Origin: Candidatus Terasakiella magnetica
Lineage (GTDB): Bacteria; Pseudomonadota; Alphaproteobacteria; Rhodospirillales; Terasakiellaceae
Reading direction: 5' to 3'
DNA: 64,000 nt
Assembly (NCBI RefSeq): GCF_900093605.1
Contig: NZ_FLYE01000034.1
Coordinates: 1-64,000, forward strand
The position numbers and the translations under genes were made by a program. Positions 1 through 64,000 of the stretch are shown here, piece by piece. Below the pieces are notes generated by a model that saw nothing but the letters and a program-made list of their open reading frames with translations, ran no database searches and had not been told where the DNA came from. The first letter of the stretch is position 1. Each line of letters opens with the position of its first letter.

Positions 1-79
1 GTGTCTACAATACTAGGGGCTTGCCAGTGATCTGCTTCAAAGTTCATATAGGAACAAAGTCAAATCTCAATTAATCCAA

Positions 80-112
80 CAAAAAACCAGCTCACTGTAT
101 AAGTGAGCTGGT
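80..112 (-). terminator. Intrinsic terminator downstream of gyrB
   Basis: A perfect 11-bp inverted repeat (86-96 with 102-112, sequence ACCAGCTCACT and its complement) encloses a 5-nt loop. Read on the minus strand it is followed by a run of six T (81-86). It lies about 95 nt past the gyrB stop and probably ends the dnaA-dnaN-recF-gyrB transcript. The rest of 1-206 shows no gene. Confidence 0.85.
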
Positions 113-206
113 ATGCTGCTAATTCCCAGAAGGAAAATTTATTTCCGAGAGCACAGATATTTAGTTTTGCCTATGAGTGCAAAACTTTAGGCGCAGGACC
201 ACTACC

Positions 207-2684
<2,478 letters not shown>

Positions 2685-2706
2685 TTACCCAAGTTTAACT
2701 TTCACT

Positions 2707-3900
2707 TTATTCATTAACCCGCACAACTGCCGCTTTTTCCACATCGAAAAAATTGGCGCGAGACCCAAAGGGCTTAAACATATCCCGATCAGTCCCTGTC
2801 ATCCAGGCTTGTGCACCCATGGCACAAATAGCTTCAAATAACGCCTTGCGGCGATCCTCGTCCAAGTGGGCCCCCACTTCGTCCAAGAGCAGAAGCGGTA
2901 TACGCCCCCGATCTAAAGCCAATGCCTTTGTGTTGGCCAGTACCATACCGGTCAACAAGGCTTTTTGTTCTCCGGTAGAGCAAACCTCTGCCGGTTGGTC
3001 TTTTGGTACATGGCGAACCAGAAGGTCACTTTTATGTACCCCGTCTTTTGCCCCACCGACCTGTGCATCAAGTGCGCGATGCTCTGCCAGAAAGGCACGA
3101 AACTTATCTTCAACTTCCAAGGCGCTAAACTCATCCAACCAGTTTTCAACCATCCCGGTCGGGGTCAGTCTTGCGCCCGGAAATGGGCCATAACCTTCAA
3201 CGGCGAGGATATTAAGGCGCTGCCCGATATCTTTTCGCGCTGCTGCCACCGCCACCGCCTTGGTCGCCATCTGTTCTTCAAGGCCTGATAACCATCGATC
3301 ATCATTGCGCCCTGTCTTGAGCAATTTGGCACGTTCTCGCAGCCCATGCTCATATGCATTCATGCGACTGGCATGTTTGGGATCAAACCCAAAAACCAGC
3401 CGATCCAAAAACCGTCGTCTTGCGATGGCACCATCTAAAAACAGGCGATCCATCTGCGGTAAAAGCCAGACCACATCCACATAATCTGCCAGTGCAGACT
3501 GACCGCGTGCGCTCTCACCTTCAATGCGAACCACACGTCTTTCGCGCGTTCCGCTTTTCTTACCCGTTTCTTCACGCCCTGTGCCGATATCAACCGGACC
3601 GCCCGTGGTATTAACGGTTGCAGCCACGCCCCATGCGCGACCACTATCTTCATCACATCCCTCATCGCGCCGTGCCAGCTCAATCGCTTTGGCCCGTCGC
3701 ATTCCTCGCCCCGGTGCCAATAAGGACACCGCTTCAAGGATATTGGTTTTTCCGGCCCCGTTATTCCCGCTAAGCACAACGGGGGTCGGGTCCAGATCAA
3801 GGCGTTGAAAATCGTAACAACGAAAATTACTTAACGTCAGTCTGGTGATATTGATCGGTACGGCCATACCCAGACTGTTGTGTGCGACGGTTTCACTCAC
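2707..3900 (-). CDS. recF: DNA replication and repair protein RecF
   Basis: RecF is an SMC-like ATPase that helps load RecA at gapped DNA with RecO and RecR. The product has the N-terminal 'ITRLTLSNFRCY' strand, a Walker A motif (SGNNGAGKTN, near residue 45), an ABC-type signature (STGEQKALL) and Walker B (LLLLDEVGAHLDE) close to the C-terminus. At 397 residues it is slightly longer than typical (about 360-380). The annotated start is GTG at 3900. An ATG at 3867 (MAVPINITR) would also give a complete protein, and neither has a convincing ribosome binding site. Confidence 0.95.
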   Translation of the reverse strand: MSETVAHNSLGMAVPINITRLTLSNFRCYDFQRLDLDPTPVVLSGNNGAGKTNILEAVSLLAPGRGMRRAKAIELARRDEGCDEDSGRAWGVAATVNTTGGPVDIGTGREETGKKSGTRERRVVRIEGESARGQSALADYVDVVWLLPQMDRLFLDGAIARRRFLDRLVFGFDPKHASRMNAYEHGLRERAKLLKTGRNDDRWLSGLEEQMATKAVAVAAARKDIGQRLNILAVEGYGPFPGARLTPTGMVENWLDEFSALEVEDKFRAFLAEHRALDAQVGGAKDGVHKSDLLVRHVPKDQPAEVCSTGEQKALLTGMVLANTKALALDRGRIPLLLLDEVGAHLDEDRRKALFEAICAMGAQAWMTGTDRDMFKPFGSRANFFDVEKAAVVRVNE

Positions 3901-3928
3901 CTTGAATAATCACGCTTCAACCAACAGG

Positions 3929-5047
3929 TCACACACGCATCGGCATCAAGACATAAAGCGCGCTGCTATCAGCCGCATCACGCACGATTGTAGGGGAGCC
4001 GCCATCAGAAAGCATAAACTGGGCCGTTTCACCTTCAACCTGCTGGGCAATATCCAACAGATATTTAGAGTTAAAGCCAATCTCGATCTCATCAGCATCA
4101 TAAGACACTTCAACTTCTTCTGTGGCAGACCCCGCATCAGGGCTGCTGGCAGAAAGCACAAGTGCGCCCGGCCCAATGGACAGTTTAATGGCGCGGGATT
4201 TTTCAGTGGAGATGGCAGACACACGATCAACAGCAGCCGCAAATGGCTTGCACTCCAGTTCCATCATCTTGTCGTTCCCCGTTGGGATCACGCGCTCATA
4301 ATCAGGGAATGTGCCATCAATCAGCTTGGAGGTCAGCACCACTTCACCAAAGGCAAAGCGGACTTTTGTTTCAGAAAGCGAGACAGAAACATCATCATTT
4401 GTTTCATCAATCAGCTTGCGAAGCTCAGCCACTGTTTTGCGCGGCACGATCACACCCGGCATATCGGCTGCACCTTCAGGCATGGGCACTTCAACACTTG
4501 CCAGACGGTGACCATCTGTTGCAACAGAGCGCAATACAGGCACGCCGTTATTTTCACCAGCATGTACATAAATACCATTAAGGTAATAGCGCGTCTCTTC
4601 TGTGGAGATTGCAAAACGTGTGCGATCAATAATGCCTTTAAGCTCACCCGCTGGCAGGGCAAAGTTATGATCCAGCTCACCACCAGACATCAAGGGGAAG
4701 TCCATGGTCGGCAAACAAGCCAAAGTAAATTTGGAACGACCCGCGCGCAAAGTAAGCAATTCTTCATTTGCACCATTATCCAGTTCCACTTGGGAACCAT
4801 CTGGCAATTTGCGCACAATGTCATACAGCATATGAGCCGGTGCGGTTGTCGCCCCCTCGGTGATGACTTCACAGTCTACCGTTTCAACGATATCAAGATC
4901 CATGTCCGTTGCATTTAAGGACAGGCGACCACCCATGGCATCCAGTTTCACATTACTCAAAATCGGAATAGTGGTGCGGCGTTCCACAACACTTTGCACG
5001 TGAGCCAGAGACTTCATTAGCTTTGCGCGTTCGATGGTAATCTTCAT
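3929..5047 (-). CDS. dnaN: DNA polymerase III beta sliding clamp
   Basis: The beta clamp encircles DNA and tethers the replicative polymerase. The 372-residue product has the usual family length and three repeated clamp domains. It starts MKITIERAKLMKSLAHVQSVVERRTTIPILSN-like (only the fold-defining N-terminus is cited here) and ends with the characteristic 'YVLMPMRV' peptide. It lies between dnaA and recF on the same strand, 28 nt upstream of recF. The 259-nt gap to dnaA (5048-5306) has no convincing gene and probably carries a dnaN promoter. Confidence 0.97.
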   Translation of the reverse strand: MKITIERAKLMKSLAHVQSVVERRTTIPILSNVKLDAMGGRLSLNATDMDLDIVETVDCEVITEGATTAPAHMLYDIVRKLPDGSQVELDNGANEELLTLRAGRSKFTLACLPTMDFPLMSGGELDHNFALPAGELKGIIDRTRFAISTEETRYYLNGIYVHAGENNGVPVLRSVATDGHRLASVEVPMPEGAADMPGVIVPRKTVAELRKLIDETNDDVSVSLSETKVRFAFGEVVLTSKLIDGTFPDYERVIPTGNDKMMELECKPFAAAVDRVSAISTEKSRAIKLSIGPGALVLSASSPDAGSATEEVEVSYDADEIEIGFNSKYLLDIAQQVEGETAQFMLSDGGSPTIVRDAADSSALYVLMPMRV

Positions 5048-5306
5048 AACGTTTTTATCGCTTCAAAATATATGGTTTCAGATAAGTTTAGCCTACCCGC
5101 TGATCACCGATTTCCTCTGATTTCACAAGGGATTACCCCCAAACCAGCCAAATCGGTTCGCCATTATAACAAAGCTGACGAGAAACCAAAGCTTTTTAGA
5201 GCGTTTTTAAGAGAAAAAATCAGCTTTTTTCACCCACGCGCTTGCAAGGATATTTCTGTTTGTTTTTAAAGGAGTTTCGGGCACTCAACCCAAGGCAAAA
5301 AGTGCC

Positions 5307-6725
5307 TTAATTTACGCCACCCAACATACGGCGCAGCAGCTCGACATCTTCGGCAAAATCCTGATCACTCAGGCAAAGCTCATCAACCTTTTTCACCGCA
5401 TGCATGACGGTCGTATGGTCACGCCCGCCAAACTTGCGCCCAATTTCCGGTAAAGAGCGTGTGGTGAGCTGTTTGGAGAGATGCATGGCAATTTGGCGCG
5501 GACGCGCAACTGAGCGCGCACGGCGCGCTGAATGCATATCAGAAACGCGGATATTAAAATGTTCCGCAACTTTCTTCTGAATCTCTTCAATGGTGACGCG
5601 ACGATCATTGGCGCGCAACAGGTCATGCAAGACTTCTTGAGAAGTTTCCAGCGTAATGGGACGCCCCACCAACTGGGAATGCGCCACAACCCGGTTTAAC
5701 GCGCCTTCAAGCTCACGCACATTAGAAGAGATTTTATGGGCAAGAAATTCTGTGACCTTGCTGGGTAATTCCACACCGAGCTGTTCTGCCTTGGATAAAA
5801 GAATCCCCAAGCGCAGCTCATAAGTCGTGGCATGAAGATCAGCCACAAGCCCGTGATTAAGGCGAGATTTAAGGCGCTCTTCCAAACCTTCAATATCAGA
5901 AGGTGATTTATCCGCAGATAAGACGATCTGGCGTCCCTGATCCACCAAGGAATTAAAGGTATGAAACAATTCTTCCTGTGTGGAATCTTTACCCGCAATA
6001 AACTGCACATCATCAATCAAGAGCATATCCACACTTCTGAACTGCTCTTTAAAATCCACCGTTTTTTGTTCGCGCAAAGCACGGATAAAGCGATACATAA
6101 ATTTTTCAGCCGTTAAAAACACAGCCGTGCGACCGGGATACATTGCCACATATTGCTGGGCAATGGCGTGCATCAAGTGCGTCTTACCAAGGCCGGAGCC
6201 CCCGTAAAGAAACAACGGATTAAACGGTGGTGTTTCAGCCTCTGCCACGCGCTTGGAGGCTGCATAGGCAAATTCGTTGGGCTTACCCACCACAAAATGA
6301 TCAAAGGTAAAGCGCGCATCCAACGGCGCACCAAGCTGATCAGCCAATCTTGCAGGTTGCGCAGGTGCGAGCTGTGCCTGAGGTGCCGATGTTGTTGCCC
6401 GAGGCTGGCTTTGCTGTGCGTGCTGGGAGGCTTGCGAAAGAATACCACCACCACCTTGGGCATTGGCAACAATGACTTCCACGTGAATAATCTGATCATT
6501 AAAAGAGGACCAAAGTGCCTTGATTTGTTCAAGGTAATTATTGGCAATCCAGTCGCGCATAAAACGCGTGGGCACAGAAATATTTGCCGTTCCACTTTCA
6601 ATGGAATGAACGGACATAGGCTTGAACCAGCTGTCAAAAGCCGCATCGCCGATTTCATCGCGCATATGCGAACATACTTGCGCCCATTCACCCTGCGTTG
6701 TTGGCGAGATCATTGCGTTAGACAT
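5307..6725 (-). CDS. dnaA: Chromosomal replication initiator DnaA
   Basis: DnaA is the AAA+ initiator that binds DnaA boxes and melts the origin. The 472-residue product shows domain I (about 1-80), a Gln/Ala/Pro-rich linker (about 95-130), and an AAA+ domain with Walker A GGSGLGKTHL and Walker B 'MLLIDDVQFI'. The C-terminal helix-turn-helix DNA-binding domain has the signature GGRDHTTVMHA. An ATG at 6725 is preceded by GAAG and AAGG. A perfect DnaA box 222 bp upstream suggests autoregulation or origin function. It heads the dnaA-dnaN-recF-gyrB block. Confidence 0.98.
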   Translation of the reverse strand: MSNAMISPTTQGEWAQVCSHMRDEIGDAAFDSWFKPMSVHSIESGTANISVPTRFMRDWIANNYLEQIKALWSSFNDQIIHVEVIVANAQGGGGILSQASQHAQQSQPRATTSAPQAQLAPAQPARLADQLGAPLDARFTFDHFVVGKPNEFAYAASKRVAEAETPPFNPLFLYGGSGLGKTHLMHAIAQQYVAMYPGRTAVFLTAEKFMYRFIRALREQKTVDFKEQFRSVDMLLIDDVQFIAGKDSTQEELFHTFNSLVDQGRQIVLSADKSPSDIEGLEERLKSRLNHGLVADLHATTYELRLGILLSKAEQLGVELPSKVTEFLAHKISSNVRELEGALNRVVAHSQLVGRPITLETSQEVLHDLLRANDRRVTIEEIQKKVAEHFNIRVSDMHSARRARSVARPRQIAMHLSKQLTTRSLPEIGRKFGGRDHTTVMHAVKKVDELCLSDQDFAEDVELLRRMLGGVN

Positions 6726-6947
6726 GCCTTAACTTCAATCCTAACCCGATTCGATATGGATTACTAAAAACCCCTATCGTGTTACCCCATTTATTCTCAA
6801 AGCGTTTGTCACAAAAACAGCGCACGTGCGTTTATTCCAACAAAAGGATCAAACGATTTAAACGGCACATATTTTATGACAGATCCGGTCTCTTTTTTAT
6901 GTCATGGCAAAAGTTGAATTTTCACCACTTTTGGACCCGATCAAGGT

Positions 6948-6956
6948 TGTGGATAA
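6948..6956 (-). promoter_or_regulatory. Perfect DnaA box upstream of dnaA
   Basis: TGTGGATAA on the plus strand is the exact complement of the consensus TTATCCACA. It lies in the 339-bp gene-free segment 6726-7064 between dnaA and the rpsT terminator. That segment also contains AT-rich tracts (for example 6857-6880), three GATC sites and a 10-bp palindrome CGCACGTGCG near 6821. I see only weaker, 2-3 mismatch relatives of the box elsewhere in it. The site could serve dnaA autoregulation or be part of an origin. Confidence 0.6.
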
Positions 6957-7064
6957 CTTTATCTGCGCATATGCCAAGAGTCCACAGGTTCCTTTGCAAA
7001 AATGCAAAATAATTCCCTTGACGCAGAATTGCCAAACCTAAGAGAAACCCTGAGGTTCAGACAC

Positions 7065-7105
7065 GACAAAAGGGTCGCAAAACAATCACTTGCGACCCTT
7101 TTGTC
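7065..7105 (-). terminator. Intrinsic terminator of rpsT
   Basis: A perfect 16-bp inverted repeat, GACAAAAGGGTCGCAA (7065-7080) against TTGCGACCCTTTTGTC (7090-7105), has a 9-nt loop. On the minus strand the distal arm ends in TTTTGTC. It lies 31 nt beyond the rpsT stop and separates rpsT from the dnaA regulatory region. Confidence 0.85.
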
Positions 7106-7136
7106 AGAACTTCGAATCCCGAAGTAATCTTATCGA

Positions 7137-7400
7137 TTAAGCCAGAGCTTTAATACGAGAAGACAGACGGGATAGTTTGCGTGCTGTCGTGTTTTTATGC
7201 ACTACGCCTTTAGAGACGCCAGCGTGCATCGCAGGCATCGCAACTTTGAACGCAGCCTCTGCAGCAGCTTTATCGCCAGCTTCGATCGCAGCTTCAACTT
7301 TTTTGATGAAAGTGCGGATACGACCAACACGTGCAGTGTTTACATCTGTACGGCGTTGGATTTGACGGTCGCGTTTCTTTGCGTTTTGGGTGTTAGCCAT
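7137..7400 (-). CDS. rpsT: 30S ribosomal protein S20
   Basis: S20 is a small basic protein that binds 16S rRNA early in 30S assembly. The 87-residue product has the family N-terminus [17 protein letters not shown] and a C-terminal '[17 protein letters not shown]' helix, with the normal length. The ATG is preceded by AGGAAC at good spacing. It stands alone with its own strong terminator, next to dnaA, an arrangement common in alphaproteobacteria. Confidence 0.98.
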
Positions 7401-7560
7401 CGCTTGTTCCTGAAAATACTAATTTCTAAAATCGGTTGGGGGCTTATAAGGAGTTCCCAGCAAGGCGTCAAGTACCATCTGCATGAAAACCATAAAGAAA
7501 GTGAAAACTTGAGCTTTGCGAACCGAAAACGAGGAAAATCATCATTTTGCGCCCCCTCCA

Positions 7561-7598
7561 AGGTCTTTTAAATAAGGCCAAAAGCCTTCAAAAGACCT
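7561..7598. repeat. Long imperfect hairpin between enoyl-CoA hydratase gene and rpsT
   Basis: AGGTCTTTT (7561-7569) pairs with AAAAGACCT (7590-7598), and AAGGC pairs with GCCTT inside it. The result is a long stem 38 nt downstream of the hydratase stop. No U-tract follows on either strand, so it may be an RNA 3'-end stabiliser or a weak terminator. Confidence 0.45.
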
Positions 7599-7636
7599 CA
7601 AAAAGAGCATGCATCGTGACGATTCTTGAAGGTGCC

Positions 7637-8413
7637 TTACTTGTTCTGGAAGTTTGGCTGACGCTTTTCAGCAAAAGCAGCCATACCCTCTTTGCGGTCT
7701 TCTAGGGCAAATGTTGAATGGAAAACGCGACGCTCAAACATCACACCTTCAGCCAAAGAACTCTCAAACGCCTTATTAACCGATTCTTTTGCCATCATCA
7801 CAACAGGCTGTGACAGTTTGGCAATTTTCTCAGCTGTTTCCAGCGCATCATTGAGCAGTTCTTCAACAGCTACGATACGGCTTACAAGGCCAGCGCGTTC
7901 TGCCTCTTCTGCATCCATGATACGGCCCGTTAGGCACATTTCCATGGCTTTGGCTTTTCCAACAGCGCGGGTCAGGCGTTGCGTGCCCCCTGCGCCCGGG
8001 ATAGTGCCAATGGTGATTTCAGGCTGACCAAACTTGGCATTTTCACCTGCAATGATGAAATCACACATCATTGCCATTTCACAACCACCACCCAGCGCAT
8101 AACCGGCAACAGCGGCGATCACGGGCTTGCGGCATTTTGCCACGCGCTCCCAATCATCGGTGATGAAGTCATTTGAATAGACATCAATGAAATCACGCTC
8201 AGACATTTCTTTAATGTCAGCACCAGCAGCAAAGGCTTTTTCACTACCCGTTAGAACAATCGCACCAATGTCACTGTTAGATTCGAAATCATCCAGCGCA
8301 AGCCCAAGCTCATCAATCAATGGCGTGCACAAAGCGTTTAAGGCTTTGGGGCGGTTTAATGTAATCAGACCAACACGGCCTTTTTTCTCAACGAGAATAT
8401 GTTCGTAAGCCAT
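7637..8413 (-). CDS. Enoyl-CoA hydratase (crotonase family)
   Basis: This enzyme hydrates trans-2-enoyl-CoA to 3-hydroxyacyl-CoA in beta-oxidation and amino-acid degradation. The 258-residue product matches the mitochondrial short-chain type in length. It shows the oxyanion-hole segment ([11 protein letters not shown]), the [13 protein letters not shown] motif with the first catalytic Glu, and the second active-site stretch [19 protein letters not shown]. The C-terminal [10 protein letters not shown] is typical of this subgroup. The exact acyl chain preference cannot be read from sequence. Confidence 0.92.
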
Positions 8414-8460
8414 ATTTTCATCCCTAACTTTTTTTAAAATTTAAATTCTTTCCAACACAC

Positions 8461-8826
8461 TTATTTCGCATTCGGCGACAGCGCAAAACGCACGGTGGCG
8501 TCTTTTCCATCCATGGATATGAACAGGCTCAGATATTCCCCTTCGCGCTTAAACGAAGTTGTTGAACTGGCTTGCCACCCCAATGAAGGTAAGCTCTCTT
8601 TATAATAAGATAAAATGGAAGATTTCGTGACAGTCCCCACCGCATATGCCTCAACAATCCGACCCGCAGGCGTATCGAAATAGACAATTTCATCGGTTGC
8701 TTCACTCAAACCAGCCATTAACGGCACATCTTCAAGGGCTGACAAAAAAGCCAGGTCCTGTGCCGAAACTGCCTTGCCCCATAATAACAAGAGCCCAAGC
8801 AGTCCTATGCGAAATGCGTTTTTCAT
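8461..8826 (-). CDS. Small exported protein of unknown function
   Basis: About 121 residues. The N-terminus MKNAFRIGLLGLLLLWGKAVSA is a classic Sec signal peptide with an A-x-A cleavage site. The mature part is a soluble alpha/beta-looking domain (…SYYKESLPSLGW…FISMDGKDATVRF…), recalling small periplasmic proteins that follow mutM in related genomes. I do not recognise a named family. The start at 8826 was chosen because it begins the signal peptide; an in-frame ATG lies at 8838. It begins right after the mutM stop, so the two are probably cotranscribed. Confidence 0.75.
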   Translation of the reverse strand: MKNAFRIGLLGLLLLWGKAVSAQDLAFLSALEDVPLMAGLSEATDEIVYFDTPAGRIVEAYAVGTVTKSSILSYYKESLPSLGWQASSTTSFKREGEYLSLFISMDGKDATVRFALSPNAK

Positions 8827-8841
8827 GTCTAGCGTCATACC

Positions 8842-9669
8842 TTATTGTTGGCACTTCGAACAGTAAAAAGTGGATCGCCCTTGTTGAACGATCCGTTTAA
8901 TCGATGATTCTTCACAGCTTGAACAAAGCTCATCTTCGCGCCCATAGACCTTAAATGAATGCTGAAAATAGCCCAACTCCCCATCGGTTTGACGGTGATC
9001 TTTAAGTGAGGAACCCCCTGCTTCAATGGCCTCAGCCAAGACTTCCTTAATCACCCCGACCAGCTTCTCTGCTTTCACCTTAGAAAGCTTGCCTGCCTTT
9101 TTCGTTGGCAAAATGCCGCTTCGAAACAAGGCTTCATTGACATAGATATTACCAAGCCCCGCCACAATGCGTTGGTCCATCAAGGCTGCTTTCATAGAGG
9201 TTGTCTTGCCCTTAAAACGTTCATGCAACAACGCGCCGCTAAAAGCCTCACTTAAGGGTTCAGGCCCAAGCTTCATGATGGACGGATATTTTTCCACACC
9301 GCCTTCTTTGATTAAATCAACAAAGCCAAAGCGCCTTGGGTCGCCAAAACGGATGCATTTGCGCGAATCGGTGATGAATTCAACATGGTCATGTTTATCG
9401 GGTTCTGGCGGATTGCCTTCTTCAATGCGAATGCGCCCCGACATGCCCAAATGAATGATAATGGTTTGCCCATTTTCCAGCTCCACCAGCACATATTTTG
9501 AACGGCGTTTCAGGCTCAAAACCTTTTGCCCGCGCACATGATCTTCAAAATCTTCAGGAATGGGGGTGCGCAAATCACGTCGACGCACAATCACATCTTT
9601 TATGATCTGACCTTCAAGGGCGGGGAGCAATCCCAGACGGACGGTTTCGACTTCGGGCAATTCAGGCAT
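8842..9669 (-). CDS. mutM: Formamidopyrimidine-DNA glycosylase
   Basis: MutM (Fpg) removes 8-oxoguanine and formamidopyrimidines from DNA and nicks the abasic site. The product begins with (M)PELPEVETVR, whose Pro2 is the catalytic nucleophile and Glu3 the partner. It contains the H2TH region (DQRIVAGLGNIYVNEALF) and ends with a zinc finger CSSC…CSKC. The 275-residue length is normal. It lies divergent to ubiE, as in many alphaproteobacteria; a palindromic repeat occupies the shared upstream region. Confidence 0.97.
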   Translation of the reverse strand: MPELPEVETVRLGLLPALEGQIIKDVIVRRRDLRTPIPEDFEDHVRGQKVLSLKRRSKYVLVELENGQTIIIHLGMSGRIRIEEGNPPEPDKHDHVEFITDSRKCIRFGDPRRFGFVDLIKEGGVEKYPSIMKLGPEPLSEAFSGALLHERFKGKTTSMKAALMDQRIVAGLGNIYVNEALFRSGILPTKKAGKLSKVKAEKLVGVIKEVLAEAIEAGGSSLKDHRQTDGELGYFQHSFKVYGREDELCSSCEESSIKRIVQQGRSTFYCSKCQQ

Positions 9670-9685
9670 TTTCTTGTCTCTATTT

Positions 9686-9756
9686 TGTCATTCTGGACTT
9701 GATCCAGAATCTATTTTTCTGCGCAGTTCTGGATACTGGCCTTCGCCAGCATGACA
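9686..9756. repeat. Palindromic intergenic repeat (copy 1)
   Basis: The element opens with TGTCATTCTGGACTTGATCC and closes with CGCCAGCATGACA, so its ends (TGTCAT / ATGACA) are inverted repeats. Internal hairpins such as TTCTGG…CCAGAA are present. A shorter relative occurs at 55455-55485, also intergenic. It resembles the short palindromic repeats scattered between genes in many alphaproteobacteria. It lies in the mutM/ubiE divergent region. Confidence 0.65.
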
Positions 9757-9833
9757 GGTATGAATAGTACTAGCCTATTACATCTCCTTAGGCTATTTTG
9801 CGCAACACTTCTTATAGGGAAAGACTTTAAGAT

Positions 9834-10592
9834 ATGTCCGATCAAGATACGACACATTTCGGTTTCCGCACGGTTGCCAAAGACGATAAAGCCAAAATGG
9901 TACGCGGCGTGTTTGATAGCGTTGCCTCCAGTTATGACATTATGAACGACCTCATGAGCATGGGTGTCCACCGTGTGTGGAAAAATGCCATGGTCGATTG
10001 GCTGAACCCGCAAGATGGCTGGAACACCATCGATGTGGGCGGCGGCACAGGTGATATCGCTTTTCGTATTCAAGATCAGGTCGCCAAACGCGGCGGTAAG
10101 TGTCATGTCACCGTCACCGACATTAATGCAGAAATGTTAAAAGTCGGTCGTGGCCGCGCCGTTGATGCGCACCGTCTTGAAGGATTAAGCTGGCTATGTG
10201 GTAATGCGGAAAAACTGCCCGTACCAGATAATTCCATGGATTGTTACACCATTGCCTTTTGTATTCGTAACGTCACCGACATTCCCGCAGCCTTGCGCGA
10301 TGCCCATCGTATTTTAAAGCCGGGCGGGCGTTTTCTCTGCCTTGAATTTTCCGAAGTCGTCATGCCCGTGCTTGATAAAATCTATGATCTTTATTCTTTT
10401 AAGCTGCTGCCTGAAATTGGCGCGGTTGTGGCAAGAGATCGCGATTCCTATCAGTATCTCGCAGAAAGCATCCGCAAATTCCCGCCACAGGAAAAATTTG
10501 CGCAGATGATCCGTGATGCAGGCTTTGAGCAGGTCAAATACCGCAACCTGACAGGCGGCATCGCAGCCATTCATTCAGGATGGAAAATCTGA
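9834..10592 (+). CDS. ubiE: Ubiquinone/menaquinone methyltransferase UbiE
   Basis: UbiE performs the C-methylation step of ubiquinone biosynthesis (2-polyprenyl-6-methoxy-benzoquinol to the 3-methyl product) using SAM. The 252-residue protein carries the signature '[21 protein letters not shown]', the SAM motif [11 protein letters not shown], the 'FCIRNVTD' segment and the C-terminal '[14 protein letters not shown]'. It overlaps the start of ubiB, indicating a ubiE-ubiB operon. Together with ubiK and rquA this window holds several quinone genes. Confidence 0.96.
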
Positions 10593-12136
10593 TGTTGCGC
10601 AGCCTAACGATTCTTAAACGTCTCATGAGTGTCGCGCTCACTTTAGCGCGCTATGACGTTCTCTTTCTTTTTGAACAATTGGGCATTGCGCCTGCTGTTG
10701 TGTTTATGGCGCGCCTTGTGCCTGTTGGTCGTGTGCGCGGCATTAAACAAATGCGCCCGGGACAACGACTGGCGCGCGCCCTTCATGACCTTGGGCCAAC
10801 AGCCATTAAACTGGGCCAAGCCCTTTCCACCCGCCCAGATGTGATGGGCGAGGAAATTGCTGAAGATTTAACCGAACTGCAAGACCGTCTGCCCCCATTT
10901 TCCGGCAAAGAAGCACGGCGCATTATCGAAGAAGACCTCGGCGCGCCTATTGATGAGATATTCAGCGCGTTTGATGATGAGGCAGTTGCAGCAGCGTCTA
11001 TCGCACAAGTTCATTTTGCGACCTTAAGCAACGGTGAAGACGTTGCTGTAAAAGTCTTGCGCCCCCATATCCGGCGTGATTTTAAAGCTGACTTCCAGCT
11101 TATGGGCACCATTGCAGAATGGGTGGAACGCGCCCGTCCTGACCTCATGCGTTTAAAGCTGGTTGAGTCTGTTCAAACCCTTGAAGATACCGTTCGTTTT
11201 GAAATGGACCTGCGCTTTGAAGCGGCAGCCGCTGATGAAATGCGCGAGAACTTCAAGGAGGATGACTATTTCTATATCCCAGAAGTCAAATGGCCCTATT
11301 GCGCCAAACGCGTGATGGTCTTAGAGCGCATCCACGGCGTGAATGTGGATGAGATTGAAAAAATCAAAGAGCTCGGCCTGAACCCCAATGACATTTTGGA
11401 AAAAGCCTCAACCGCCTTTTTCAATATGGTTTTTCGCGATGGTTTCTTCCATGCCGACCTCCATCCGGGCAATATGTTTGTGCTTGATGATGGTACACTG
11501 GCTGCCGTTGACTTTGGCATTACAGGGCGCTTGGATCACACAACCCAGCGCCACCTTGGGGAACTTCTACTTTCATTTATCACCCGTGATTATAAGAAAT
11601 GCGCGCGGGTGCATTTTGAAGCCGGATGGGTGCCTATGAGTGAGTCTGAAGAACTCTTTACTCAAGCTGCACGCTCCATTGCCGAGCCCATCATGGGCTT
11701 GCCGCAAAATGAAATTTCCATGGCCCGTCTGCTCGCTCAATTATTTGAGGTCACGGAATATTTCTCTATGGAAACCCAGCCACAACTCATTCAGCTCCAA
11801 AAAACCATGCTCATTGCTGAAGGGGTCGGGCGTAACCTGAACCCGAACGTTAACATGTGGTTCTTGGCTGAACCGTTTATTGAAAGCTGGATGCGTGAAA
11901 ATCTAGGGCCTCAAGCCAAGGTCAAGGCCGTGGCTGAAGAGACCCGCGATACCCTGCTGCGCCTGCCACGCATTGTTGCCAATATTGAAGAAACATTGGA
12001 AGATATCGGCAAAAACGGGCTTAAGCTGGATACAGGTAAGAAACGCAAAAGCCCCAATGGGGTGAGCTTTGGCTGGATCGGTTGGGTCATTGCCACAGGA
12101 TTAGCCGCAGCTTTGGGTTTTGAATATTTCGGTTAA
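10592..12136 (+). CDS. ubiB: Ubiquinone biosynthesis atypical kinase UbiB
   Basis: UbiB belongs to the ABC1/ADCK/UbiB protein kinase-like ATPases needed for ubiquinone synthesis, probably by handling membrane-bound precursors. The product (about 514 residues) shows the KxGQ motif (AIKLGQALSTRPD), the catalytic-loop-like 'HADLHPGNMFV' and 'AAVDFGITGRL' (DFG-like), and a C-terminal hydrophobic anchor (GWIGWVIATGLAAALGF). I chose the ATG at 10592, where TGATG overlaps the ubiE stop; an ATG at 10580 is also in frame. Confidence 0.95.
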   Translation: MLRSLTILKRLMSVALTLARYDVLFLFEQLGIAPAVVFMARLVPVGRVRGIKQMRPGQRLARALHDLGPTAIKLGQALSTRPDVMGEEIAEDLTELQDRLPPFSGKEARRIIEEDLGAPIDEIFSAFDDEAVAAASIAQVHFATLSNGEDVAVKVLRPHIRRDFKADFQLMGTIAEWVERARPDLMRLKLVESVQTLEDTVRFEMDLRFEAAAADEMRENFKEDDYFYIPEVKWPYCAKRVMVLERIHGVNVDEIEKIKELGLNPNDILEKASTAFFNMVFRDGFFHADLHPGNMFVLDDGTLAAVDFGITGRLDHTTQRHLGELLLSFITRDYKKCARVHFEAGWVPMSESEELFTQAARSIAEPIMGLPQNEISMARLLAQLFEVTEYFSMETQPQLIQLQKTMLIAEGVGRNLNPNVNMWFLAEPFIESWMRENLGPQAKVKAVAEETRDTLLRLPRIVANIEETLEDIGKNGLKLDTGKKRKSPNGVSFGWIGWVIATGLAAALGFEYFG

Positions 12137-12159
12137 GCATAGACGACGGAGTTTTCACT

Positions 12160-12894
12160 ATGTCACATCTTTTTGACCTCAGCGGAAAAACCGCCCTTGT
12201 AACCGGGGCCACACGCGGCCTTGGCTTTGAAATGGCAAAAGCGCTTTGTGAAGCGGGCTGTGAAGTCTTTTTTAATGGGCGCTCCAAAGATGTGTTAATG
12301 GAAAAAACCGAAGGTATCCCCAATGCCCATGTGGTGGCCTTTGATGTTTCAAACCCAAAACATATTGAACTGGCCCTTGGTCAGCTTGGGCCCCTTGATA
12401 TTTTAGTCAATAATGTGGGCCTGCGCGATCGCCGCACGATAGATGAATTCAGCCTTGAGGATGTTAACAGCCTGCTCAACAGCAATCTGGTCGCCCCGTT
12501 TGAGCTTTCTAGAAAAGCAGCTGCCCTTATGGGCCAAGGCGGGCGTATTATAAATGTGACGTCTATTGCAGGTGATATTGCGCGTAGTAATGATGCGATT
12601 TATACCGCATCCAAAGCCGGGCTCACCGGATTGACCCGCGCCCTTGCCGCAGAACTCGGCCCCCGTGGCATTACGGTTAACGCCATTGCCCCTGGCTATT
12701 TTGCCACAGAAGCCAATCAGCCCATGGTCGAAAATGCCGAAGTTAAGCAGTTTTTAGAGAATCGGTGCTCAATCCAGCGTTGGGGCCATCCTGAAGAGAT
12801 CGCCGGCACCTGTGTTTTTCTCGCTTCCAAGGCCTCATCCTACATAACAGGGCAAGTCATTACCGTAGATGGGGGCTTAAGCGCCCATTTTTAA
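12160..12894 (+). CDS. Short-chain dehydrogenase/reductase (gluconate 5-dehydrogenase-like)
   Basis: This is a classical SDR of 244 residues. It has the TGATRGLGFEMA cofactor motif, NNVG (usually NNAG), the catalytic Ser in 'NVTSIAG', the YxxxK pair in 'YTASKAG' and the C-terminal 'GQVITVDGG'. It resembles SDR oxidoreductases acting on sugar acids, including gluconate 5-dehydrogenase, but 3-oxoacyl reductases look similar and the substrate is not certain. It follows ubiB by 23 nt on the same strand, so it may be transcribed with the ubi genes. Confidence 0.88.
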   Translation: MSHLFDLSGKTALVTGATRGLGFEMAKALCEAGCEVFFNGRSKDVLMEKTEGIPNAHVVAFDVSNPKHIELALGQLGPLDILVNNVGLRDRRTIDEFSLEDVNSLLNSNLVAPFELSRKAAALMGQGGRIINVTSIAGDIARSNDAIYTASKAGLTGLTRALAAELGPRGITVNAIAPGYFATEANQPMVENAEVKQFLENRCSIQRWGHPEEIAGTCVFLASKASSYITGQVITVDGGLSAHF

Positions 12895-13034
12895 ACTGAG
12901 AATTAAACACAGGTTTATATATATCAGTTATTTAGCCTTTTTTATTGAATCAACCTATATATTTGCTTGCGCTTAAATACGCAGGTCGTTAGGTTATGTA
13001 CAATTTTCTTGCGTAATTCGCTCAGGAACTCATC

Positions 13035-14252
13035 GTGTATAAGAAGAAAAGAATACTCTTAATCATCACAGGTGGCATCGCTGCCTATAAAACACCCGAG
13101 CTTGTTCGCCGCCTGCGTGAACAGGAAATTGAGGTGAGATGTATTCTCACAAAGTCTGCAAAAGAGTTTGTCACCCCGCTCGCCCTTGGCGCTGTCAGTG
13201 GTGATAAAGTCTATGAAGACCTGTTTGATCTGGATGATGAATCTGAAATGGGTCATATCCAATTGTCGCGCAGTGCGGACCTTGTGGTTGTTGCCCCTGC
13301 AACGGCGAACACCATGGCAAAGGCGGCCCATGGTCTGGCAGATGATCTTGCCACCACCACACTACTTGCAACTGACAAGCCCGTGATGATGGCACCTGCC
13401 ATGAATGTGCGTATGTGGGAACATGATGCCACTCAAGCCAATGTGGAAACATTACTTGCGCGTGGCGTTGAGATGATTGGCCCTGATGAAGGGGATATGG
13501 CCTGTGGTGAATTTGGCCTTGGTCGCATGGTTGACCCGCTTGATATTGTTGGCGCCGTTAAAAAACGCCTGACAGGCAGTGGGCCCCTTACGGGTAAAAA
13601 AGCCATTGTGACCTCTGGCCCCACCCATGAGCCTATTGACCCGGTGCGCTATATCGCAAACCGTTCCTCAGGCAAACAGGGCCATGCCATTGCGGCAAGC
13701 CTTGCCAAGCTTGGCTGTGACGTCACACTGGTCAGTGGGCCAACACAAGAGCCTGCCCCCAATGGGGTTGACCTCATCAAGATCGAATCAGCACGTGATA
13801 TGCTTCAAGCTTGTGAAAATGCTCTGCCAGCTGATATCGCCGTTTGCGCAGCAGCCGTTGCAGACTGGCGCGTTGATATTGAAGCAGATCAAAAACTAAA
13901 AAAAGATGGCTCAGGCCAAATGCCGGACCTGAAGCTGGCTGAAAACCCTGATATTTTAGCTACCCTTTCCCAGCATAAAGACAAACGCCCAAGCCTTGTG
14001 GTGGGTTTTGCTGCGGAAACAGAAAAAGTAATTGAACATGCCACCGCAAAGAGAGAGCGCAAAAATTGTGACTGGATTGTCGCCAATGATGTGTCGCCTT
14101 CTACAGGAACATTTGGTGGAAATGAAAATACTGTCCATTTAATTGCGAAAAATCAATGCGAGGACTGGCCACGTTTGTGTAAATCAGAGGTAGCCGACCG
14201 TTTAGCCCAAAAAATTGCAGACCATATGAAAGAAGATCAAGAACATGAGTAA
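13035..14252 (+). CDS. coaBC: Bifunctional phosphopantothenoylcysteine decarboxylase/synthase
   Basis: CoaBC couples 4'-phosphopantothenate to cysteine (CoaB) and decarboxylates the product (CoaC) in coenzyme A synthesis. The 405-residue fusion has the N-terminal FMN-dependent flavoprotein domain ([24 protein letters not shown], active Cys in [13 protein letters not shown]). The C-terminal ligase domain has '[20 protein letters not shown]' and 'VVGFAAETE'. It starts at GTG 13035 with AGGA eight nt upstream. It overlaps dut by 8 nt, the usual alphaproteobacterial coaBC-dut pair. The preceding 140 nt are AT-rich and probably hold the promoter. Confidence 0.96.
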
Positions 14253-14706
14253 GGCAGTCGATGTAAGTGTTGTCCAACTTCCCCACGGGGCAGATATGGA
14301 CCTTCCCCATTACGCCACAGAACATGCCGCAGGTATGGATTTGATGGCCGCGATTGAGGGCACACTCACACTAGAACCCGGCAAACGCGCCATTGTCCCA
14401 ACAGGATTGAGCATTGCTTTGCCCGTTGGCTATGAGGCCCAAGTGCGCCCACGCTCTGGCCTTGCAGCCAAACATGGGGTGACGGTTGCCAACGCACCGG
14501 GCACCATTGATGCAGATTACCGTGGTGAAGTGGGTGTCATTCTTGTCAATCTGGGGGAGGAGCCTTTTGTGATTGAGCGCGCCATGCGGATCGCCCAAAT
14601 GGTTGTGGCCCCGGTGACCACCATTTCATGGGTCAAGACTGATACCTTACCTGATACAGAACGTGGCAGTGGCGGCTTTGGCTCCACTGGCCTGAATAAA
14701 CAATAA
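14245..14706 (+). CDS. dut: dUTP diphosphatase
   Basis: Dut hydrolyses dUTP to dUMP and pyrophosphate, keeping uracil out of DNA and supplying the dTMP precursor. The 153-residue trimeric-type dUTPase shows all five motifs, including AGMDLMA, '[27 protein letters not shown]', '[10 protein letters not shown]' (RIAQ) and the C-terminal P-loop-like '[10 protein letters not shown]'. The start codon lies inside the end of coaBC, suggesting translational coupling. Confidence 0.97.
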
Positions 14707-14735
14707 TAGCAAACAACTTTGCGGAAGAATTAGTT

Positions 14736-15191
14736 ATGTTACGATTATCAAAAAAGATGCTTTTTGCAATCGAAGCCGTCCTCGACATCGCTTATCATAG
14801 TGGTGGTCAACCTGTTCAAAGCCGTGAGATTACACGCCGCCAAGGCATCCCGCGTCGCTATCTTGAACAGGGCCTGCAACAATTGGTGCGCGAAGGCATC
14901 CTTGTTGGGGTGCGTGGCCCACGCGGTGGATACCGTCTTGCACGCGAGCGTCGCCGCATCACGGTTGGTGAGATTGTGCGAATCGTTCGCAAAATGGAAA
15001 CAGCCGAGGATCCGCTTAATGATCCAGCAGGATCAGAACTGGGCCACAAGGTTGTGCGCCCTGTGTGGATGGAAATGCAGGAAACCTTGATGTTACAGCT
15101 TGATGAAGTTAGTATCGACGATCTTTGTACGCGCGCCAATCAGGCTGGCCTTGTCAGCGAAGGCCGACAAAATCTCGACTTCACCATCTAG
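14736..15191 (+). CDS. Rrf2 family transcriptional regulator (CymR/IscR-like)
   Basis: A 151-residue Rrf2-family winged-helix regulator. The N-terminus has 'LSKKMLFAIEAVLDIAYH', the recognition helix 'ITRRQGIPRRYLEQGLQQLVREGI' and the wing 'GVRGPRGGYRLARE'. The three clustered cysteines that hold an Fe-S cluster in IscR or NsrR are absent (only one Cys, near residue 131). It is therefore more like cluster-free members such as CymR. It lies directly upstream of cysK in the same direction, so control of cysteine synthesis is a reasonable inference. Confidence 0.88.
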   Translation: MLRLSKKMLFAIEAVLDIAYHSGGQPVQSREITRRQGIPRRYLEQGLQQLVREGILVGVRGPRGGYRLARERRRITVGEIVRIVRKMETAEDPLNDPAGSELGHKVVRPVWMEMQETLMLQLDEVSIDDLCTRANQAGLVSEGRQNLDFTI

Positions 15192-15342
15192 TGCACAACT
15201 ACCTGTTTATGATGTAGAATATTTATAATACCTTCAATTGAGGTGTTGATTTTACATTGACATGCCGTGCTGCGCACCCCATACATTTAAATAGAAAAAA
15301 CTTAGCAGTTTAACAAAGTAACGACGTACAAAGAGAGTCATA

Positions 15343-16320
15343 ATGTCTGAACAATTTACATCCGATGCCCCTACTCGCGGTAAAATCTATGACAGTATCA
15401 TCGATACCATCGGTGCAACCCCACTGGTGAACCTCTCTGGTCTGGCAAAGGCCAATAACGTAAAAGCCAATATTCTTGGCAAATGTGAATTCTTCAACCC
15501 ACTGGCCTCTGTTAAAGACCGTATCGGTTTTGCCATGATTGAAGCCGCTGAAGAAGCCGGCGTCATCAAAGAAGGTACAGTTTTGGTTGAGCCCACATCG
15601 GGTAACACCGGGATTGCGTTAGCTTTTGTTGCAGCTTCGCGCGGGTATCGCTTGATCCTGACCATGCCGGAAAGCATGTCTAAAGAACGTCGCAAAATGC
15701 TTGCCCTGCTGGGTGCTGAACTGGAACTGACACCTGCTGCAAAAGGCATGTCCGGTGCTATTGCACGTGCTGAAGAACTGGTCAATGAATTGCCAGACGC
15801 CTTCATGCCACAACAGTTTAAAAACGAAGCCAACCCTAAAGTCCATACCCGCACAACGGCTCATGAAATTTGGACAGATACGGGCGGCAATGTTGATGCC
15901 TTGGTTGCTGGTGTTGGTACAGGCGGCACCATCACGGGTGCAGGCGCAGCGCTTAAAGACAAAAACCCGGATATCAAACTGATTGCAGTTGAGCCAGAAG
16001 ACAGCCCTGTGCTTTCAGGCGGTGTCCCGGGCCCGCACAAAATTCAAGGCATTGGTGCAGGTTTCATTCCTGATATCCTTAATACAGGTCTTATTGATGA
16101 AGTTTTAAAAATCGGTAATGAGACCGCTTTTAACACGTCACGCCAAGTCGCCAGCACAGATGGTGTTCCGGTTGGTATTTCATCAGGCGCTGCCCTTGCT
16201 GCGGCCATTGAACTTGGTCAACGCGATGACATGGCAGGCAAAAACATTGTGGTTATCCTACCAAGCTTTGCAGAGCGTTATCTCTCAACAGCATTGTTTG
16301 ACGGTATTGTCGGCGACTAA
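15343..16320 (+). CDS. cysK: Cysteine synthase A (O-acetylserine sulfhydrylase)
   Basis: This PLP enzyme makes cysteine from O-acetylserine and sulfide. The 325-residue product shows the PLP lysine in '[11 protein letters not shown]', the substrate loop '[12 protein letters not shown]', the phosphate-binding '[12 protein letters not shown]' and 'GISSGAA'. The start follows AAAGAGAG. The upstream region (15192-15342) contains TTGACA near 15257 and AT-rich sequence that may be the promoter. The neighbouring Rrf2 gene may regulate it. A bidirectional terminator ends it. Confidence 0.95.
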
Positions 16321-16343
16321 TAGCCGGATCAATAAAGAACAAA

Positions 16344-16377
16344 AAAAGCCCCATATCACGATCGATATGGGGCTTTT
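16344..16377. terminator. Bidirectional terminator between cysK and fumarase
   Basis: AAAAGCCCCATATC (16344-16357) and GATATGGGGCTTTT (16364-16377) form a perfect 14-bp stem with a 6-nt loop. A-rich sequence lies on one side and T-rich on the other, so it can act for both convergent genes. Confidence 0.9.
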
Positions 16378-16398
16378 ATTTAGTTCGTCTTAATTTTA

Positions 16399-18006
16399 TC
16401 AGACGAATTCTTTGAAGAAATCGTTACCTTTATCATCAACAATGATGAAAGCAGGGAAGTCTTCTACTTCAATTTTCCAGATGGCTTCCATACCCAGTTC
16501 TGGATATTCCAGACATTCCATCTTCTTGATCGATTGTTTGGTCAGCTCAGCTGCCACACCACCGATGGAGCCAAGGTAGAAGCCGCCATATTTATGACAA
16601 GCATCCGTCACCGCTTTGGAACGGTTGCCTTTTGCCACCATCAACATGGAGCCGCCATTGGCTTGGAAGAGATCAACATAAGCATCCATACGTCCAGCTG
16701 TTGTCGGGCCAAATGAGCCTGAGGCATAGCCTTCAGGTGTCTTGGCAGGACCTGCATAATAAACCGGATGATCTTTGAAATATTGCGGTAGTTCTTGCCC
16801 GTTATCGAGCAGTTCTTTGAGTTTCGCATGCGCAATATCGCGCGCCACAATCATGGTACCTGTCATCTTCACGCGGGTTTTAACCGGATATTGTGACAAG
16901 GTCTTGCGAATCTCATCCATCGGCTGGTTGAGATCAATGGCAACTTCTTCAACACCTTCTGCACTTGCTTCTGGCAAGAAATCAGACGGGCTGTCACAAA
17001 GCTGTTCAATGAAAACACCGTCTTTGTTGATTTTTGCAAACAGCTGGCGATCGGCTGAACAAGATACACCAATAGAAACCGGACAGCTTGCGCCGTGGCG
17101 TGGCAGGCGGATCACACGAATATCATGGCAGAAGTATTTCCCGCCAAACTGTGCACCCATGCCCATTTCCTGTGTGAATTTAAGAACTTCTTGTTCAAAT
17201 TCCACATCGCGAAAAGCCTGACCTTTATCGCCACCTTTTGTCGGCAGGTTATCAAGGTATTTTGCAGAGGCCAGCTTGGTTGTTTTCAAGTTGGTTTCAG
17301 CCGATGTACCGCCAATGGTGATGGCAAGGTGATAAGGTGGGCAAGCCGCTGTTCCCAATGTGCGAATTTTTTCATCCAAGAACGCCATCAAGGATTTCGG
17401 GTTCAACAGAGCTTTGGTCTGCTGGTACAAGAAAGTCTTGTTGGCTGAGCCGCCGCCTTTTGCCATAAACATAAATTTATAAGCATTGCCTTCAGTAGCA
17501 TAAAGGTCGATCTGTGCTGGCAGGTTGTTGCCCGTGTTGACTTCTTCATACATATCAACTGGGGAAACCTGAGAATAACGCAAGTTCAGCTCTGAATAAG
17601 CTTCAGAAACACCGCGTGAAATGGCTTCTTCATCCTGACCATCAACCCAGCAGTATTTACCGCGTTTACCCATAACAATGGCTGTACCTGTATCCTGACA
17701 TAACGGCAAGATACCATCGGCTGCTGTCGTTGCGTTTTTGATCATTTCCAGCGCAACGAAACGGTCGTTATCAGAGGCTTCTGGATCATCCAAAATGTTT
17801 GCAACCTGCTCCATATGGGCGGGGCGCAATTTATGGGAAATCTCTTTAAAAGCTTCTTTAGTTAAAAGGCGGATCGCTTCGGGATCGACTTTCAACACTT
17901 CACGACCATCCACTTCAATGGTGGAAACGTGATCTGAAGTCAGTTTGCGGTATTGGGTCGTATCTTCCCCAACAGGGAACATGTCATGATAAACGTTGTC
18001 GCTCAT
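16399..18006 (-). CDS. Fumarate hydratase class I (iron-sulfur)
   Basis: This [4Fe-4S] enzyme interconverts fumarate and malate. The 535-residue product has fused alpha and beta regions, as in FumA/FumB. Probable cluster cysteines are in [20 protein letters not shown] and 'GVSCSADRQ'. The C-terminal domain carries '[18 protein letters not shown]'. Class I fumarases are oxygen-sensitive. The neighbourhood does not decide whether it works mainly in the oxidative TCA cycle or in fumarate production for anaerobic respiration, though an rquA-like gene in this window makes the second idea worth noting. Confidence 0.94.
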
Positions 18007-18035
18007 CTTTTTCTTCTCATCTTAGGTCTGTGAAA

Positions 18036-18065
18036 CAAAAAAGGGCTGAATGAACTTCAGCCCTT
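18036..18065 (-). terminator. Intrinsic terminator of sspB
   Basis: AAGGGCTGAA (18041-18050) and TTCAGCCCTT (18056-18065) make a 10-bp stem with a 5-nt loop. On the minus strand a T-tract follows. It lies just past the sspB stop and before the fumarase start. Confidence 0.8.
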
Positions 18066-18072
18066 GAAGGAA

Positions 18073-18561
18073 TTATTTTTTGCGAAAAGCATCAAGCGCA
18101 ATGACGTTATCTTTATTCTCATCATCACTGTCTTTTGAAACTTCTTCCAAAACAGGTTCGCTCTCTTCAAGAAGCTCATCACTCTCGTCATGATCTTCCA
18201 CAGTTTCCATTTTAAACTGAAGACCGAATTTTACGCTTGGATCAGCAAAACCTGTCACCGCCTCAAACGGCACATGGATCGGTGTTTTTTCTTCACTGAA
18301 GCTCAGCACAACCGCAAAATACTCATTTGTGACTTCAAGGTCCCAGAACTCATGTTCAATCACAATGGTGATCTCTTCTGGATACTGCTCACGCAAACTG
18401 TCCGGGATGGTCACATCAGGATGGTCTGTTGCAAATGTAATGTAAAAATGATGTTCACCGGGCAAACCATGCTCTTGGCAATAGTTCAGCGCCTTGCGAA
18501 CCACACTTTTCAATGCGTCCTCAATCCAACGGTCGTAACGTAAGGTGTCCATAATGTCCAT
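18073..18561 (-). CDS. sspB: ClpXP adaptor SspB, alphaproteobacterial type
   Basis: SspB tethers ssrA-tagged and other substrates to the ClpXP protease. The 162-residue product has the alphaproteobacterial SspB domain over about residues 5-110 (LRYDRWIEDALKSVVRKAL, HHFYITF, EEITIVIEHEFWDLEV). An acidic linker follows, and then a short basic C-terminal tail 'VIALDAFRKK' that would be the ClpX-binding peptide. The start at 18561 has AGG at six nt. An ATG three codons downstream is possible. Confidence 0.93.
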   Translation of the reverse strand: MDIMDTLRYDRWIEDALKSVVRKALNYCQEHGLPGEHHFYITFATDHPDVTIPDSLREQYPEEITIVIEHEFWDLEVTNEYFAVVLSFSEEKTPIHVPFEAVTGFADPSVKFGLQFKMETVEDHDESDELLEESEPVLEEVSKDSDDENKDNVIALDAFRKK

Positions 18562-18642
18562 GCGGGCCTACTTGGCTAAAAATTCAGTTGTTCTATTCAC
18601 TATAGAACTCTTGTGAGCCTCAGGTAAACTTATTTTTATGAC

Positions 18643-19143
18643 TTAACTGCGTCGTCTATCGGGCCCTGTATATGTGGCTTGGCGCAGGCGGTCTTCTTCC
18701 AGCGCTTGCTCATAAGCTTCTTCATCATCGGGATCAACCAAATCCATCGCACGATAAGGATAGCTGAACTTCTGCACCACAGGTTCACCCGTCTCAATAT
18801 GGCCTTCTTCATAACCCTGAATGGTCTGATCCACAATGGCCTCTATTAACTGGCCTGTAACCTTGCGCAGCACATTTTCGTCATAGAGATATTCTTTATC
18901 ATAAATGATCTTTTGCAGCTCACGCTGGTGGTGCTTCACAAATTTTAACAATAAAAGGGCAAAGGCTTTTTTCTCAATATAAGTCGGGGCGATATCGAGG
19001 ATATCTTTTAAAGAGAGATAGACCAGATTGGGGAACTCTTGCGTTGCAGGCAGTTCTTCCAGATATCCCACCACATCATTAAAATAATTCGCCCGATCCA
19101 CATCCAGTGTTTTCAAGCTTTTTTCAACGATCCTTTTATGCAT
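18643..19143 (-). CDS. Conserved-looking hypothetical protein with GPDRRR tail
   Basis: About 166 residues, soluble and largely helical, with many charged residues. No membrane segment or signal peptide is visible. The C-terminus is acidic (PDDEEAYEQALEEDR) and ends TYTGPDRRRS; a terminal GxDRRR-type motif is seen in several small alphaproteobacterial proteins, but I cannot assign a function. The start at 19143 has AGGGG upstream. A longer frame to 19209 would overlap the carboxypeptidase gene. The gene follows the M32 carboxypeptidase closely and is probably cotranscribed with it. Confidence 0.7.
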   Translation of the reverse strand: MHKRIVEKSLKTLDVDRANYFNDVVGYLEELPATQEFPNLVYLSLKDILDIAPTYIEKKAFALLLLKFVKHHQRELQKIIYDKEYLYDENVLRKVTGQLIEAIVDQTIQGYEEGHIETGEPVVQKFSYPYRAMDLVDPDDEEAYEQALEEDRLRQATYTGPDRRRS

Positions 19144-19162
19144 CAAGAGCCCCTGTATTTTT

Positions 19163-20647
19163 TTAAGAATATCTCTTTTTAAGATGGTTGATAAATACCT
19201 CGGGATCAAGCGCTTTTCCCGTTGCCTTGATCATCAGCTCTTTACTTGAATGTAGCGAGCCATGGCCATGTACATTTGAATTTAGCCACTGAAATAGACT
19301 GCCAAACTCACCCTTGGCAATTTCCTCATCCAGGCTTGGTAAGGCTTTTAATGCGCTCTCAAATAACTGGGCCGCACTCATTGCGCCCAAGGTATAGGTT
19401 GGGAAATATCCCCATGTCCCATCATACCAATGCACATCTTGCAGGCAGCCTTCGCGATCACTTGGCGGGGTGATGCCGAGCATTTTTTGCATCATCTCAT
19501 TCCAGCTATGGGGGATGTCTTCAACTTCCATATCGCCTTCAATCAAGGCACGCTCCAGCTTGTAGCGCAAAATCACATGGGCGGGGTAAGTCACCTCATC
19601 GGCATCCACGCGGATATAATCGGCTTTAACTTCACGATAAAGATTGGTGAAATTATCCAAAGACCATTCAGGCCCCGCACCCGCAAAAGCCTCTTTCATA
19701 TGAGGTAATGCATAAGTCAAAAACGCATCAGAGCGACAAACCTGCATCTCCACCAATAAAGACTGGCTTTCATGAATGCTCATGCCGCGCGCGGTGCCTA
19801 CGGGCTGGTTGCGCCATTCTTTGGGTAAAGCGCGCTCATATAGCGCATGTCCGGTTTCATGCAGCACCCCCATCAAGGCAGAGGTGAAATCAGCCTCATC
19901 ATAACGCGTGGTCAAACGCACATCATCAGGGATGCCTCCACAAAACGGATGCAGGCTCACATCAAGGCGCCCATGATCAAAATCAAAGCCCAGCGCTGCC
20001 ATAAATTTTTTGCCCAAGGCTTCCTGCTTTTCAAGGGCAAAGGGGCCTGCGGGTTTTTTAAAACTCTTGTCTTGCTGTTTTTCCAAAACCTCTTGCAAAA
20101 AGCTTGGCAAGAATCCTTCTAGGCGCGTGAAGATAGGATCAATCTCAGCAGCTTTTCCCTCAGGCTCATATTGATCAAGCAACGCATCATAAAGCGAGCA
20201 AGACAGCTTTTCAGATTTGGCCTTAGCCTTTTGGCGGCTCAGGTTCAACACTTCTTTCAGGGCTGGAACAATCTTTTTAAAATCCCCTTCCGGGCGGGCT
20301 TGGCGCCATAACTGCTCACAAGATGAAGTCGCGCGCGACATGGCCTCAACCAAGTCTTCATCCAAGGCCGTGGCATGGGTATGAGAGCGGCGCATTTCAC
20401 GAAGGTTTGCGCTTTGCCATACGTTTAAGCCTGTTTCTTCTTCGGCCTGATCAAGCAGGTCTGCCATTTCACTTTCCACCATCAGCCCGTGGCCCATGGT
20501 CGCCATTAATGCAAGCTGTTCTGCACGTGCTTCTGCCCCGCCTTTAGGCATCATGGAGGCCATATCCCAATGCAGCATACCTGCCGCATCACCTAAAACA
20601 TGGATACGTTTGAATTTCTTTTCCAATTGTGTGTATGCGTTGCTCAT
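19163..20647 (-). CDS. Carboxypeptidase M32 (Taq-type metallocarboxypeptidase)
   Basis: M32 enzymes are zinc metallocarboxypeptidases that remove C-terminal residues from peptides in the cytoplasm. The 494-residue product shows the HExxH motif as 'GVLHETGHALYE', the downstream Glu in 'HESQSLLVE', the 'DVRLTTRYDEADF' segment and 'VTYPAHVILRYKLERALIEGD'. I chose the ATG at 20647 (MSNAYTQLEKKF), preceded by AAGAAG; the frame extends further upstream without a family match. No signal peptide. Confidence 0.94.
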   Translation of the reverse strand: MSNAYTQLEKKFKRIHVLGDAAGMLHWDMASMMPKGGAEARAEQLALMATMGHGLMVESEMADLLDQAEEETGLNVWQSANLREMRRSHTHATALDEDLVEAMSRATSSCEQLWRQARPEGDFKKIVPALKEVLNLSRQKAKAKSEKLSCSLYDALLDQYEPEGKAAEIDPIFTRLEGFLPSFLQEVLEKQQDKSFKKPAGPFALEKQEALGKKFMAALGFDFDHGRLDVSLHPFCGGIPDDVRLTTRYDEADFTSALMGVLHETGHALYERALPKEWRNQPVGTARGMSIHESQSLLVEMQVCRSDAFLTYALPHMKEAFAGAGPEWSLDNFTNLYREVKADYIRVDADEVTYPAHVILRYKLERALIEGDMEVEDIPHSWNEMMQKMLGITPPSDREGCLQDVHWYDGTWGYFPTYTLGAMSAAQLFESALKALPSLDEEIAKGEFGSLFQWLNSNVHGHGSLHSSKELMIKATGKALDPEVFINHLKKRYS

Positions 20648-20666
20648 GTCATCTTCTTTCGTATGA

Positions 20667-20756
20667 TTAATCCAACAAACCCATACGACCCATCTGCCCC
20701 AAAACAAGCAAGAGCCCGAGCGTGATCATAATGGCAAATAAAGTGAAACGGTTCAT
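20667..20756 (-). CDS. Possible 29-residue single-pass membrane peptide
   Basis: An ATG-to-TAA frame encodes MNRFTLFAIMITLGLLLVLG followed by a nine-residue tail, a plausible lone transmembrane helix. It lies 19 nt upstream of the M32 carboxypeptidase start on the same strand. It overlaps the 5' end of the plus-strand nuclease-like gene and has only a weak ribosome binding site, so it may be chance. Confidence 0.25.
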   Translation of the reverse strand: MNRFTLFAIMITLGLLLVLGQMGRMGLLD

Positions 20757-21447
20757 ATCGATCATTCAGCATAAATTATTCCTTGTTGTTTTTGTGGGGC
20801 TTCTCATGGCCTCGGTCAAGGGGGATTGCACAGAAACTTTTTATGATGAGGTTCTTAGCCTTACCCCACCTTTTGAAATGCGCTTAAAAAAAACAGGCCC
20901 CATCCGCCTTGCCGGATTGCTTTATGAGGCTGACACAACCGCCCTTGAAAAGCTCGTTCAAAAAGGTATGCGTATCAAGGTGCAGCTTGTCTCAAACAAG
21001 CCGGACCGTTATGGGCGCAAAGCAGCCCATGTCTATTTAAAGGATGGGCGATGGATTCAAGGTGAGCTCGTGCGCCAAGGCCATGCCACACCATTTCCCT
21101 ACCCCGGCGAACACGCCCTTATTCGCGATCTCTACCTGCTTGAAACACCCATATCTCAATCAGCTTTAAAAGACGATATCAAAATAGATCAATTTGGCAT
21201 TATTGAAGGTATGGTTGTTGATGTGGCAGAAATTAAGGGCAAAACATATCTTAATTTTGGCAGTAACTGGCGCGATGACTTCACCATCAAAATTGATAAA
21301 GTCTCTTTAAAAAAATTTCGTGCATTTGGATTTGACCTTCCTACATTAAAAGGACACCGCCTTCGCATTCGCGGCTGGGTCTTTTTTCAAAATGGCCCTA
21401 TGATAGCCCCGCAACACCCCAACCAAATCGAAGTGATCAAAGAATAA
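20731..21447 (+). CDS. Exported staphylococcal-nuclease-like (SNase fold) protein
   Basis: About 238 residues with a hydrophobic N-terminal segment (KLFLVVFVGLLMASVKG) that looks like a signal peptide. Residues about 55-120 resemble the SNase fold: 'GPIRLAGLLYEAD', 'GMRIKVQLVSNKPDRYGRKAAHVYLKDG', 'ELVRQGHATPF'. The usual 'GIDAPE' catalytic stretch is replaced by 'GLLYEAD', so nuclease activity is doubtful. The C-terminal half is an additional beta-rich domain. The start is taken as ATG 20731; GTG 20722 is in frame. It is 4 nt upstream of the iminopeptidase gene. Confidence 0.7.
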   Translation: MANKVKRFISIIQHKLFLVVFVGLLMASVKGDCTETFYDEVLSLTPPFEMRLKKTGPIRLAGLLYEADTTALEKLVQKGMRIKVQLVSNKPDRYGRKAAHVYLKDGRWIQGELVRQGHATPFPYPGEHALIRDLYLLETPISQSALKDDIKIDQFGIIEGMVVDVAEIKGKTYLNFGSNWRDDFTIKIDKVSLKKFRAFGFDLPTLKGHRLRIRGWVFFQNGPMIAPQHPNQIEVIKE

Positions 21448-21451
21448 TCCC

Positions 21452-22408
21452 ATGCCCTTTACCCGCGGATCAGACCTTTTCCCAGCCATCACACCAAATC
21501 AATCCGGCATGCTAGATGTGGGGGATGGTCATCATGTCTATTGGGAGGAATGCGGCAATCCCCAAGGGGTGGCCCTAATCTTTTTACATGGCGGGCCCGG
21601 TGCGGGCTGTTCTTCCATTCATCGACGTTTTTTTGATCCCAAGCATTATCGCATCATCTTGATGGATCAACGCGGCTGTGGGCGTTCCACCCCGACAGCT
21701 GCTATTGAAAACAACACCACAGACCATCTTATTGATGATTTAGAACAATTGCGCACCCTGTTAGAGATTGAACGCTGGTTTATCTTTGGTGGCTCATGGG
21801 GCAGCACCTTGGCACTGGCCTATGGCGTTGCCCATCCAAAGCGGTGTCGCGGTTTTATCCTGCGCGGTATTTTCATGGGCCAGCCTTATGAATGTGACTG
21901 GTTCCTCAACCGTATGGGCACCTTCCAACCCGAAGCCGCGCGCGCCTTTTCAAGCTTTCTTCCCCTTGAAGAACGTCGCGACCTGCTTAATAATTATATC
22001 CGCAGGCTCAACCATCCTGATCCTGATATTCATTTACCCGCCGCCCATGCCTGGTCTTCCTATGAGGAAGCTTGTGCCACGCTGTTGCCCTATCATGGCA
22101 GCTCTAACCCCGACCCTGTCAGCACCCTGTGCCTTGCGCGACTGGAAGCGCATTATTTCAAGCATCAGTTTTTTATGGAAGAAGATTACCTGCTCAACAA
22201 CCTTCACCGCATCACCCATCTACCCTGCATTATTGTGCAAGGGCGCTATGATACTGTCTGCCCGCCTGTGACAGCAGAACATCTTTCACAAGCTTGGGCA
22301 AAAGCGCAATATATCGTCATCCCCGATGCGGGCCATTCCGCCCTTGAATCAGGTATTCGCGCAGCCTTGATCAATGCAACGCAAGCCTTCAAGGCCGTCT
22401 CAGACTAA
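21452..22408 (+). CDS. pip: Proline iminopeptidase
   Basis: This S33-family alpha/beta hydrolase releases N-terminal proline from peptides. The 318-residue product shows the oxyanion-hole motif 'FLHGGPGAG', 'MDQRGCGRSTP', the nucleophile elbow GGSWGSTLALAY, the acid in 'VQGRYDTVCPP' and the catalytic His in 'IPDAGHSALE'. The length is usual for the family. Its end overlaps the convergent nucleotidyltransferase gene by 9 bp. Confidence 0.94.
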   Translation: MPFTRGSDLFPAITPNQSGMLDVGDGHHVYWEECGNPQGVALIFLHGGPGAGCSSIHRRFFDPKHYRIILMDQRGCGRSTPTAAIENNTTDHLIDDLEQLRTLLEIERWFIFGGSWGSTLALAYGVAHPKRCRGFILRGIFMGQPYECDWFLNRMGTFQPEAARAFSSFLPLEERRDLLNNYIRRLNHPDPDIHLPAAHAWSSYEEACATLLPYHGSSNPDPVSTLCLARLEAHYFKHQFFMEEDYLLNNLHRITHLPCIIVQGRYDTVCPPVTAEHLSQAWAKAQYIVIPDAGHSALESGIRAALINATQAFKAVSD

Positions 22409-23236
22409 GCTTAACGCCTTCCACAAGCCCGGCCATGTGCCAAGGTCGGACCATGCGCTAAGTAAAGAGACCACCGCCACACGATTACTTTTTTCCATCA
22501 CCGCAACATCCAGTGAGGTCGTCGGGCAATCTGGATAGCTCAAGATAGGCCCTGTGCTGATGGCTTGGCGGCACGGGGCAAGATGGTCTGGGCTATGTTT
22601 TTCCATCTCGCTGATAAGCATATCAGGTGTGCAGCAAAAGATGCCGGCATTCCACACATAACGCCCTGCATTTAAAAGCTCTTGTACCGTTGCTAGGTCT
22701 GGCTTTTCAACAAAACGTTCCACACAATGCCCGCTATAACCTGCATCAAGACGTTGGCCCACTTCAATATAGCCATATTGAGTTTCTGGGCGATCTGCAA
22801 CCACGCCAAAGGTAACCATATAACCTTCTTCAGCCGTTTGGCTGGCATCTCGCACGGCGCGCATAAAGGCAGATTGATCCGCAATAAAATGATCACTAGG
22901 ACAGATGAGAAGCGGGAAATTTTCACCGCGCCCTTTGGCCCACAGGGCTGCAACCAAACAGGCAGCGGCTGTATTTTTGCGATCCACCTCTAACAGCAGT
23001 TCTTCATAATCAAGTGCGATTTCATCACATTGATCTTTAACCACGTCTTCCAAGGACTGCCCGGCAATAATCAACGGGGGCAGAAATTCAGGCCCGCTGA
23101 CACGCTCTAACGTATCTTGAAAGGGGCTATCATCTTCCAGTAGGGAGAGAAACTGTTTGGGCTTTTTCGGGCTGGATAAAGGATGCAGACGCGAGCCTTC
23201 ACCACCAGCCAAAATCACGGGTCTAATGGTAATCAT
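22400..23236 (-). CDS. Mannose-1-phosphate guanylyltransferase, catalytic domain only
   Basis: This enzyme makes GDP-mannose from mannose-1-phosphate and GTP, a precursor of surface polysaccharides. The product has the nucleotidyltransferase signature 'VILAGGEGSRLHPLS…PKQFL', 'LICPSDHFI', the 'ETQYGYIEVG' and 'FVEKPD' motifs and 'WNAGIF'. Near the end, 'DVAVMEKSNRVAVV…WSDLGTW' is the usual end of the catalytic domain. At 278 residues it lacks the C-terminal cupin (isomerase) domain found in bifunctional ManC/AlgA. No other polysaccharide genes are adjacent. Confidence 0.88.
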   Translation of the reverse strand: MITIRPVILAGGEGSRLHPLSSPKKPKQFLSLLEDDSPFQDTLERVSGPEFLPPLIIAGQSLEDVVKDQCDEIALDYEELLLEVDRKNTAAACLVAALWAKGRGENFPLLICPSDHFIADQSAFMRAVRDASQTAEEGYMVTFGVVADRPETQYGYIEVGQRLDAGYSGHCVERFVEKPDLATVQELLNAGRYVWNAGIFCCTPDMLISEMEKHSPDHLAPCRQAISTGPILSYPDCPTTSLDVAVMEKSNRVAVVSLLSAWSDLGTWPGLWKALSLV

Positions 23237-23338
23237 GAAAATCTTATATCGCCTTTTTTAGCCTTCCACCAACTGGAAAGACACATTTGGGTCTTATTTA
23301 TAAGGCTAAATGGTGCAATCGAATAAAAGGACACTGCC

Positions 23339-23779
23339 ATGACGTATTTTAAAATCTTCTCCCTACTTGCCCTCTTGCTATTCAGCGCACCCTCTCATGC
23401 GGGCCAAGGCGCAGAGATTAAAGTTTTTAAATCACCCTATTGCAGCTGCTGTACGGCATGGAGTGAACATCTGCGTGAAAACGGCTTTGATGTGAGCGAG
23501 ATTAAACGCGATGACATGGAAGCGGTTAAACGTCAACTCGGTGTCCCCCAACAATTAGAATCGTGCCATACCGCCCTGATTGACGGCTATGTCATTGAAG
23601 GCCACGTGCCCGCCGATGATATCAAGCGCCTAATCAAAGAACGCCCAAAAGGTGCCAAAGGCCTATCTGTGCCGGGCATGCCCATTGGCTCACCGGGTAT
23701 GGAACAAGGCAACCATAAAGATAAATACACAACCATCATCTTTGGGCCTGAAGGCATGGGCGCATTTGCGCGTCATTGA
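23339..23779 (+). CDS. Exported DUF411 metal-binding protein
   Basis: A 146-residue protein with a signal peptide (ILS-type hydrophobic core ending SAPSHA-GQ) and a DUF411 domain. It carries the cysteine cluster 'SPYCSCCTAW', a distal Cys in 'ESCHTALIDGYVIEGHVP' and the C-terminal 'PGMPIGSPGME'. DUF411 proteins are often linked to copper or other metal handling. The Met-rich tail fits that, but no copper transporter is adjacent. Confidence 0.86.
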   Translation: MTYFKIFSLLALLLFSAPSHAGQGAEIKVFKSPYCSCCTAWSEHLRENGFDVSEIKRDDMEAVKRQLGVPQQLESCHTALIDGYVIEGHVPADDIKRLIKERPKGAKGLSVPGMPIGSPGMEQGNHKDKYTTIIFGPEGMGAFARH

Positions 23780-23780
23780 T

Positions 23781-23828
23781 AAAGGCTTTGCCTTTTGCTC
23801 CTAACAAGTCCCCGCCGCCCTCGGGGAC
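23781..23828 (+). terminator. Probable terminator hairpins after the DUF411 gene
   Basis: AAAGGC/GCCTTT (23781-23786 with 23790-23795) is followed by TG, and a second stem GTCCCCG/CGGGGAC (23808-23814 with 23822-23828) is perfect. Neither has a long U-tract, so activity is uncertain. Confidence 0.4.
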
Positions 23829-23893
23829 ACCCCTTAATTTGCACAATCCCACTCTTGCATTTTCCCGCAAGATTGCTACCTTCGCCCCCCTGC

Positions 23894-23970
23894 GACCCCG
23901 TAGCTCAGCAGGATAGAGCACAGGATTCCTAATCCTGGTGTCGGAGGTTCGAATCCTCTCGGGGTCGCCA
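23894..23970 (+). tRNA. tRNA-Arg (anticodon CCT)
   Basis: A 77-nt cloverleaf: acceptor GACCCCG pairs with CGGGGTC, and the D arm is GCTC…GAGC. The anticodon stem CAGGA/TCCTG holds the 7-nt loop TTCCTAA, giving anticodon CCT (codon AGG). The T arm GGAGG/CCTCT-type carries TTCGAAT, and CCA is encoded. No integrase or repeated 3' end is visible nearby. Confidence 0.97.
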
Positions 23971-24137
23971 TTTCTTTCTCTTCTTTATATAAGCGCAGTT
24001 TATCCTTTCTTTTTGGCGCCAGTTTGGCTATGTTCGGCTCCAAATTTGGGGGCCATCCATAGGACGTTGGATCCGTTCAGGTTCAGCTGGCCTTAGGTGT
24101 GGTTTTCTTGCCATGCATTTTATGACTTAAGGAGAAT

Positions 24138-25583
24138 ATGAGCATGACTGATTCAAGCGCTAAGCACTTTGATAACTGGAAAGAACAGCAAAGTGCCGCT
24201 GAACAGATGATTCCGTTGGTTGGTAAGTTGTACCGTGATAACGGCGTAACAATCCGCATCTTTGGTCGTCGTATCCAAAACCACAACACAATCGATATTC
24301 TCAAAGCACACCGTTACTCCAACCAAATGGTTGGGGAATATCTGGATGTAACCAAAAGCCTTGAGCTGTTGAAAGTCATGGTTAAGATGGATTTGGCTCC
24401 ATCACGCATCGACATTGGTAAACTCAACTATGAATTTGCTAAAAACGGCACAGATGCTGCGGCCTTCCTTTCTGAGCAACTGGCAAGCATTAACACAGGT
24501 AAAGGCACCGCACTGGATGAGCCACAAGACGTTGTTCTTTACGGTTTTGGTCGTATCGGTCGCTTACTTGCACGCATGATGATCGAACGTGTGGGTGCAG
24601 GTAACAAAATGCGTCTGCGTGCTATCGTTGTTCGTGGCGGCAAAGATGGTGATCTGCAAAAACGTGCAAGCCTGCTGCGTCGCGATTCTGTTCATGGTCC
24701 CTTCAATGGTTCCATCGATGTGAACGAAGAAGAAAGCGCCATCATCGCCAATGGTGTGTACATCAAAGTGATCTACGCAAACTCACCTGCAGATGTGGAC
24801 TACACAGAATACGGCATCAAAAATGCGCTGGTTGTGGATAACACAGGCATGTGGCGCGATGAAGAAGGCCTTGGTCAACACGTGGCTTGTAACGGTGCAT
24901 CTAAAGCACTGCTGACAGCACCGGGTAAAGGCAACATCAAAAACATCGTTTATGGTGTAAACAATGATGACATTGATGCGTCTGACACAATCTTGTCTGC
25001 AGCGTCTTGTACAACAAACGCCATTACACCTGTTTTGAAAGTCATCAACGACGAGTATGGTGTTGAAAACGGTCACGTTGAAACAATCCACGCTTACACC
25101 AACGACCAAAACCTGATTGATAACTACCATAAAGGTGATCGTCGTGGTCGCGCAGCTGCCATGAACATGGTTCTGACATCTACGGGTGCGGCAAGTGCGG
25201 TTGCCAAATGTCTGCCTGAAATGAAGGGCAAATTGACAGGTAACGCCGTTCGCGTCCCAACGCCAAACGTTTCCATGGCGATTTTGAACCTGAACCTGAA
25301 AAAAGACACCACTGTTGAAGAAATGAACGCTTTCTTGCGTGATGTTTCTCTCAACTCATCTTTGCAAGACCAGATCGATTACACAGCTTCTACTGAAGCG
25401 GTATCTACTGACCTTGTGGGTAACGTTCACGCAGGTGTGGTTGACTCTCAAGCGACCATCGTTGATGGCAACCGTCTGGTTCTTTACGTATGGTATGATA
25501 ACGAAGCGGGCTACAGCGCGCAGGTAATCCGCATGATGCAAGACATCGCGGGCCTGAAAATGCCAACAGTACCTGCTGAGTAA
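24138..25583 (+). CDS. Long-form glyceraldehyde-3-phosphate dehydrogenase
   Basis: This enzyme phosphorylates and oxidises glyceraldehyde-3-phosphate with NAD(P). The core has the Rossmann motif 'VVLYGFGRIGRLLARM', the catalytic cysteine in 'ILSAASCTTNAITPVLK', and 'WYDNEAGYSAQ'. At 481 residues it is about 150 longer than classical GapA, owing to an N-terminal extension (about residues 1-125). This extended class occurs in several Proteobacteria. The start has a good AAGGAG five nt upstream. No other glycolytic gene is adjacent, and the direction (glycolytic or gluconeogenic) cannot be read. Confidence 0.93.
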   Translation: MSMTDSSAKHFDNWKEQQSAAEQMIPLVGKLYRDNGVTIRIFGRRIQNHNTIDILKAHRYSNQMVGEYLDVTKSLELLKVMVKMDLAPSRIDIGKLNYEFAKNGTDAAAFLSEQLASINTGKGTALDEPQDVVLYGFGRIGRLLARMMIERVGAGNKMRLRAIVVRGGKDGDLQKRASLLRRDSVHGPFNGSIDVNEEESAIIANGVYIKVIYANSPADVDYTEYGIKNALVVDNTGMWRDEEGLGQHVACNGASKALLTAPGKGNIKNIVYGVNNDDIDASDTILSAASCTTNAITPVLKVINDEYGVENGHVETIHAYTNDQNLIDNYHKGDRRGRAAAMNMVLTSTGAASAVAKCLPEMKGKLTGNAVRVPTPNVSMAILNLNLKKDTTVEEMNAFLRDVSLNSSLQDQIDYTASTEAVSTDLVGNVHAGVVDSQATIVDGNRLVLYVWYDNEAGYSAQVIRMMQDIAGLKMPTVPAE

Positions 25584-25603
25584 TCAACGCTTAGCATAGA
25601 ACT

Positions 25604-25648
25604 AAAAAGGGCCTTGAAGACAATTTACATGTCTTTCAAGGCCCTTTT
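25604..25648. terminator. Bidirectional terminator between GAPDH and sensor kinase
   Basis: AAAAAGGGCCTTGAAGACA (from 25604) pairs with TGTCTTTCAAGGCCCTTTTT (to 25648) with one bulge. T-runs flank it on both strands between two convergent genes. Confidence 0.88.
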
Positions 25649-25667
25649 TTTATGCGCATCATTCTCT

Positions 25668-27821
25668 CTATTTCAAAAGCTTTGCCATTTCATCAAACAG
25701 GGTTTCAAACTTAACCGGTTTAATGACAATGGCATCAATACCTGCCTCCATGAATTGGGGGCGGTGTTCTTTAATGGCATCTGCGGTAAAGGCAATAATG
25801 GGTTTACCTGCATTTGGCCCTGCAGATTTACGGATTTCAGCTGTGGCTTCCATGCCATCCATTTGAGGCATCTGAATATCCATCAAAATAAGATCGAACT
25901 CGTCTTCTTGTGCCTTTTGCACTGCCTCAACGCCATTATTGGCCAGCACAATATGATGCCCATGGCGCATTAACATAGAAGTGACGACCTTCTGATTAAT
26001 CAGATTATCTTCAGCCATCAAAATTTTCAAATCAGGTAAATCATGGCTTGTAACGGATAACGCTTCAGGCTTTTTGCAAGGATGAACGGGTAAACTGAGT
26101 TTAAAGGTTGAGCCGTGATTAAGCTCACTTTCCACACTTAGGGTCCCGCCCATCATGTCACTGAGCTCATGAGAAATTGCCAAACCAAGGCCGGTTCCAC
26201 CATATTCTTTGGTTGTGCTCTGATCTGCCTGTTGAAAGCGATTGAAAATACTTTTCAGTTTTTTCTGCGCAATACCGATCCCACTATCTCTAACCGCGAT
26301 GACAAGTGTATCTGCCTGTTCCCCTTTTTCCACCCGCATGGAAACATAAACGGAGCCTTCCTGGGTAAATTTAACCGCATTACTCACCAAATTTGAAACG
26401 ATCTGGCGCAGGCGGATATCATCGGTTTGACACCAATAATCAACAAAGTCTCGTGCATTACTGGTTAACTCGATATCTTTTTTCGAAGCACTGGGGCCAA
26501 AAAGATGCACAATGCTCTCAATAATCTTGGCAGGCTCCCATGCATGAACATCCAAGTGAAGCTGCCCAGCCTCAATCTTTGAAAGATCAAGAATATCATC
26601 TAATAAAGCCATTAAAGTGCGCGAAGACTCATCAAGGTTTTCCAATAGACCTTCTTCTTCCTTCAACACAACTTGGTTTTCACGCAGTAATTCCAATACA
26701 CCGCGAATGCCCACCATTGGAGTGCGCAATTCATGGCTCATGGTGGCTAAAAACTCGCTCTTGGCCAAGTTGGCTTCTTCAGCCACTTTTGTCGCCGCCA
26801 TCAAATCGGTTTCGAGATTTTTCTTATTGGTAATGTCTGTATGGGTGCCCGACATGCGCAAGGGCTTGCCGTCTTCTGCCCATTCCACCACATTGCCTTT
26901 TGAAGCCACCCAGATGTAAGAGCCATCCTTACAAATCATACGAAATTCCGTTTCGTAATGATCACGTTTTTTCTCAAATGTTTCCTCAATGAGTGCTTGG
27001 GCTGCAACAAGGTCTTGAGGGTGAGTATTTTGCGTCCATGTGCTAATATTAATCGGTTCCAGCTCGTCAGGGGTATATCCCAACATACTGGCAAAACGCT
27101 CATTAATATGGACCTTGTTGGTTGAAACATTCCATTCCCAAGTACCGACCTGCGTACTCCAGATAATTTCTTCAAGCTTGATATGTTCTTGCTCGGCTTC
27201 TTCTTTAGCTTGGCGGTGTTTTTTCAGGGCAATAAAAAGGGCGATGGTTAAACTGAGTAACAAGAGCATCCCAATGACCAGATAGGTCACTGTTGAGCGA
27301 TGCGCTTCAATCAATTTTTTAGTTTGGCGATCCACCATACTTTCTAGCTGGGTTTGATAATGCCAGAGATCGTCCTGAATTTCGCGCTGCTTAGAAATAT
27401 CGTGGATAATGGAAATAAGAACAGCTTTACCCTGATAACTATAGGGGTTGGAATGGACCTCAACAGTCTTAATAGAGCCGTCTTTTAATTTATGGCGAAA
27501 GATAAAGAAGTTACGCTTTTCAGCTTTTGCACGTTTGCGCTCTTGTGCCACTTCCTCTCGGGTCAGGGCATTAATATCCTGTATCCCCATGGATTCAAGC
27601 TCTTGGCGCGAATAGCCATAAAAACGACTCGCGGCCTCATTGGCTGCAACAATTTTTCCGCTACCCGGTGCAATCAATATAATAACCGCCCCGTGCTTTT
27701 GATAAAACTCATCAAAACTCAGTGTGGCATGGGCCACAGACGACATGGTAAAGGTCGTCACGACAACAAACAGTAAAGCAATTATCTCCAATTTCTGGAG
27801 TATGTTCTTCATCCGGCGCAT
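25668..27821 (-). CDS. Hybrid sensor histidine kinase with periplasmic and cytoplasmic PAS domains
   Basis: A 717-residue membrane kinase. Order: hydrophobic N-terminal segment (about 11-31), a PAS domain (about 38-150, 'ASRFYGYSRQEL', 'ISIIHDISK') predicted to lie in the periplasm, and a transmembrane helix (about 175-198). A second PAS with PAC (about 215-335, 'FASMLGYTPDEL') follows in the cytoplasm. Then come HisKA with the phospho-acceptor His in 'FLATMSHELRTPM', HATPase ('NLVSNAVKFT', 'GGTGLGLAI') and a receiver domain with the Asp in 'LILMDIQMPQMDG'. No HPt or response regulator gene is adjacent, so partners are unknown. Confidence 0.92.
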   Translation of the reverse strand: MRRMKNILQKLEIIALLFVVVTTFTMSSVAHATLSFDEFYQKHGAVIILIAPGSGKIVAANEAASRFYGYSRQELESMGIQDINALTREEVAQERKRAKAEKRNFFIFRHKLKDGSIKTVEVHSNPYSYQGKAVLISIIHDISKQREIQDDLWHYQTQLESMVDRQTKKLIEAHRSTVTYLVIGMLLLLSLTIALFIALKKHRQAKEEAEQEHIKLEEIIWSTQVGTWEWNVSTNKVHINERFASMLGYTPDELEPINISTWTQNTHPQDLVAAQALIEETFEKKRDHYETEFRMICKDGSYIWVASKGNVVEWAEDGKPLRMSGTHTDITNKKNLETDLMAATKVAEEANLAKSEFLATMSHELRTPMVGIRGVLELLRENQVVLKEEEGLLENLDESSRTLMALLDDILDLSKIEAGQLHLDVHAWEPAKIIESIVHLFGPSASKKDIELTSNARDFVDYWCQTDDIRLRQIVSNLVSNAVKFTQEGSVYVSMRVEKGEQADTLVIAVRDSGIGIAQKKLKSIFNRFQQADQSTTKEYGGTGLGLAISHELSDMMGGTLSVESELNHGSTFKLSLPVHPCKKPEALSVTSHDLPDLKILMAEDNLINQKVVTSMLMRHGHHIVLANNGVEAVQKAQEDEFDLILMDIQMPQMDGMEATAEIRKSAGPNAGKPIIAFTADAIKEHRPQFMEAGIDAIVIKPVKFETLFDEMAKLLK

Positions 27822-27917
27822 TATGGTATTCCCACGGTTCTACTGTCTTGGTGCAGTATTTATTATTTATTTTAGAGCATATATCACCACGTAATAAACG
27901 TACAAGTTAAAAGAAAG

Positions 27918-27953
27918 AAAAGGTGTGCCCCCAAAATGGCGAACACACCTTTT
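27918..27953 (-). terminator. Intrinsic terminator of the cytochrome c gene
   Basis: AAAAGGTGTG (27918-27927) and CACACCTTTT (27944-27953) form a 10-bp stem with a 16-nt loop just beyond the cytochrome stop. The minus-strand product ends in TTTTC. Confidence 0.7.
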
Positions 27954-27960
27954 AAAAACG

Positions 27961-28296
27961 TTATTTAGCAAACGTCTTTCGCATATAAACAACCGTTTCT
28001 TTGATCTGTGCATCGGTTAACTCATCATCACCAGCACGTGGTGGCATGGTCACTTCTGCACCCGGTTTTTCAATCCCTTTGATGACAGATTGTGTCAACG
28101 CATCATCACTTTTTGCCCAAATCGCAGGTGCATTTGTGAAATCTGGCACACCGTTCATACCTTCGGCACCTTTGCCATTTTCACCATGGCAACCGCTGCA
28201 TGTGTCTTCAAATACAGTTGCTCCATCGGCAAGCACTGGGCTTGTAAAAGCGATGACAGCACCAACAGCAAGTGAAAGGGAAATCATTTTTTTCAT
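27961..28296 (-). CDS. Class I c-type cytochrome
   Basis: A 111-residue periplasmic monoheme cytochrome. A signal peptide (about 1-23, ending VLA-DG) precedes the heme-binding CSGCH motif (Cys33, Cys36, His37). The likely distal ligand is Met84 in 'EVTMPPRAG'. It resembles small cytochromes of the c5/c555 type that shuttle electrons to oxidases or other reductases. Maturation would need the ccm system encoded at 55486-61082. It is divergent from the ybaK gene. Confidence 0.9.
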   Translation of the reverse strand: MKKMISLSLAVGAVIAFTSPVLADGATVFEDTCSGCHGENGKGAEGMNGVPDFTNAPAIWAKSDDALTQSVIKGIEKPGAEVTMPPRAGDDELTDAQIKETVVYMRKTFAK

Positions 28297-28382
28297 TATA
28301 CGTGATCCTTGAACTCGGTTCGAATTTGTTCAAACATAAGACCCTCTCTTATGTTCAATATTTTAAAACTGGCCCCATCTTC

Positions 28383-28853
28383 ATGACACCAGCGATCAAT
28401 TTGGCAAAAAAGAAAAAGATTGTCTTTGAGCTACATCAATATGACCATGATTCAAAAGCAGATTCTTATGGAGAAGAGGCTGCTGAAAAACTGGGTTTAT
28501 CCCTAGAACAGGTTTTTAAAACATTGGTCATTGCCACTGAGAAAAATGAACTCTGCGTTTGCGTTGTTCCCGTGGCTGGCATGTTAGACCTCAAACAAGC
28601 TGCTAAAGCTTTAAAAGCGAAAAAGGCGACCATGGCTGAGGCAAAGAAAGTCCAATCCACCACGGGCTATGTGCTCGGCGGGGTCAGTCCTTTGGGGCAG
28701 AAAAAACAGCTTAGAACCCTGATTGATCATTCTGCGAAAAAGTTTGCCACCATGTTTGTCAGCGCAGGCAAACGCGGTCTTGAAATTGAGCTTTCCCCAC
28801 AGGATTTATCAAACCTGACCCGTGGTTCTTTTGCTGAAATTGCAAAACTCTAA
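28383..28853 (+). CDS. ybaK: Cys-tRNA(Pro)/Cys-tRNA(Cys) deacylase YbaK
   Basis: YbaK-family proteins hydrolyse tRNA mischarged with cysteine. The 156-residue product begins MTPAINLAKKKK and shows the family core 'VFKTLVIATEKNELCVCVVPV', the conserved 'LDLKQAAKAL' and 'GYVLGGVSPLGQKK'. I chose the ATG at 28383, which matches the family N-terminus; the frame runs upstream to 28272 without homology. It ends overlapping the convergent EamA gene by 4 nt. Confidence 0.93.
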   Translation: MTPAINLAKKKKIVFELHQYDHDSKADSYGEEAAEKLGLSLEQVFKTLVIATEKNELCVCVVPVAGMLDLKQAAKALKAKKATMAEAKKVQSTTGYVLGGVSPLGQKKQLRTLIDHSAKKFATMFVSAGKRGLEIELSPQDLSNLTRGSFAEIAKL

Positions 28854-29749
28854 GCCTTTGTTTTAAAAAGATTGCTGCGCAACATTCTGCCATCAATGAT
28901 AACCAGACCAAACAGGATTAGCCCCATGCCAATCACTTGTTGGGTTTCCAGTCGCTCGTCTAAAAACAGGCCGCCAAGCGCGATAGCACTGATGGGAATA
29001 AGGAAGGTGACCAACATTAAATTTGTTGCCCCGCTGGTGGCAAGAATTCTGAAATACAAAATGTAAGCCAACACGGTACATAAAAACGCAATGGCAATAA
29101 TGGCAAGCACCACATCGCCTGAGGGCATAAAATACCCTTGGGGAAAGCCATAGAGTAAGGCAATGGGCGTCATCACAAGGCTTGAACAGGTCACTTGTCC
29201 GCATGCCGTCACCATAGGATCAACGCCCTTAAAACGTCGCCCCCAAATTGCAGCTAACCCATAAGACAGTGCTGCCATCAAAATCGCAAGCTGTGCCCAG
29301 ACCATCGCACTCATGCCTTCTAAAGCCTCAAGCCCGACCATGACGATCACCCCGATAAACCCCACAATAAGACCTGTCCCTTTTGCAAGACTGAGTTTCT
29401 CATCACGGGTCAAAAACTGGGCAAGGACGATGGTAAATAATGGTGTTGTTGCATTGAAAATAGAGGCCAATGATCCCGTAATTTCAGTTTGCCCCCAAAC
29501 AATCAGGCAAAAGGGAATGACATTATTGAGCAAGCCCATGGCGAAAAAAGCCAGCCAAAGGTCTTTTTCACGGGGCAGCGCAATGGCTTTAATGCGCAAA
29601 ATCAACAATAACATTAAAGCAGCCAAGCCCACGCGCCCCCATACGGTGACAAGTGGTGTGACTTCACGCAAAGCGATTTCCGTAAAAAAGAAAGACCCGC
29701 CCCACAGCAGGGAAAGGGTTAATAATAAAATCCAGTCAAACAAACGCAT
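28850..29749 (-). CDS. EamA/DMT superfamily transporter
   Basis: A 299-residue inner-membrane protein with ten hydrophobic segments arranged as two EamA repeats (for example 'LLTLSLLWGGSFFFTEIAL' at the N-terminus). 'AALSYGLAAIWGRRF' opens the second repeat and 'GMGLILFGLVIIDGR' ends it. Members export amino acids, nucleobases or other metabolites; the substrate cannot be told from sequence. Confidence 0.88.
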   Translation of the reverse strand: MRLFDWILLLTLSLLWGGSFFFTEIALREVTPLVTVWGRVGLAALMLLLILRIKAIALPREKDLWLAFFAMGLLNNVIPFCLIVWGQTEITGSLASIFNATTPLFTIVLAQFLTRDEKLSLAKGTGLIVGFIGVIVMVGLEALEGMSAMVWAQLAILMAALSYGLAAIWGRRFKGVDPMVTACGQVTCSSLVMTPIALLYGFPQGYFMPSGDVVLAIIAIAFLCTVLAYILYFRILATSGATNLMLVTFLIPISAIALGGLFLDERLETQQVIGMGLILFGLVIIDGRMLRSNLFKTKA

Positions 29750-29825
29750 GTGTTCACTCCCTCAAGTCACACATAGACTAACGCCTTGGCCGTTTTTTTC
29801 TCGCCACTTTCGGACCTTTAGATTT

Positions 29826-30587
29826 CTATGGGCGTACAGATTGATAAAACCCATCTAGAATTTTCTGTATTTCGCCTTTTGCTTTTAAGCTAACCAATGC
29901 TGATTTTAAGCGTTTAACAAAAGGCTTATCCGCCACACTCTTTGCACAGATCAACATCATCGGCATCTGTGAGAAAACCAAAGGTTCCCCAAAAAGCACA
30001 TCGGGGTTCAGTCCTTGTTTAAGGGCGCTATATTTAATACTTCCCACCACACCGACAAGCCCGTCAACGCGCCTTCTTTGTAAAACCAAGACACCACTGG
30101 CATAGTCTTTGGTCTCCATTTTCGTCACTAACGGGTCATGATCAAAACGATCATCCACACGCACGCCCGTACCCACACCGACTTTAATTTTATGCAGGTC
30201 TTTATACTCTGTAAGGATGATATCTCTGCGCGGGACTACACCAATGGTCAAATTAATGCCCACGGGCTCAATCATGGCAAAATGTTCTTTAACATAGGGC
30301 GTGCCAGCCAATAGGCCACAATCAGCAGCCCCGCCCTGAAGGGAATAAACCAGTCGTTTTAACGGTACCATTTTGCTTTTGGCCTTGTATCCAGCTTGGC
30401 GCAAAATGGCATCGGCAATCAGATATTGATACCCATCCTTCTTGCCCTTCTCATCCATAAAGCTATAGGGAATTTGCTCAATGGTGACAAGACGTGGCAG
30501 CTCGTCCGCAGCTAAAGCGCGTATCGACATCATAGATAATAAAGCAGAAATTATAACTGATCGCTTTATCAAACCAAATGATGACAA
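29826..30587 (-). CDS. Exported solute-binding-like protein (SBP_bac_3 type)
   Basis: A 253-residue protein with a signal peptide (about 6-26, 'IISALLSMMSIRALA-AD') followed by an extracellular solute-binding family 3-like domain: 'IPYSFMDEKGKKDGYQYLIADAILR', 'GAADCGLLAGT', 'VGVGTGVRVDD' and a C-terminal 'KGEIQKILDGFY'. No ABC permease or ATPase is adjacent, so it may be an orphan sensor or binding protein. The start is TTG at 30587, supported by AAAGGG eight nt upstream. It follows the VOC gene by 12 nt on the same strand. Confidence 0.78.
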   Translation of the reverse strand: MSSFGLIKRSVIISALLSMMSIRALAADELPRLVTIEQIPYSFMDEKGKKDGYQYLIADAILRQAGYKAKSKMVPLKRLVYSLQGGAADCGLLAGTPYVKEHFAMIEPVGINLTIGVVPRRDIILTEYKDLHKIKVGVGTGVRVDDRFDHDPLVTKMETKDYASGVLVLQRRRVDGLVGVVGSIKYSALKQGLNPDVLFGEPLVFSQMPMMLICAKSVADKPFVKRLKSALVSLKAKGEIQKILDGFYQSVRP

Positions 30588-30599
30588 CCGGATTACCCT

Positions 30600-30971
30600 T
30601 TAATTTTGTGGTGGATATTGCACCAAGGTGAACACATTGCCAGCAGGGTCCTTAAAGTGAGCCATAGCTCCCCCCCATTCTTCAGTCTCTGGCTTACCTT
30701 CAAAATGAACGCCTTTTGCACTCAGCTCTTTATAAGTGCTCTTGATATCGTCTGTTGCAAAAGAAACACCTGTGAAGCGCCCGACCATACCAGCAGCTTC
30801 TGGCTCACTTAAATCGACTTCTTCCAAAATCAATTTTGTACCTGCTAAATCAAATACACAAACGCCTTCATCTTCAAAGCCGATTTCAAAACCAACGGCT
30901 TCTACAAAAAACGTTTTCGTTTCCTGAAAATCACCAGAAAAAATTCTAATTGCATCAATGGCGTTCAGCAT
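30600..30971 (-). CDS. VOC/glyoxalase-bleomycin-resistance-like protein
   Basis: A single-domain VOC superfamily protein of about 123 residues, with paired beta-alpha-beta modules ('AIDAIRIFSGDFQETKTFF', 'GRFTGVSFATDDIKSTYKEL', 'HFKDPAGNVFTLVQY'). Metal ligands and substrate are not assignable. I chose the ATG at 30971, preceded by GAAGG. An upstream ATG at 31010 is in frame but poorly supported. Confidence 0.82.
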   Translation of the reverse strand: MLNAIDAIRIFSGDFQETKTFFVEAVGFEIGFEDEGVCVFDLAGTKLILEEVDLSEPEAAGMVGRFTGVSFATDDIKSTYKELSAKGVHFEGKPETEEWGGAMAHFKDPAGNVFTLVQYPPQN

Positions 30972-31033
30972 GACTTGCGTACCTTCAAAATTAAGTCCAT
31001 ATAACTTCATACTTTATATAGAAGGAAAATGCC

Positions 31034-31678
31034 ATGGACTATCTTTATAGCGGACCGGAAAATTCTGACATCACCTTTGTCTATGCCCATGGGGCAGGTG
31101 CTCATATGGATAGCAAATTCATGGAACGTGTTGCTGAGGGTCTGGGCGAACATGGCATTCGCGTGGTGCGATTTGAATTTCCCTATATGCAAAAGCGCCG
31201 TGAAACGGGCAAAAAACGCCCACCTGATCGCACACCCAAACTGCTTAATGCTTGGCGTGACGTGATTGCGGATCTTGGCGGTCCAGACAAGCTGTTTATC
31301 GGTGGTAAATCCCTTGGCGGGCGCATGGCAACCATGGTTGCCCAAGAACTGGAGGTCGAGGAAACGCCCGTGCGCGGCGTGCTTGTGACAGGTTATCCTT
31401 TCCATCCCCTTGGTAAATCTGAAAAAGAATATTTGCGCACCGAACATCTTATGGAGCTCAAAACCCCAACGCTCATTTGCCAAGGTGCGCGCGATAGTTT
31501 TGGCTGGTGGGATGAAGTTGTCACCTATGGCCTGCCTGACATTATTGATTTCCATTGGGCCGATGATGGCGATCATGACCTTAAACCACGCGTGCTTTCA
31601 GGGCGCACCATGAAAGAAAACCAGCTTGAAGCTGTTGATGCTATGGCAAACTGGCTTAAAGAAAAAGCCGCTACATGA
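31034..31678 (+). CDS. Alpha/beta hydrolase (KANL3/Tex30-like)
   Basis: A 214-residue soluble alpha/beta hydrolase. It shows 'VYAHGAGAHMDS' (oxyanion region), the nucleophile elbow GGKSLGGRMAT, the acid region in 'ICQGARDSFG' and a His in 'DDGDHDLKPR'. This family is common in bacteria, and its substrate is unknown. The start has AGAAGG upstream. Its stop overlaps the start of the LysE-type gene by 4 nt (ATGA), so the two are translationally coupled. Confidence 0.88.
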   Translation: MDYLYSGPENSDITFVYAHGAGAHMDSKFMERVAEGLGEHGIRVVRFEFPYMQKRRETGKKRPPDRTPKLLNAWRDVIADLGGPDKLFIGGKSLGGRMATMVAQELEVEETPVRGVLVTGYPFHPLGKSEKEYLRTEHLMELKTPTLICQGARDSFGWWDEVVTYGLPDIIDFHWADDGDHDLKPRVLSGRTMKENQLEAVDAMANWLKEKAAT

Positions 31679-32307
31679 TTGTAGAGGGCGCCACCCTGTT
31701 AGCTTACGCGCTAACCGCCGGGGCCATTGTGCTTTCACCGGGGCCTGATACGGTGCTGATCCTGCGCTATGCCATAAATTCAGGGCGTAATGTGGGGCTT
31801 GCAACTGTTTTTGGGGTCCAACTTGGCCTTGTTGGTCATACGTTATTGGCGATTTTCGGCATTTCCTTCTTAATCGCCTCAAGCCCCATTGCCTTTAAGT
31901 TAGTGGCGATTTTAGGTTCAGCTTATTTAGCATGGATTGGCATTCAGGGCTTTCGTGGTGCCACATTAAAATTTGATGCCGACGGGCCGACCATCACATG
32001 GAAAAAAGCCATGTTTGATGCCATGATTTGCAATCTGCTTAACCCCAAAGTCATCATCCTGTTTCTTGCCCTTTTGCCCAACTTTGTGGACCCGGATAAA
32101 GGGCAGGTCACATGGCAGCTTATCATCCTGTCCCTCGTGCTGGTGATCCTTAATGTCACATGGCAAGCCCCGCTGGCTTTTGCCGCCGATGCGGTGCGTG
32201 GCTGGTTATCGCGCCCACGGGTACAAAAAACCGTTAATGCCTCAACAGGGGCCTTCTTGCTGTTTTTTGCCGCCATGATGTTGTGGGAACATCTGATTAA
32301 GACTTGA
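31675..32307 (+). CDS. LysE/RhtB family amino-acid exporter
   Basis: A 210-residue inner-membrane protein with six hydrophobic segments. It shows the family start 'AYALTAGAIVLSPGPDTVLILRYAI-type' with the conserved SPGPDT, 'FGVQLGLVGH', and 'NLLNPKVIILFLALLPNFV'. RhtB-type proteins export homoserine, threonine, leucine or related compounds; the real substrate is unknown. Coupled to the upstream hydrolase gene. Ends 11 bp inside the convergent rquA-like gene. Confidence 0.92.
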   Translation: MIVEGATLLAYALTAGAIVLSPGPDTVLILRYAINSGRNVGLATVFGVQLGLVGHTLLAIFGISFLIASSPIAFKLVAILGSAYLAWIGIQGFRGATLKFDADGPTITWKKAMFDAMICNLLNPKVIILFLALLPNFVDPDKGQVTWQLIILSLVLVILNVTWQAPLAFAADAVRGWLSRPRVQKTVNASTGAFLLFFAAMMLWEHLIKT

Positions 32308-33058
32308 TGGCAACAACCTTTTGATACAGCCCGCCAAACAGGGTTTCTTTTGACCATTTTACATTCAGGCTCGCCTCGCCATAGGCTTGTATCTCCTTCT
32401 CCCAAAGCCCTTTTGCAAAAGGCTCTAAGTAATCAAAGACTTTGCTCATAATCGGTTTTAAAGGGTGAAGGTCAGCTGGTTTATGGTAATCCACAAACAC
32501 CACCTTGCCGCCTTTTTTAACAGATGCCAATAACGCCTTCACAATTTTCCCCTTCACACTTTCCGGCACTTCATGAAGTAAGAAAAAACACACCACCGTG
32601 TCATAGGATTTTGCCTGAATGAGCGAGGCATCCCCAAGATAGGCATGAGCTTGGGGATAATTCTCAATGCGTTTTTGCACGGTTTCAATCTGAATGGGGG
32701 CAACGTCAATCACATCAAGATGCCCCGCCCCGCCAACCGCTTGGGCGAGATGAGTGGAAAATGATCCATAAACGGCTGCGGCCTGAAGGACCGTTTGCCC
32801 CTCCTCAATCTCCATGGTCGCGCGTTTAATCAAGCGCCCCGCATTGCCCCATAAAATGGCCGAGACCACAGGGGCCGAGCTTAAAATCGGCACGGTTTTC
32901 GGGTTGAGATAGGCCCAGCTATAGGTCTCGCGCAGATAATCCGGCAGACTAACTGATGAAGCTTCGGGTGAAGACACGGGCTCACCATCGGGTTTTCCAA
33001 GATACGTCATAAGACCTCTTAAATGAACATATAGCCGATCATATCCATATTTACTCAT
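32297..33058 (-). CDS. rquA: Rhodoquinone biosynthesis protein RquA (methyltransferase-like)
   Basis: RquA replaces a methoxy group of ubiquinone with an amino group to give rhodoquinone, a low-potential quinone used for anaerobic fumarate reduction. The 253-residue product has a class I methyltransferase-like fold but an atypical SAM region, AAAVYG (93-98), in place of the glycine-rich E/DxGxGxG. This is followed by 'GHLDVIDVAPIQ' (112-123), FFLLHE (158-163) and VVFVDYH (186-192). The C-terminal 'YLEPFAKGLW' and the N-terminal 'YLRETYSWAYLNPK' also match what I remember of RquA. It is 25 nt downstream of a LysR gene on the same strand. Identity rests on motif recognition, not on an alignment. 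Confidence 0.82.
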   Translation of the reverse strand: MSKYGYDRLYVHLRGLMTYLGKPDGEPVSSPEASSVSLPDYLRETYSWAYLNPKTVPILSSAPVVSAILWGNAGRLIKRATMEIEEGQTVLQAAAVYGSFSTHLAQAVGGAGHLDVIDVAPIQIETVQKRIENYPQAHAYLGDASLIQAKSYDTVVCFFLLHEVPESVKGKIVKALLASVKKGGKVVFVDYHKPADLHPLKPIMSKVFDYLEPFAKGLWEKEIQAYGEASLNVKWSKETLFGGLYQKVVAIKS

Positions 33059-33083
33059 ATAGGTAAAGTGACGGTTTTGCGGC

Positions 33084-34010
33084 TCAGCCGCCCTCTTTTT
33101 GCATGGCTTCTTCTAAAACCCATTTTCGAAAGAGCGCCACCTTGGGCACATCCCCACGCCCCTCAGGGTAGCTGAGGTAATATCCATCATGTTGGTCGGG
33201 CAGGTCGGGGGCTGCAAACGGAATGATAAGGCGCCCACGATCAAGTTCGTCCTGCACAGCCGTTTTACCTTCCAAGGCAACACCCAAACCATTAATCGCC
33301 GCATCAATTGCAAGGGTCGCGCGGTTAAAATGCAAACCCTTAGCTGGATTAATCCCACGCACACCTGCATTTTCCAACCACATGGACCATGTGACTAATC
33401 GTGCCTCACTATGAATAAGCGTGTGATGGGTCAGGTCTTGGGGTTTATCCAAGGCCTGTTCATACTGGATCAAGGCGGGAGAGCAAACTGGCACCATGGT
33501 TTCTGGAAACAGCATTTGAGCGACCTGACCGGGCCAACTGCCCCGCCCATACATCAAACCCACATCATAATCGCCATAAAGACTATCGGTGGGATTAAGC
33601 GTTGAGTTGACCCGTATATCCACATCAGGATAGCGATTTACAAAACGATGCAAGCGCGGCATCAACCATGATTTTGCAAAAATCGGTGCGGTCGCAATGG
33701 TCAAAATATCGCCTGCGCCTTGTGCCATCACCGAGACCACGGCTTCTTCAATCTCATCAAAAGAGCGCATAAGGGTCGGCAGCAGGACTTGGCCTGCATC
33801 ACTTAACACAAGTGCTTTATCGCGCCGTTTGCCACTGGCAAGGCGATGAAACAGTTTCACGCCAAGATAATCCTCCAGAGACTGCACCGCATGGGAAACC
33901 GCAGACGGGGTCACATGCAAGTTTTCCGCGGCTTTCTTAAAGCTTAAGAAGCGCGCAGCAGCTTCAAAAGAGCGCAATTGCGCAAGAGGGGGAAGTTGTC
34001 TAGCCATCAC
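33084..34010 (-). CDS. LysR family transcriptional regulator (GcvA/AmpR-like)
   Basis: A 308-residue LysR regulator. The N-terminal winged helix-turn-helix ('LRSFEAAARFLSFKKAAENLHVTPSAVSHAVQSLEDYLGVKLFHR-type') belongs to the GcvA subgroup. The C-terminal substrate-binding domain starts near residue 95. The gene precedes rquA by 25 nt and probably shares its transcript. Palindromic sites TGAATTTAATTCA and TTCATC-N5-GATGAA lie just upstream of the start. The effector is unknown. Confidence 0.93.
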   Translation of the reverse strand: MMARQLPPLAQLRSFEAAARFLSFKKAAENLHVTPSAVSHAVQSLEDYLGVKLFHRLASGKRRDKALVLSDAGQVLLPTLMRSFDEIEEAVVSVMAQGAGDILTIATAPIFAKSWLMPRLHRFVNRYPDVDIRVNSTLNPTDSLYGDYDVGLMYGRGSWPGQVAQMLFPETMVPVCSPALIQYEQALDKPQDLTHHTLIHSEARLVTWSMWLENAGVRGINPAKGLHFNRATLAIDAAINGLGVALEGKTAVQDELDRGRLIIPFAAPDLPDQHDGYYLSYPEGRGDVPKVALFRKWVLEEAMQKEGG

Positions 34011-34015
34011 ATCAC

Positions 34016-34042
34016 ATGAATTTAATTCATCTTATTGATGAA
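34016..34042. promoter_or_regulatory. Overlapping palindromic sites upstream of the LysR gene
   Basis: ATGAATTTAATTCAT (34016-34030) is a perfect 15-bp palindrome. It overlaps TTCATC-TTATT-GATGAA (34026-34042), another perfect inverted repeat fitting the LysR pattern T-N11-A. They begin 6 nt upstream of the LysR start codon, a normal place for an autoregulatory site. Confidence 0.6.
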
Positions 34043-34125
34043 ATCTTATCGTTTGTTTAGCCCTAAGGAAAGGCTTAGTTTCAGGCTTATAGAAAAACAA
34101 AACAGCCAACACAGGCTGAAATGAT

Positions 34126-34138
34126 TGAAATTAATTCA
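34126..34138. promoter_or_regulatory. Second copy of the palindromic operator-like site
   Basis: TGAAATTAATTCA matches 12 of 13 bases of TGAATTTAATTCA at 34017-34029. It lies 15 bp upstream of the ribbon-helix-helix gene, which diverges from the LysR gene. The two copies are 109 bp apart, so one regulator may control both directions. Confidence 0.5.
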
Positions 34139-34152
34139 GGGTATCTTCACAA

Positions 34153-34434
34153 ATGATGACGCAAAGCGCACAAGCCGTTAATATGTATTGGGAAAATCGC
34201 GGAATGACTGTACCCCTCATGACGGAAAAACTATCGCTTAAGAAAAGATCAGTGACCATCTCCGGTCACGGCACCAGCGTCTCTTTGGAAAATGCTTTTT
34301 GGGATGCCCTGAAAGATTTAGCAGAAGACCGTGGCCTCTCGCTCAACGCCATGATCACAGAAATTGACAAAGAACGCACAGGCAATCTTTCAAGCGCCAT
34401 CCGCGTCTTTATTTTGGAAAATATGCGTCGTTAG
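34153..34434 (+). CDS. Ribbon-helix-helix domain protein
   Basis: A 93-residue protein with an RHH-type domain in the C-terminal part ('RSVTISGHGTSVSLENAFWD', 'LAEDRGLSLNAMITEID', 'SSAIRVFILENMRR'). It resembles the RHH_4 family of small alphaproteobacterial proteins and is likely DNA-binding. The first 20 or so residues have no obvious homologue, so translation might start at 34204 or 34219. A clear terminator follows. Confidence 0.8.
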   Translation: MMTQSAQAVNMYWENRGMTVPLMTEKLSLKKRSVTISGHGTSVSLENAFWDALKDLAEDRGLSLNAMITEIDKERTGNLSSAIRVFILENMRR

Positions 34435-34466
34435 TCCTCCCAACTCCCCATAAAACGACACATAAG

Positions 34467-34497
34467 AAAAGGCCGCTACTCGACAGGCGGCCTTTTT
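34467..34497 (+). terminator. Intrinsic terminator of the RHH gene
   Basis: AAAAGGCCGC (34467-34476) and GCGGCCTTTTT (34487-34497) form a GC-rich stem with a 10-nt loop and a T-run. Since mscS converges from the right, it may act in both directions. Confidence 0.85.
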
Positions 34498-34522
34498 CCT
34501 TTTGGAGCTTTTAAAGCGGTGA

Positions 34523-35347
34523 TCACCCCTCTTTAACGTGATGCACCACTTGTTGTGGATAGGGGATAGAAATACCTTTTTCATCAAAGGTTTCTTTAAC
34601 CTTCTTGGTGATATCCCAACGCACGCCCCAGTAATCAGACGCATTCACCCAAAGGCGCACGGTGATGTTAACAGAACTATCTGCCAGCTCCCCAATAGCC
34701 AAAACAGGGGCCGGGTCTTGTTTGATACGATCATCGGCTTTGGCGAGCGCTTCAATGGTTGCCATGGCCTGATCCATATCATCTTCATAGGAAATCCCCA
34801 TGACCAGATCTACACGACGGGTATCATGGGCGCTGAAGTTTTTAATGGCACTGCCCCAGACTTGGGAATTGGGCATAATAATCTGCACATTATCGCCTGT
34901 CGCCATTTCTGTGGTGAATAAGGACACCCCTTTAATCACACCTGACTGACCGCCAACTTCAACAAAGTGACCAACCTTGAAAGGACGCAAGAACAAAAGC
35001 ATCACACCGGCTGCCACATTGCTGAGTGTACCTTGCAAGGCCAGACCAATAGCCAGACCCGCCGCACCCAAGACAGCAATGAGACTTGTGGTTTCTACGC
35101 CAAACTTATTAAGAACAGCCAAGAACGTGACCGCCATGACCACATATTTAATGATGGCTGAAATAAAGCCTGCCAGCATTTCATCGGCATTGGGACTTTT
35201 CATCAAAAGCTTGTGGCTTTTGCGTTTGGCAAACCCTGCCAGCCAGAAACCGACAATTAAAATGATGATTGCAGCAAGGACCTGCAAACCATACATGGCG
35301 ACAAAATCAATAAGGGTTTGGGTTGTCTGTTCTACAGATTCAGACAT
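34523..35347 (-). CDS. mscS: Small-conductance mechanosensitive channel MscS
   Basis: MscS opens under membrane tension to release osmolytes. The 274-residue product has three N-terminal transmembrane segments (about 15-37, 60-85, 90-115). TM3 is Gly/Ala-rich ('VLGAAGLAIGLALQGTLSNVAAGVMLLFLRPFKVG'-type, with the classical GLALQGTLSN). A cytoplasmic beta domain follows ('NVQIIMPNSQVWGSAI'). The size matches compact MscS proteins. Confidence 0.94.
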   Translation of the reverse strand: MSESVEQTTQTLIDFVAMYGLQVLAAIIILIVGFWLAGFAKRKSHKLLMKSPNADEMLAGFISAIIKYVVMAVTFLAVLNKFGVETTSLIAVLGAAGLAIGLALQGTLSNVAAGVMLLFLRPFKVGHFVEVGGQSGVIKGVSLFTTEMATGDNVQIIMPNSQVWGSAIKNFSAHDTRRVDLVMGISYEDDMDQAMATIEALAKADDRIKQDPAPVLAIGELADSSVNITVRLWVNASDYWGVRWDITKKVKETFDEKGISIPYPQQVVHHVKEG

Positions 35348-35434
35348 ATTCTCTACTCCGTTTATTATCTATTTGTAGGCAACTATGCCTAAAATAAACG
35401 AAGATGAAAACCTGTATTTAAAAGGATTCTAAAA

Positions 35435-36520
35435 TTATTCAGCCGCAGCTAAATTACCCTGCACATTTTCTTGTCGCTTCATGATCACATGACCGATGCG
35501 CGAACCCACAATAATTGCACTAAGGCTAATGATAGAGGAAAAGCCAAGTGTGCTGATCCCTGAAAGGCCTTGCCCGATGGAACAGCCAATTGCCATCACC
35601 GCACCAGAACCCATCAAGGCCCCGCCCAACAGGTAGCGCAGCATTTCATTAGGCTGAGAGAAGCTTTGTAGTTTTAGCTCACGGCGCGTCAAAGCACTAA
35701 TAAAGGAGCCTGCAATCACTCCGCCGATCAACATAATACCGAAGTTAGCCGTTGCACCTGTATAGATCATCAAGAACTGCATGGCATTACCGCCCGGGGC
35801 AACAAATGTCAGAGATTCAAGACGCTGTGGCTCAAAATCATCATAGCCAATGACGCCCGTGACATACCAGCCACCCGCAACGATTGAGCCAATAATGACA
35901 GAGGCTAAAGTCAGATACAGGTTTTCGCGCAAGATCACACTGCGCAACACAAGAACGAGTGCCAGAAGGGCAGCCACAACAACAGCCCAAATGCGCACAA
36001 CATCAGCATCAAAAGAAATCATCGCCGCCAATGACTGGATCACATCCGGGTTCTCCAGCGGCATTTGCCATAAACCTTCAATCTGTTGGCGCACAGGCGC
36101 AAACAGACCACGCATGGTCATATAGCCTGTCAGGGCAATGGTCATAATCACAATAAGGGAGCGCAAGTTACCTGTGGCTGCCAAAACAACTTGGCGTCCC
36201 GCACAACCGCGCGCCAACATCATCCCGATACCAAACATGATACCACCAGCCACAAGTGAAAAGATGGGCAGACTTTCAACCCAATAGGCACTTTCGCCAA
36301 GATCAATCTCAAAAGCAGGCAACAAGGCTTGTGTTCCTGCCACCGCAATTAATGTGGCGATTAACCAGCCACGCAATTGGCCTGCACGTTTGCTCTCAAA
36401 GCTCTCAGCAACAGCTTGACGGAAACAGAAACGGCTGGATTGCCCTAATAGGCCAAAAATCAGCCCGATCAATCCACCACCTACTAACATAATGTCCGTT
36501 GGTTCTAATTCTTCAAACAT
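35435..36520 (-). CDS. YeeE/YedE family sulfur (thiosulfate-type) transporter
   Basis: A 361-residue membrane protein with two YeeE/YedE (DUF395) halves. Conserved cysteines that line the sulfur path in this family are present as 'GQSSRFCFR' (Cys32), 'ARGCAGRQVV' (Cys106) and 'AIGCSIGQGLSG' (Cys313). Family members such as TsuA take up thiosulfate or move other sulfur species. The next gene upstream encodes a protein with a rhodanese domain, which supports a sulfur role. Confidence 0.88.
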   Translation of the reverse strand: MFEELEPTDIMLVGGGLIGLIFGLLGQSSRFCFRQAVAESFESKRAGQLRGWLIATLIAVAGTQALLPAFEIDLGESAYWVESLPIFSLVAGGIMFGIGMMLARGCAGRQVVLAATGNLRSLIVIMTIALTGYMTMRGLFAPVRQQIEGLWQMPLENPDVIQSLAAMISFDADVVRIWAVVVAALLALVLVLRSVILRENLYLTLASVIIGSIVAGGWYVTGVIGYDDFEPQRLESLTFVAPGGNAMQFLMIYTGATANFGIMLIGGVIAGSFISALTRRELKLQSFSQPNEMLRYLLGGALMGSGAVMAIGCSIGQGLSGISTLGFSSIISLSAIIVGSRIGHVIMKRQENVQGNLAAAE

Positions 36521-36632
36521 TGCTTTTGATCTCCAATAGCCAAGCGCGAGCGCCCTTTTTCGTGAGCGCTTTTTCTCATATTAGATTTAAGAAATCAATA
36601 TTTTTCTTATTCTTGTGTGTAATTAACTATTT

Positions 36633-37412
36633 TTAACACAGTGAGCATGTGCTTTTAAGCATATCCATTTGCGGGGCCACGGTCTGATTCTTTTCACGCA
36701 ACCAATATGTTATGCCATTGCGCACATTATAGACATTTTCAAAACCAAAACGCATCGCCAGTAATTCAGAAGCCATGCGAGTACGGTTTCCGGTGCGACA
36801 GATCAGCATGACGCGCTCTTTTTTATCTGCGATTCGCGCCATATCTTCTGGGAACTTCGGATTAATCTGCCCATTTGCCATTCTAAAGGGAAGCAGCAAA
36901 CTGCCTTGAATCACACCCGTCTTTTTCCATTCCGCAGGGGTGCGCACATCAACAATCTTCACACCTTCTTTTAAAAGTGCTTTGACTTCTTCATTATTGA
37001 TATTTTTAAACGGTGGTTCCATCACCTCAAGAAGTTCGACTTCAAATTTCAAAGTGGCATTGGGTTGGATCACACCGCCAGCACCGCGCGGGCCATAGGC
37101 CATTTCAGGTGGGATGATCAGTTCTCGCAAACCGCCAACGCGCATGCCTTGTACACCTTGGTCCCAACCGGGAATGACTTGGCGTGCACCCAATGTGAAA
37201 CTAAAGGGACGATCACGGTCTTTACTGGAATCAAATTTATTTCCGTTCATCAACCAGCCTGTGTAATGCACACGAACCTGTTTTTCTTTCTCAGCAAGCG
37301 CCCCTTTGCCTTTAATCACATCTGTGACTTTTAACTCAGCGCTGTGCCCGACAGAACTTAAGACACTCATCACTAAGGCTAAAGAGAGGAGTTTAAAAAC
37401 AGGTCTCATCAT
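36633..37412 (-). CDS. Exported FKBP prolyl isomerase fused to a rhodanese domain
   Basis: A 259-residue periplasmic fusion. A signal peptide (about 1-24, ending GHSA) is followed by an FKBP-type domain (about 28-133, '[18 protein letters not shown]', '[16 protein letters not shown]', '[11 protein letters not shown]'). A rhodanese domain (about 138-240) carries the active-site loop ICRTGNRT, with Cys205 the sulfur-accepting residue. The tail ends 'STCSLC' (Cys256, Cys259). FKBPs isomerise X-Pro bonds and rhodaneses transfer sulfane sulfur. The pairing in one chain is uncommon and may place thiol chemistry and folding together. It lies 112 nt upstream of the YeeE/YedE gene, same strand. Confidence 0.9.
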
Positions 37413-37606
37413 TGCGCTTCCTTTACGATATGCTGCAGTGCCACATTATACATTATTGGCACCTTATATAAAGGTCTGTTTCACATTTTATTTCACAAAG
37501 CTTTTGCGGTACTCTGGTTTCTTATATATAGGTTGAATAAGAGATGGCTTAAGTCACCACAAAAAAACATAGAAACAAACTTATAAGGACAAAGGGCGCC
37601 CTTATC

Positions 37607-38617
37607 ATGGCCACTGAAACAAGTGAAGATTTCTTCCAAGCCATCCGCGAGGCGGTAAGCCAGACATTGGATATGGCTGAAGCCCAGAGCAAAATCTCTG
37701 ATGAAACACGCGAGCTGTTGTCCCAGCTTATTTTGACACGCCGTGGTGATGGTGAAATCGTTTTAGATATGAGTGCTCATCAAAAAATGAAAGCTGGTGA
37801 AAACTCATGGGTGAATAAAGAAAGAAACGATCAAGACCGTTATATAAACCCAACACGCCTGCCCCAGCTTGTTCCCGGCCTGTCAGGGCTGACATCTGGG
37901 CAATATCTTGCCTTTGTTCAGCGCCCCCTTGATCGCAATGGCGATAATGCGCCGTTTTTAGTTGACCAATCCTTGCGTCTTTATGATCAGTACCATCACA
38001 AGGATTTAGCCGCTGAGCGCAATAAGCTGTTTGGACATTATCAACGTCATGTCGCTAAAATTCTCATTGATGATTTACTTTCAAAAGAACATGACACGAG
38101 CGATCAGGAAGAGCTGGATAAATTGCGCGCCCAAACACCACCGCAAAAACAGTTTGAAATGGCAGCCAAAGCCCTAGATATCTCAACAACCGAGGTCATG
38201 AACAACCTGTTTAAATATGCCATCGCCCTTTATAATATTGAGCGTATCAAAACAAAGGCAGTCCAGCTTAAAAAGGCACAACAGAAGTTTGAACTGATTT
38301 TGCGCAAACTTGCCAATACAGATAGCGGCCCAACAGCGAAAACCCGTGTTAAAGATATCTTCCTTGGTTTTCAAAAAGACCTCACCTTTATGGCAAAGGA
38401 AATCGGCTATCTCAATAACAAGGCCTTCCAGCCCATTATTGAAAAAATGCATAAAGAGAGCTTCCAAGACCAATATCTTGACCTGCACCGTCATGGCGCG
38501 CGCCTAGATGCCTTGGCTACACGTTGGGTGATCATTTTCAACGAAGCCAACAATCAAGATAACCTGCGCACCACTGTTGAAAAAATCAAAGGCATGCACA
38601 CTGTCTTCATGAACTAG
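37607..38617 (+). CDS. Hypothetical soluble helical protein
   Basis: A 336-residue protein with no signal peptide or membrane segment. It is rich in charged residues and long helical stretches, especially about 125-310 (for example 'NIERIKTKAVQLKKAQQKFELILRK'-type helices). The middle contains 'LVPGLSGLTSGQYLAFVQRPLDR'. I do not recognise a family. The gene has a good Shine-Dalgarno (AAGGACAAAGGG) and is divergent from the FKBP-rhodanese gene, with an intergenic ACCTT-ATATA-AAGGT inverted repeat at 37461-37475. It is probably monocistronic. Confidence 0.78.
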   Translation: MATETSEDFFQAIREAVSQTLDMAEAQSKISDETRELLSQLILTRRGDGEIVLDMSAHQKMKAGENSWVNKERNDQDRYINPTRLPQLVPGLSGLTSGQYLAFVQRPLDRNGDNAPFLVDQSLRLYDQYHHKDLAAERNKLFGHYQRHVAKILIDDLLSKEHDTSDQEELDKLRAQTPPQKQFEMAAKALDISTTEVMNNLFKYAIALYNIERIKTKAVQLKKAQQKFELILRKLANTDSGPTAKTRVKDIFLGFQKDLTFMAKEIGYLNNKAFQPIIEKMHKESFQDQYLDLHRHGARLDALATRWVIIFNEANNQDNLRTTVEKIKGMHTVFMN

Positions 38618-38779
38618 GTAGTTTCAACTAAAACTATCCGTATGATGCTCACAGCTATCTTTTTAGGTTCTCACCAGATGGTTGTATATATCTAGGAAGA
38701 TAAGAAAAAGTACATCATCCTAAGGAATGATACGTATTATTTTTATCTAGTAAAATCAATTAGTTCAGTTAATATACTA

Positions 38780-38942
38780 GACATCTATTCCGCCGATCTC
38801 ATCGGTTCAAAACTTGAAATCTTAGATTGAAAGTTGCGGACCGATACCTTTTTCGGACATTGTCCGAATTAGAGCGCCTAGAAGCTAGTGATAGCTTCTA
38901 ACAAACTTTAAAAGCCGGTCCTTGTGACCGGCTTCTTTTTTT
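38780..38942 (+). ncRNA. Candidate multi-hairpin small RNA
   Basis: The 410-bp gap 38618-39027 is AT-rich and lacks a convincing ORF. From a TATACT-like -10 near 38774 on, the plus strand has four successive perfect stems: CCGAT-ctc-ATCGG (38793-38805), TTCGGAC-att-GTCCGAA (38852-38868), GAAGCTA-gtga-TAGCTTC (38881-38898) and the terminator AAGCCGGTC-N5-GACCGGCTT with T-tract (38912-38942). No good -35 is seen. It may simply be the 3' UTR of the upstream gene. Confidence 0.35.
38912..38942 (+). terminator. Strong intrinsic terminator (plus strand)
   Basis: AAGCCGGTC (38912-38920) and GACCGGCTT (38926-38934) form a 9-bp GC-rich stem with a 5-nt loop, followed by CTTTTTTT. It ends transcription from the 37607 gene or from a small RNA in the gap. 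Confidence 0.9.
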
Positions 38943-38962
38943 ATGTCCGCCACTTAACACAT

Positions 38963-38997
38963 AAAAAAAACGCCCCTGAAATATCCTTTCAGAGGCG
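38963..38997 (-). terminator. Intrinsic terminator of asd
   Basis: CGCCCCTGAAA (38971-38981) and TTTCAGAGGCG (38987-38997) form an 11-bp stem with one mismatch. A run of eight A at 38963-38970 gives a U-tract on the minus strand, 31 nt past the asd stop. Confidence 0.88.
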
Positions 38998-39027
38998 CTT
39001 TAAAAATATCGCTTTAAGAGTTAAAGC

Positions 39028-40053
39028 TTATTTCTTCAGATGGTCACGCACCAGCGCTTCCGCAATCTGTACTGTGTTTAGGGCTGCGCCTTTGCGCAGG
39101 TTATCAGACACACACCAGAATGACAGGCCATTTTCAACCGTATCGTCTTTGCGAATACGTGAAACATATGTGGCGTCTTCACCAGCACATTCCACTTGCG
39201 TGACATAACCTTCGTCTTCACGGTGATCAACAACAACCAGACCGTCTTGGGCTTGCATGACTTCACGTGCACGCGCTTCATCAATCGGCTTTTTAGTTTC
39301 GATGTTGATATATTCCGCATGACCGATAAAGGCAGGCACACGACAGCAGTTTGCATGAACTTTGATGTTTGGATCGAGAATTTTCGCTGTCTCGACTTTC
39401 ATCTTCCATTCTTCTTTTGTTTGGCCGTCATCCATAAACACATCAATGTGTGGAATACAGTTAAACGCAATCTGCTTAGTGAATTTCTGCTTTGTCTCAG
39501 TCGCAGGCTTGTTCATAAAGATGCCTTTGGTTTGCTCAAACAGCTCATCCATAGCTTCTTTACCACCACCAGATACAGACTGGTAAGTTGAAACGATCAC
39601 GCGCTCAATCTCAAACTCTTCATGCAATGGCTTTAAGGCCACCATCATTTGGATGGTTGAACAGTTTGGGTTGGCGATGATGCCTTTTTTCTTGTACTCA
39701 CCAATCGCTTCTGGGTTTACTTCCGGCACGATCAAAGGAATGTCCGGGTCCATGCGAAAGTGTGATGTATTATCCACAACAACCGCACCAGCTTCTGCTG
39801 CACATGGTGAATATTTCGCAGAAATCGCCCCACCTGGTGAAGACAGAACAATGTCCGTGCCTGTGAAATCAAATGTGTCCAGGTCCTGTACTTTCAGGAT
39901 TTCATCCTCACCATAGGAGATTTCACGACCGACAGAGCGGCGTGATGCCAATGCAACAACTTCATCAGCAGGGAAATTGCGCTCTGACATAATCTGGAGC
40001 ATCTCACGGCCCACATTACCAGTGGCACCCATTACTGCGACTTTATAGCCCAT
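39028..40053 (-). CDS. asd: Aspartate-semialdehyde dehydrogenase
   Basis: Asd reduces aspartyl phosphate to aspartate semialdehyde, the branch-point compound for lysine/diaminopimelate, threonine, methionine and isoleucine. The 341-residue product shows the NADP motif 'VMGATGNVGREML', the catalytic cysteine in 'IIANPNCSTIQMMVAL' and 'SVSGGGKEAMDELFEQT', and has normal length. AAAGGAAG lies six nt before the ATG. Upstream on the same transcript are a 41-codon Thr/Lys-rich ORF and an intrinsic terminator (40130-40164), indicating control by attenuation. Confidence 0.97.
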   Translation of the reverse strand: MGYKVAVMGATGNVGREMLQIMSERNFPADEVVALASRRSVGREISYGEDEILKVQDLDTFDFTGTDIVLSSPGGAISAKYSPCAAEAGAVVVDNTSHFRMDPDIPLIVPEVNPEAIGEYKKKGIIANPNCSTIQMMVALKPLHEEFEIERVIVSTYQSVSGGGKEAMDELFEQTKGIFMNKPATETKQKFTKQIAFNCIPHIDVFMDDGQTKEEWKMKVETAKILDPNIKVHANCCRVPAFIGHAEYINIETKKPIDEARAREVMQAQDGLVVVDHREDEGYVTQVECAGEDATYVSRIRKDDTVENGLSFWCVSDNLRKGAALNTVQIAEALVRDHLKK

Positions 40054-40129
40054 TTGTTTCTTCCTTTAAATTACGGCCCAAGTGGTCAATCCGCCTGTGC
40101 CATTTTTCGTCTTTAAATAAGTACATACG

Positions 40130-40164
40130 AAAAAAGGCCCACTGCGGTTATTCCGCGAGGGCCT
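40130..40164 (-). terminator. Attenuator terminator between leader peptide and asd
   Basis: On the minus strand AGGCCC…GCGG (40164 to 40153) pairs with CCGC…GGGCCT (40147 to 40135), followed by TTTTT (to 40130). It lies about 40 nt past the leader-ORF stop and about 75 nt before asd. Its 5' arm (CCTCGCGGAA, 40160-40151) can alternatively pair with TTCGCGGGG (40203-40195) next to the leader stop, with one bulged G. That is the mutually exclusive pairing expected of an antiterminator. Confidence 0.85.
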
Positions 40165-40203
40165 CTTTTCGAATATACGATCCGTCTTCAGGTTCCCCGC
40201 GAA

Positions 40204-40329
40204 CTACGCTTTGGTTTTCGTAGTTGTCTTGGTCGTCTTGGAGCCGGTGAGGAGCGTGCACGCAACATCACCCGCAAAAACTTTTGCGGTCGTCTTTTTC
40301 ACAGACATGATGTTCAGCACATGAAACAT
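40204..40329 (-). CDS. Putative Thr/Lys-rich attenuation leader peptide for asd
   Basis: A 41-codon ORF, absent from standard-length gene calls. It has GGAG 11 nt before the ATG and a stop (TAG) just upstream of alternative RNA hairpins. Ten of 41 residues are Thr and seven are Lys. The tail KTTKTTTKTKA has ten Thr or Lys codons in a row before the final Ala. Inside the tail, AACTACG (40225-40219) pairs perfectly with CGTAGTT (40208-40202) across the stop codon, which would compete with the antiterminator. By analogy with thr and trp leaders, ribosome stalling at Thr or Lys codons would allow asd transcription. Alternative: a small basic protein that happens to lie there. Confidence 0.72.
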   Translation of the reverse strand: MFHVLNIMSVKKTTAKVFAGDVACTLLTGSKTTKTTTKTKA

Positions 40330-40358
40330 GTTAAGCACTCTCCAATAATCGTGGGCTC

Positions 40359-40387
40359 TTCATACTTAAAAGATTTGCATTTGTCAA
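40359..40387 (-). promoter_or_regulatory. Sigma-70-type promoter of the leader-asd transcript
   Basis: Minus-strand TTGACA (40387-40382), a 17-nt spacer and TATGAA (40364-40359) match the consensus at 6/6 and 4/6. The -35 overlaps the stop codon of the upstream FG-GAP-like gene. Transcription would begin near 40352, about 20 nt before the leader ATG. Confidence 0.7.
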
Positions 40388-41157
40388 TGTGGGTAAGGCC
40401 AGCTTTCCTGATTGCCATCTTCAAGCCCGACCAATAAGCCCGTTTCACTCGCAACAATAGGTCCGCCAATTGTCCCAGAAAAGCTTCGTTTATCGATCAC
40501 TTGGGTTTTTGCACCGACAAAGCTCAACACCTGTAATTCCCCCCGACTCATATCGGGAACAACGATATCCATAATGCCATCTTTGTTCCAATCAATCACT
40601 TCATGAAGATCAAGTTGGCTTGATCCCATTTTATGATTCGAAAAAGATTGCGTCTGTACATCTTCAACCAGCTTATTGCCTTGGCGCTCATAAAGCGTCA
40701 AACGCCCGCCAATATGCGGTGTAATCACCGTTGCGATTTCAAGCTTGCGATCACGGTCAAAATCACCAACTCCAATAGGATTTTGCCAACGATATCTAAG
40801 ACCGATGGGCTCACTCTCAGCTGCGATCACGAGCTTGCCGCCACGTTGATCAAGCAAAGCCAATGCCGCACCCTTATTTTGATAGCTGCGCACCACCAAA
40901 ATAGCTTTGCGCCCATTAAGCCCCATGGGGACAAGGCGGGGTTCCACATCTTCAAAAACTGAATTTTCATCAAGGCGATAAGACAGGATGCGCCCATCAT
41001 CCAATACCGCTTCAACCGCGCCATATTCAATGCAATCACCTAACACGCAATGATCATAACGATCAGTTAGCAAGGCAAAACGCGTTGAGACAATATCTGC
41101 CGCCCAAACAGGTACGGCCAAAAATGTCATCACGAAAGCAAGCAGGAATATGGGCAT
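40384..41157 (-). CDS. Exported FG-GAP/VCBS-repeat-like protein
   Basis: A 257-residue protein with a signal peptide (about 1-19, ending VWA-AD). FG-GAP-type calcium-binding-like repeats are visible: 'GVGDFDRDRKLEIATVI' and 'DWNKDGIMDIVVPD', where the Dx(D/N)xDG pattern is recognisable. Two cysteines (in 'DHCVLGDCIEYG') may form a disulfide near the N-terminus. It is likely a periplasmic beta-propeller-like protein. I cannot name a function. Confidence 0.78.
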   Translation of the reverse strand: MPIFLLAFVMTFLAVPVWAADIVSTRFALLTDRYDHCVLGDCIEYGAVEAVLDDGRILSYRLDENSVFEDVEPRLVPMGLNGRKAILVVRSYQNKGAALALLDQRGGKLVIAAESEPIGLRYRWQNPIGVGDFDRDRKLEIATVITPHIGGRLTLYERQGNKLVEDVQTQSFSNHKMGSSQLDLHEVIDWNKDGIMDIVVPDMSRGELQVLSFVGAKTQVIDKRSFSGTIGGPIVASETGLLVGLEDGNQESWPYPH

Positions 41158-41250
41158 GGGATCACCTCTCTTTTTATTTTTTAAGAGTATCCCACAGGCT
41201 GTCTTAACGTTAGATGAAGAAAATCACATATTCACAACTATTTATGAACT

Positions 41251-42420
41251 TTATTCAAGGCGCTCAGGCGGTGGGGCGAGCTCTTCAACAAGGCTTTCAT
41301 CGCCCAGTTGAATTTCTTCAATGCGCTCGCCACGTTTGGTCACCTTATCAGTAGAAATCCGGATTTTGCGGATATCTTCTACTGATTGGTTAAAGTGACG
41401 CTCAAGCCCAGCCACACGATCATCAAGGCGCCCGACATCTTCTAGCAAGGTCATGACTTCTTTTTGGATGCGCCCGGCTTCTTCGCGCATACGGGCATCT
41501 TTTAAGACCGCGCGCACTGTATTCAGCGTTGCCATCAAAGTTGTCGGGGACACAATCCAGACCTTGGCCTTATAGGATTTTTCCACCACATCGGTGAAAT
41601 TGGCGTGGAGTTCTGCATAGATGGCTTCTGCAGGCAAAAACATCAGCGCGCTTTCTGCGGTTTCCCCCGCGATGATATATTTCTCGGAAATATCTTTAAT
41701 ATGTTTAAGTACATCCGCCTTAAAGGTGCGCACAGCAACGGTTTTATCCTGCTCATTATCAGCTTCTTGCAAAGCGACATAACTTTCCAGCGGGAATTTA
41801 GAGTCAATACAGATAGAGCCCGGCGGGTTGGGCAGTTTCAACAAACAATCCACCCGCTTAGTATTGGATAAAGTTTCCTGAAAACTATAGGCCGAAGGCG
41901 GCAAGGCATTGGTCACCAGCATTTCCAGCTGAACCTCACCAAAGGCCCCGCGGGTCTGTTTATTAGACAGAATATCTTGCAAGCCCATCATCTGTTCTGA
42001 CAGGTCCATGATATTTTTCTGCGCCGTATCAATCACGGCAAGGCGTTCTGCCAAATTGGACATATGTTTTGCGGTCGATTTGGTTTGTTCCAACAATCCT
42101 TCACCCATGCGATGGGTCAAACCGCTTAAACGTTCATCCAGAGTTTTGGTAATGGCGCGCTCTTGGGATTGTAATCTCTCATTCACCGTTTGTTGAGCAC
42201 GGTTTTGAAGGTCCGACATTTGAGAAAGTCGCCCTGCTAACTCCCCATGAGAGCGCCCAAGCTCTAATAGCTGTTGGGTAAGCGCTTCTGTATGGGCATC
42301 CTCAACAGGTGCGGCATTATTGCGGCTTTGTTTAAGGGTAAAAACAACCACGATGAGACATAGAACGACCACGCCCACCAATAGGCTGATCACCAAATCC
42401 GTATTTTGCAAAAAATCCAC
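41251..42420 (-). CDS. rmuC: DNA recombination protein RmuC
   Basis: RmuC proteins limit recombination at inverted repeats and contain a nuclease-like core. The product (about 389 residues from GTG 42420) has an N-terminal transmembrane segment (LVISLLVGVVVLCLIVVV), a long coiled coil (about 35-130) and the RmuC domain ('RGAFGEVQLEMLV', 'DCLLKLPN', 'CIDSKFPLESY', 'LMFLPAEAIYAEL'). The GTG is preceded by GGAGAGGGCAGAGG. A longer frame to 42516 would run into the promoter region of the divergent gene. Confidence 0.9.
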   Translation of the reverse strand: MDFLQNTDLVISLLVGVVVLCLIVVVFTLKQSRNNAAPVEDAHTEALTQQLLELGRSHGELAGRLSQMSDLQNRAQQTVNERLQSQERAITKTLDERLSGLTHRMGEGLLEQTKSTAKHMSNLAERLAVIDTAQKNIMDLSEQMMGLQDILSNKQTRGAFGEVQLEMLVTNALPPSAYSFQETLSNTKRVDCLLKLPNPPGSICIDSKFPLESYVALQEADNEQDKTVAVRTFKADVLKHIKDISEKYIIAGETAESALMFLPAEAIYAELHANFTDVVEKSYKAKVWIVSPTTLMATLNTVRAVLKDARMREEAGRIQKEVMTLLEDVGRLDDRVAGLERHFNQSVEDIRKIRISTDKVTKRGERIEEIQLGDESLVEELAPPPERLE

Positions 42421-42548
42421 GCCTCTGCCCTCTCCATAATAAAGCTGATACATCCATAGCACGTTTATTTTTCCACGCAAGCTTGCCTCTTGGAAATTGT
42501 ACAGGCAACATGTCAAAGCTTGTGTTTTCCGAAAAGGAGTCCTTTTAT

Positions 42549-43955
42549 ATGTCTAAGATCAAACCTGCCCTCATTCTCGGGGCTTTAGGCCTTTTCTCCT
42601 TCACCGCACAAGCTGAAAACACCTTAAATGCAACCCATCAACAACAGTTGTCTTTAACGCTCTATCAAAATGGGCTGGGTTTTGTGCGCGACACACGGCG
42701 CACGGATTTATCAAAAGGGCAAAATGATCTGGCTTTTGAAGATGTCAGCACACAATTGATCCCCGATAGCTTGCTCATCAATACAAAAGGCATTGAGGTT
42801 TTAGAACGCCGCTTTGCCTTTGACCTTCTCACCCCACAAGCCTTGTTAGATAAGGCCGTTGGAAAAACGGTTTCCTTTCGTAAATTCAACAGTGTGACGG
42901 GCAAGGATGATATTATTAGCGCCAAAATCCTTTCTACAAAAAATGGCGTGATTGTGGAACGCGATGGTCAAATTCAGGTTGGTCAGCCCGGCCAACTCAT
43001 GTTGGAAAAACTCCCCCAAGGCCTGCGCGCCAAGCCTGCCTTGCTTGCCTCTTTAAATGCCCCCAAGAAAGCAAGCTTCGAGCTTGGCCTTGCCTATCTA
43101 TCAAACGGGTTGAAATGGCATAGTTCTTATAGTGCTGAACTTTCACCAGATGGCAAAAGCGTGAACCTGAGATCATGGGCAAACCTGACTAACACAAGCG
43201 GCACAGATTATAAAAATGCCACGCTCAGCCTTGCAGCAGGCCAGATTAATAAAAAGACCGTGCGCAAAAACGTGCAGATGATGGCGCGTTCTGCCCCTCA
43301 AACCATGATGGCAATGGATAGCGCACCTGAAAGAACGGCTTCCCCGCCACAAGCCTTAGGTGGCCTGCATCTTTATAGCCTTCCTCATAAAGTTGATCTT
43401 GCCCATAAAGAGACCAAGCAAGTCCAGCTTATGGCCCCAATGAGTTTTAAAAGTAAACGTGTTTTGGTGCGCCAGTTTGGTCCAAGCTATAACGCGATTT
43501 CCCATCAGGTCTTGGCAGTTCATCCCAATATTGAAGTGAGCTTTACCAATGCCTCAAACGCCCCCTTGCCAACAGGCATTGTGCGCCTTTATCGCAAAGA
43601 CCAAGCTGGTGAATTACAGTTTGTGGGCGAAGACCGCTTAAAAGCAACACCCAAAGGAAATGAGGCCAAGCTGCACCCCGGTCAAAGCTTTGATGTGACC
43701 TTAAAGCGCAGCCAGACCGAGTTTGAATTTAACGGCAAACACAGCTTTGAAGCTGCCTATAAAGTGGTGATTAAAAATGCCAAAGACACGGCTGAGACCA
43801 TGCGCGTTAGTGAAGCCTTCCCCGGGCAATGGAAAATTGAAAAATCCAGCCACAAAACGACGCGGCGTGAAAATAATCGGGCAATTTGGGAAATTAATGT
43901 ACCTGCAAACGGGCAAAAGACACTGAGCTATGAAGTCAATGTGAGAACTCGATAA
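42549..43955 (+). CDS. Exported DUF4139 domain protein
   Basis: A 468-residue protein with a signal peptide (about 1-21, ending AQA-EN). The DUF4139 region is in the C-terminal part ('GLKWHSSYSAELSPDGKSVNLRSWANLTNTSGTDYKNATLSLAAG'-type, with the typical 'YxNATLxLxAG'). A beta-rich C-terminus follows ('YKVVIKNAKDTAETMRVSEAFPG'). The function is unknown. The start is supported by AAAGGAG 9-12 nt upstream. Convergent with the DUF2336 gene; the stops abut. Confidence 0.86.
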   Translation: MSKIKPALILGALGLFSFTAQAENTLNATHQQQLSLTLYQNGLGFVRDTRRTDLSKGQNDLAFEDVSTQLIPDSLLINTKGIEVLERRFAFDLLTPQALLDKAVGKTVSFRKFNSVTGKDDIISAKILSTKNGVIVERDGQIQVGQPGQLMLEKLPQGLRAKPALLASLNAPKKASFELGLAYLSNGLKWHSSYSAELSPDGKSVNLRSWANLTNTSGTDYKNATLSLAAGQINKKTVRKNVQMMARSAPQTMMAMDSAPERTASPPQALGGLHLYSLPHKVDLAHKETKQVQLMAPMSFKSKRVLVRQFGPSYNAISHQVLAVHPNIEVSFTNASNAPLPTGIVRLYRKDQAGELQFVGEDRLKATPKGNEAKLHPGQSFDVTLKRSQTEFEFNGKHSFEAAYKVVIKNAKDTAETMRVSEAFPGQWKIEKSSHKTTRRENNRAIWEINVPANGQKTLSYEVNVRTR

Positions 43956-45260
43956 TTAAACAGACATATTATTGAAGAAATCGACCTGCCATTGCAGCTC
44001 TTCTTCATTAAGCGCATAACCACCTTTATTGTGTTTTAGGATATCTTCGGCTGGAATATGGGCGACTTTGGCCTGAATATGGGCTGCAACCCGTGCCTCC
44101 ATACCAGCCTTCCAACATAGTGCTGAAACCCCTCTGGCACTGCGCATGGTAATCATTCTTTGAGCGACACTCAAATGAAGGCTTGCTTTTTCAGCTAGTG
44201 CCGCCACAACAAATTCATTTTCGCCCTCTGCCATGGCATTGATGATCACCTGTTGGTCAAGGCGGTCCATGCGTTTAAGATTTTGCGCAATCACATGAGG
44301 CGGCTGTTGGAAAAGCCATGCATATTCTTTGCGAAGATCATTATTATTACGAACCTCTAGCGTTTTCTCAACAACGCTTGGTTCTTTATGGGTTTGCGCA
44401 ATACGGCGATTAACCTCATCGCGCACCGCGCCAAGAACCTCAGCGCTCATATCCTCGCGTTCTTGTAAGGCATCCATCAAATTATCAGCCACAAATTCTG
44501 CCAGCCTGCGCACCGCATGGGTACTTAAGACCGGACGTTGTACCAGCGGGCCTTGCCATTCGGTAATATCTTGAGATTCTTCGATCAAATGATCCAGTGT
44601 TTCTTCACGAATTTGCGCACTGTCATTACATAATAAGGTGGTGATCGCAGGCACATCATGGGTTTCCACAATGGCATCGGAAACATCCGAGCTCACCGTT
44701 GAGCGATTGGAAATCGCGCCCAAGGCTCCAGATGAAATACCGCTTGAAATAATATCCAGCAAATCTTCATCGCGCAGCACGGGAGAATGTTCCAAAACCG
44801 GACAAGCCACAGACAATTCTGAATCATGAGCCAGTGTTTTGATGACTTCTTCAGGGGCCTGCGCCACATCTTTAAGCGTTTCAGCCAAGATCACCCGAAT
44901 ATTCGCCAATTGGTCAGAAGCCAATATTTCCAGTGCCTGATAAGCATAACTTTGGACGCGATCAACCTCATATGCGGTTAGTTTAGGCGCAAGGTCAGTG
45001 ATTTTCTTAGCCAAATCGGAGCGAATTTCATCATTGCTGTCTTTTGCCAACTCCACATAGGCATGGCTTGGCGTGTTTTTATTTAAAGCAATGGCTTTGC
45101 GCACTTCAGGGGCCGCATCACCTGCAAGATAAAACAGGATTTCTGGGCGGATATCTTCACGTTCAGCCAAGGTTTTTCTAACCGCCACATCATGATGGCG
45201 CGCCATTTCCTTTGCTTCTTCATAAGTCAGTGGCGCATCATGTGCTGGGTCTTTCACCAT
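43956..45260 (-). CDS. DUF2336 family protein
   Basis: A 434-residue protein of short helical repeats that look like HEAT or TPR-type units ('REDIRPEILFYLAGDAAPEVRKAIALNKNTP', 'SDLAKKITDLAP'). It matches DUF2336, which is nearly confined to Alphaproteobacteria. No signal peptide or membrane segment. It sits 5 nt downstream of a PAS-GGDEF gene, so the two are probably an operon. A role as a scaffold or signalling partner is a guess. Confidence 0.85.
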   Translation of the reverse strand: MVKDPAHDAPLTYEEAKEMARHHDVAVRKTLAEREDIRPEILFYLAGDAAPEVRKAIALNKNTPSHAYVELAKDSNDEIRSDLAKKITDLAPKLTAYEVDRVQSYAYQALEILASDQLANIRVILAETLKDVAQAPEEVIKTLAHDSELSVACPVLEHSPVLRDEDLLDIISSGISSGALGAISNRSTVSSDVSDAIVETHDVPAITTLLCNDSAQIREETLDHLIEESQDITEWQGPLVQRPVLSTHAVRRLAEFVADNLMDALQEREDMSAEVLGAVRDEVNRRIAQTHKEPSVVEKTLEVRNNNDLRKEYAWLFQQPPHVIAQNLKRMDRLDQQVIINAMAEGENEFVVAALAEKASLHLSVAQRMITMRSARGVSALCWKAGMEARVAAHIQAKVAHIPAEDILKHNKGGYALNEEELQWQVDFFNNMSV

Positions 45261-45265
45261 AACGC

Positions 45266-46903
45266 CTATTGCCCCTTATAATCTTCAGCCACACAAAACT
45301 GGCTTTTACCTGCTTTTTTGGCTTCATACATGGCGGCATCTGCCCGGCTAACCAGCGTCTCGATGCTTTCGTCACTATCAGGATGATATAAAGCCAGCCC
45401 TAAAGACACCCCAAGCATCATGTCATCTGCACCGGAATGTTCTTGTAAGAATGTACTGCTTTCCATCATTTTGGTGCAGCGTTTATGGGCCGTGTTTTCC
45501 GTAATATCATCCAGCCACAGGGCAAACTCATCCCCACCCAAACGGGCCACCACATCCCCCGGGCGCACCTGTTTGAGCAAGAAATCACGCACTAACAATA
45601 AAATTTCATCACCTTTTTGGTGACCAAAGGCATCATTAACCTGCTTGAAATGGTCCAAATCCACATAAATAAGCGCAGCCGGTTTGTTGTTATATTGTAA
45701 GCGATCAATATGACGCGGCAGTTCTTCTTCAAAAAAGGCGCGACGGTTTAACAGGCCTGTCAGCGCATCGGTCCGTGAAAGTTCCACAATGCGTTCATGG
45801 CCTGAGATTTGTTCATTGGCGATACCGAGCTGGTTGGCCACATCGGTTGCCAGAATTTTATCATCATCATTCCATGTGCCACGGACTTTTTCACGCCACA
45901 GGCAAATCGCGCCATTTACATTACGGCGATAACGCGTGGCTGAATAAATCGCAAGCCAGTCTTTAACCTCAAAAATACCGACTTCATTTTCACCAAGGCT
46001 TTCCAGCTTTTCAAACAATTCTGGAATTTCATCGGGAATATCACCAAAGGAGGCATTCACCACCATATCGCTATCGGGCTTGCAGCGATAAATCTGACAA
46101 CCATTTGCGCTCAGTGCACGCGCTGTAGCGTTCGCAGCCGCCGTGAGCATATTGCTCGGCTCAACCTCATCACGGATGGTTTTAACGATATAAGCCAGTA
46201 ACTGATCACGATGATAAGCACGTGCAAGAGCGGCATCACGTTCGCGCTCCTCAGTTATGTCGCGACAGACACCGCGCGCGCCAACCCAATGGTTATTATC
46301 ATCAAAAAGTGGCACACAAGAGACCATCAAACACGCAGGCTCCCCATCAGGGCGCACCACCCAAACCTCTTCACGTTCCAGCTTTGATTTAGACATGAAA
46401 GGATTGAGGGAATGTTTTTTATGACGTTTTAAAACAATCTCGTCACAATGTTTGCGAATCAGCTCGTCTGGCTCATAGCCCACCGCACCACGTTGGGAGA
46501 CGAAAATAAAATAACCGTCTGCACCGACTTCCCAAGCAAAATCACTGGAAATATCCACCAGATCTTTAAAACGCTGGCGAGAATCCATCAGGGCTGCACG
46601 CAAATTATGTTCTAAGCTGGAGTCTCTTGCACTAAGCAGATAGCCTTCCCCAAAAGGGCACAGGGTGAGATCGTAAAAGAGAACACCTTTTTCCGTTTCA
46701 AACCCTGCGGTTTGCATATGGGCTGTATTAGACTGTTCAACTTTACTAAACAGTTCCACAACACTAGGGATACCAAGGCTTTTCACCAAGGTTTCAGCCG
46801 CGCGACTTTGTACCATCACCGTTTTATCCTGTGCGAGAAGCACAGCAGGGAACGGCGCATCAGCAACCCAATCAGCAGCAATATTCATAGACTCTTCAGA
46901 CAT
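45266..46903 (-). CDS. PAS-GAF diguanylate cyclase (GGDEF)
   Basis: A 545-residue cytoplasmic protein predicted to make cyclic di-GMP. The order is a short N-terminal PAS-like part, PAS with PAC (about 110-230, 'DISSDFAWEVGADGYFIFVS', 'GARGVCRDITEE'), a GAF-like region (about 240-380) and a GGDEF domain. The GGDEF domain has the intact signature ARLGGDEFALW and, upstream, 'DLDHFKQVNDAFGHQKGDEIL'. No clear RxxD inhibitory site is seen. The ATG at 46903 is preceded by AGGAAT; the frame extends to 46918. Confidence 0.92.
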   Translation of the reverse strand: MSEESMNIAADWVADAPFPAVLLAQDKTVMVQSRAAETLVKSLGIPSVVELFSKVEQSNTAHMQTAGFETEKGVLFYDLTLCPFGEGYLLSARDSSLEHNLRAALMDSRQRFKDLVDISSDFAWEVGADGYFIFVSQRGAVGYEPDELIRKHCDEIVLKRHKKHSLNPFMSKSKLEREEVWVVRPDGEPACLMVSCVPLFDDNNHWVGARGVCRDITEERERDAALARAYHRDQLLAYIVKTIRDEVEPSNMLTAAANATARALSANGCQIYRCKPDSDMVVNASFGDIPDEIPELFEKLESLGENEVGIFEVKDWLAIYSATRYRRNVNGAICLWREKVRGTWNDDDKILATDVANQLGIANEQISGHERIVELSRTDALTGLLNRRAFFEEELPRHIDRLQYNNKPAALIYVDLDHFKQVNDAFGHQKGDEILLLVRDFLLKQVRPGDVVARLGGDEFALWLDDITENTAHKRCTKMMESSTFLQEHSGADDMMLGVSLGLALYHPDSDESIETLVSRADAAMYEAKKAGKSQFCVAEDYKGQ

Positions 46904-46991
46904 ATTCCTACTTTTCAAAATTCCGTGCAGAACATAGATAACTTCTTATAAAAATTTAAGAATAATCCTATTCGGGTTTTCATAGGAAATC

Positions 46992-47029
46992 AAATATTCC
47001 TGTTGAGAAAAACTCATTTAGGAATATTT
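46992..47029. repeat. Long inverted repeat in the gene-free region 46904-47265
   Basis: AAATATTCCT (46992-47001) and AGGAATATTT (47020-47029) are perfect inverse complements. Inside the 18-nt loop TGAG and CTCA pair again around AAAAA. No U-tract follows. The 362-bp divergent region between the GGDEF and glucosaminidase genes is otherwise AT-rich with no ORF, so the repeat may be an operator. Confidence 0.5.
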
Positions 47030-47265
47030 ACTCACAAAGCCCTTTCGTGGTAGTGTTATAGCGGATAACAAAGACAATCCAACGCTTTTTGATAAGAATA
47101 TTATCATCTGGCCTTTTGTCGCAAAATCTGTAAAATTCGCCCCACAGCTTGTCCGGATTAAAAGAAAGCTGTTGATAAAGAAATCCGGCTTATGCGCGTG
47201 AAAATAGCTTCAAAGACTAAGAAGGTCTGACAGCCGCGCTTTTGTTAACAACATTTGATTTTAAA

Positions 47266-48279
47266 ATGGCTGATAAACAGCAAAGCAAAAGCTTTCATCA
47301 TGCAATGTTGGCAACTCTTGGCATTTCTTTCTTTGTCTTGAGCGCCATGCATCTTCTCAACCCGAGCAACACATCAAGTCAGGCCCCAAAAGCCATCTTG
47401 AAACCTGCCATTGAGGCAAAGCTCAGCAAAGAAGATTTAGACGCCATTGCCGGTGAAGAACAAGCCAATGCTGGTGCTCGCCTCACCGTTAATGATCTTA
47501 ATCAGGCTTTTGAGAAAATCGGCTATGAGCTTGATCCTGTTTTAGACGGCTCTTCAAATGTGCCGCGCCTGTTTGTTTCTTCCTTACCTGTTGATCTGGC
47601 CAAGATTAAACAGACAGATGAGCGAAAGTCAGTTTTCTTTAGAACGCTTTTACCGCTGGTTTTAAAAATCAACGAAGAAATTGTTGAGCAACGTACCAAA
47701 GTCTGGCGTCTTCGCCATCGCATCACCATGAACCTTTCCTTGCGCGGTGAAGATGTTGTGTGGCTAAGCGGCATGTTTAAACGCTATAACGTTAAGCTGG
47801 GCCAATATGATCACTTGCTGCAAAAAATGGATGTGGTCCCGCCCTCACTTGCTCTTGCTCAAGCCGCTGAAGAAAGCGGTTGGGGGACCTCGCGTTTTGC
47901 CCGTGAAGGCAATGCGCTTTTTGGGCAATGGACCTTTAATCCTAAAGACAAAGGCATTGTGCCAGAGGGACGCGAGACAGGTAAAACGCACCGCATCAGA
48001 GCCTTTGACAGCTTAAGCGACAGCTTAAAAGCCTATGTTCATAACCTAAACACCCATAAAGCCTATCAGGGTTTGCGCAAAAAACGCGCCTTTATGCGCA
48101 ATGTCAAACAAGACCTCAATGGCTACAGCCTTGCTGGCACGTTAGATAAATATTCAGAACGCGGTGAGCATTACGTCAGCTCCTTGCAATCCATCATGGA
48201 TAAAAACAAGCTACAACGTTTTGATAAAACAACACTGGTTGAGGGCGCGCCTGAAGAACTTAACGGCCCGCTGATTTAA
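47266..48279 (+). CDS. Bax/FlgJ-like glucosaminidase
   Basis: A probable peptidoglycan beta-N-acetylglucosaminidase. About 337 residues, with an N-terminal membrane anchor ([18 protein letters not shown]), a linker and a C-terminal glucosaminidase domain. The catalytic Glu region is '[30 protein letters not shown]', and '[14 protein letters not shown]' is typical of Bax. A possible earlier TTG start (47242) exists. The gene converges on mutS; the ends overlap by 4 nt. Confidence 0.88.
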
Positions 48280-50975
48280 TCGCGCAATCCCTTTAAACGA
48301 TAAAGCGCTTCCAAGGCTTCACGCGGGCTCATATCATCGGGCTGAATATCATCAAGGGCGATCTCAACCTCGCTTGGGCCAGCCTCCACCATAATCGGTT
48401 CAGGTTCATGGGCAAGGGCGGCAAAAAGCGGCAGATCATCAGCCAGTTTTGTCACCGCACTGCTTTGTTCGCCTTTTTCCAAAGTTTCCAAAACCTGCTC
48501 AGCACGTTTAATCACCGCTTTTGGCAAGCCTGCCAAGCGCGCCACATGAATACCGTAAGAACGATCAGCCGCCCCACCGCCAACTTCATGTAAGAAAATC
48601 ACCTCGCCTTTCCATTCCTTGACCTTCATGGAATGACAAGACAAATGCCCCAGTTTTGAGGTAAGCGCGGTTAACTCATGATAGTGGGTGGCAAAAAGGG
48701 CACGACATTTATTGAGCTCATGGAGATGTTCCACAACCGCCCAAGCAATGGAAAGCCCATCAAAAGTCGCCGTCCCGCGCCCAATCTCATCTAAGATCAC
48801 AAGTGAGCGCTCCGTTGACTGATTTAAAATCGCTGCGGCTTCCACCATCTCCACCATGAAGGTGGAGCGCCCCCGCGCAAGATCATCCGCAGCCCCCACC
48901 CGGGAAAAGAGACGATCAACCACCCCGATATGGGCATGATCAGCCGGCACAAACCCGCCCATCTGCGCCATGATGGTAATCAAGGCATTTTGGCGCAGGA
49001 AGGTCGATTTACCCGCCATGTTCGGACCCGTGATCAACCAGAGGCGTTGGTCTTGGGAAAGATCACAGTTATTGGCAACAAAAGCGGATTCATTGGCCGT
49101 CAGCAAAGCTGCTTCCACAACCGGATGGCGCCCGCCTTGAATATCAAAGGCATAATCTTCAGACAAGACCGGACGGTTATAATTACATTCAATCGCGATT
49201 TGCGCCAACGCACTTAAGACATCAAGGCGCGCAAGAGAATTTGCCGCCAAGGCAATTTCATCGGCCTTCATCATCACATCACTGATGAGTTCTTCAAACA
49301 GGCGCGTTTCAAGGGCAAGAGAGCGATCCCCTGCTGAGCTGATTTTGCCTTCCAGTTCTGAAAGTTCCACCGTTGTATAACGGATCACATTCTTCATGGT
49401 CTGGCGATGGATAAACTCGCCTTCACTGGGCATTTTCTCAGATTGTTTTGCCGTCACCTCAACAAAATAGCCCAGCACATTATTATGCTTCACTTTCAAG
49501 GTGGGGATATCCACCGTCTCAGCATAACGCGCCTGAAGGTTAGAGATCAGACGTTTACTTTCTGAGCGCAAACCGCGCAACTCATCAAGTTCCGGTGCAT
49601 AGCCCGGGGCAATGAAATCACCATCGCGCGCTAAAAGCGGCAAGTCTTCCCCAAGGGAGCGCGCAAGCTTATCCACCAGCTCGCCATGATTACCAAGGTC
49701 GCTTGCGCATTGTTCCAAAATGGGGGCTGGCGTTAAAGTGATCAGTTTTTCACGCAGCTCAAAACTTGCTGCTAAACCATCACGAATGGCGGCTAAATCG
49801 CGCGGGCCACCACGGCCCAAGGTGATGCGCGATAATGCACGCTCCATATCAGGGCATTTTTTCAAGGCCTCGCGCATATCTTCGCGCGCAGCTAAATCCT
49901 CTTTAAAAAACTGCACCCCATCAAGGCGTTGATCGATTTGTCCAACATCTGTGAGCGGTGAAGACAGCCATGTGGAAAGCAAACGCGCACCTGCGCCACT
50001 GACCGTGCGATCAATCACTTCAAGCAGGCTGCCTTTGCGCTGCCCGCTAAGGGTGAGGGAAAGTTCCAGATTGCGCCTTGTCGCCGCATCGATTTCCATA
50101 CTCGCGCCTTGGGCCAATTGGCGGGGGATTTCAAGACGCGGCAATTTACCTTTTTGGGTGAGCTCCACATAATCCACCAAGGCACCTGCTGCAGAAATCT
50201 CACCACGGGCAAAGCTGGCAAAAGATTCTAGTGTTTTTACCCCATAGAGTTTTTCCAAACGTTTAGTCCCGTTTGAGCTATCAAAACGGCTATTGGGTTG
50301 CGGGGTTAAGACGGATTTAAAATCATTAAAGGTATCAAAATGCTCAGGGGCTTGTAAGAGCTTGTCACTGACCAAAAGCTCACCGGGATTAAGCCGTGCC
50401 AGCACCGCAGGCAAGAGAGCGGGCACACATGCTTGGGTATAAAAAGCACCTGTTGAAATATCCAGCCACGCCACACCCATTTCTGAGCGTGATTGGGCAA
50501 CAGCCGCCAAATAGTTATTGGTGCGCGCGTCTAACAAAGTATCTTCGGTGATGGTGCCTGCTGTAAAAAGGCGTACCACATCGCGTTTTACAACGGATTT
50601 TGAGCCACGTTTTTTCGCTTCTGCCGGGTCTTCCATCTGCTCACACAGCGCAACCTTGAAACCTTTTTCCACGAGCTTGGGCAGGTAGCTTTCATAAGCC
50701 TTAACCGGTACGCCGCACATGGGGATATCTTCACCATTGTGATGCCCGCGTTTGGTCAGGGTAATTTGTAAAGCTTGCGCTGCTGAAACCGCATCTTGAA
50801 AGAACAGCTCGTAAAAATCACCCATGCGATAAAACAACAGATAATCGGGATGACGTTCTTTAAGCGCCATAAACTGCGCCATCATCGGTGTTGCCCCGCC
50901 TTTCATACGCGCTTCGATTTCTTCTTGGCTGACTTCAGCGGGCAAATGTTCTTTGGCGACTTCAAGCGTGGTCAT
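48276..50975 (-). CDS. mutS: DNA mismatch repair protein MutS
   Basis: MutS recognises mismatches and recruits MutL. The 899-residue product has the N-terminal mismatch-binding domain with the F-x-E motif ('[16 protein letters not shown]'). It also has the Walker A '[13 protein letters not shown]', '[27 protein letters not shown]' (Walker B and ABC signature) and '[10 protein letters not shown]'. The C-terminal tail of about 70 residues resembles the usual flexible region. Length and domain order are normal. Confidence 0.98.
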
Positions 50976-51086
50976 GGGGAAACTTCAAAATAGATATTTC
51001 AACAAAGCATAGTGATAGCACACCCTTTATAGAGAACTGAAGCACTTGCATCGAGTCTTTTGCACCCTTATCGTAGGGACAAATTT

Positions 51087-52247
51087 ATGTTCCAGGGGGA
51101 CCACGTGAAAAAAGCGCTCATCTTCAACTTGCTCGGCTGGCTGTTTTTAACCGCCTCGATCGGGAGCTTTTTCTATTATTGGGATGTGACGCGAGTTCAT
51201 ATCATGGGACTAAAAAGCAAAAACAGTTTTGCTTATGACCCCTTGCCTGAACATATTGTGAATTATGATATTGGAAAAACACTTCACATTTCCTCCCCAC
51301 AAGATAGCGGCGAAAAACGCCAACTGCTCAGAGCTGCTATTTTTGGTGATCAAGCCTTGGAAAGCTTCCTTCCCTATACCCACCTTCGTTTGTTAAAAAA
51401 TGCCTATGCTGATCAGTTCCCAACCCCGACCTGCCTTTTTGAAAACGAAGCCAGCAAACGCACTTTATGCCAGTTAAAGACTTATAAAAACTGGCAAAAC
51501 CTAGATGCTATCCATGAGTTATCTTTTACATTTGATCCAGGCTATATAACAAAATCCTATCTTTTCACTCCTCAGAAAAGCAATCGCAAGCTGGTCATCT
51601 ATCATCATGGTTATGCCAGCACCTTTCACGAACAAGACCATCTATTGCAACAGCTCAATGATGAAGGCTTCACAATTATTGCGCTTAACATGACTAGCTA
51701 TGGCGACCACCCGCTTAATTATGAGAACCCTTGGGCACAAGCGATTAATGGAAAAATAGATCAGGTAAAACATCCCCAAGAAGTCATCTTTAAACCCGTT
51801 TTTGCCTCGCTCAACCATGTGCTTAACACAAACAAGATTGACCATGTCTATATGATGGGGCTTTCGGCAGGGGGTTGGGTGACAGCTGTGAGTGCCGCGC
51901 TTGATCCACGCATTGAAAAATCCTACCCCATCGCGGGTGTGCTTCCCTTGGCCTTGCGCCAAGGCGATAAGGAACGTGCTTCCCCACAGTTTTACAAACC
52001 CATGCTAGATGCGGCGAGTTATCTTGATATGTTTGTCATGGCAGCTGATGATCAAAGCCGCAGCCAACTGCAGATTTTTAACCGTTATGATCGCTGCTGT
52101 TTTAATAATGTGCGTGGCAAGCTTTATGAAGATATTGTCTCTCAAAACTCAGCAGGGAGTTTCAAGGTTCTCATTGATGAAACCCATGCCCGCCATAAAA
52201 TTTCCACATGGGCGTTTGAACAGATTTTGGAGGATATGAACAAATGA
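51087..52247 (+). CDS. Membrane-anchored alpha/beta hydrolase of unknown substrate
   Basis: About 386 residues. An N-terminal hydrophobic segment (LIFNLLGWLFLTASIGSFFYYW) looks like a signal anchor. The rest has an alpha/beta hydrolase-like core: 'LVIYHHGYAST', nucleophile elbow GLSAGGWVTA and a likely catalytic His near the C-terminus ('DETHARHK'). Four cysteines are present. The start at 51087 has AGGGA; GTG 51105 with AGGGGGA is equally possible. A 59-codon membrane protein overlaps its stop. Confidence 0.75.
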   Translation: MFQGDHVKKALIFNLLGWLFLTASIGSFFYYWDVTRVHIMGLKSKNSFAYDPLPEHIVNYDIGKTLHISSPQDSGEKRQLLRAAIFGDQALESFLPYTHLRLLKNAYADQFPTPTCLFENEASKRTLCQLKTYKNWQNLDAIHELSFTFDPGYITKSYLFTPQKSNRKLVIYHHGYASTFHEQDHLLQQLNDEGFTIIALNMTSYGDHPLNYENPWAQAINGKIDQVKHPQEVIFKPVFASLNHVLNTNKIDHVYMMGLSAGGWVTAVSAALDPRIEKSYPIAGVLPLALRQGDKERASPQFYKPMLDAASYLDMFVMAADDQSRSQLQIFNRYDRCCFNNVRGKLYEDIVSQNSAGSFKVLIDETHARHKISTWAFEQILEDMNK

Positions 52248-52423
52248 TCATCAAATACCTTCTCCCCTGTCTTTTTGCTCTTCTCGCCCTTGTGATCTGG
52301 TATCTGGATGGCGCTTGGCAAAATGGGGCAATGCCGACCAAAGGCATGATCAAAGTTGTTGGCTTTGCCGGCCTTGCCGGACTGTGTTTTTTCATGGCAA
52401 AAAAGTTTAAAAAAGCATCTTAA
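52244..52423 (+). CDS. Small two-helix membrane protein coupled to the hydrolase gene
   Basis: A 59-residue protein whose ATG overlaps the hydrolase stop by 4 nt (ATGA), so translation is likely coupled. Two hydrophobic stretches (about 5-20, LLPCLFALLALVIWYL, and 37-52, VVGFAAGLAGL-like with CFFMA) and a basic C-terminus 'KKFKKAS' suggest an integral membrane protein with a cytoplasmic tail. No family is recognised. Confidence 0.7.
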   Translation: MIIKYLLPCLFALLALVIWYLDGAWQNGAMPTKGMIKVVGFAGLAGLCFFMAKKFKKAS

Positions 52424-52574
52424 GTTTCAACTATCTGCTTTGCACTATTTGCATAACACGACCATCCCCCTTTGCGGTATGCTCATAGAGAAATGAGTTT
52501 ACGCCTAGTAATCTGTCCCAAACTGGTGCAGAATACGTAATATAAATACTCAACTCACATACTGGTTAAAACAA

Positions 52575-53066
52575 ATGAACACAAACACATCAGTAACAGA
52601 AGTTGTCGGTCTGCTAAATAGCCGCGAAACTTTTGAGAAAACAGTCGATGCCTTGCGCAAAGCGGGCTTTGAACGTACCGATCTCAGTGTACTTAGCTCA
52701 CATGAGTCCATTGAAGCTGCTGGCAAACCTGCCAAGCCGATCAAAGATGTCCTGACCGCCCTTGTCGGTGAGGTTAAATTTGAAGGCCCGGTTGTGGCTT
52801 CTGGTGCTGTTTTTCTGGCTGGTGGTCCCGTAGGTGAGTTAATCGGTGCTGTTGTGGGAGCAACAGTTGGTGGTGCTGCAATTAAAGAAGTGCTCGGTGA
52901 AGTCACCGCAACACCACATACTGAAGATTTTGCCCGCGCTGTTGATGCCGGAAGCATTATCTTATGGGTACGCGCCCTTGGGGAAGATAAACAAGCCAAA
53001 GTCACAGAAGTTTTGCAAAACCAAGGTGCAGAAAACGTCCATCTACATACCAATACACCAGAATAA
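52575..53066 (+). CDS. Stress-type protein with glycine-zipper segment (YflT-like)
   Basis: A 163-residue protein. Residues about 5-45 ('VTEVVGLLNSRETFEKTVDALRKAGFERTDLSVL') look like the small alpha-beta domain of general stress proteins such as YflT. Residues 74-105 form a Gly/Ala/Val-rich hydrophobic stretch (GPVVASGAVFLAGGPVGELIG) that may insert in a membrane. A second domain of similar fold follows. Function unknown. Independent of its neighbours on available evidence. Confidence 0.7.
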   Translation: MNTNTSVTEVVGLLNSRETFEKTVDALRKAGFERTDLSVLSSHESIEAAGKPAKPIKDVLTALVGEVKFEGPVVASGAVFLAGGPVGELIGAVVGATVGGAAIKEVLGEVTATPHTEDFARAVDAGSIILWVRALGEDKQAKVTEVLQNQGAENVHLHTNTPE

Positions 53067-53110
53067 GTCTGGCTTCGCTGAACAATAGATAAAGACAGAG
53101 ACATACACTT

Positions 53111-55384
53111 ATGGACGATCAATCAATTCGGGTAACTGAGCGCGAAGCGCTTTTGATGCATGCTTCGGGCCGCCCGGGCAAATTTGAAATTCACCCAACA
53201 AAACCGCTAACAACGCAACGCGACCTTTCACTGGCATATTCCCCCGGTGTCGCCGCACCTTGTGAGCAAATCGCCAAAGACCCAAACTTGGCTTACGATT
53301 ATACAGCCAAAGGCAATGTGGTTGCGGTCATTTCCAACGGGACAGCCGTTTTGGGCCTTGGCAACCTTGGTGCCTTGGCCTCCAAACCTGTCATGGAAGG
53401 TAAAGCCGTTCTTTTTAAACGCTTTGCCGATGTAGATGGCATCGACCTTTTGGTTGATACCGAAGATGAAGATGAATTCATCAATTGTGTTAAATATCTT
53501 GGCAAGACCTTTGGCGGGATCAACCTTGAAGATATCAAAGCACCAGAATGTTTCACCATAGAAACCAAGCTGCGCGAAATTATGGATATCCCGGTCTTTC
53601 ACGATGATCAGCACGGTACAGCGATTATCTCAGCCGCGGGCCTGATCAATGCCTGTGACCTTACTGGTCGTGACATGAAAGATGTCAAGCTGGTGGTCAA
53701 TGGTGCAGGTGCGGCTGCCATTGCCTGTTGCGAGTTGGTGAAAGCCATGGGTGTTGCCCATGACAATGTGATCATGTGTGATTCCAAAGGCGTGATTTAC
53801 AAAGGCCGCAAAGAAGGTATGAACCAATGGAAATCGGCCCATGCCTCTGACACAGATGCACGCACATTAGCCGAAGCCATGGACGGCGCAGATGCCTTCT
53901 TTGGTCTTTCAGTTAAAGGGGCTGTGACCCAAGATATGGTTGAAAAGATGGCACCAAAGCCGATCATTTTCGCCATGGCAAACCCTGATCCAGAAATCAC
54001 CCCAGAAGATGTAAAAGCCGTTCGCGCCGATGCCATTACTGCAACGGGTCGTTCTGATTATCCAAACCAGATCAACAATGTTTTGGGCTTTCCTTATATC
54101 TTCCGCGGTGCCTTGGACGTGCGCGCCAGCACCATTAATGAAGATATGAAAGTAGCTTGTGCCAATGCCTTGGCAGAGCTTGCGCGTGAAGACGTACCTG
54201 ATGAAGTGGCGGCAGCCTATTCTGGGCGTCGCCTGCGTTATGGGCCTGACTATATTATCCCTGCCCCGTTTGATCCACGCTTGATTTTCTCCATCCCACC
54301 TGCGGTTGCTGAAGCTGCTATGGCCTCTGGTGTGGCGCGTCGCCCCATCATTGATATGGATGATTATGCAAATGAGCTACAAGGTCGCCTTGATCCCACA
54401 GCTTCTAGCTTGCAGGTTATTTGCGATAAGGTTCGCGGCAATCCGCGCCGTATCGTCTTTGCTGAAGGTGAAGAAGAAAAGACAATCCGTGCAGCTTATG
54501 CCTTCTTAAATGCAGGCTACGGCACGCCCATTCTTGTAGGTCGTGAAGATAAAATTCAGGCTACCATGAAGAACTTGGGTCTGGCAGATGCACCGGGTAT
54601 TGAGATTAACAACTCCCTCATCGGGCCGCGCACCAAAGAATATGCGGAATATCTCTATCGCCGTATGCAGCGAAAAGGTGCCCTTTTGCGCGACTGTAAC
54701 CGTTGGGTCAACCAAAACCGCAACATCTATGGCGCAACCATGGTTGCTTGTGGTGATGCCGATGGTATGGTCACGGGCCTGACCCGTAGCTTCTATTCAT
54801 CTTATGATGATGTAGCACGCGTTTTAGACCCCCATAAAGACCATATCCCCATGGGTGTTTCCATTGTGGTCAGCGGTGGGCATCAAACGGTCTTCTTGGC
54901 TGATACCCGTATTCATGAAACCCCAAATGCTGAAGAAATGGCTGATATTGCGGTTTCTGCCGTGGCAAAAGCGCGCAAGCTTGGTCATGAACCACGCGTG
55001 GCTTTCCTCTCGCATTCGTCTTTCTCCGGTCGCTCTGGTGGTCGCTCAGAAGAGGTGCGCAAGGCAGTGGAAATTCTTGAAGAGCGCAATGTGGACTTTG
55101 AATTTGACGGTGAAGTCACGGTCAATACCGCACTGGATCGCGAACTTCTGGATGATTACCCCTTTACCCGCCTGTCCGGTCCGGCAAATGTACTGGTCAT
55201 GCCGGGGCTCCATACGGCTGATATTTCTTCCAAGCTGTTACAAAAACTTGGCGGTGGTACGGTGATTGGTCCGATCCTGCTTGGCCTTGAAAAGCCTGTG
55301 CAGATTGTCCCGCGCGACACCACTGTTTCAGAAATGGTCAATATGGCGATTTTGGCTGCTCATGATGCGATTGTCGGTCGCTAA
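53111..55384 (+). CDS. maeB: NADP-dependent malic enzyme with phosphotransacetylase-like domain
   Basis: MaeB oxidatively decarboxylates malate to pyruvate, making NADPH. The 757-residue product has the malic enzyme N-terminal half ('YSPGVAAPCEQIAKD', 'FHDDQHGTAII', 'VVNGAGAAAIACCEL', 'FAMANPDPEI'). A C-terminal half of about 320 residues resembles phosphotransacetylase ('RIVFAEGEEEKTIRAA', 'GGTVIGPILLGLEKPVQIV'). In this family the second domain usually regulates rather than catalyses. AAGACAGAGACATAC-type sequence precedes the start. A strong terminator follows. Confidence 0.96.
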   Translation: MDDQSIRVTEREALLMHASGRPGKFEIHPTKPLTTQRDLSLAYSPGVAAPCEQIAKDPNLAYDYTAKGNVVAVISNGTAVLGLGNLGALASKPVMEGKAVLFKRFADVDGIDLLVDTEDEDEFINCVKYLGKTFGGINLEDIKAPECFTIETKLREIMDIPVFHDDQHGTAIISAAGLINACDLTGRDMKDVKLVVNGAGAAAIACCELVKAMGVAHDNVIMCDSKGVIYKGRKEGMNQWKSAHASDTDARTLAEAMDGADAFFGLSVKGAVTQDMVEKMAPKPIIFAMANPDPEITPEDVKAVRADAITATGRSDYPNQINNVLGFPYIFRGALDVRASTINEDMKVACANALAELAREDVPDEVAAAYSGRRLRYGPDYIIPAPFDPRLIFSIPPAVAEAAMASGVARRPIIDMDDYANELQGRLDPTASSLQVICDKVRGNPRRIVFAEGEEEKTIRAAYAFLNAGYGTPILVGREDKIQATMKNLGLADAPGIEINNSLIGPRTKEYAEYLYRRMQRKGALLRDCNRWVNQNRNIYGATMVACGDADGMVTGLTRSFYSSYDDVARVLDPHKDHIPMGVSIVVSGGHQTVFLADTRIHETPNAEEMADIAVSAVAKARKLGHEPRVAFLSHSSFSGRSGGRSEEVRKAVEILEERNVDFEFDGEVTVNTALDRELLDDYPFTRLSGPANVLVMPGLHTADISSKLLQKLGGGTVIGPILLGLEKPVQIVPRDTTVSEMVNMAILAAHDAIVGR

Positions 55385-55410
55385 AGCTTCAAGCCCATAA
55401 AACAAGAAAA

Positions 55411-55445
55411 GGCGGGGTCGATTAAGTTCGATCCCGCCTTTTTCT
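55411..55445 (+). terminator. Intrinsic terminator of maeB
   Basis: GGCGGGGTCGA (55411-55421) and TCGATCCCGCC (55428-55438) pair with one G-T and a 6-nt loop. TTTTTC follows. Confidence 0.9.
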
Positions 55446-55454
55446 TTTGATTAA

Positions 55455-55485
55455 TGTCATGCTGGAGCCCGATCCAGCATCCATT
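55455..55485. repeat. Palindromic intergenic repeat (copy 2)
   Basis: TGTCATGCTGGAGCCCGATC followed by CAGCATCCATT. The half-sites ATGCTGG and CCAGCAT pair. It shares the TGTCAT(T/G)CTGGA… pattern with 9686-9756, and lies immediately past the ccmI stop, where the hairpin might also stop or protect the transcript. Confidence 0.6.
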
Positions 55486-56673
55486 TTATTTGCTTTCCAG
55501 CTCCTTGATCTTATTGCGTGCTTCAATGGCTTTTTCTTTCTCGCCCAAAACGCCGTAGACTTGAGCCAAGCGTTTCCAGCCTGCCAAATCATCGGGATTT
55601 TCTTTTAAGCGATCAGCAAGACGTTGAACCATAGAGCGGATCATATCGTTTCTTTCTTCAGCACTCATTTCCTGTGCTGCTGCCATGTCAGCGCGGGTTG
55701 GGCCTTTGGGCTGGGCTTCAGCTTCTTGAACCGCGGGTGCTGCTTCTTGCTCCCACTCCAACGCAAACTGCTTGGCAAGCACTCTTGCTTTTGCAGAAGG
55801 TTTGAAGTCAGCTAGGTCAAGCTCACCAGCTTGGGCCGCCATCTGGATTTGTTCATCAACCTGCGTCATCCAAGCCGCTTGAGGGGGCGCAATGGCTTTC
55901 AGGTCCGTCCATGTCTGGATGGCCCCTGCAAAGTCTTCCACACGTGCCTTGGCATAGCCCAGATAAAAACGTGCTTTCATCTGCATGGGGTCTGCTTTAA
56001 GCGACTCCATTAAGACATTGATGGTTTCCTCATCGACCTGACCTTGACCAGCATAAATCTTGGCTTCCGCAAAATCAGCCAGAACCGCAGGATGGCGATC
56101 AGATTCTTTAACCGCATTTCTATAGGCATCCATGGACTCTTCATAACGACCAACCGTGCGCAATGTGCGCGCTAACAACACCCATGTATCAATATCTTTG
56201 GGGTCTTGCTCAAGGCGTTTTTTCATACGGTCAATTTCTTGCACCATATTCGAGCCGCCATTGGCAACCTCATGTTCACGCTGGATATCGCGCGAGGCAT
56301 AAGGCACATCTTCATAGCCCGGCATACCGATTTTATAATAAAGCGCAAACGAGCCAACAATGACAACAACACCGCCAAGAATGCCGCCCACAAGGGAGGT
56401 TTTGCTTACCCCACCTGCCCTATTTTTGGTTTTGCTGCGTTTTTCATCAGCGCTCAAAAGGCGGCGTTGAATTTCAATACGGGCGGTTTCTGCTTCATCA
56501 GCACTGATCAATCCACGCTCTAAATCTTTATCCAACTCTTTAAGCTGGTCTTTAAAAACGCTTAAGTCATATTCAGCGCGTTCTGCATCATCTTTGCTTT
56601 TGCGCCATAAAGGAGCGGCTAAAAGAAAAAGGGTGATTGCACTTAAAAGAACAACCGCAATCCAAAAACTCAT
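55486..56673 (-). CDS. ccmI: Cytochrome c maturation protein CcmI (CycH)
   Basis: CcmI delivers apocytochromes to the heme ligation complex CcmFH. The 395-residue product begins with two membrane segments (FWIAVVLLSAITLFLLAAPLW and, near residue 93, VGGILGGVVVIVGSFALYY), separated by a leucine-rich cytoplasmic loop (about 22-85). A periplasmic TPR region follows ('DIDTWVLLARTLRTVGRYEESMDAYRNAV', 'KARFYLGYAKARVEDFAGAIQTW'). Last gene of the ccm cluster; it overlaps ccmH by 4 nt. Confidence 0.93.
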   Translation of the reverse strand: MSFWIAVVLLSAITLFLLAAPLWRKSKDDAERAEYDLSVFKDQLKELDKDLERGLISADEAETARIEIQRRLLSADEKRSKTKNRAGGVSKTSLVGGILGGVVVIVGSFALYYKIGMPGYEDVPYASRDIQREHEVANGGSNMVQEIDRMKKRLEQDPKDIDTWVLLARTLRTVGRYEESMDAYRNAVKESDRHPAVLADFAEAKIYAGQGQVDEETINVLMESLKADPMQMKARFYLGYAKARVEDFAGAIQTWTDLKAIAPPQAAWMTQVDEQIQMAAQAGELDLADFKPSAKARVLAKQFALEWEQEAAPAVQEAEAQPKGPTRADMAAAQEMSAEERNDMIRSMVQRLADRLKENPDDLAGWKRLAQVYGVLGEKEKAIEARNKIKELESK

Positions 56674-57152
56674 GTCTCACTTCCTTCTTCTTTAAGCAGC
56701 GCATCCAAGCGCGCTTTTTCATCAGCACTTAACGGGGCAGCGCCTGTCGTTTCAGCCGTTTGTGTGCTGCGACGACGATAATAGAAAATAATCCCGATCA
56801 GACCGATCACAACCATCAAGGCCGGACCAAACCAAAGGGCCATGGTCTTGGCCTTCACAGGTGGTTTTAACAACACAAAATCACCATAGCGCGAGACCAA
56901 ATAGTCTTTTACTTGCTGATTGCTGTCACCTTGGGCAATACGGTCGCGCACGAGGATGCGCATTTTCTTGGCAATGCCGGAATTTGAATCATCAATGGAC
57001 TGGTTTTGACAAACCACACAGCGCAAATCTTTTGACACTTCACGCGCACGTGCTTCTAAGCCCGCATCTTTCATAATCTCATCAGGTTCCACCGCTGCAA
57101 CATCCAGTGAGAAAACCATAAGGGCCATAAAGGCGATCAAGACCTGTTTCAT
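56670..57152 (-). CDS. ccmH: Cytochrome c maturation protein CcmH
   Basis: CcmH reduces the apocytochrome disulfide for heme attachment. The 160-residue product has an N-terminal signal segment, the active-site LRCVVCQNQSI motif (two Cys), and a C-terminal membrane helix (LWFGPALMVVIGLIGIIFYY). It matches the short CcmH (CcmL/CycL) form. It overlaps ccmG by 4 nt. Confidence 0.95.
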   Translation of the reverse strand: MKQVLIAFMALMVFSLDVAAVEPDEIMKDAGLEARAREVSKDLRCVVCQNQSIDDSNSGIAKKMRILVRDRIAQGDSNQQVKDYLVSRYGDFVLLKPPVKAKTMALWFGPALMVVIGLIGIIFYYRRRSTQTAETTGAAPLSADEKARLDALLKEEGSET

Positions 57153-57691
57153 TGTTTGCGCAGCTCCTTGATCAAAGGAAAGAGAGTATTATTCCAAGAC
57201 CGTGGGGTAATTGGACCAAGGTGTTTGTAGCGAATGAGGCCTTGTTTATCGACGATGAAAGTCTCTGGCGCACCTGTAATGCCCCAATCAATAATGGTCT
57301 CGCCTGTCGTATCCACACCAATTTTTGTATATGGATCGCCATGGCGCGCCAACCAGCGCACCACATCATTGGAATTTTTCTCATCCCAATCCACACCATA
57401 GACCTTAATGATGTTTTCCGCCTTTAGCTTGAGCAAAAAGGGATGTTCCTGCAAACAGGCCACACACCAAGAACCAAAGAAGTTCACCAAAGAAACTTCG
57501 CCTTTGACATCTTCAATGGTGAGCCCTTCAGTACGCCCTTTAACCGGAATGAGCTTGAAATTCCCCATAGGTTGGTTGGTCAGAACATCCGTATCCAGCT
57601 TGGAGGGGTCTTTGGTCAGGCCAACGGCAAAATAAACCGCCAGCACACAAAAACCGATCAACGGGATCAAAAAGAAAATACGTGAATTCAT
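57149..57691 (-). CDS. ccmG: Thiol:disulfide interchange protein CcmG/DsbE
   Basis: A 180-residue membrane-anchored thioredoxin-like protein that keeps CcmH and apocytochromes reduced. An N-terminal anchor (FFLIPLIGFCVLAVYFAVG) precedes 'GSWCVACLQEHPFLLKL' with the CxxC site. 'GITGAPETFIVDKQG' carries the cis-Pro region. Overlaps ccmF by 4 nt and ccmH by 4 nt. Confidence 0.96.
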   Translation of the reverse strand: MNSRIFFLIPLIGFCVLAVYFAVGLTKDPSKLDTDVLTNQPMGNFKLIPVKGRTEGLTIEDVKGEVSLVNFFGSWCVACLQEHPFLLKLKAENIIKVYGVDWDEKNSNDVVRWLARHGDPYTKIGVDTTGETIIDWGITGAPETFIVDKQGLIRYKHLGPITPRSWNNTLFPLIKELRKQ

Positions 57692-59676
57692 GCTTTTGCT
57701 CCCTCAGGTACAGCGCTGCCTTGGGCTTTAGAACGTTTTGGTGCGCCCACACGGTGGCGACGATCTGTCAGACTGACCAAGCCACCTAAAGTCAGCAGGG
57801 CTGTCCCGCCCCATAACCATGCGACCAACGGGTTCCAATAAAGGCGGGTGACATAACCATCACCGGATTTATCACCGACAACCGCATAAAGGTCACCCAA
57901 AAACATGGTATGAATAGCCGCCTCAGTCGTTGGCATGCCGCCCGTGTCATATTCACGTTTTTCAGCCAGCAAAGTAGTGACATAGTCATCGCCGTGATGC
58001 ACCGTAAAGGTACCTTCCAGCGCATCATAGTTCGGCCCACGGATATCGCGCACCCCGTCAAAGGTGTAGGTATAGCCCGCAACTTCGAGCTTATCGCCAA
58101 AATTCATTACCTGAATTTTTTCAACTTTCCAGTTCCCCGCACCTGTCATCCCCGCAATGGTAATGGCAAGGCCAAAGTGGGCAATGGTCATGCCCCATGT
58201 GGAACGTGGTTGGCGTTTTAGACGTTTTAAACTCTCGCCAAAGGAGGTTCTGCCCAGCTTGATGCGTTCTGCGATATCCCACAGCACACCAACAGCCAGC
58301 CATGTTGCCAGACCCATGCCGAAATAGCCGCCCCAACCTTCTTCGCCTTTAACGATGAAGGTCACGATAACTACGATCAGGGTTGCGCCATAAACGATAT
58401 AAAGGCGCGAAAGAATGCCTTTGGCCTCTGCGCGCTTCCATGACATGAGCGGGCCTAAGGCCATCAAGATCACAAGCGGCGTCATGATCGGAATGAACAC
58501 ACGGTTATAAAATGGTGCGCCAACCGATACTTTGCCAGCCCCAATCGCATCGATAAAGAGCGGATAAAGCGTGCCGAGCAAAACCACACCTGTTGCCGTG
58601 GTTAAAATCCAGTTGTTAAACAGCAGTGAGCCTTCGCGCGATACGGGCTTAAACAAACCCCCACCCACAAGGCTTGGTCCGCGCATGGCATAAAGAACAA
58701 AAGAGCCCCCAATCGCAATGCACAGCAAGATCAAAATAAACACACCACGCTCAGGATCACTGGCAAAAGCATGAACCGAGGTCAAAACGCCTGAGCGCAC
58801 AAGGAATGTTCCCATCAAAGAAAGACCAAAGGCAATGATTGCCAAGAAGATGGTCCAGCTTTTCAGTGCATCGCGTTTTTCCACCACAATGGCAGAATGG
58901 AGCAGGGCCGTTCCTGCCAACCATGGCATGAAGGAGGCATTTTCAACCGGGTCCCAGAACCACCAGCCGCCCCAGCCGAGCTCGTAATAAGCCCACCAAG
59001 AGCCAAGCGCGATCCCGATGGTCAAAAAGACCCACGCAGCCAAAGTCCAAGGGCGCACCCAGCGTGCCCAACTTGCATCCACACGGCCTTCGATTAAGGC
59101 CGCCATGGCAAAACTATAGGCAATGGAAAAGCCCACATAACCAAGATACAAAAATGGTGGGTGAAACGCCAAGCCTGGGTCTTGCAACAAGGGGTTCAGG
59201 CTTTGACCGTTGACCGGTACATTGATCAAACGTTCAAACGGGTTTGAGGTAAAGAGAATAAACAGAAGAAAACCGACCGTAATCAAGGACTGGATCGCCA
59301 AGGTGCGGTTTTTAAGACCTGAAGGAAGATTGCGTCCAAAGACTTCAACCGCGCAGCCAAATGTTGCCAAGATCAAAACCCATAATAACATGGACCCTTC
59401 GTGGTTCCCCCACACACCTGAAACCTTATAAAGCATCGGCTTATCGGTATGGGAGTTTTTCGCCACATTTAAGACGGAGAAATCCGAGGTGACAAAAGAA
59501 TAGGTCAGCGCAGCAAAAGCCACAAGGATCAAGAAGAACTGCGCAATTGAGGCTGGCCCCGCAACATCCATCCAGCGGCGATTGCCCACACTTGAGGCTG
59601 CCAGTGGCACGACCCCTTGAACGATTGCGACAAAAAGCGCAAGGATCAGGGCGAAATGTCCTATTTCTGCATACAT
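57688..59676 (-). CDS. ccmF: Cytochrome c heme lyase subunit CcmF
   Basis: CcmF is the integral membrane core of the heme ligation complex. The 662-residue product has many hydrophobic segments. The tryptophan-rich WWD motif is in 'LGWGGWWFWDPVENASFMPWL', with heme-ligand histidines likely in 'VWGNHEGSMLLW' and later. The C-terminal soluble part ('GDKLEVAGYTYTFDG') is periplasmic. Length agrees with the family. Confidence 0.97.
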   Translation of the reverse strand: MYAEIGHFALILALFVAIVQGVVPLAASSVGNRRWMDVAGPASIAQFFLILVAFAALTYSFVTSDFSVLNVAKNSHTDKPMLYKVSGVWGNHEGSMLLWVLILATFGCAVEVFGRNLPSGLKNRTLAIQSLITVGFLLFILFTSNPFERLINVPVNGQSLNPLLQDPGLAFHPPFLYLGYVGFSIAYSFAMAALIEGRVDASWARWVRPWTLAAWVFLTIGIALGSWWAYYELGWGGWWFWDPVENASFMPWLAGTALLHSAIVVEKRDALKSWTIFLAIIAFGLSLMGTFLVRSGVLTSVHAFASDPERGVFILILLCIAIGGSFVLYAMRGPSLVGGGLFKPVSREGSLLFNNWILTTATGVVLLGTLYPLFIDAIGAGKVSVGAPFYNRVFIPIMTPLVILMALGPLMSWKRAEAKGILSRLYIVYGATLIVVIVTFIVKGEEGWGGYFGMGLATWLAVGVLWDIAERIKLGRTSFGESLKRLKRQPRSTWGMTIAHFGLAITIAGMTGAGNWKVEKIQVMNFGDKLEVAGYTYTFDGVRDIRGPNYDALEGTFTVHHGDDYVTTLLAEKREYDTGGMPTTEAAIHTMFLGDLYAVVGDKSGDGYVTRLYWNPLVAWLWGGTALLTLGGLVSLTDRRHRVGAPKRSKAQGSAVPEGAKA

Positions 59677-59677
59677 A

Positions 59678-60172
59678 TTATTTGTCTTTCTGCTCTTCAG
59701 GAACGTGGCCTTGTTTCAAGGCATCACTGATGGGTTGACCTTCTTCCCACTTACCGGATTTTTTCAAGGCTTCTGCGACTTCAGGCGGCATGTAATTTTC
59801 ATCATGTTTTGCCAGTACTTCATCAGCAATCAAGACTTTGCCTTTGAAATAACCTTCAGTAACAACACCTTGGCCTTCGCGGAACAGATCAGGCAAAATG
59901 CCCTTATATTCAACGCGAATGGTATTTGCCATATCGGTCACATTAAAGATATTGGTCACCCCGTCCGCCGCTTTGGTCACAGACTCAGCTTCAACCAAGC
60001 CGCCAATGCGGATGCGTTGATCGGGGCGGATTATATCTTTTTCCATAATTTCCGTTGGGCTAAAGAAAAAGACGATATCATCTTCAAGGGCTGCGAGCAC
60101 AAGGGCTGCGACTGCGCCAAGGGCGCACAGGCCAACAAGGGCAACATATAAACGACGTGTTTTCTTTTTCAT
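59678..60172 (-). CDS. ccmE: Heme chaperone CcmE
   Basis: CcmE carries heme from CcmABCD to CcmF. The 164-residue protein has an N-terminal anchor (about 8-29), then the periplasmic OB-fold domain ('RIRIGGLVEAESV', 'VTEGYFKGKVLIADEVLAKHDENY'). The heme-binding His123 lies in the AKHDENY sequence. It overlaps ccmD by 4 nt. Confidence 0.97.
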   Translation of the reverse strand: MKKKTRRLYVALVGLCALGAVAALVLAALEDDIVFFFSPTEIMEKDIIRPDQRIRIGGLVEAESVTKAADGVTNIFNVTDMANTIRVEYKGILPDLFREGQGVVTEGYFKGKVLIADEVLAKHDENYMPPEVAEALKKSGKWEEGQPISDALKQGHVPEEQKDK

Positions 60173-60336
60173 GATGCGTCCGCCTCTTTAATTTGTTCCA
60201 TGATGGATAGGTCTTTTTTACTTTTTGCCAGAGATCTCATGCTCGTAAGCAACAGGGCGATTAACAAAACGGCAGCAAGGCCATAACAAGGCCAGATGTA
60301 AATGCCGTGACCACCCATATCGAAAAATTCGTTCAT
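60169..60336 (-). CDS. ccmD: Heme exporter protein CcmD
   Basis: A 55-residue protein, easily missed because of its size. It starts MNEFFDMGGHGIYIWPCYGL, has one membrane helix (about 14-32) and a charged C-terminus, as in CcmD. CcmD helps release heme-loaded CcmE from CcmC. It overlaps the start of ccmE by 4 nt and follows ccmC by 14 nt, exactly where ccmD is expected. Confidence 0.92.
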   Translation of the reverse strand: MNEFFDMGGHGIYIWPCYGLAAVLLIALLLTSMRSLAKSKKDLSIMEQIKEADAS

Positions 60337-60350
60337 ATCTCCATCTCCCC

Positions 60351-61082
60351 TTAACCGTGGACCTGACGCAGGCGTAGCGCGCGCACTTTGGAAGCAATGA
60401 TTTCCCCGCGCATTCTAATGAACAGCACGAGGGTGAAATATCCTGTAAATGCAAAGAACATCAGCGCTAAGGGCAACAACATATCCGGGTGAATGGCTGG
60501 CCCGCCTGATTTGACGATTGAGGCTGGCTGATGCAACGTGTTCCACCAATCTACAGAGAATTTGATAATCGGAATATTGATCACCCCGACAAGACAAAGA
60601 ATCCCGGCTGACTTATTGCCGCGCGCAGGATCATCAAAAGCATTTAAAAGCGCCATATGACCGAGATAGAGAAACAGCAATAACAGTTCTGCCGTTAGGC
60701 GTGCATCCCACACCCACCACGTGCCCCACATGGGCTTGCCCCAAAAGGAACCTGTGAAAAGGGCCAGAAATGTAAAGGCTGCACCAATGGGTGACATACA
60801 TTTTGCCGCCAGATCAGACAGCGGATGTTTCCAGATCAACCCCATGGCAGAGGCAATCGCCATGGAAACATAAATCACCATAGACATACTGGCAGCGGGC
60901 ACATGAATATACATGATGCGCACGGTTTCACCTTGTTGATAATCCGTAGGAGAATCAAACAGGGCAAAATACAATCCCGCAGCAGTGCACAGGATGGTGA
61001 TCCCAATTGTCCATGGCAATAACAAGCCACTTAGCCACATAAATCTCTTCGGATTTGCAAACGCATTGATGTTAAAAGCCAT
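60351..61082 (-). CDS. ccmC: Heme exporter/ligand handling protein CcmC
   Basis: CcmC presents heme to CcmE. The 243-residue protein has six hydrophobic segments, and the WWD motif is in 'WGTWWVWDARLTAELLLLFLY'. Periplasmic histidines likely ligate heme ('MYIHVPAASM', 'TLHQPAS'). The start at 61082 has GAGGAA five nt upstream; the frame extends to 61100. It begins the local ccm run; ccmA and ccmB are not found upstream. Confidence 0.95.
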   Translation of the reverse strand: MAFNINAFANPKRFMWLSGLLLPWTIGITILCTAAGLYFALFDSPTDYQQGETVRIMYIHVPAASMSMVIYVSMAIASAMGLIWKHPLSDLAAKCMSPIGAAFTFLALFTGSFWGKPMWGTWWVWDARLTAELLLLFLYLGHMALLNAFDDPARGNKSAGILCLVGVINIPIIKFSVDWWNTLHQPASIVKSGGPAIHPDMLLPLALMFFAFTGYFTLVLFIRMRGEIIASKVRALRLRQVHG

Positions 61083-61206
61083 CGTTCCTCGAAGCCCCAA
61101 TACCGATATATTTTCGCATTGCAGGCTTTATGAAACTTAAGTTAGGCACCATTAAGGCAAAGATAGCTACATTGGTGTCACATTTGAGAAAATGCGGATA
61201 TAAGGC

Positions 61207-61710
61207 CTAAGCTTGGCCGACACATTCCATCAAGGCGCAATCCATGGCCTGTTGGCCCGGCATATTATTAAAGGCCGCAAACTGAAAAGCAGGGTAGAAA
61301 CGCTCACATTCACCCAGACCGATCTCGATAATCTCTTCGATTTCTTGGGCTTTTTCAAAGCCGGCGTTGCCCATCATGATTGTATGGCGAAAAGCTGGTG
61401 CATTAAGCCCTGCCATCACTGCAAAATGACCGATCCACAGCTTGCTGTTAATGGATGCTAAAAGATCATTCACATTACCAGCAGATTTTTGCGACAAGCG
61501 CATATCCATAGAACAGGACATATGTAAGGACTGATACTCATCACTCCAGCTAAACTGGATGAGATAGGTACAGTTTTCGCCCACGCTTTCCATCACTAGA
61601 TCGCCATTTGTGAGACTTTCCAGCAGCCAGCCGCGCTGTTCTGCCAAATGTTCAAGGACGTCGAGACCATGGTTCGGCGTTTTTGTCTGTGCCTGTTGTA
61701 CGAAATTCAT
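61207..61710 (-). CDS. YbjN domain protein
   Basis: A 167-residue soluble protein with a YbjN-like domain ('HGLDVLEHLAEQRGWLLES', 'CTYLIQFSWSDEYQSLHMSCSMDMRLS', 'LWIGHFAVMAGLNAPAFRHTIMM'). YbjN-like proteins resemble chaperone-type folds; function unknown. I preferred ATG 61710; the frame extends to 61758 through a probable ubiK terminator. Stands between ccmC and ubiK. Confidence 0.78.
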   Translation of the reverse strand: MNFVQQAQTKTPNHGLDVLEHLAEQRGWLLESLTNGDLVMESVGENCTYLIQFSWSDEYQSLHMSCSMDMRLSQKSAGNVNDLLASINSKLWIGHFAVMAGLNAPAFRHTIMMGNAGFEKAQEIEEIIEIGLGECERFYPAFQFAAFNNMPGQQAMDCALMECVGQA

Positions 61711-61759
61711 CTTACAGATAATTCTTTTTGTCGTTTGTGTTGAGGCGAAATTAGACAAT

Positions 61760-61783
61760 AAAAAAGGCCCTGCGCAAGGGCCT
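61760..61783 (-). terminator. Intrinsic terminator downstream of ubiK
   Basis: AGGCCC (61765-61770) and GGGCCT (61778-61783) form a 6-bp GC-rich stem. The minus strand then has TTTTTTATTG. It is about 100 nt past the ubiK stop. Confidence 0.7.
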
Positions 61784-61788
61784 CTTGG

Positions 61789-61850
61789 AGTCGCTGAAAA
61801 GATTCCTGTGGATAAAAATGTGGAACACTTCGGTATGAATACCAGCGACT
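61789..61850. repeat. Inverted repeat enclosing a perfect DnaA box
   Basis: AGTCGCTG (61789-61796) and CAGCGACT (61843-61850) are perfect inverse complements, separated by 46 nt. Inside lies TGTGGATAA (61807-61815), the exact DnaA box sequence. Functional significance is not shown; one such 9-mer is near chance in a window this long. Confidence 0.35.
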
Positions 61851-61881
61851 CGCCAGCGGGCCTAAACCACAGCTAACTTAT

Positions 61882-62139
61882 TTATTTTTTTGCTTTTTTT
61901 AGCTCGGCTTCCAACTCTTCAATTCGCGCAATCAGGGCGTCTTGTTCTGTGCGGGCCTTGGCCGCCATGGCCTTAACCGCATCAAACTCGTCACGGCTCA
62001 CCATGTCCATTTGCGCTATAACCCGTTCAATTTGTTGACAAATCATGCCATCTACTTCTTCGCGCACACCTGTTAAAGTGCTCACGGCACCGCTGGCAAC
62101 TTTGGCCACATCGTCAAAAATACGGTTTTTGCTTTGCAT
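61882..62139 (-). CDS. ubiK: Ubiquinone biosynthesis accessory factor UbiK
   Basis: UbiK (YqiC/BMFP family) is a small coiled-coil factor that helps the aerobic ubiquinone enzymes, interacting with UbiJ or lipids. The 85-residue product shows 'NRIFDDVAKVASGAVSTLTGVREEVDGMICQQIERV', a middle region, and a C-terminal coiled coil ('EEL-EAELKKAKK'). Normal length. The gene is alone on the minus strand, divergent from hldD. Confidence 0.9.
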   Translation of the reverse strand: MQSKNRIFDDVAKVASGAVSTLTGVREEVDGMICQQIERVIAQMDMVSRDEFDAVKAMAAKARTEQDALIARIEELEAELKKAKK

Positions 62140-62276
62140 GGAGTTATTCCTTAATCAACTGGCGAATCGGTGGCGCATTATGCCATGAGTTCTTCATTGC
62201 GCAAGTCTTGCTTGAAGACCATCCCCATTCAGCCCTATAACACTATCAGAATTTCAATCCTTATGGGGTCAGACAG

Positions 62277-63266
62277 ATGTTTGTTATCACCGGGGGCGCC
62301 GGATTTATCGGGTCCAATATTATCGCATCACTTGAAGAGCGCTATCCAGATGAAAAGCTGGTGGTGGTAGACCGCCTGCGCGATGGGGTAAAATGGCGCA
62401 ACATTGCCAAGCGCGACCTTTATGACATTGTCCATCCTGATGACCTTTATGATTTCCTAAGCCAATATGCGGATGAAATTAAAGCCATCTTCCATATGGG
62501 GGCAATCTCTGCCACCACAGAAACAGATGCCGATAAGATCGTTGATAACAACTTTCGCCTAACCACCGCACTTTGGGAATGGTGTACAGACAATAAAGTG
62601 CGTTTCATCTATGCCTCGTCTGCTGCGACTTACGGTGATGGTGAAAACGGTTTTGATGATTTCCAAGATCGCAAAAAGCTTAAAGACCTTCTGCCGCTCA
62701 ATGCCTATGGCTGGTCCAAACATCTGTTTGATCGCACGGTTGCGCGCAGCCTTGAAAATAAAGAAGCCACCCCACCACAATGGGCGGGTCTTAAATTCTT
62801 TAACGTCTATGGCCCTAATGAGAACCATAAAGGCGGGCAACAAAGTGTGGTTGCCCATGTCTTCCCCGATGCCAAGCAAAACCTTATGTGTCGCCTGTTT
62901 AAATCCCACCACCCTGATTATGAAGACGGTGGGCAATTGCGTGATTTTGTTTGGGTCGGTGATGTGGTTAATGTCATCTTGTGGCTTTATGAAAATGAAA
63001 AAGTCTCCGGCCTGTTTAATGTGGGCACGGGCAAGGCGCGCTCCTTTAAAGATTTGGCAAAAGCGGTTTATGTCTCTTTAGAAATTGAGCCAAAAATCCA
63101 TTATATCGACACACCTGTTAATATTCGCGACAAGTACCAGTATTTTACCCAAGCCAATATGGATAAGCTGCGCGAAGCCGGATATGACAAGCCCTTTACC
63201 GAGCTTGAAGAAGGTGTGCGCCAATATGTGCAGGATTATCTTAATAAAGACGATCCCTACCGCTAA
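62277..63266 (+). CDS. hldD: ADP-L-glycero-D-manno-heptose-6-epimerase
   Basis: HldD (RfaD) makes ADP-L-glycero-D-manno-heptose for the lipopolysaccharide core. The 329-residue product has the NAD motif 'VITGGAGFIGSN', the substrate region 'FHMGAISATTETDADKI' and the catalytic 'NAYGWSKHLFD' (YxxxK). 'FFNVYGPNENHKG' and 'FVWVGDVV' follow. The start follows 'ATGGGGTCAGACAG'-type sequence with modest ribosome binding. Confidence 0.95.
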   Translation: MFVITGGAGFIGSNIIASLEERYPDEKLVVVDRLRDGVKWRNIAKRDLYDIVHPDDLYDFLSQYADEIKAIFHMGAISATTETDADKIVDNNFRLTTALWEWCTDNKVRFIYASSAATYGDGENGFDDFQDRKKLKDLLPLNAYGWSKHLFDRTVARSLENKEATPPQWAGLKFFNVYGPNENHKGGQQSVVAHVFPDAKQNLMCRLFKSHHPDYEDGGQLRDFVWVGDVVNVILWLYENEKVSGLFNVGTGKARSFKDLAKAVYVSLEIEPKIHYIDTPVNIRDKYQYFTQANMDKLREAGYDKPFTELEEGVRQYVQDYLNKDDPYR

Positions 63267-63311
63267 TTCCCAAGCTTCCCCAAACTGATGGGGATATAAA
63301 AGAGATATACG

Positions 63312-64000
63312 ATGACTTTTGCCATTGCCTTTCCCATGATTGATCCCGTGGCTGTTCAGCTCGGCCCAATTGCCATTCGCTGGTATGCACTGGCTTATAT
63401 CGTCGGTCTTGTGGGGGGCTGGCACTATATCAAATATCTCACCAAGAAATTCCCCGGTAACATCACCCATGAACATGTGGATGATTTTCTCTTTTGGGCG
63501 ACCATTGGGGTGGTGATCGGCGGGCGCCTTGGTTATGTGCTGTTTTATAATCTGGACTATTTCGCCGCCAATCCGGGCGCGATTTTACAGGTCTGGAAAG
63601 GCGGCATGTCCTTTCATGGCGGCTTCCTTGGTGTGGTGGTTGCAGCCATCCTGTTTTGTAAAAAACACAAGCTCCCCATGATGACCTTTGGCGACCTGAT
63701 TGCCTGTGGCGCACCCATTGGCCTATTTTTCGGGCGCATTGCCAATTTTGCCAATTCAGAACTTTATGGGCGTGAAACAGATGTGGCTTGGGGCGTGATC
63801 TTTCCAAATGGCGGGCCAAACCCGCGCCATCCAAGCCAGCTTTATGAAGCAGCCATGGAAGGGCTTATTCTCTTTATCATCATGTTTATCATCTCGCGCA
63901 GAGAAACATTGCGCCACTCAAGCGGGCTGTTTATCGGGCTGTTTATCGCAGGGTACGGCATTGCGCGCTCCATCGTTGAGACCGTGCGCCAACCCGATGC
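63312..64000 (+). CDS. lgt: Prolipoprotein diacylglyceryl transferase, partial at window edge
   Basis: Lgt transfers a diacylglyceryl group from phosphatidylglycerol to the lipobox cysteine of prolipoproteins. The visible 229 codons begin MTFAIAFPMIDPVAVQLGP and include 'IAIRWYALAYIVGLVGGW', the invariant GGMSFHGG, and the Lgt signature 'GRIANFANSELYGRETD' with 'PRHPSQLYEA'. The frame is open at position 64000, so the C-terminus is outside the window. It follows hldD by 45 nt. Confidence 0.95.
   Translation, partial: MTFAIAFPMIDPVAVQLGPIAIRWYALAYIVGLVGGWHYIKYLTKKFPGNITHEHVDDFLFWATIGVVIGGRLGYVLFYNLDYFAANPGAILQVWKGGMSFHGGFLGVVVAAILFCKKHKLPMMTFGDLIACGAPIGLFFGRIANFANSELYGRETDVAWGVIFPNGGPNPRHPSQLYEAAMEGLILFIIMFIISRRETLRHSSGLFIGLFIAGYGIARSIVETVRQPD

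Follow-up and report, generated by a model that had tools for sequence, protein, structure and literature searches.

The window, by which we mean the whole stretch of 64,000 nucleotides of Candidatus Terasakiella magnetica DNA analyzed here, very probably carries in front of asd, the gene for aspartate-semialdehyde dehydrogenase, a transcription attenuator of the ribosome-mediated type, through which the availability of charged tRNA-Thr and tRNA-Lys determines how strongly asd is expressed. The elements follow one another on the minus strand in the order TTGACA-N17-TATGAA, GGAG, a 41-codon ORF, TAG, a GC-rich block, an intrinsic terminator and asd (Table 1), and comparison with related sequences makes it well supported that the predicted attenuator is conserved well beyond the genus. 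Asd stands where the routes to Lys, the diaminopimelate of the cell wall, Thr, Met and Ile branch, and the codon run near the end of the leader ORF encodes two end products of this pathway, Thr and Lys, that both lie downstream of Asd. A sequence check finds the promoter, the GGAG, the ORF and the hairpin arms exactly where a preliminary description of this DNA had placed them.

Table 1. Features of the predicted asd attenuator
Feature	Position	Strand	Basis and remarks
Promoter -35, TTGACA	40387-40382	-	sequence; shares bases with the stop of the upstream ORF 41157-40384
Promoter -10, TATGAA	40364-40359	-	sequence; 17-nt spacer to -35
Shine-Dalgarno-like GGAG	40343-40340	-	sequence
Leader ORF MFHVLNIMSVKKTTAKVFAGDVACTLLTGSKTTKTTTKTKA, 41 codons + stop	40329-40204	-	ATG at 40329, stop TAG 40206-40204
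Regulatory codons KTTKTTTKTK	40239-40210	-	sequence; Thr/Lys run conserved before asd
Region 1, AACTACG	40225-40219	-	sequence; pairs with 40208-40202; modest support (synonymous-codon resampling), weak in swap test
Region 2	40208-40195	-	CGTAGTT (40208-40202) for 1:2; TTCGCGGGG (40203-40195) for antiterminator
Region 3, CCTCGCGGAA	40160-40151	-	antiterminator 3' arm, inside the terminator hairpin
Intrinsic terminator 3:4	40171-40128	-	U-run 40135-40130; fold z -6.48 for 40180-40125
asd, aspartate-semialdehyde dehydrogenase, 341 aa	40053-39028	-	NCBIfam TIGR01296 and NF011456, Pfam PF01118 and PF02774

The identification of the downstream gene as asd holds: its product scores 437 bits against NCBIfam TIGR01296 (asd_B), for which the cut-off is 324, and its nearest named relatives are the Asd proteins of T. 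brassicae (96%) and T. pusilla (93%); that of a MAG labelled Methylocystaceae falls between the two, at 94%. Within the genus, four congeners carry TGGACA or TAGACA at the -35 position with the identical 17-nt spacer, and AGTATG around the -10 is invariant in the alignment of six sequences. A consensus promoter scan does not list TTGACA-N17-TATGAA, because its -10 lacks the final T. A Shine-Dalgarno-like motif stands at some candidate start in 34 of 42 leaders, a count made without a control, and is absent from every candidate start in two members of the genus (L003 and L004). Elsewhere on the minus strand of the window (36633-37412), a single ORF joins an FKBP-type peptidyl-prolyl isomerase domain and a rhodanese domain, according to Pfam.

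A recount agrees with the earlier reading of the leader ORF: 10 Thr and 7 Lys codons among its 41, with the tail KTTKTTTKTKA. The ATG and the frame are kept across the alignment of six genus genomes, in four of which the leader has 41 codons or one more. Among non-independent pairs of these six congeners, the leader frame shows 92 synonymous vs 84 nonsynonymous single-base codon differences, and the other two frames show 37/143 and 40/148. The leader frame thus bears a coding signature that supports the prediction of a short translated ORF upstream of asd. In L005 and L006 the leader stop codon is changed and the frame extends for five more codons, through region 2, which there encodes LLAR / LLVR. 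Inside the leader ORF lies a further hairpin, CCGCAA..TTGCGG (40272-40289, minus strand), whose arms are kept in the six genus sequences; it may act as a pause hairpin for the polymerase or simply reflect the coding sequence. Several leaders, by no means all, have a Cys motif (ACA/ACT) ahead of the Thr/Lys run.

The conservation of this arrangement was surveyed over the 450 nt that precede asd, in 60 same-order regions (from 59 genomes), 117 usable regions from other orders and 76 named loci. The strict test called for an ORF with its stop 330-50 nt before asd and, within the final 25 codons, a stretch of 10 with at least 4 Thr, at least 1 Lys and at least 6 Thr plus Lys. Such an ORF is present in 24 of the 60 same-order regions, including 6/6 of the genus, and beyond the order in 9 of the 117 regions of other orders, as well as in 4 of the 76 named loci. 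Over 40 rounds of dinucleotide shuffling, the means are 0.1/60 for the order and 0.075/117 for the other orders, with a maximum of 1, and the reverse-strand control gives 0 and 1, respectively. The runner-up residue pair, Thr/Arg, which shares Thr with Thr/Lys, reaches 10/60 order regions, and no pair comes nearer. The stop lies 105-160 nt upstream of asd in 23 of the 24 positive order regions. The conservation of the ORF in relatives, which the preliminary description had proposed as its own test, is accordingly borne out by 6/6 genus genomes plus 18 further regions of the order.

The strict test is failed by 36/60 regions of the order and 108/117 regions of other orders; four of the strict negatives (L009, L030, L149 and L156) look like weak members. 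By motif, a LeuB-like C-terminus lies within the 450 nt before asd in 16 of the 36 order negatives vs 2 of the 24 positives, and therefore the switch seems to accompany asd where this gene forms its own transcription unit. With respect to sampling, duplicates were removed from the named loci (L032, L033 and L034, identical upstream to L004, L005 and L006, and L037, identical to L015), L202 was excluded as too short, and one duplicate pair was retained, L108 (named) and L229 (class), both negative. For the other orders, 118 regions were read, of which 117 entered the counts; they come from 117 of the 180 genomes that had a match, and the remaining genomes of the 180 are mostly second genomes per family, or those with low-scoring or unlisted matches.

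The involvement of Lys calls for separate scrutiny, since Thr alone might be sensed, with the Lys codons serving the need for an A/C-rich, unstructured run. In the last 14 codons of 32 strict leaders (one of the genus), Thr codons outnumber Lys codons about 2:1 (192 vs 84 of 448), as would suit this alternative, and the tail of L030, TTTTTTPTG, is Thr-only. The other A/C-rich codons, however, are nearly missing from the same 448 positions (Asn 1, His 1, Gln 3), in leaders chosen to contain at least one Lys. A selection blind to Lys, demanding only at least 5 Thr in 10 codons and a stop 170-80 nt before asd, yields 34 of 254 regions, in which Lys is present in 32 of the 34 windows of 10 codons and accounts for 67 of the 130 non-Thr residues, Asn for 0. 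Because Lys is frequent and Asn near-absent, Lys seems to be more than a side effect of A-richness, and we regard sensing of Thr alone as unlikely. A genome with two asd copies (G040) has one copy (L146) with a Thr/Lys leader, KTTTTTTKTTRV, and the other (L030) with the Thr-only tail given above.

Runs of this kind are not in themselves enriched in the genome of the window: eight successive Thr, Lys or Asn codons occur at 10 places (13 matches), and the reversed-pattern control gives 24. Within this one pattern search of one genome, the asd leader is the sole clear Thr/Lys-rich small ORF among the 10 places; the other Thr- and Lys-rich match, L270, lies within an ORF of 523 codons but in another frame, and the remaining non-asd matches were assessed from the letters only. 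A second Thr/Lys leader before the homoserine dehydrogenase gene, hom, was considered and rejected, a long ORF ending ~45-50 nt before hom; the Thr/Lys/Asn pattern has no match on the contig of hom in this genome.

The terminator that had been proposed at 40164-40130 is present, and its hairpin is longer than first drawn (Table 1). A consensus terminator scan does not list it, because the loop between its GC arms exceeds the limit of the scan. For structural comparison, 39 leaders were used, the 37 strict ones plus L009 and L089, added by eye. A hairpin of dG <= -17 kcal/mol followed by a U-rich tail (at least 4 U in 9 nt) comes after 31 of the 39 leaders, compared with 2.5 in shuffles, upholding the claim that the hairpins are conserved in relatives. 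At a loose limit of -9 kcal/mol, the counts are 34/39 and 20.5, so that hairpins of this kind are common by chance; five leaders (L029, L089, L095, L119 and L217) have no such hairpin even at this limit. These comparisons support the prediction of an intrinsic terminator between the leader and asd.

The antiterminator is a comparative case, because in this one sequence it is not significant: the 2:3 helix alone is not above shuffles (z -1.27, 22/200 shuffles as good). The pairing of TTCGCGGGG with CCTCGCGGAA was located correctly in the preliminary description; in the fold, however, the partner of 40203-40195 is 40160-40152 rather than 40160-40151, giving a helix of 9 pairs, two of them G-U, that replaces an earlier drawing of 2:3 with a bulge. 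In many families, one reads by eye a stop codon, GCGGGCC, a spacer, GGCCCGC, a loop, GCGGGCC and Us. With GCGGGCC both after the stop and downstream, region 2 thus copies the 3' arm of the terminator and would compete for the 5' arm. Arms that have diverged generally remain complementary: in the genus, CTTGCGAGG-like blocks pair with CCTCGCGG, and L116 and L134 have GCGGCC/GGCCGC/GCGGCC. The best 2:3 duplex begins 0 to +8 nt from the leader stop in 25 of 34 leaders, with 3.1 expected from shuffles; region 3 of L007 is misassigned in this count and correct in the hairpin table.

The match between partners was assessed by swapping them among leaders. In 32 leaders chosen by eye, the mean 2:3 energy is -18.8 kcal/mol for native and -15.5 kcal/mol for swapped partners, and 0 of 20000 permutations are as low, both for the 32 leaders and for a reduced set of 19. 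A repeat with all 34 hairpin-bearing leaders and a set of 21 again gives 0/20000, and the 34-leader result is 0/20000 whether the stop of L005 and L006 is shifted or not. In 7 of the 34 leaders, including L116 and L208, the native partner is equalled by more than half of the swaps, so the signal stems from the remaining leaders. Within the genus, 39/39 cells of the 2:3 helix are paired, with three one-sided changes and 0 double changes, and all shuffles score alike; there is therefore no covariation at this level, and of the compensatory changes anticipated in relatives, the fit between 2:3 partners is found and double changes within the genus are not. Arms were compared by anchoring in scripts, a mixed MAFFT alignment having misplaced the genus arms. 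Together, the comparisons support a predicted 2:3 antiterminator that is exclusive with the 3:4 terminator.

These results also bear on the possibility that the small ORF encodes a working small protein and is followed by an ordinary terminator, the two being uncoupled. The middle of the peptide, KTTAK-FAGD-ACTL, is indeed conserved in the genus with synonymous changes, as one would expect of such a protein. Across families, however, most of the peptide varies while its Thr/Lys tail, its spacing from asd and arms 2, 3 and 4 are retained, and the 2:3 partners match each other in the swaps, all of which makes an uncoupled small protein highly improbable.

The third pairing of the attenuator, 1:2, is the weakest. 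A small hairpin is present at the end of each genus leader, in a register that varies and slides between species. With resampled synonymous codons as the control, 0.05 is reached by 8 of 32 leaders (combined p 3.7e-6, some rows being related), and in the partner-swap test, 3 of 32 leaders are at 0.05 or better. A putative 1:2 protector hairpin over the regulatory codons is thus weakly supported; of the three pairings originally claimed, 2:3 and 3:4 stand, on swaps and shuffles.

Under the attenuation mechanism that we propose, when Thr and Lys are ample, the ribosome would reach the stop codon and cover region 2, and the terminator would form. When Thr or Lys is scarce, the ribosome would stall earlier in the run, masking region 1 and leaving region 2 free; 2:3 would then form, and the RNA polymerase would continue into asd. 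If the leader is not translated, 1:2 would form, with termination as the default, which is the least certain step of the scheme. In L005 and L006, with the stop five codons later, the ribosome would read through region 2, which fits the model. Stalling, antitermination and the physiological role are what we infer from these elements.

A second layout is seen in the G215 family, of which 30 genomes from 29 genera were surveyed: 13/30 pass the strict test and 16/30 are positive by a relaxed reading, which adds L286, L293 and L303, judged by eye (L291 lies outside the alignment). The layout resembles that of the Rhizobiaceae MAG L089, which suggests that the G215 family is Rhizobiaceae. Leaders of this set (L278-L303, for example, L299 and L301) show a Thr/Lys leader before asd, several with an AAA-loop hairpin at the leader end. 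A CU-rich block follows, with two possible GA-rich partners, and, in folds made without a shuffle control, can pair locally or with the GA-rich block nearer the asd start; no U-tract terminator is seen after the leader stop in the G215-family leaders examined. The predicted Thr/Lys sensor is common to both layouts, and the predicted output device differs. It is a tentative generalization, for which the odds fall somewhat short of even, that many alphaproteobacterial families share one Thr/Lys asd sensor with two output devices, the expression platform having been swapped and the sensor and target kept. Terasakiella and its order would use the terminator/antiterminator, and the Rhizobiaceae-like family would use a long-range helix that has no U-tract, ends close to where asd begins and works on translation or via Rho.

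The mechanism of attenuation is classical: the his, trp, ilv and leu leader-peptide attenuators share the mechanism and anatomy proposed here, with other amino acids and operons. In enteric bacteria, thrL regulates thrABC by means of Thr and Ile codons. To our knowledge, Lys-sensing leader peptides are unusual, and no asd or Thr/Lys leader is known among the attenuators of this classical group. The Thr operon leader (RF00506, thrL) resembles the asd leader of the window in having end-product codons in a leader peptide and a 2:3 antiterminator vs a 3:4 terminator, and differs in that here a single branch-point gene, asd, is preceded by Thr and Lys codons. By Rfam score, the asd leader is a non-member: the full-length RF00506 model over 40247-40127 yields 17.5 bits (E 0.94), below the gathering score of 55. 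At gathering score, Rfam finds in the window only a tRNA at 23894 and nothing near asd, and a relaxed search returns five sub-threshold matches, among them mir-154, the best and surely a chance match in a bacterium, with Thr_leader second. Thus, a metabolite- or protein-binding leader (riboswitch or T-box) with a fortuitous ORF, for which the stable fold of the whole leader (z -4.96, better than all 200 shuffles) might be adduced, is scarcely credible.

The closest precedent is SEP5 of S. meliloti, a sORF whose 3'-terminal part holds six Thr and three Lys codons; it lies in the 5'-UTR of a gene called 'aspartate dehydrogenase' (PMC10117765), which is probably asd. SEP5 has Ribo-seq and Western support, was termed possibly a leader peptide in 2023, and is stated to be conserved in Sinorhizobium only (PMC10117765). 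Judged by this description, the window and its relatives resemble SEP5 in carrying a Thr/Lys cluster at the 3' end of a sORF before asd; they differ in that the available text of PMC10117765 gives neither a terminator nor an antiterminator, and the window has both predicted. The name asd does not occur in the main text of PMC1273637, PMC4833913 or PMC2965389. The preliminary description, which knew of no described Thr/Lys leader for asd in alphaproteobacteria, is thus to be qualified by SEP5, the one relevant mention found. Apart from this hint, the dual Thr/Lys asd switch and its breadth appear undescribed in the open-licence PMC literature.

If the present reading is correct, SEP5, a translated S. 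meliloti sORF whose role has so far been guessed, gains a testable function, and Thr/Lys leaders are suggested to reach well past Sinorhizobium. The asd leaders may also serve as cases for studying the separate evolution of a sensor and its output device. By registering Thr as well as Lys codons, such a leader would amount to a gate with two inputs at the Asd branch point, both read by a single ribosome.
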